From Monosiga brevicollis MX1 (taxonomy: Eukaryota; Opisthokonta; Choanoflagellata; Craspedida; Salpingoecidae), in assembly GCF_000002865.3 (NCBI RefSeq), contig NW_001865040.1, positions 2,200,715 to 2,221,861 of the forward strand: 21,147 bases of DNA, in the 5' to 3' direction. A program made the translations under genes and the position numbers. The notes below the pieces were generated by a model. The model saw only the letters and a program-made list of their open reading frames with translations. It was not told the DNA's origin and ran no database searches. Below, one piece after another: positions 1 through 21,147 of the stretch. Every line of letters begins with the position of its first letter. Positions within the stretch are counted from its first letter, which is position 1.

Positions 1-618
1 GCAAGGACAACGACGCTGGCGTCGTACTGTCCCAGGTACGAGACAGCGCTCTTGTACGGCGAGGCCCAACGTCCTGCAAAGAGCCAAATTCCAGTCAGCG
101 GGACAGATAGGGTCAATGAGAGTCCGTTGCACCCACCCAAAGTCATGGGGAAGCCAAACATGCGCTGCGCGTACCGCCAAATTGTGGAAGTTGTGCAATC
201 AGGTCATCAAAGCTTGACATATCGTAGGTGGGGGTCTAAAGTAGCGGACCAGCGCGGCAGTCGTGAGCGAGTATCACCCTGATCATCATCTCATCATCGC
301 CAATTGTAAAAAAAAAAAGGCACGCCAAGGCGCGGCGTGGCGTTCAGGTGCAAGGGGGTGACTTACTTGAAGGAGGTTGTTCGTGGCGTGAATGGCGCAG
401 CACATTCGCTTCTGGCGTTCCAAGTACAAGCCATCAGGTGCAAGCCGACGAAGCGCCTCGGCGTGGCTCGCCTCAGCCCCAGAGTCGGCCATGGACGCGG
501 GACCATGCCATTCCGCTACCGGCTCGGCATCATGCTGAACTTGGCCCTGTTGATCCTGTATTGCCCTCCCCGCTTCAACCGAGGCGCCTTGCGCTCCACC
601 GGATGCCGTTTCCGCCAT
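1..618 (-). CDS. Josephin-domain deubiquitinase, 5' part (runs off left edge)
   Basis: Predicted cysteine protease that removes ubiquitin (ataxin-3/Josephin family). Three exons are visible: 618-367, 235-175 and 73-1, joined by introns 366-236 (GTAAGT...TTTAG, phase 0) and 174-74 (GTACGC...TGCAG, phase 1), giving 128 codons before the edge. The catalytic-Cys motif reads RMCCAIHATNNLLQ (residues 71-84): C74-A-x-H77 followed by NNLLQ, the Josephin signature. Exons 2 and 3 supply the following helix (YDMSSFDDLIAQLPQF) and the family's LG-x-YD-x-x-V element (LGQYDASVVVL). The catalytic His and Asn would lie beyond the window. The start at 618 is chosen for its good context (G at -3 and +4); ATG at 492 is a weaker alternative. 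The roughly 60 residues before the domain are Ala/Glu/Gln-rich and unlike the short N-termini of Josephins. Upstream reading frame continues only through a GA repeat and has no ATG. Domain assignment is firm; the subfamily (ataxin-3 or JOSD) is not. Confidence 0.85.
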
Positions 619-1516
619 CGCCACCCCGGATGCGTCCAAAAAGTGAGAGCGGTCTGAGTCAGTCTCGCTCTCTCTGTGTCTTGCTCTGTCCCTCTGTGTC
701 TCTGTCTCTCGCTCTGACTCTCTGACTCTCTGTCTCTCTGTTTCTCGTCTCTCTCTCTGTGTCTCTGATGTCTCTGTCTCTCGCTTACTTTGACTCGGTG
801 CACACGCAACCTCGGGTATTTTCAATACAACACCTCTTTTTTAGATTACAAAATTCAAGGGGTAGTGAGAACTCCCTAAAGTAAGATCATTATCAATGCA
901 TGTATGCAAACCGCGCGACAAGGTCGCGGACACAAACCTGCATTCCGCGCGCGACGACCGACTCCTGGTGACTGTCCTCCTCCTGTTGTTGATCCTGCAA
1001 GGCAAGGCTGGCTTTGGTTATATGTATAGCATCGTCCTTGAGTGTTTGAAGTCTGGACGTCTTTACTCAAACAAGCCCACTAGCGCGCGTGCGCTTGCGC
1101 TTCATGAGACCTCTGTCACCTTGCCACACCGGCTCGCTGACACACGTTGCTGGATGATTTGTTGGGGTATCCACATTTCTTCCCGTCAACAGAGGCTTGC
1201 TCGTGCGGTTCGCGCCCGCTCGCCCCACAGACATTTCTCGGCTTGCCCCTTTTGGCATCAACAGTCCCTGCCTGACCTTTGAAGCATAAAAACACGCTTC
1301 ACAACGCAGCCGCAGCCCAGACCAGACACATCAGTCTCCAGTGCCCCGCGGCCCCGCTGCCACAACCTATTTTTTTCCCTTCCGCCGCCACCACCATCCA
1401 TATTCACGTTTGCTTAGCCACCCGAGTAGCCGTGAGCACCGCAAGCCCTCCGCGCGGCGTTGTTCAACAGAGCTCGCACCGTGCGTCACAAGACAATACC
1501 CGCACCCACCGGCACG
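619..1516. other. Divergent intergenic region between Josephin and MH2 genes
   Basis: About 900 bases separate the start codons of two genes transcribed away from each other, so both promoters and 5'UTRs should lie here. The Josephin-proximal third is the CT-rich tract at 658-786. The rest (about 870-1516) has no open frame that resembles a protein, no clear TATA box and no RNA gene that I can recognise. Confidence 0.5.
658..786. repeat. Imperfect CT-rich (GA on minus) simple repeat
   Basis: The tract is almost purely CT with interspersed TGT/TCT units. It lies just upstream of the Josephin start codon, so its minus-strand GA form would be in that gene's promoter or 5'UTR. Six-frame translation gives artificial Arg/Glu/Ser-rich peptides. 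Confidence 0.85.
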
Positions 1517-3605
1517 ATGGCCACCGCCGATCTTGCTGGGCCCACCCCTCCCGTGCACCAGGACCCCGACTTTAAATCGATCAGCGATGACGAGGAGGAG
1601 GGGCCGGCGGCCATGGCCCAGCACCTGCGCACACGCCGCCGCCTGGACATGCGCACCTCGTCCACGGGTGGTCTCTCTGAGGCCTCCTCTCTCCCCTCCA
1701 GCCCCGATGCCGACGAGCACGGAGAGAATCAAGAACACGAACATACCCAGGACGATGAGTGCTCCACTCAAACGAACCTTGAAGAGACACCAGCCAATTC
1801 TACGCTGGGCATGGTGGTGCCATGTCCTGGTGACGTGAGCATTGGCCCACCAAACGAAGACGAACTGCCCACGTTTCAAGACATGTGGGTTATCCCCGGC
1901 TTTCAGCGCCTGCTTTGCAAGAGTGTCCACGCACAACCGCGCCGTGCCCATCGGGATTCCGACTTTAACGAGAATGGTGTGTCCCCCCTGCTCCCCTTCT
2001 CCTACCGCGTCCCCGTCTTGCGTTGTATCCCGTCGCCCTCTGCCTCTGAATTACCCTTTTCAAGCGCTCATCCCCACTTTGCCTTGCTTGGCCTCTTGCA
2101 TCTGGGTGGCTCGGCTGTCCGGCTGAAACAACAGCCAGCTCTGTCGGAGGGGACTCGCCCCGTCCATCGCTTGACGGGGCTGCTGCCCCTGGAACGCGGC
2201 GACGCGCCAATAGTGGCGCCTCCTCGATTGTCTCTGCCCTCTCATTCCGATCCGCAGACACGACCTCCCGTGGTTCCCTCAGTGAGGGCAGCGTCCGCAA
2301 ACCACGCAACACCCTACTGCGCCGCCTCTCCTGGAAGCGCACGAAGAGCAACTACAATATGAAGGAAGCCCTCAAGCAGAGCGAAGCCTGTGGTTCAGCC
2401 AGCGACAGCGACTCCACCATCAAGCCCGTCACTAAGAACGACAAGCCTAAGCGTCGCAAATCGTTCCTGCGCCGTAAAAAGGGCCTTGATGCCAACACAG
2501 CCGTCGAGAGTGCCGCTAAAAAGTTTGAGGAAGAAACCACGACCTCACGCCGCCGCCACCTCTCCGGCTCGGACGAGGCCGAGGTGACAGGCCTCTCTCT
2601 CATCACATACATCAACTCGCTCAAAGAGCTCGAAAGCATGAAAGCTCAGTGTTTCGCCGACGACTGCGATGAGCAATTCACCTCCTTGGCCGAGCTGCAA
2701 GAGCACATGCTCACTCTCCACGTCCTGCCACGCATTCAGCAAGTCCCAGACTACGTGTACCTTTTCCACGAGGACCTTCCATTCTTCAACCAGCGAGACG
2801 TCGTGGCTAGCATCACCTATCATGAGCGCGATTCGCCCCTGGCCCAATTTTACCTCAACCAGCCCATCTTCAATATCTCTTGCTTTCGGCCAGGTATGTT
2901 TTCAATGGAGCCTGACCCCCCCTTCCCCACTCTTCTTTTACGTCCAACCGCTGCATGCTTGACACTCGTCAGCACTCATCACCTGACCCTTCATCCCTAA
3001 TCCGTGCCCCTAGTGGAGGACAACACCACCACAGTGAGTCTGTCCGACATTGACAATCCTTGCCGTGACAGTCGGACGGAGAAGATTCGCCGCTTCATTG
3101 GCAGCGGCCTTCAAGTCTCAATCCGACGCAAGTGCCTCTACGTGACGCGCCTATCGCGCAATCCCGTCTTTCTCAAGGTTCGAGACTGGTTTCGCTGACA
3201 CAAGAAAGAAACATGACCCCCGTCATCCCTCTCAACCTCAATGTTTTCTTCTCAGAACTATCAAAGCCCGTCAACAGTCTCAGACTCAATTCTGTTGCGT
3301 GAAAACGGGGAGCTTCCCGACGGCGCCGAAGTCTGCCTCTTCGACTACCAAGTGTTCTCCAAAGAGATTGCTCGCATGCCTGCCGAGCTGGCCCTCAAGA
3401 TGGCGACGGTCTCTCTCGCCTTTGTAAGTGACTTGCCTTTAAGGGCAACCTCCTCCCCGTACATTGTCCTTTCTCATCACGCAATCCTGTTTAGGTGCGA
3501 ACGGGTGAGTTTGACGACAAAATTCCTTGCTGGATCCGCATTCGAATGGGAGATGCCTTGCGCATGTGGGAAACCTTGACCCATTCAACCCAAGATCACG
3601 CGTAA
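1517..3605 (+). CDS. C2H2 zinc finger plus Smad-like MH2 domain protein
   Basis: Five exons: 1517-1976, 2135-2893, 3014-3177, 3256-3423 and 3495-3605, in-frame, 553 residues. Donors are GTGTGT, GTATGT, GTTCGA and GTAAGT; acceptors are ACAG, CTAG, TCAG and TTAG. Residues 1-250 are acidic and Ser/Pro-rich, probably disordered. A basic patch (KPKRRKSFLRRKKG, about 254-267) could be a nuclear localisation signal. A C2H2 finger has C326, C331, H344 and H349 (C-x4-C-x12-H-x4-H). Residues about 373-548 align with Smad MH2 from end to end: a SITYHERD start, RRFIGSGLQV like RRHIGKGV, LSRNPVFLK like LSDSAIFVQ, CLFDYQVFSKEI like LKIFNNQEFAALL, and a C-terminal IPCWIRIRMGDALRMWETL like the PCWIELHLNGPLQWLD strand-helix. 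There is no MH1 domain and no C-terminal SSxS; the protein ends STQDHA. Known MH2 domains form trimers and bind phosphoserine peptides; whether this one does is unknown. The ATG at 1517 has A at -3 and G at +4. Least certain is the first intron's acceptor at 2134 (2064 would break the phase). Confidence 0.85.
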
Positions 3606-4055
3606 AAAGCGCTGGATCAGCTATATAAGATGGTTTCGATGTGCATGTGCTCGCAAGCGCCAACATTGCTTCGTGTGTTTCCATCATCCTGCCGTCCATG
3701 TTGTTTGAATCGTTGATTTTGTGCAGCACCATGGTGCTCGGTGCATTCGTCGTGATATCAAAATCATTCTTTGAGTTAACCCTCCCCGGTCGCTGTCTCG
3801 TTCTCGTTACACCTGCACAAGTGCGTTCATGCTCGAATGCCACCGATTGCGGCCCTTATGCCAGTTCTTGATTGTATTCGTGCATACTGGCCTGCTTCGG
3901 TACGCTTCTGCCGTCTGGGCGCCTGCATCTTGTATATACTGTACATGTCATAATGAAGCCTCGTCAATTTTACTATCCGAGCCAATTGATTAATGGATTT
4001 TCCATGCCTACACACTGCTCACACCGCCAGACGCTCAAGCAAATAACGACATGCA
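3606..4055. other. Convergent 3' intergenic region (MH2 / laminin-like)
   Basis: Between two stop codons of converging genes; expected to hold both 3'UTRs. It is more AT-rich than the coding sequence. I see no canonical AATAAA near either stop and no convincing coding frame. A TATATAA string lies near 3620, just after the MH2 stop, and I attach no function to it. Confidence 0.5.
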
Positions 4056-7000
4056 TTAGTGACTGAGCTCCAGGCTCAGAGAGACTAGGTTGGTCGCGAC
4101 CACATCTTCAGCTCGTTCGAGAAGAACGCAATGTGGCATCCCTGACCCTGGGGGCAGGTAGTGGAAAATCGCGGCGCACAAGCCGTGGTGAGTGCAGGCC
4201 TGGGTACACTCTTCTACGGTGCGACCGTCGCGCAACACGTCCAACTGAGCGTCTGTCTGAAAGGCATTGCCAAAGCGCAAGGATTCCCCAAGGGGCTGAG
4301 ACCCCGAGGCGCGGAGTAAAGTGCCCGACGGTGTCCAGCGTGGATCAAAGTCAAACTGTGCTCGGCATTGCAATGAGGTGGAGTGCGAGCTTGTCGCTAC
4401 GCCCGCCTCACCCACGTCCGCGAGAAGCTTACAGCGGGCTCGTGCGCCTACGAGCCAAAAGAAGGCTCCGGTGCATGAATTTCGACGTAAGCAGGCTGCT
4501 TCGCAGCCGGATTGGTCCAAGTCGTACAACTCCTCCAAGAGCGCTGTCGCTACAAAAGCCGTGGCAAAGCGCCGTGGCGTGTGGGAAACGTTGGTCAGGC
4601 CAGGAACCGTCAAGACACCCTGATGTGCCACCTCGCACCCACGCCACGTTTTTCGAGTCAAAGATAGTGAGTTTGACTCTGTTGAGACCCCATCGGGTGT
4701 TCCAAGATCAGAGAGGAGATGGCATCGTGTTTCTCCAGCTTTTGTGAGCCAGAAGAATGCACCGCGGCAAATGGCCGATGTCTCGCAGGCTGCACAGCAT
4801 GCCTCGAGCGACACCTGTTTGAGTTCAGCCTCGTACTTCTCTGGAGTGAAGGCGGTCGAGAAGCGCCGCCGGTCGGTTTCGCTGTCAAAAGTGATGCTAA
4901 AGCCGGGAAGGCTAGGCGCCGTTGGTGCCGCTGTCTCTGACGTTGTTCCAGGAGTTGCCATGTTGTCAGTCGTTGTGAACGAGCTTGAAGTTATGGAGGC
5001 CATTGGCTCCGAACGCGAGCTGCTGGAGGTGGAGGTGGAGGAGGTGGACGTGGAGGTGGACGTGAAGGTAGAAGTAGAGGTCGAGGTCGAGGTAGCGGTC
5101 GAAGTAGCGGTAGAGTTCAAAGGCAGCGGCTGCGTCGCGGTGGCGGTGAGACACTCGAAAACATAAGCCGGTCGCTCCACATGCGGGGAAAACAACGCAA
5201 CAGTGCTTGAGCTGAGCAAATAAGCGCGAATGCTCGAGCCCGCTGCCATGGTAAATTGCACCCGAGTTCGTGGCCCCGGTAGAGTGCCCCCGTACACCCA
5301 GGAGCTCGAGCCATTGTCAGCATGACCCGGCAGCAACAAGGGGCTTGCCATATGGAGCAGGTTTGAGCCGGCCACATGCAACGACAGTTCTGCCGCCAAG
5401 CCACCATCCCAGGATCGTGTTTCGATGACGAGTGCGACAGAGCAAGTTGTTGGCGTTCGGTTGTGCTCCACCTGCCAGTTGACTGCCGCGACTATCGGCA
5501 GGCCCAAGTAGGCCTGAGCCCACAACCGCGTGTCGGGCTGATTCAAGGCGCCATCGCCGTTGAAGTCCAGGCTTGCGGCATTAAACAGCTTATTCAGCTG
5601 CTGCAACCCGCTGAGGTGCGTTGTTGGCAAGACCATTTGTTGCAGGGGCGTGCTCCGAAACACGAGAGCTGCCAGGTCCCGTAGATCTAACTCACAGTCT
5701 CCGTTGGCATCACCCCAAACGTCTACGGGGCAGCTGGCAGCCGCGGCACCGTTGCATTCATTGCGAGTAATAATGTCATAAGGTGTGCATGATACGTCTC
5801 GCGGACGTCGCGCCAAAGTGGCGGCCTCAAGCTGCAGGCTACTGTTAAGGACATTTGTATACGTGCGGCTCAACAGGCCGGGCCCCACGAGCTCCAAAAC
5901 CTCGGCATGAAGGGCTGCGTGAGCAGCCGCGTCAAGTTCCACCCACGCCATCTCCAGAACTGTGCCTGCATCGGCCACAATGACTACAACCTCTAGCTCG
6001 CAGTCGCGAAGTGCAAACTCCAACCAGGCTCCAGCCTGGCCAACGCGTGCACTCGCATTGGCCAGTGCCTCACATGAAGCGGACAGAACAAAACGCAGTA
6101 TCGTGCCAGCGCTCAGCTCTTCATCCATGTAGAGCCACAGTGGAACCGTCACTCTATTGGTTGTCATGTCGTTTGTCGATCCAATCCACAGCCCACGCTG
6201 CGGCGGCGCGCCGAGAGCTATTGAGAAAGATCCATTCGAGAAAAAGAGGGAAAAAAAAAAAAAAAAAAAAAAAAAAGTCCAAGGCCCGCGTTAGAGTGTC
6301 AACGTTGCCTTCCTCATACATGCCAGAGGGCCAGAAAGAGAAATCGAGAAAGCTCGCCATGCACCACGGGTAGGCACACAATACAGGGCACAAACAAAAC
6401 CAACCTGGGACTTGCACGCTTGCAAATGGACTGCCTCGAAATTGAATGTCCACTTGCACTGAGCCAGCACGGGGTGACATCACCTGGCAGTGGCCTGTCT
6501 CGGCATTGACACCAACGACTTCAGGTTCATGGCTGCGGAAGGACAAGAGCTGCGGCAGTAGGGCTGTGCCATCCCGCACAAAGAAGGTATGGGGTAAGAG
6601 GACCCCCTCAGCAAACAAGACGTGGTCAAAGACCACCTGCTGCGCTGGCGAAACACTGGCCCCATGAACGGCGACCACGGCCCGTGGGGAGCTGCTCACG
6701 CGGGTTTGCGCGATATTGCTCATGGAGACACCGAGAAAATATGCAAACGACACTAAGCCTGGCGCCTCTGGCGTGACCACATGGCCACGATAGCCATAAG
6801 TGGGTTCATGTTGGAAGGACAACCGCGCTCGATTATCATAGGTGGTCATGCCCAGCTCGCCGGCTGCAATTCCTCCAAAGGCCAATGCTAGACGTTCAAG
6901 CGATGGCCAGCAAAGTCATGCAAGGGAAAAGGGAAAGAAACAACCCATTTGTGAGACTGTTGAACAACAGGCCATAGCAGCAGATTCAATCTTTTTCGGG

Positions 7001-10000
7001 TGGCTGTGCGCCTACACACTTACCGTCAGTGGCGGGGCCGGGGCTGAGGGCCAGAGTCGACCCATTGCTGAGGTTGGCAACACAAAGCAACATGGCACTT
7101 TCATACACGCGGCGGCCGGTACGATCGACTCCCGCTGGTGCCAACGTGGTTGCTTCACTTTCTAGATGGGGGTCCGATTGCGTCGCAGGCCAGTGCACCA
7201 TGCGCAAGGACAGTCCAGTGCTGGCAACGACGTGCACCGTGTGTGACGCTCGTAGTAAAGGGGCGTCTGTGTGCACAAAATGGACAGTATGTTGGCCCGT
7301 GCTGACACCAGAAAAGCAGAGGGAGGTACCACTTCGGCGTAACGCCGAGGCATTGAATGCAATAGACACGAGCGCGCTCGCGTCTGACGCCGGACGTCCG
7401 CCATCGTAGAGCAACTGGACGCGAAAGCAACGGCTAATCGCGGTACCAAAGCTGACCAACAAGTCTCCCGGCACGGTGACAATTGAAGTAGAATCCATGG
7501 GGGCTTCCACCCCAGAGTCGAGGTCATATGCAATGACCTGTAGGGCGACTGCGCGAGCCGGAGCCACGGACAAGTTGACCGCATTGGTCGACGCCACAAT
7601 TCCGCCGCACGGCACTGGTTGCATCAATGCCACAGTCAGAGTGGCCGTTTGAGCCATTGCCACCGGCACCCGCGCCTCGATTGAAAGGTTCCGGGTGGCT
7701 AGGACCGCTAGAGCAGAGCTAGATACGGTTGTTTCCAGTTGATGCATTGAAAGAGGCACGATGGACCAATCTTGAAGCACCAGATAGGGTGCTAACGTGG
7801 CTGTGGTCTCGTTGTCTCGCAATACCGTGCTGTAGGGCGAGGGTGGTAGGGATGCTGAGAGATCCCACTGCTGTGCAGCTTCGCCCCGAGCGCTAAACGC
7901 AGCCTCGACGACGCTGGGAGTAATGAGGGCCATGTTCAAGCCCAAAATTGTGGCGGGAACGGGCAAGATGGACCGAGACACGACCGAAGTCCACAAGCTG
8001 TTTCCCTGACGGAGTGCCAATGTCAGATTACTTTGGACGGTCGCGGTCCACACATGGGGACCGCTGCGCCAAGCTGCGGCGTCAGGCAAGCAGTCGGCCA
8101 GTGAGCAGCGGTGCGTCACATCGACCATCATCCCGTCAACGTGTGCCAAGATGCGCAAGCGTTGCGGAGCTCGTCGTGCACCGTTTGTACAGGTGTCATC
8201 TGACCGCCAGCCCCAGATGGGGCGACTGAACCCGCGATCAGGCACCAACGATACGTTCTGCGGTTGGTGCACGCGAACTTGGACGGTGACGTTGCGTCCG
8301 AAATCGCCCGTGGCCAAGCGCGTCGTTGCCGTCAGCTGCAAATCAAAGCTGTCACTGAGTGTGTCGGGCCAAAGCACTACCTCAGCGCAGCTCGCAGCTT
8401 GAACGGCTGCCGCAGGATGCGCCGTGCAAGTCATGGCCTCGGTCGACATGTTGGTGGTACGACCGTCTGTTGTCAGAGCCCGCAGTCGCAGGCTCAGGCG
8501 CCGAGGTTGGTGCTGCAGAGCACCGTCATTCAAGAGCGCGTAGTGGCTGGGCACGGGGATCAGCAATGAGGTCGCATCGGCAAGCTCGGTGTCCAAGACA
8601 CGAATGTTGCAGTTCGTTGAGGTACAGTACGATGAAAGAGGTGCCAGTGCCCCGCCCCCGTCACTAGCGGTCCACAGATGGAGGGCGAGTGGAAGAGGCA
8701 CACTGCTAGCTGCATCCATAGGTTTACTGACGGTCAATGCCACGCGCAAAAGGTCGAGGACATGGATAATCTGTCGTGTTATGGTGCTCGAAGCCGTGGC
8801 AGCCGTGGTCTGGCGCGCCGAGAAGACGACCCAACAATGCGTACTGTTTCGCACAAACCGGCTTGTTCCTGTCCAGCCAGTCGCCAGCTGTGCATCGCGG
8901 AGTTGGAGTACGCAGGGTACATCCAGCGCCCCACTGAGAGTGATGGGCCCGTGTGACCAAGCATGGGCTCCGATTTGCACGGCAACCACGTCACCAGCCC
9001 GTGCCGGCTGCAAAGGGGTGGTTAGAGAAAGCTGAGCTGCTTCTGACACGGGAAAACCCGGCTGCGTAACGTCGTGGCTGAGCCTGAGAGGTGGGCAGGC
9101 GATTTTCTGGCCTGAGAGCGTGTCGATCAAGTCAGGCGTCACAACGACCTCACGTCGATCTGGATGGCTCATGTTTGCCCAAGTTGAGGGATCGGCGCCA
9201 ACTGTGGCCGACAACGCGGCCGTCAGCTCCACTGGCGTGAGCTGGAAGACACAGAGGCCGTCATTGTCAAGGCGACATGTTTGCAGCTCCACGCCACCCA
9301 CTTGCATGGCCAGTGGACGCATGACGAGACTTGTCGCCGCTGGGTGATATGCATGGCCGATCAGGGTGATCTTGTCAACGGCACTGTGTGCAGCAACCAC
9401 CGGGGCCGCCCAATGGCAAGCCAGACGTAAATCGAGGGGAGCAAGTGACCCACTCAGCATCAGCTCCCGAATGACCGGCACATGACCTGTGGCCCGAATC
9501 GGCACAGGAAGAGTCAGCACATCACCCGCATGGCCACCGGGACTCGCAGGCATTAGATCCACCGACTCGACCTGAATGGCCCTTGAGTTGTTTGAAGCCA
9601 ACAACAGAGCCGCGCTCGGGCCTAGTTCGAGTTGGATATCAGGCCAAGAAGGCGGCTGGGCTTGTAGCAAGCGCTGGTGAGCCGCTGCCATGCGTGCAGC
9701 TAAGTTGGCCAGACGCTCGCTGGTCGTCGCCAAGCGAGTCTGCAAAGCGGCCGTCGCATTGAACGTCGGCACTACGTGCAGACGGCTTTCCAACTCGGAT
9801 GCCAGTGTTTTGCTGGTGTGCACGAGCTGTGAAGCGTCCACGGCGAGGCCGTCGGTGCCACGTGTCAAGTTGGCTAACAGAACAATGGGAGTGGATGTAT
9901 TCAAGGAAGTCCAAGCGCAGGACATATTCATCTGATCCGTGGCATTTTGGGCTGCTGTTGCTATGGCCGCAAAGCCAGCTGTAGTGCGAGACGTCAGTCG

Positions 10001-13000
10001 CGTAACTTCTGCAAATGGATCGATGCCTGCCTCGGCGGCCAGGAATAACGAGGTATTGAGGGTAGCTGCGGCTTCGTTTAGGCCTGATAGGACTGCAGAA
10101 GCGTTGTTCAAACGACTCACATCTGCTTGCAAAACTGCCTCATCGAACTCCTTCAGCAGTGGAAGATGTGCAACCTGTGACTGGGCAGCCCTTGTTGTGG
10201 CATTGGCAGCTCGGTTTGCAGCCACAAGTGTAGCCAGGTCGGCAGCACTGTGGTTAGCAAGGACTGCGTTGTCCGGATTCACAGGCGGTGCCAATGCAAC
10301 CAGCCATTCGCCCATGGCTGCAACCGTGCGCTCCGTCTGATCGACATCACTGGCTGCCACACGAGAGAGGTTGTGAGTCTGAATGGCCTGGGCGTCAAGT
10401 GCGTCCACTGCTGCATCGAGCGTAACTGCTGCAGCCGGGATGGCCTTGTCCAGAAGGTGTGCGCTGTTGTTGAGGCGAACTTGCATGCTGGCGCCATCAA
10501 TACGCAGTGCGGCTGCTTCAGCCTCGACTTCTGACAAGAGGTTGGTGGTGTTGTTCAGCGACCCTTGGACTTGCACCAGCGCTTCGACGCTGGCAATATG
10601 GTGCTCTTGCAGCCTGGAAATATGAGCAAAAGTGTCGCTTATTTGAAGACGGCTGGCCTCGAACCGATCAACTAAGGTGGCGATGCCAAGCGTCGAGTGG
10701 TTGAGGCTAGCAAAGGCATCAGCAGAGTCGGTTGTGGCATTATCCAAAGCGATCTGGATGAGGCCACGTTGGGCTTGCACCTGAGCCAGCTGCCGGTGCA
10801 ATCCGGAGACCGCCAGAGGGAACGCGCGTGCCTGCACCTCGGCATGTAGGGCTCTATCAAATTTCGTCTGAGCGGTCGCGAGCGCAGACCTGTTGAGGCT
10901 GTTGCTGGCTTCCGCGAATAAGGCGGCCCACTGAGCAGCCAGCGTCTCGAGTGTGGCAGCAGTGTGTGCAACTTCCCACGCCGTTTGAGCTTGGTGTCCC
11001 CCAAGAGCCTCCAGGGACAAACGTAGCCGATCCGTCGCCAAAATCATCGTCACAAAAGCCGGGGCCTGCCAGGTGGTGACTGCTCTGCGAAGGGTGCTGT
11101 TGCCTGCGTCCACCGTCGTTGCCAACGTGGAGAGCTCTTGGGCAGTCACTGTGAGGGACGTCAAGGCAGATTCGCGTGCAGCCTGAGCTGCAACCAGGTC
11201 TGAACGCACTGCATCGAGACCCATCATTGCAGTCATGTTCACATTTCCAAGTGCATTCGAAGCGTTGTGCCACAAGTCGCGCAAGTGTTGCGAGCACGCA
11301 TTGCACGTCGCGCAGCCCACAAATGGAATCAGGTTGATGGCGGTTGCGACACACTGATCGCATCGTGGCCCTGCCACCCCGGGTAAGCATCTGTGGGCCG
11401 CCACAAGAACACGTGTCATCGGTCAGCCAGCCGTGACTGGATGGATGATCTCATATCTTTAGCATGGGAAGGGGTAGACTTACAGGCAGGTACCAGACAG
11501 AGGATCGCAGGCTCCGCGGTGAAGAGTTCCAGCTGGATCGCAGGCACAGGCGCGGCACCCAGACGCGCTCAGGTTGAAATGGCCAAACGCGCAGCGATTG
11601 CATCTACAACAAGTCCCAGTCGTCCCAGTGGTCAATATGTGGGGGCAAAGCCGTTGTGATGCGGATGTGGTGACCAATCAAGCATGGGCAAGAACTTCGC
11701 GTGCCACCCCGACAACAACAGCCCATATGCGCACTCGGCCCACAAGCCCGCTCCATGATCGATCAGCTTACCTTCTATCGTTAGCAACGCCGGGCCGACA
11801 CGTGCAGGCCCCCTGGGCCTCATCACAGATCGGGGAGACGGCCCCGAGGGTATGGCAGTCACAATCTTGACAATCACCAGCGGCTGAGAGAGCTGCGGCA
11901 CGAGCGCCACGAGCGCACTGTGCAGCGTCCACTTGGTTCAAGGGATAGGCTAGGGCTGAGCAACGGTGTGTGGTGCGTAAGCTGGCCGTGGCTGTGATGG
12001 CCGCTACAGCAGGGGCCACTGCAGGCTCCAGAGCAGCTTCCATGGCAACAACTGCGCGTGGTACCAGCGCGAGGGCGTCCCAAGCACAAAAGGAACCCAT
12101 CTCTGCATTGCACACAAGCGTGATAAGGACGCTCCCTTGGATCGTGAACTCCAGCGCATCGGCCAGAATGGTGTCACAAAAGTCATCATTAAGACATGGG
12201 GCCAGATTTGTTGTTCGGGCGGCAATGGCAAAGTCGTTGAACTCGATGCGCACGAGCGCGCTTGCTTGTGAGGCATGGCGCAGAACCAAAGTATGCGAGC
12301 CGCTGCTGGCAGTCAGGGGCAGGGCCACATGAATAGGGAGATGGCTGCGTACAAATGCCAACCCCAGGCCTGAATACTGCATGGTTGCGTTGGGATTGCT
12401 GGGTACAATGCGTTGGATCACGCTCGCTGCGTTGATAGCATCCTCAATCTGATACAATGAGGTGGCCACAACGGGCGCAAAGGTGCCGGCTGAACAGTGA
12501 TCACAGGAATGGCCTTGGATGTAGTGCCCACGACACGAGCATGTTCCGTTGGGTGCACACACAGAGCTGGCGCTAGCGCCGGGCAGACAGGTGCAGCCCG
12601 CGCACGGCAGTGAAGTGGTTGCATTGGTTGATACAGGGGTGTAGCCAGTGGCGCACTGGTCGCAGTGCTGCCCAGTCATGCCTTCCCGACACGTGCACTG
12701 GCCTGTTTCCTGCAGCAATAAGAGACCGGTGTGCAGTCCAGGAATGAGTCGAGCATGGCGGGAGCCTTTAAAAATGAAAAAAAAATATCATCATTCACTC
12801 CGAAGACCAAATCTCTCGACACAAATGTGTCATGTGCATCCGGCGGACAAGCCAAGTTTGAGGCTCGAACTATTCTGATTGGTTGCCGCTGGCCTACCTG
12901 ATCGCAGCTTGAACCGATCGCACCGCGTGGATCACAGGCGCAGTCGAGACATCCATCTGCATGTGCCGTGGATAGATTGTAAGAGCCGGTGCGACACGTA

Positions 13001-15432
13001 TCACACTTGAGACCAGTGACACGGGCTTTGCAAAAGCACTGTCCAACGCCAAGGGCCTGTACGTCATCCTCCTCCTGTACGCAGGACTGCACGCCACGAT
13101 TCAGGAAATTGACACGTGAGATGGATCGCATCACAGCAGGTGATACACGTCTGGCTGGAGGATGAAGTGACGTCGCTGGTGCCACACCTGATTGGAAGCA
13201 CCTGCTCGCACGCAGTTGCACGCTGAGCAAGGCGTGGGCGCGTGGCGGCTCACACCCTCGGGTCGGAAAAAGCCTGATAGACAGCGCTCGCAGTTGATTC
13301 CTGTGGGCACGTTTCACCGATGTCAGTACCATGACATAACATTTCAGCCAGAGGCTATTTGGCTGCGCCTCAACCTGCACCGACCTGCAGTATGATTGGC
13401 ACAGGCTACACAGCGTCCGGCTCCCACATACTGGCCATCTACATTAAGTGAGGAACCTTCCACACTCGGGTCATAGATGCATGAAGCAGCATGTCCGAAG
13501 CACTCGCATGGTTGACATGCGTGGGTGGCATTGCTCGTTGCCGGGGCCCAGGGTTGCTTGAGTACGTGCTGACCGGTGGCATCAAGGACCCCTGTCCAGG
13601 ATATACAAGCGTAAGTGTTGATGATGGGGATGATCGTGGGTGGGGCCAGCTCGGCAGATGAGATCGCACCTTGGTTGAAAAGGGGTAAACAAGACTGGCA
13701 AGACCGGCCTTGGGTATCGTGCTGGCAAGCACAAATACCCTCGTCCAAATCACAGCTATCAGCATGACCATGACAGTTGCAAAGCCCCACCATGTCCACT
13801 TCAAGGAGGGAGTGATGGTAAATAGGCGCATCTACAAGGGCGGCAGGAGGCTAGAGACAGTCCAGGTATAGAAATGTGGACGTAGAGACGCCAGCAAAAA
13901 AAAAAACAGAAACACATGCATGAAATGGGCAACGTCGGCATGAGGACACAAAGTCGCTGTTGTCACCAGACTGGACGGAGGTGCTGACCACGAAGCGATG
14001 CAGCTGCAGAAGACGAAGGCGGATGTGATCGGCCGTCACAAACGCGCGGACGGCATCCACCTCAAGACTGCGGTAGTCACTTGTCAGGCCTAGCGACGGG
14101 TCACGCCGTGGCATGAGACGCGGTCCGGTTTGACGCACGGGAACAAACGTGAACGCGAAAGGTAGTCGATGTACCTACTCGGCAAGGAGAGGAGAGCTAG
14201 CACAACAGGGGCTGGCGCATATGGATCGAGCTGTTCTTGCACGCACTCGGCCTCGGCGGTGCCTGTGGAGGTGATGCCGGACAGCGGCTGCATGCCAAAC
14301 GAGGCTATGATTTGTCAAGGCAAAAGAGCACCGGGTGAGATCAACGAGGCCAAGCCAGCGGTTCTGCGCACATGTGGCATTCTCACAGGATATGGGGGCA
14401 AAAAGCAAAAGGCCTGGGACGTGCCTTGACAGTCGCGGGCCATGTACCGCCAGGGCGTGAAGGAGTGACCCCCATCTGTCGAGCGCTCGATAACCATGGC
14501 TGCAGGCTTGGGCGAGTTGAAACGAATCAGGACATAGGCAAGGTGGTACTGAAAACTGGACTCGGCTGAATTCTAGGGGCGATGCGTCAGCGTCAGCGTC
14601 AGCAATGAGATATAAGGGTAAGAATTTGAGTGAGGGTGACAATGACCATCGTCAGAAGAATGAAGAACGTGAAAACCGGGAGAGCGCAGGGGTGGAACCA
14701 GAGGCCAAGGCCAAGGTCGAGGCAGAGACAGAGACAGAGACAGAGAGTCTCAGCCTCTTCGCACAAAAGGGAAAGGAACAGGGTGAGGAGCACACGCACG
14801 GGATCAAGGCTGATTGTGACGTTGATGTCGTCCATGCCAGGTGGACCTTGCCAGAAAGAAGATAGGTCGCCATCAAGGATGTGGGAAGGCGGGTGGAAGG
14901 TGTCTGGGTGTGCGAGACTGCAGCTGTGTCCGCAGCTGTAGGTCAGCTGGGTGAGGCCTGCACAAAGACCGCCATTAGGCACAGTCAAGGCAAGACTTGG
15001 TCGTTAAAGAGGGGAGCCAAGCACTGATGCGGGAGCTCACCGGCGACGAGGCAGACATTTTCGTCTACGGGAGCAAATGCGGGGGGCGTCGAGGAGTGGT
15101 GCTGCTGCGCATAATCCAATGCATCATGCTCGAGCAGGTTATAGGGTGGGACTGCCGACTCGCTGCTGGACCGGGCACCACAGGTCTCGGTTGCGATGGC
15201 TCGGGCGCCATGGCGTAAGGAACCTGCAGCAATGACCCAATGGATACTAGAGGGATGAGGGCTTATGAAGCTGTGCAGCAGCGCTGCCCATGCCTGTACG
15301 AGTTGAGCGCCAGTTCCAAGTTCGGCGAGCTTTACCGGCTTGTGGTGGCAGGAGCAGTGAGCTGTAGACCAGATCTGCTTGCAAAGCCAGCAGAACAAAC
15401 AGGCAAACGCCTGCGCTCAGACACCCATCCAT
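4056..15432 (-). CDS. Giant secreted laminin beta-like chimeric extracellular matrix protein
   Basis: Fourteen exons (minus, 5' to 3'): 15432-15336, 15223-15041, 14957-14800, 14572-14425, 14304-14243, 14174-13967, 13831-13385, 13300-13188, 13086-12898, 12709-11772, 11603-11484, 11390-7024, 6887-6405, 6217-4056. They sum to 9,675 bases, exactly 3,224 codons plus stop, with all phases matching. Order: signal peptide (about 1-23; CLFVLLALQA core); laminin LN (about 34-302; TCG, PAAMVIERSTDGG, ADHIRLRLLQLH); five LE modules (303-613); laminin IV-B/LF-like domain (about 614-810; ATSLYQIEDA then a late RC...QC pair, as in laminin beta); two LE modules (818-916); a helix-rich Ala/Leu/Asn region about 550 residues long (917-1465), comparable to the laminin coiled coil; beta-rich modules (1466-2434); BIG2-like (about 2435-2503); two dockerin/EF-type loops (2674-2685, 2722-2733); Ser/Thr linker (2871-2921); three apple/PAN-like repeats (2942-3224). 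Many N-x-S/T sites; no C-terminal membrane span, so probably secreted. Start ATG has G at -3 and +4. Intron 4 appears to use a GC donor. Module boundaries after 1466 are approximate; function (matrix or adhesion) is inferred. Confidence 0.9.
5022..5117. repeat. GAGGTG/GTCGAG-type minisatellite coding the Thr/Ser linker
   Basis: Six-base degenerate units on the plus strand read on the minus strand as alternating Thr-Ser codons (about residues 2871-2905 of the laminin-like protein). The tract separates the beta-sandwich/dockerin-like part from the apple-like repeats and looks like a mucin-type, O-glycosylatable spacer. Length variation here would stay in frame if units are gained or lost as six bases. 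Confidence 0.8.
6251..6276. repeat. A26/T26 homopolymer inside intron 13 of the laminin-like gene
   Basis: On the transcribed (minus) strand it is an uninterrupted run of 26 T in intron 6404-6218, upstream of the TTTCTCAATAG acceptor. It acts, or is tolerated, as an extended polypyrimidine tract. Prone to sequencing and replication slippage, but it does not touch the coding frame. Confidence 0.9.
14305..14424 (-). other. Probable GC-AG intron (intron 4 of the laminin-like gene)
   Basis: No GT donor restores both frame and the LN-domain alignment here. The junction AAG|GCACGT is close to the GC-donor consensus, and the acceptor is AATCATAG. Splicing in phase 1 gives ARDCQASFGM, matching the laminin beta pattern YDCESSFPG. 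Use of the phase-0 GTGAGA donor at about 14393 with this acceptor would instead run into a stop. Confidence 0.65.
14722..14748. repeat. GAGACA repeat in intron 3 of the laminin-like gene
   Basis: Tandem GAGACA units inside the 227-base intron 14799-14573. The same intron also carries three GCGTCA copies at about 14584-14603 near its acceptor. Non-coding; on the minus strand the tract is CT-rich. Confidence 0.75.
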
Positions 15433-15585
15433 TCCCCTTTGAATCTGCCAGAAAATGCGACGGCACTCGTGCGCACAGTTGCCGCGGATGGGAACGTTTT
15501 GACCCGCCATCAGCAGCCTCACTCGAATGCATGCATGCAGGCTAATGGGAATGATCCATTTTTTTCTGACAAGATGACGGAAACG

Positions 15586-15622
<37 letters not shown>

Positions 15623-15759
15623 GTCTGTCGTCGGTGGTCGTCGTTCGTCGCCGCGCCCGGCTGCCCATGCGACCCCTGCTGCTGTGCTCATCACTGCTGG
15701 GTGTTCCGGGGGGTTTTTTTTGGTGGGGGGCGGGGGACATGCTTCTTGGCTTGTGCTAG
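15433..15759. promoter_or_regulatory. Short divergent spacer with (GT)n, shared by the laminin-like and RD-rich genes
   Basis: Only about 330 bases lie between the laminin-like start codon and the first firm exon of the plus-strand gene, so it probably contains both promoters and an undefined first exon of the RD-rich gene. It includes several short upstream ATGs (15533-15576), a GT microsatellite and a G-rich run (about 15706-15736). No TATA box recognised. The regulatory role is inferred from geometry. Confidence 0.4.
15588..15620. repeat. (GT)n dinucleotide microsatellite
   Basis: Thirty-three bases of perfect GT repeat. All open frames through it give Cys-Val strings, which I regard as artefact unless the RD-rich gene truly starts at the ATG at 15574. 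Confidence 0.95.
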
Positions 15760-17067
15760 TAGTCGGCAAGGCCGGCTCACCTCGGCCATTGCACGGCGGC
15801 CGTCGCCAGAAGGTGAGTCTGGATTTTCGTACAATCCATCAGTGTGGACCTTTGCGTGCACTGATAGTGTGGTGCACCTGAACTGCAGGCGCGGGCCGCC
15901 GCGGGCGTGAGGCGCGCGAGGAACGCGAGGGACGCGAGGAGCGTCGATTCTCAAGCCGTGAACGCGACTCCCGGTATGTGTTCATACAAGCAGGACCGCT
16001 CGGACAGCCTGCGGTTTAGGCCTTGACTTTTGATCGCGGCACCCCACTCTGCAGCTCGAGGTCCATGCAAGAGCGCCTCTCCTATCGAGACGATGACCGG
16101 CGTCGGCCGGGCCGCAACGAGGAGGACCGGTATGCTTCACCACCTTCTTGCAGAGCACATAGCACTGTGCCCTTTCAGCGCCGTGTCTGAACACCAAACG
16201 GTCTCATCACAGTGCTTGCCTCTTGCCTTGCTGTACCCTGGCCGGCCTGGTGACAGAGACGATCGATCGCGCAGCTGGCAACGACGATCGAACGAGGATG
16301 AGAAGAGCGACGCTCCTCGCAGGTCTGCTTACGGGAACAATCGCTTCTAGTTACGAACAAGTCCATCCTTGTCTTTTACACAGAGGAGGAGAGGAAACAA
16401 ATTGACAAAAATGGCTGCTCATCTGTCTTTGGTGTCGCTGGCATCAGGGAGCGAGATGACGGTCAAGAGCAGGAGCGGCCGCGAGACCCTCAGCGTGTAC
16501 CGCGACGTGGCTACTTTTACGACCATGATGACCGTGCGCGAGGACGCTTTCATGGTCGCCGCGAGGGTTCGAACCAGGCACCGCTGAAGCTACCTCATCT
16601 GCCTGCCCGATGCTACCTCCTGGTGCTAACCAAACGTGTCGCCCAACTTGACAGGAGGGCGGTACGATGACCGCCGCCGTGATGACCGCCGCCATGATGA
16701 CCGCCGCCGTGATGACCGCCGTGATGATCGCCGCCGTGATGATCGCCGCCGGGATGATCGCCGCCGGGATGACCGCCCTCGTGGAGACTACCGGCGCGAG
16801 GATCGACAGACCTCGGCCGCCAACGGAAAATGGTCTCACGATCGCTTTCAGGTATGCCACGGGCACCCCACAACAGGCACATGTCTATCACACGCGCAGT
16901 GTCTCAACGATCCCTGTGCCGTTCATACGCAGGAGCTGCAAGCAGAGGCCGCAAACACGGCCGAGCCCACAACTGCCGGGGAGCGTGCCGCTCAAAACGA
17001 CAATGCTAAGACTAGCCCCATGGCCGAGTCAGGGGCATCGCCAGCCCGCCGGGGTGAAGATGAATGA
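15760..17067 (+). CDS. Arg/Asp-rich (RD/RS-like) low-complexity protein, 5' end unresolved
   Basis: Seven exons join in frame: 15760-15812, 15889-15973, 16055-16129, 16257-16322, 16448-16566, 16655-16851 and 16933-17067. They give about 242 residues ending RRGEDE. Donors include GTGAGT, GTATGT and GTATGC; the GTTCGA donor at 16567 is weak. The product is dominated by Arg with Asp, Glu and some Ser (RERDSRSRS, RDDDRRRP, then a long DDRRR repeat), followed by an acidic/Ala-rich tail. Such RS/RD regions are typical of RNA-processing proteins, but I see no RRM, zinc finger or helicase domain, so no function is assigned. The start is open: an ATG at 15669 spliced into 15766, or an ATG at 15574 through the GT repeat, are possible, neither convincing. 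It could also be the C-terminal part of a gene with a missed upstream exon. Consistent phasing and composition across seven exons support that it is a real gene. Confidence 0.55.
16666..16779 (+). repeat. GATGACCGCCGC coding minisatellite
   Basis: About ten tandem 9- or 12-base units encode Asp-Asp-Arg-Arg(-Arg/His) in exon 6 of the RD-rich gene. All units are multiples of three, so copy-number change keeps the frame. Slightly diverged copies (CGT/CAT/CGG, GAC/GAT) suggest the array is not brand new. Confidence 0.85.
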
Positions 17068-17476
17068 GGCACATTGTCTTTCGGGAATGAATCCCCTTGT
17101 CAGTGACTGCCGGGTGCATAAAAACAGCCCTTCCTTCCTCTGCCATCACCATGAGGCTTTTTCAAATCAGCGTCAACTCTTGGGTCCGGATTCATGACGG
17201 CTGCGATTCTTGCGGCATGTGTTGTTAATTTCTCTTCTTTTCTTCATTTTTTCCTCCCGTGTGTGCGTGTTGGAGTTTGGAAGCACGCGCGTTTGCATTA
17301 ATTAAGATCAGACGGTTAAGAGGCTTGGTCAGGTGCGCTCGCTTGCGTGCCGTGAGGCATGTCGCAAAACAAAAGCTCAGGACATAAAGAAAGAGGGCTG
17401 GAGGAACAGGGGAGAGGCCCTAAAGTGGCTCGCTCGCTGTTCACGCTCCGTCGTGCGGCCTGGCCCTGAGGCGTCA
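17068..17476. other. Convergent 3' intergenic region (RD-rich / COA7-like)
   Basis: Tail-to-tail spacer of about 410 bases, AT-richer than its surroundings, with a T-rich stretch near 17226-17256 and an ATTAATTAAG string near 17297. It should hold both 3'UTRs. No open frame with protein-like composition and no RNA gene seen. Confidence 0.5.
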
Positions 17477-18530
17477 TCAAGTCTCGGCAAGTAGCTCTTG
17501 CGCCTGTGCCTGCAACTGCTCAGCCCTGCCGGCGTCTTTGGCAACACCATCGCCTAGGAACAAGTTTGAAATGAGCGGCGGCAGGGAGCCAGGTTGCGAG
17601 CCGTCGGCCAGCATGGGGGCTGTTGTTCACACTCACCAATGCGTAGCATACGAGCCGCGTTGGCGCAGCCCCAGGCATGGTTGAGCTCGCAAGCGCGAAG
17701 AGCAAACTCGAGGGCTTTGGGCATATCCTTGGCCACGCCTGTCGAGGAAGCAAGGGGAAAGTGTTAACAAGACTTGTGATGGAAACAGACGATCAAAGTG
17801 AGGAGGGCCAGGTGGGTGCCGTTGTGCCTGCTACGCGTACCCTCGGCCCCTTGCAGGTACATGGTTGAGGCCATGAAGCAGCCGTTACGAAAATCGCGTT
17901 GGCAGCACTTTTTGAACAGCTCGAGAGCCTGGGGTGCATCTCGGGGCACCTCATCTGGGATACCGGCTCGTAGCATCATAGCTGGGCGATGAGGTGCAGA
18001 TCAATGCAAGCCACGCATGGAGTGAGCGTACAGGGCCAAATCAAACTGGGGGCGCTGGTGGGGGGGCCGCAAACCTTTGTTGTGACAGCTCTCCACGTTG
18101 TCGAGCTCACAACCACGACAAAAGGTCTTGAAGGCAACTGGCAAACTGGCAGGTGTGCCACGCCCAGACATCTGCGCGCTTCCGAGCCGATAGCAACTGC
18201 GACCGTAGCTTTTCTCAAAGCACAGCTCCCGATACATCTCGATGGCTCTGTCAAGACACAACACCCCCGGCCCCATGAGAGACCGCGGATGTGACCAAGC
18301 CGAGTAAAACCTCTGCGCAGAGGCAGGCTGGCAAGTCCGCGCAAGTCCGAGCAAGTGGAACTCCCGTACTTTGTCGCGTTCTTGTCGACTGTCTCGTAAA
18401 ACTCGGCGAGGGCATGACAGTCAAAGGGCTTTTTGAACTCGGCACACTCGCGTTCATGCTCCCGTCGCAGGTCGTTAAAATACTCCTGAAGCTCAGACCC
18501 ATCCTTACTCCATCCGTACGTTTCCGCCAT
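17477..18530 (-). CDS. COA7: COA7-like Sel1-repeat protein (cytochrome c oxidase assembly factor 7 homologue)
   Basis: Five exons: 18530-18370, 18247-18075, 17981-17841, 17738-17637 and 17553-17477, giving 217 residues; human COA7 is 231. Introns are 122, 93, 102 and 83 bases with matched phases; donors are GTACGG, GTTTGC, GTACGC and GTGAGT. Sel1-like repeats run through the protein, each with paired cysteines (ELCFEKSYGRSCYRLG; GCELDNVESCHNK; KCCQRDFRNGCFMAST; ACELNHAWGCANAARM). The last repeat and tail (RIGDGVAKDAGRAEQL) closely parallel COA7's KLGDGVDKD region. COA7 is an intermembrane-space protein that supports complex IV assembly and binds heme; this role is carried over by homology only. 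The start at 18530 (GCC-ATG-G) has good context. As in COA7, there is no clear cleavable presequence. Another Sel1 protein is conceivable, but the collinearity makes COA7 the best call. Confidence 0.87.
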
Positions 18531-18643
18531 GGCGCCAAGGTCGCACGTCACCGACCGGGACCCGTCACGAACAGCACCACCAACACGAGCCACTGAGCTG
18601 AGCGGGCAAAATGGACTGACACATGTGTGTGTGTGTGTCAAAA

Positions 18644-18709
<66 letters not shown>

Positions 18710-19293
18710 CGGTTTTGTCTTTGAATTTTTCGAAAGGGTCATCTGCGTCTTTACTTTCGAGGCATATTGATCGAGTGGACCATACGGCACGCGAATCGCA
18801 TCTTTACTCACACTCGGTGTATGTGTGAGGTGGTGTGCTGACTGTGTGCGGTCGGTTGAAAAGAACTTTGCTGCACGTTAAAAGTCACCAACATATAAAT
18901 TGGCTGAAAGGCTCAAGCACAGGCATGTGACAGGTCGAAAGACACACGTATGCAAGGAAGAAGAAGGAAAAAACCGAAAGCGCGTAGGCAAAAGCAGAAA
19001 GAACAATGAACAACAATGGTTCTAGAGAGGAGGGCGGGCCAAACTGCCCAACAAAGCTGAAACTGGGACTGCGAACTGTCACAGGCAAAACACAGGCAGG
19101 AAACAAGAAACAGGACAGCAACATACAGAGCGAATCAAGAAAGGAAAACCAACAAGCAAGATTCGCACATGAAATCATGTGCACGTGAGTGTAGGGCACG
19201 CGAGCGAGCGAGAAGCAAACAAAAAGGGTGAAGAGAGGTCTGACGGCGGGGCACAACATCTCGTCCACGCTTCTCAAGCCAGACTCGTGCAGC
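18531..19293. other. Intergenic region between desaturase 3' end and COA7-like start
   Basis: Both flanking genes are on the minus strand, so this contains the desaturase 3'UTR (19293 downward) and the COA7 promoter. Contents: inverted GT/CA repeats at 18624-18707 and A-rich plus-strand sequence at about 18940-19170. No convincing coding frame on either strand. Confidence 0.5.
18624..18707. repeat. Inverted (GT)n-(CA)n microsatellite pair
   Basis: About 15 bases of GT repeat (18624-18638), a 10-base spacer, then about 59 bases of CA repeat (18649-18707). The arms are complementary, so the single strand can fold into a hairpin of roughly 14-15 base pairs. It lies about 95-180 bases upstream of the COA7-like start codon. 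Confidence 0.9.
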
Positions 19294-20686
19294 TTAGGCG
19301 GCCTTGGCATGGGGGTTGCCAACCTGGTGCATGTTGGAGAGGGTGTCACCCAAGCAAGACCAGTAACCGCGGACGTCATAGGGCAGGCCGTGCTTCTCGA
19401 ACAAGGCCTTGACGCGAGGGGAGATTTGCGGGTGACGGAACTGGGGCATGCAGGGAAAGAGGTGGTGCTCAATCTGAAAGTTGAGGTAGCCCATCCACCA
19501 GTTGCAAAGGGGTGTGCCGGCAATGTTGGTGGTGTGCTTGGCGGCGTACTCGACCCAATGGAGGTACTCGTCGGCCTGGCTCACGGGCAGATGGGTGTGG
19601 GAGAGGGCAAAATTGGTAAAGATGTAGGCGGCCCCAATCATGTCGTACAAGATGTAGAGACCGATGGCTTGAGCCCAAGTGAAGTCACGAAGGACGACAC
19701 CAAAGATGACCAGGTAGCGCACGGCAAGAGTGAGGAGCTCGAAGCGCTTCTTGGTGCGGATCATGTAGCGCGGGTGGAGATAGATTTGCCAGCCGAGGGC
19801 CACAAGGAGGCAGGACAGGGGGATGAAGCAAAAGGCTTGGGCACGCAGCCAGAGCTTGACGAGGGGATTGCGGGCCTTGGCGGCGATGACAGAGTTGAAG
19901 GCAATCAGGGGAAGAGTCTCCAGATCCACGTCGTGCTGCAACTTTTGCGGGGTCGCATGATGACGGTTGTGCTGAGAGCGCCACCAACCGGCCGACATGC
20001 CACAACCAATGCCATAAAGGGCAATTTGGAGACCACGATCCAACATCACACGGCCCGTAATGCTGTAGTGACCACCCTCGTGCATGAGCCAGCCACAGCG
20101 ACCTTGGACGATCGCCAGCATCACCACGCCGAGGGCCGTGAAGAGACCCCCCTGCCACACAAGATAGGCACCGAGGACGTGCATGCCGATGATTTCAGCA
20201 AAGCGCAAGGCAATCTCGCCACGCGAAGGCTCAAAGAGGCCCTCCTCCTTGAACTGACGACGCAGGGCAGCATAATCCTTGGTCAGTTCCTCGCGGTTGT
20301 TGTAGCCACGCTCGACCATGACGTCCTTGGGGGCCGGGCGGTTGGGCAGGGACTTGAGCAGATACTGCGCGCGCTTGCTGCGCAGATGAAACTCCTCAAA
20401 GGCCTCTGTAGCATCGCCATTGTTCACCAAGAACTTGATGACCGAGCCACCTGGAAGGCCCATCAAACGGCGCATGAGATGACAGGTCTACCGGGCAGAG
20501 CCAAGGCAGCCGAGGCAGCCGAGGGGCGGAATGCTGGGTTTGTGGGGTCAAGGGGAAGAAGCGCCATCTCAAACCAACTGTACCTGGGTGCTTAAAGCCA
20601 GAGACATCGTAAAGCTTGCCATTGATCAGCACCTCCTGAACTTCCGACGACGCCTGGTCGGCGCTCGACTTGGTCGACGACGGCAT
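19294..20686 (-). CDS. Cytochrome b5-fusion front-end fatty acid desaturase (delta-5/6/8 type)
   Basis: Two exons, 20686-20584 and 20450-19294, joined by a 133-base intron (GTACAG...CCAG, phase 1) that splits the heme motif HPGG; 419 residues. The N-terminal cytochrome b5 domain keeps both heme histidines (H33 of HPGG and H56 in EEFH). The desaturase domain has the three His boxes: HEGGH (158-162), HNRHH (195-199) and QIEHH (360-364). Gln for the first His of the third box is the mark of front-end desaturases, which insert a double bond between an existing one and the carboxyl end of long-chain acyl substrates in the endoplasmic reticulum, with electrons passed through the fused b5. Hydrophobic stretches (about 120-150, 240-255, 275-315) fit the usual membrane spans. 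It is slightly shorter than the usual 440-450 because the b5 N-terminus is brief. Regiospecificity cannot be read from sequence. Start at 20686 chosen as the last ATG before the b5 domain. Confidence 0.95.
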
Positions 20687-20971
20687 GACGAACGAGATAG
20701 ATGGCTGGCTGCAATCACAATTTGGTCCAAAGCACATCGATGAGCCATGGTCTTGAATCCCAACCACTTCCCACCAGGGCAATACAACCACCATGCCATC
20801 CAGAGCAACCCAGAGAGACCAGATCCAGCCGAGAATCAGCCCAAACCGCCTCCCGACCCCGGTCTCAGACGACAGACAGCCATCACGCACCTCGTTGAAA
20901 GAGAGAGAGAGAGAGACAAGCGAGAAAGTGAACTCAAGTGGTGCACTCTGTTCTTTGTTCTGTGCTTTGCT
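20687..20971. other. Upstream flank of the desaturase gene
   Basis: Probable promoter/5'UTR of the minus-strand desaturase. The desaturase frame stays open upstream of 20686 (further ATGs near 20739 and beyond) but its composition is not protein-like. It includes a (GA)n run at 20900-20916. No TATA box recognised. Confidence 0.4.
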
Positions 20972-21100
20972 TCTCTCTCTCTCTCTCTGCTTTCTCTCTC
21001 TCTGCTTTCTCTCTCTCTGCTTTCTCTCTCTCTCTCTGCTTTCTCTCTCTGCTTTCTCTCTCTCTCTCTCTCTCAAACTCTCTCTCTCTCTCTCTCTCTT

Positions 21101-21147
<47 letters not shown>
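20972..21147. repeat. Long (CT)n microsatellite with GCTTTCT interruptions, to right edge
   Basis: Nearly pure CT with regularly spaced TGCTTTCT interruptions in the first half (to about 21060), then almost perfect CT to the end of the window, which may be an assembly or contig limit. The shorter GA run at 20900-20916 is complementary to it. Confidence 0.95.

Follow-up and report, generated by a model that had tools for sequence, protein, structure and literature searches.

A zinc finger-MH2 gene of the choanoflagellate Monosiga brevicollis with an L3 loop of the same length as that of Drosophila Expansion

The window, by which we mean the whole 21,147-nucleotide stretch of Monosiga brevicollis MX1 DNA that was analysed (contig NW_001865040.1), carries at 1517-3605 of its + strand a five-exon gene in one frame, and the spliced product of 553 amino acids sets a single C2H2 finger ahead of a C-terminal MH2 domain. 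This is very probably the zinc finger-MH2 gene already reported for M. brevicollis, to which we matched it by description, and its product very probably works in a non-Smad mode. The MH2 domain appears nearer to Drosophila Expansion than to the Smads compared when bit scores are used, and percent identity does not separate them. The finger-MH2 finding itself is real but already known. The sequence-only reading needs a correction on this point: the architecture is not new, as the cited portion of PMC3169577 (2011) already states that the M. brevicollis MH2 is accompanied by a zinc finger (C2H2), unlike all known Smads, and refers to Srivastava et al. 2010 for the Monosiga MH2 and C2H2 protein. 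What we add is that Expansion is the best-scoring PDB match, that L3 is short, and that parts of the Smad phospho-relay are missing. The features of the gene are collected in Table 1.

Table 1. Features of the zinc finger-MH2 gene, in positions of the window
Feature	Position	Strand	Remarks
Exon 1	1517..1976	+	start codon and acidic N-terminus, aa 1-153
Intron 1, provisional	1977..2134	+	from frame-keeping splice scans
Exon 2	2135..2893	+	holds the Ser/basic region, the C2H2 motif and the first strands of MH2, all in one frame
Two basic clusters, each with an RRxS site	2296..2484 (clusters 2296-2346, 2434-2484)	+	NLS-like or membrane-binding-like as judged by eye
Single C2H2 zinc finger motif	2650..2721	+	aa 326-349
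MH2 domain	2806..3545	+	aa 378-534 in the Pfam match; split by three introns
Intron 2	2894..3013	+	GT-AG, phase 1, 120 nt
Exon 3	3014-3177	+	
Intron 3	3178..3255	+	GT-AG, phase 0, 78 nt
Exon 4	3256-3423	+	
Intron 4	3424..3494	+	GT-AG, phase 0, 71 nt
Exon 5	3495-3605	+	stop included
Short L3 loop	3501..3524	+	8 residues, flanked by FVR and PCW
Closing PCW strand, C-terminal helix (by analogy), stop	3525..3605	+	no Ser-x-Ser tail

The spliced protein matches Pfam MH2 (PF03166) with an E-value of 4.6e-14 and 53.5 bits, where the cut-off is 25, and the match spans profile positions 4-172 of 174, so that it is nearly full length. The sequence-only reading had claimed an MH2 domain spread across four exons with agreeing phases and standing without MH1 in a unicellular relative of animals, and all of this was borne out: the introns within the domain are GT-AG with junction phases of 1, 0, and 0, and no MH1 is among the matches that Pfam gives for the complete protein at E up to 1. 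The whole protein also matches Pfam IRF-3 at 6.2e-5, which is below the cut-off, and we rejected an IRF identity because we read this match as kinship within the Smad/FHA superfamily. A scan of NCBIfam, which is built for bacteria and archaea, gave no match. When the genome was searched by family (39.47 Mb, 57 contigs), one MH2 place was found, and it is the gene in the window. A genome protein search at E up to 10, which scores the best candidates only and does so exon by exon, gave four matches, and all four are pieces of the zinc finger-MH2 gene.

The finger precedes the start of the Pfam MH2 match by 28 residues and lies in the same exon as the first MH2 strands (exon 2). Its pattern, C-x4-C-x3-F-x5-L-x2-H-x4-H, fits the consensus C-x2-4-C-x3-F-x5-L-x2-H-x3-5-H, and when the protein was shuffled 100,000 times, the full consensus appeared in none of the shuffles and a bare C2H2 in 93. 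Scanned with Pfam as part of the whole protein, the finger matches Zap1_zf1 (1.7e-4, 21.7 vs a cut-off of 27.2) and zf-C2H2 (0.0055, 17.5 vs a cut-off of 25.2), and when the exon-2 frame is scanned alone the values are 7.8e-5 for Zap1_zf1 and 0.0021 for zf-C2H2, again with both below cut-off. The single C2H2 finger that had been proposed ahead of MH2 is thus upheld by the motif and the shuffles, with a Pfam zf-C2H2 score that stays below cut-off. The acidic N-terminus that had been described is also there, with a net charge of -18 over aa 1-153, and this region is probably disordered.

The MH2 relatives with which we compared the window protein were PDB chains. In a PDB search at E up to 1, Drosophila Expansion (4r9p) tops the 16 sequences listed, with an E-value of 4.2e-8 and 35.4 bits; Mad comes after it at 6.3e-5 and 24.9 bits, and the Smads also rank below Expansion. 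We also used a six-sequence MH2 test with the window protein, Expansion, Mad, Smad3, Smad4, and Smad7, where the sequences of Expansion, Mad, and Smad7 were trimmed to the part that the PDB search had shown. Here the window protein and Expansion are reciprocal best matches at 37.6 and 36.1 bits, and the runners-up score 27.2 bits (Mad) for the window protein and 23.0 bits (Smad3) for Expansion. When Expansion is searched against the whole PDB, its best Smad is Smad2 at 26.2 bits, and Smad2 is outside the six-sequence set. Identity to the window protein in the six-sequence test is 25% for Expansion, 24% for Mad, 22% for Smad7, and 21% for both Smad3 and Smad4, and in a three-sequence alignment Mad (32%) is above Expansion (26%). 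Of the four Smad-family queries, two come out nearer to the window protein and two nearer to Expansion: Mad (27.8 vs 13.7 bits) and Smad7 (19.3 vs 12.1 bits) score the window protein higher, and Smad3 (25.5 vs 22.7 bits) and Smad4 (23.1 vs 15.7 bits) score Expansion higher. With one Expansion sequence and an unrooted comparison, a clade formed by the two proteins and ancestral states shared by them look the same.

The clearest trait that the window protein and Expansion have in common is the length of L3. Counted from FV[KR] to P[CI]W, L3 has 8 residues in both (TGEFDDKI in the window protein) vs 14 in all four of the Smad-family sequences (Mad, Smad3, Smad4, and Smad7); PMC4388265, in the portion cited here, uses its own count of 11 vs 17. 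All four Smad-family sequences have GWG and RQ in L3, and neither the window protein nor Expansion has them. The window protein ends in WETLTHSTQDHA, and the Ser-x-Ser phospho-acceptor of R-Smads is absent from this C-terminus. The domain had been called a Smad-type MH2, and while MH2 stands, the Smad-type label is not the most fitting one, as the score is nearer to Expansion and the Smad L3 residues and phospho-acceptor tail are absent.

In the Smad mode, the tail is phosphorylated by a receptor and then fits into the L3 pocket of a neighbor, so that a trimer forms, and MH1 binds DNA. This mode, which is partly restated in the cited text of PMC4388265, is without three of its parts in the window protein. 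Because the Ser-x-Ser tail and the GWG and RQ of L3 are absent, a Smad-style phospho-relay seems unlikely for this protein. The same portion of PMC4388265 describes Expansion as eluting as a monomer and as acting outside TGF-beta signalling, and its authors link this to an added helix and a changed L3.

The likeliest and most economical role for the window protein is that of an interaction adaptor, which we favor with some reserve. In such an adaptor, MH2 would bind a partner without the protein's own tail being phosphorylated by a receptor, and the basic RRxS-bearing stretch, which by eye could be NLS-like or membrane-binding-like, would direct the protein to the nucleus or to a membrane. Since a lone zinc finger seldom confers specific DNA binding, the finger would offer another surface for binding, and its partner would probably be a protein.

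The protein may also be a membrane or cortex adaptor like Expansion or the myosin-linked MH2, where the basic stretch would bind membrane and MH2 would recruit partners, and we regard this as a credible possibility that stops short of being probable. Consistent with it are the score, which is nearest to Expansion, the action of Expansion in chitin deposition at the apical membrane (described in the cited portion of PMC9894549), and the myosin-borne MH2 of another choanoflagellate, S. rosetta (PMC3942036, in the text cited), but the chitin synthase family PF03142 has no match in the genome. Among chitin synthase families this search covered PF03142 alone; three candidates were scored, exon by exon, and 4 of the 14 control genomes were positive. 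With PF03142 giving no matches, we rejected a chitin-synthase link drawn through Expansion, of which chitin synthase is the partner system according to the same part of PMC9894549.

A pre-Smad transcription regulator, in which the finger would replace MH1 in DNA binding and MH2 would recruit cofactors, is a narrower version of the adaptor reading and not an exclusive alternative to it, and we think it unlikely. The C2H2 motif does stand a short way ahead of MH2, and the basic clusters are, by eye, a candidate nuclear localisation signal, but there is only one finger, it scores below the Pfam cut-off, and the Smad L3 residues and tail are missing.

The weak point of the gene model is intron 1, which is provisional. 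Its donor at 1977 belongs to the best-scored pair, and the acceptors at 2134, 2149, 2257, and others are all frame-keeping. The ATG of exon 1 is the first in the open frame 1436-2362, and this frame has the top codon score among the three forward frames across the exon; its codon scores remain near or above zero (lowest -0.01) up to about 2119, which is inside the provisional intron. Among the 15 best pairs listed for intron 1, each alternative ends at or before 2481, upstream of the finger, and thus the finger and MH2 are unaffected by the choice among them. It is quite improbable that the model is an artefact in which exon 1 and the exons from exon 2 onward belong to separate genes, as the ambiguity of intron 1 and a frame that is still coding-like within it would allow, but the finger and the start of MH2 share one exon, so that the finger and MH2 stay joined whatever becomes of exon 1.

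Elsewhere in the window, laminin EGF domains are found in three open reading frames of the - strand (11771-12787, 12679-13443, and 13347-13850; best 6.1e-16), and they are followed on that strand by an open reading frame of 1478 aa (6986-11422) that has no Pfam match; 6986-13850 is perhaps one laminin-like gene. Also on the - strand are a 744-aa open frame at 4056-6290, in which a PAN domain (PAN_4, 1.2e-7) occurs together with a repeat stretch rich in Ser/Thr, and a fatty acid desaturase at 19294-20487 (PF00487, 3.5e-35). CT-rich simple repeats lie on the + strand at about 660-790 and about 20900-21147, where the other strand reads as Arg/Glu-rich runs.

The genome family search was working, with 143 matches for kinases and 17 for Sec1. 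The two exon pieces of an Unc18 gene of this genome that were compared with PDB 2XHE are identical to it at 44 of 44 and 54 of 54 residues (98 of 98 together); the cited portion of PMC3693963 gives that entry as the M. brevicollis Munc18-syntaxin 1 complex, and the genome is accordingly that of M. brevicollis or of a very close relative. For the TGF-beta pathway the search covered MH1, TGF_beta_GS, and TGF_beta, and as these families were without a match in the 14 control genomes as well as in this one, the result is uninformative. Viral relatives were rejected: 247 stretches of viral contigs matched one of two peptide patterns, and by tblastn none of them encoded a relative.

In the literature, the reports of choanoflagellate MH2 domains that the sequence-only reading had mentioned do exist (PMC3169577 and PMC6040629, in the portions cited). 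The cited text of PMC6040629 places the propeptide, GS, MH1, and MH2 domains of choanoflagellates in separate proteins and gives none of them in eukaryotes outside Choanozoa, and that of PMC6792448 describes MH1 and MH2 as being of choanozoan origin and the Smad architecture as metazoan-specific. As far as the cited portions of PMC2657120 and PMC3500652 go, Smads or pathway components were not found in M. brevicollis. The corresponding portion of PMC3942036 (2014) mentions just one MH2 for choanoflagellates, carried by a myosin; the Monosiga finger-MH2 had been in print since 2011 (PMC3169577). Among the matches listed from the open-licence literature, no paper joins a choanoflagellate MH2 with Expansion, which does not show that none exists.

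TGF-beta signalling is regarded as an invention of animals, assembled from older parts. The gene in the window shows the MH2 part in a unicellular relative and in another setting, and this is already in print. The Expansion-length L3 without phospho-relay parts makes an order of events testable, with the domain first and the phospho-switch later. Tentatively, and with the odds against it, the window MH2 and animal Expansion may both retain an ancestral, short-L3, non-Smad form of MH2 that predates animals, with the Smad relay arising later; identity in the three-sequence alignment, which favors Mad, counts a little against this reading. If it is true, the phospho-serine relay of Smads arose later through the lengthening of L3 and the gain of a tail, and the Expansion-type MH2 is the older form and no protostome novelty.

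Among known systems, the closest is the published M. brevicollis MH2 and C2H2 protein, which we liken to the window protein by description and from which, on the text of PMC3169577 cited here, no difference is known. Smads and Mad have in common with the window protein a match to the MH2 profile and a C-terminal MH2, but the window protein has no MH1 match, an L3 that is six residues shorter, and no Ser-x-Ser tail. Expansion (CG13188; N-alpha-MH2), a non-Smad MH2 protein, is equal to it in L3 length and likewise has no GWG or RQ, with identity of only 25%. The MH2 of Expansion is N-terminal in the account cited from PMC4388265, whereas that of the window protein is C-terminal and ends the protein, which therefore does not fit the Expansion/Rebuf plan of an N-terminal MH2 followed by a variable C-terminal region. 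The myosin III-like protein described in the cited part of PMC3942036, from S. rosetta and the sponge Oscarella carmela, is, like the window protein, found in a choanoflagellate and has a non-Smad MH2 at its C-terminus, and it carries a myosin motor where the window protein carries the finger.
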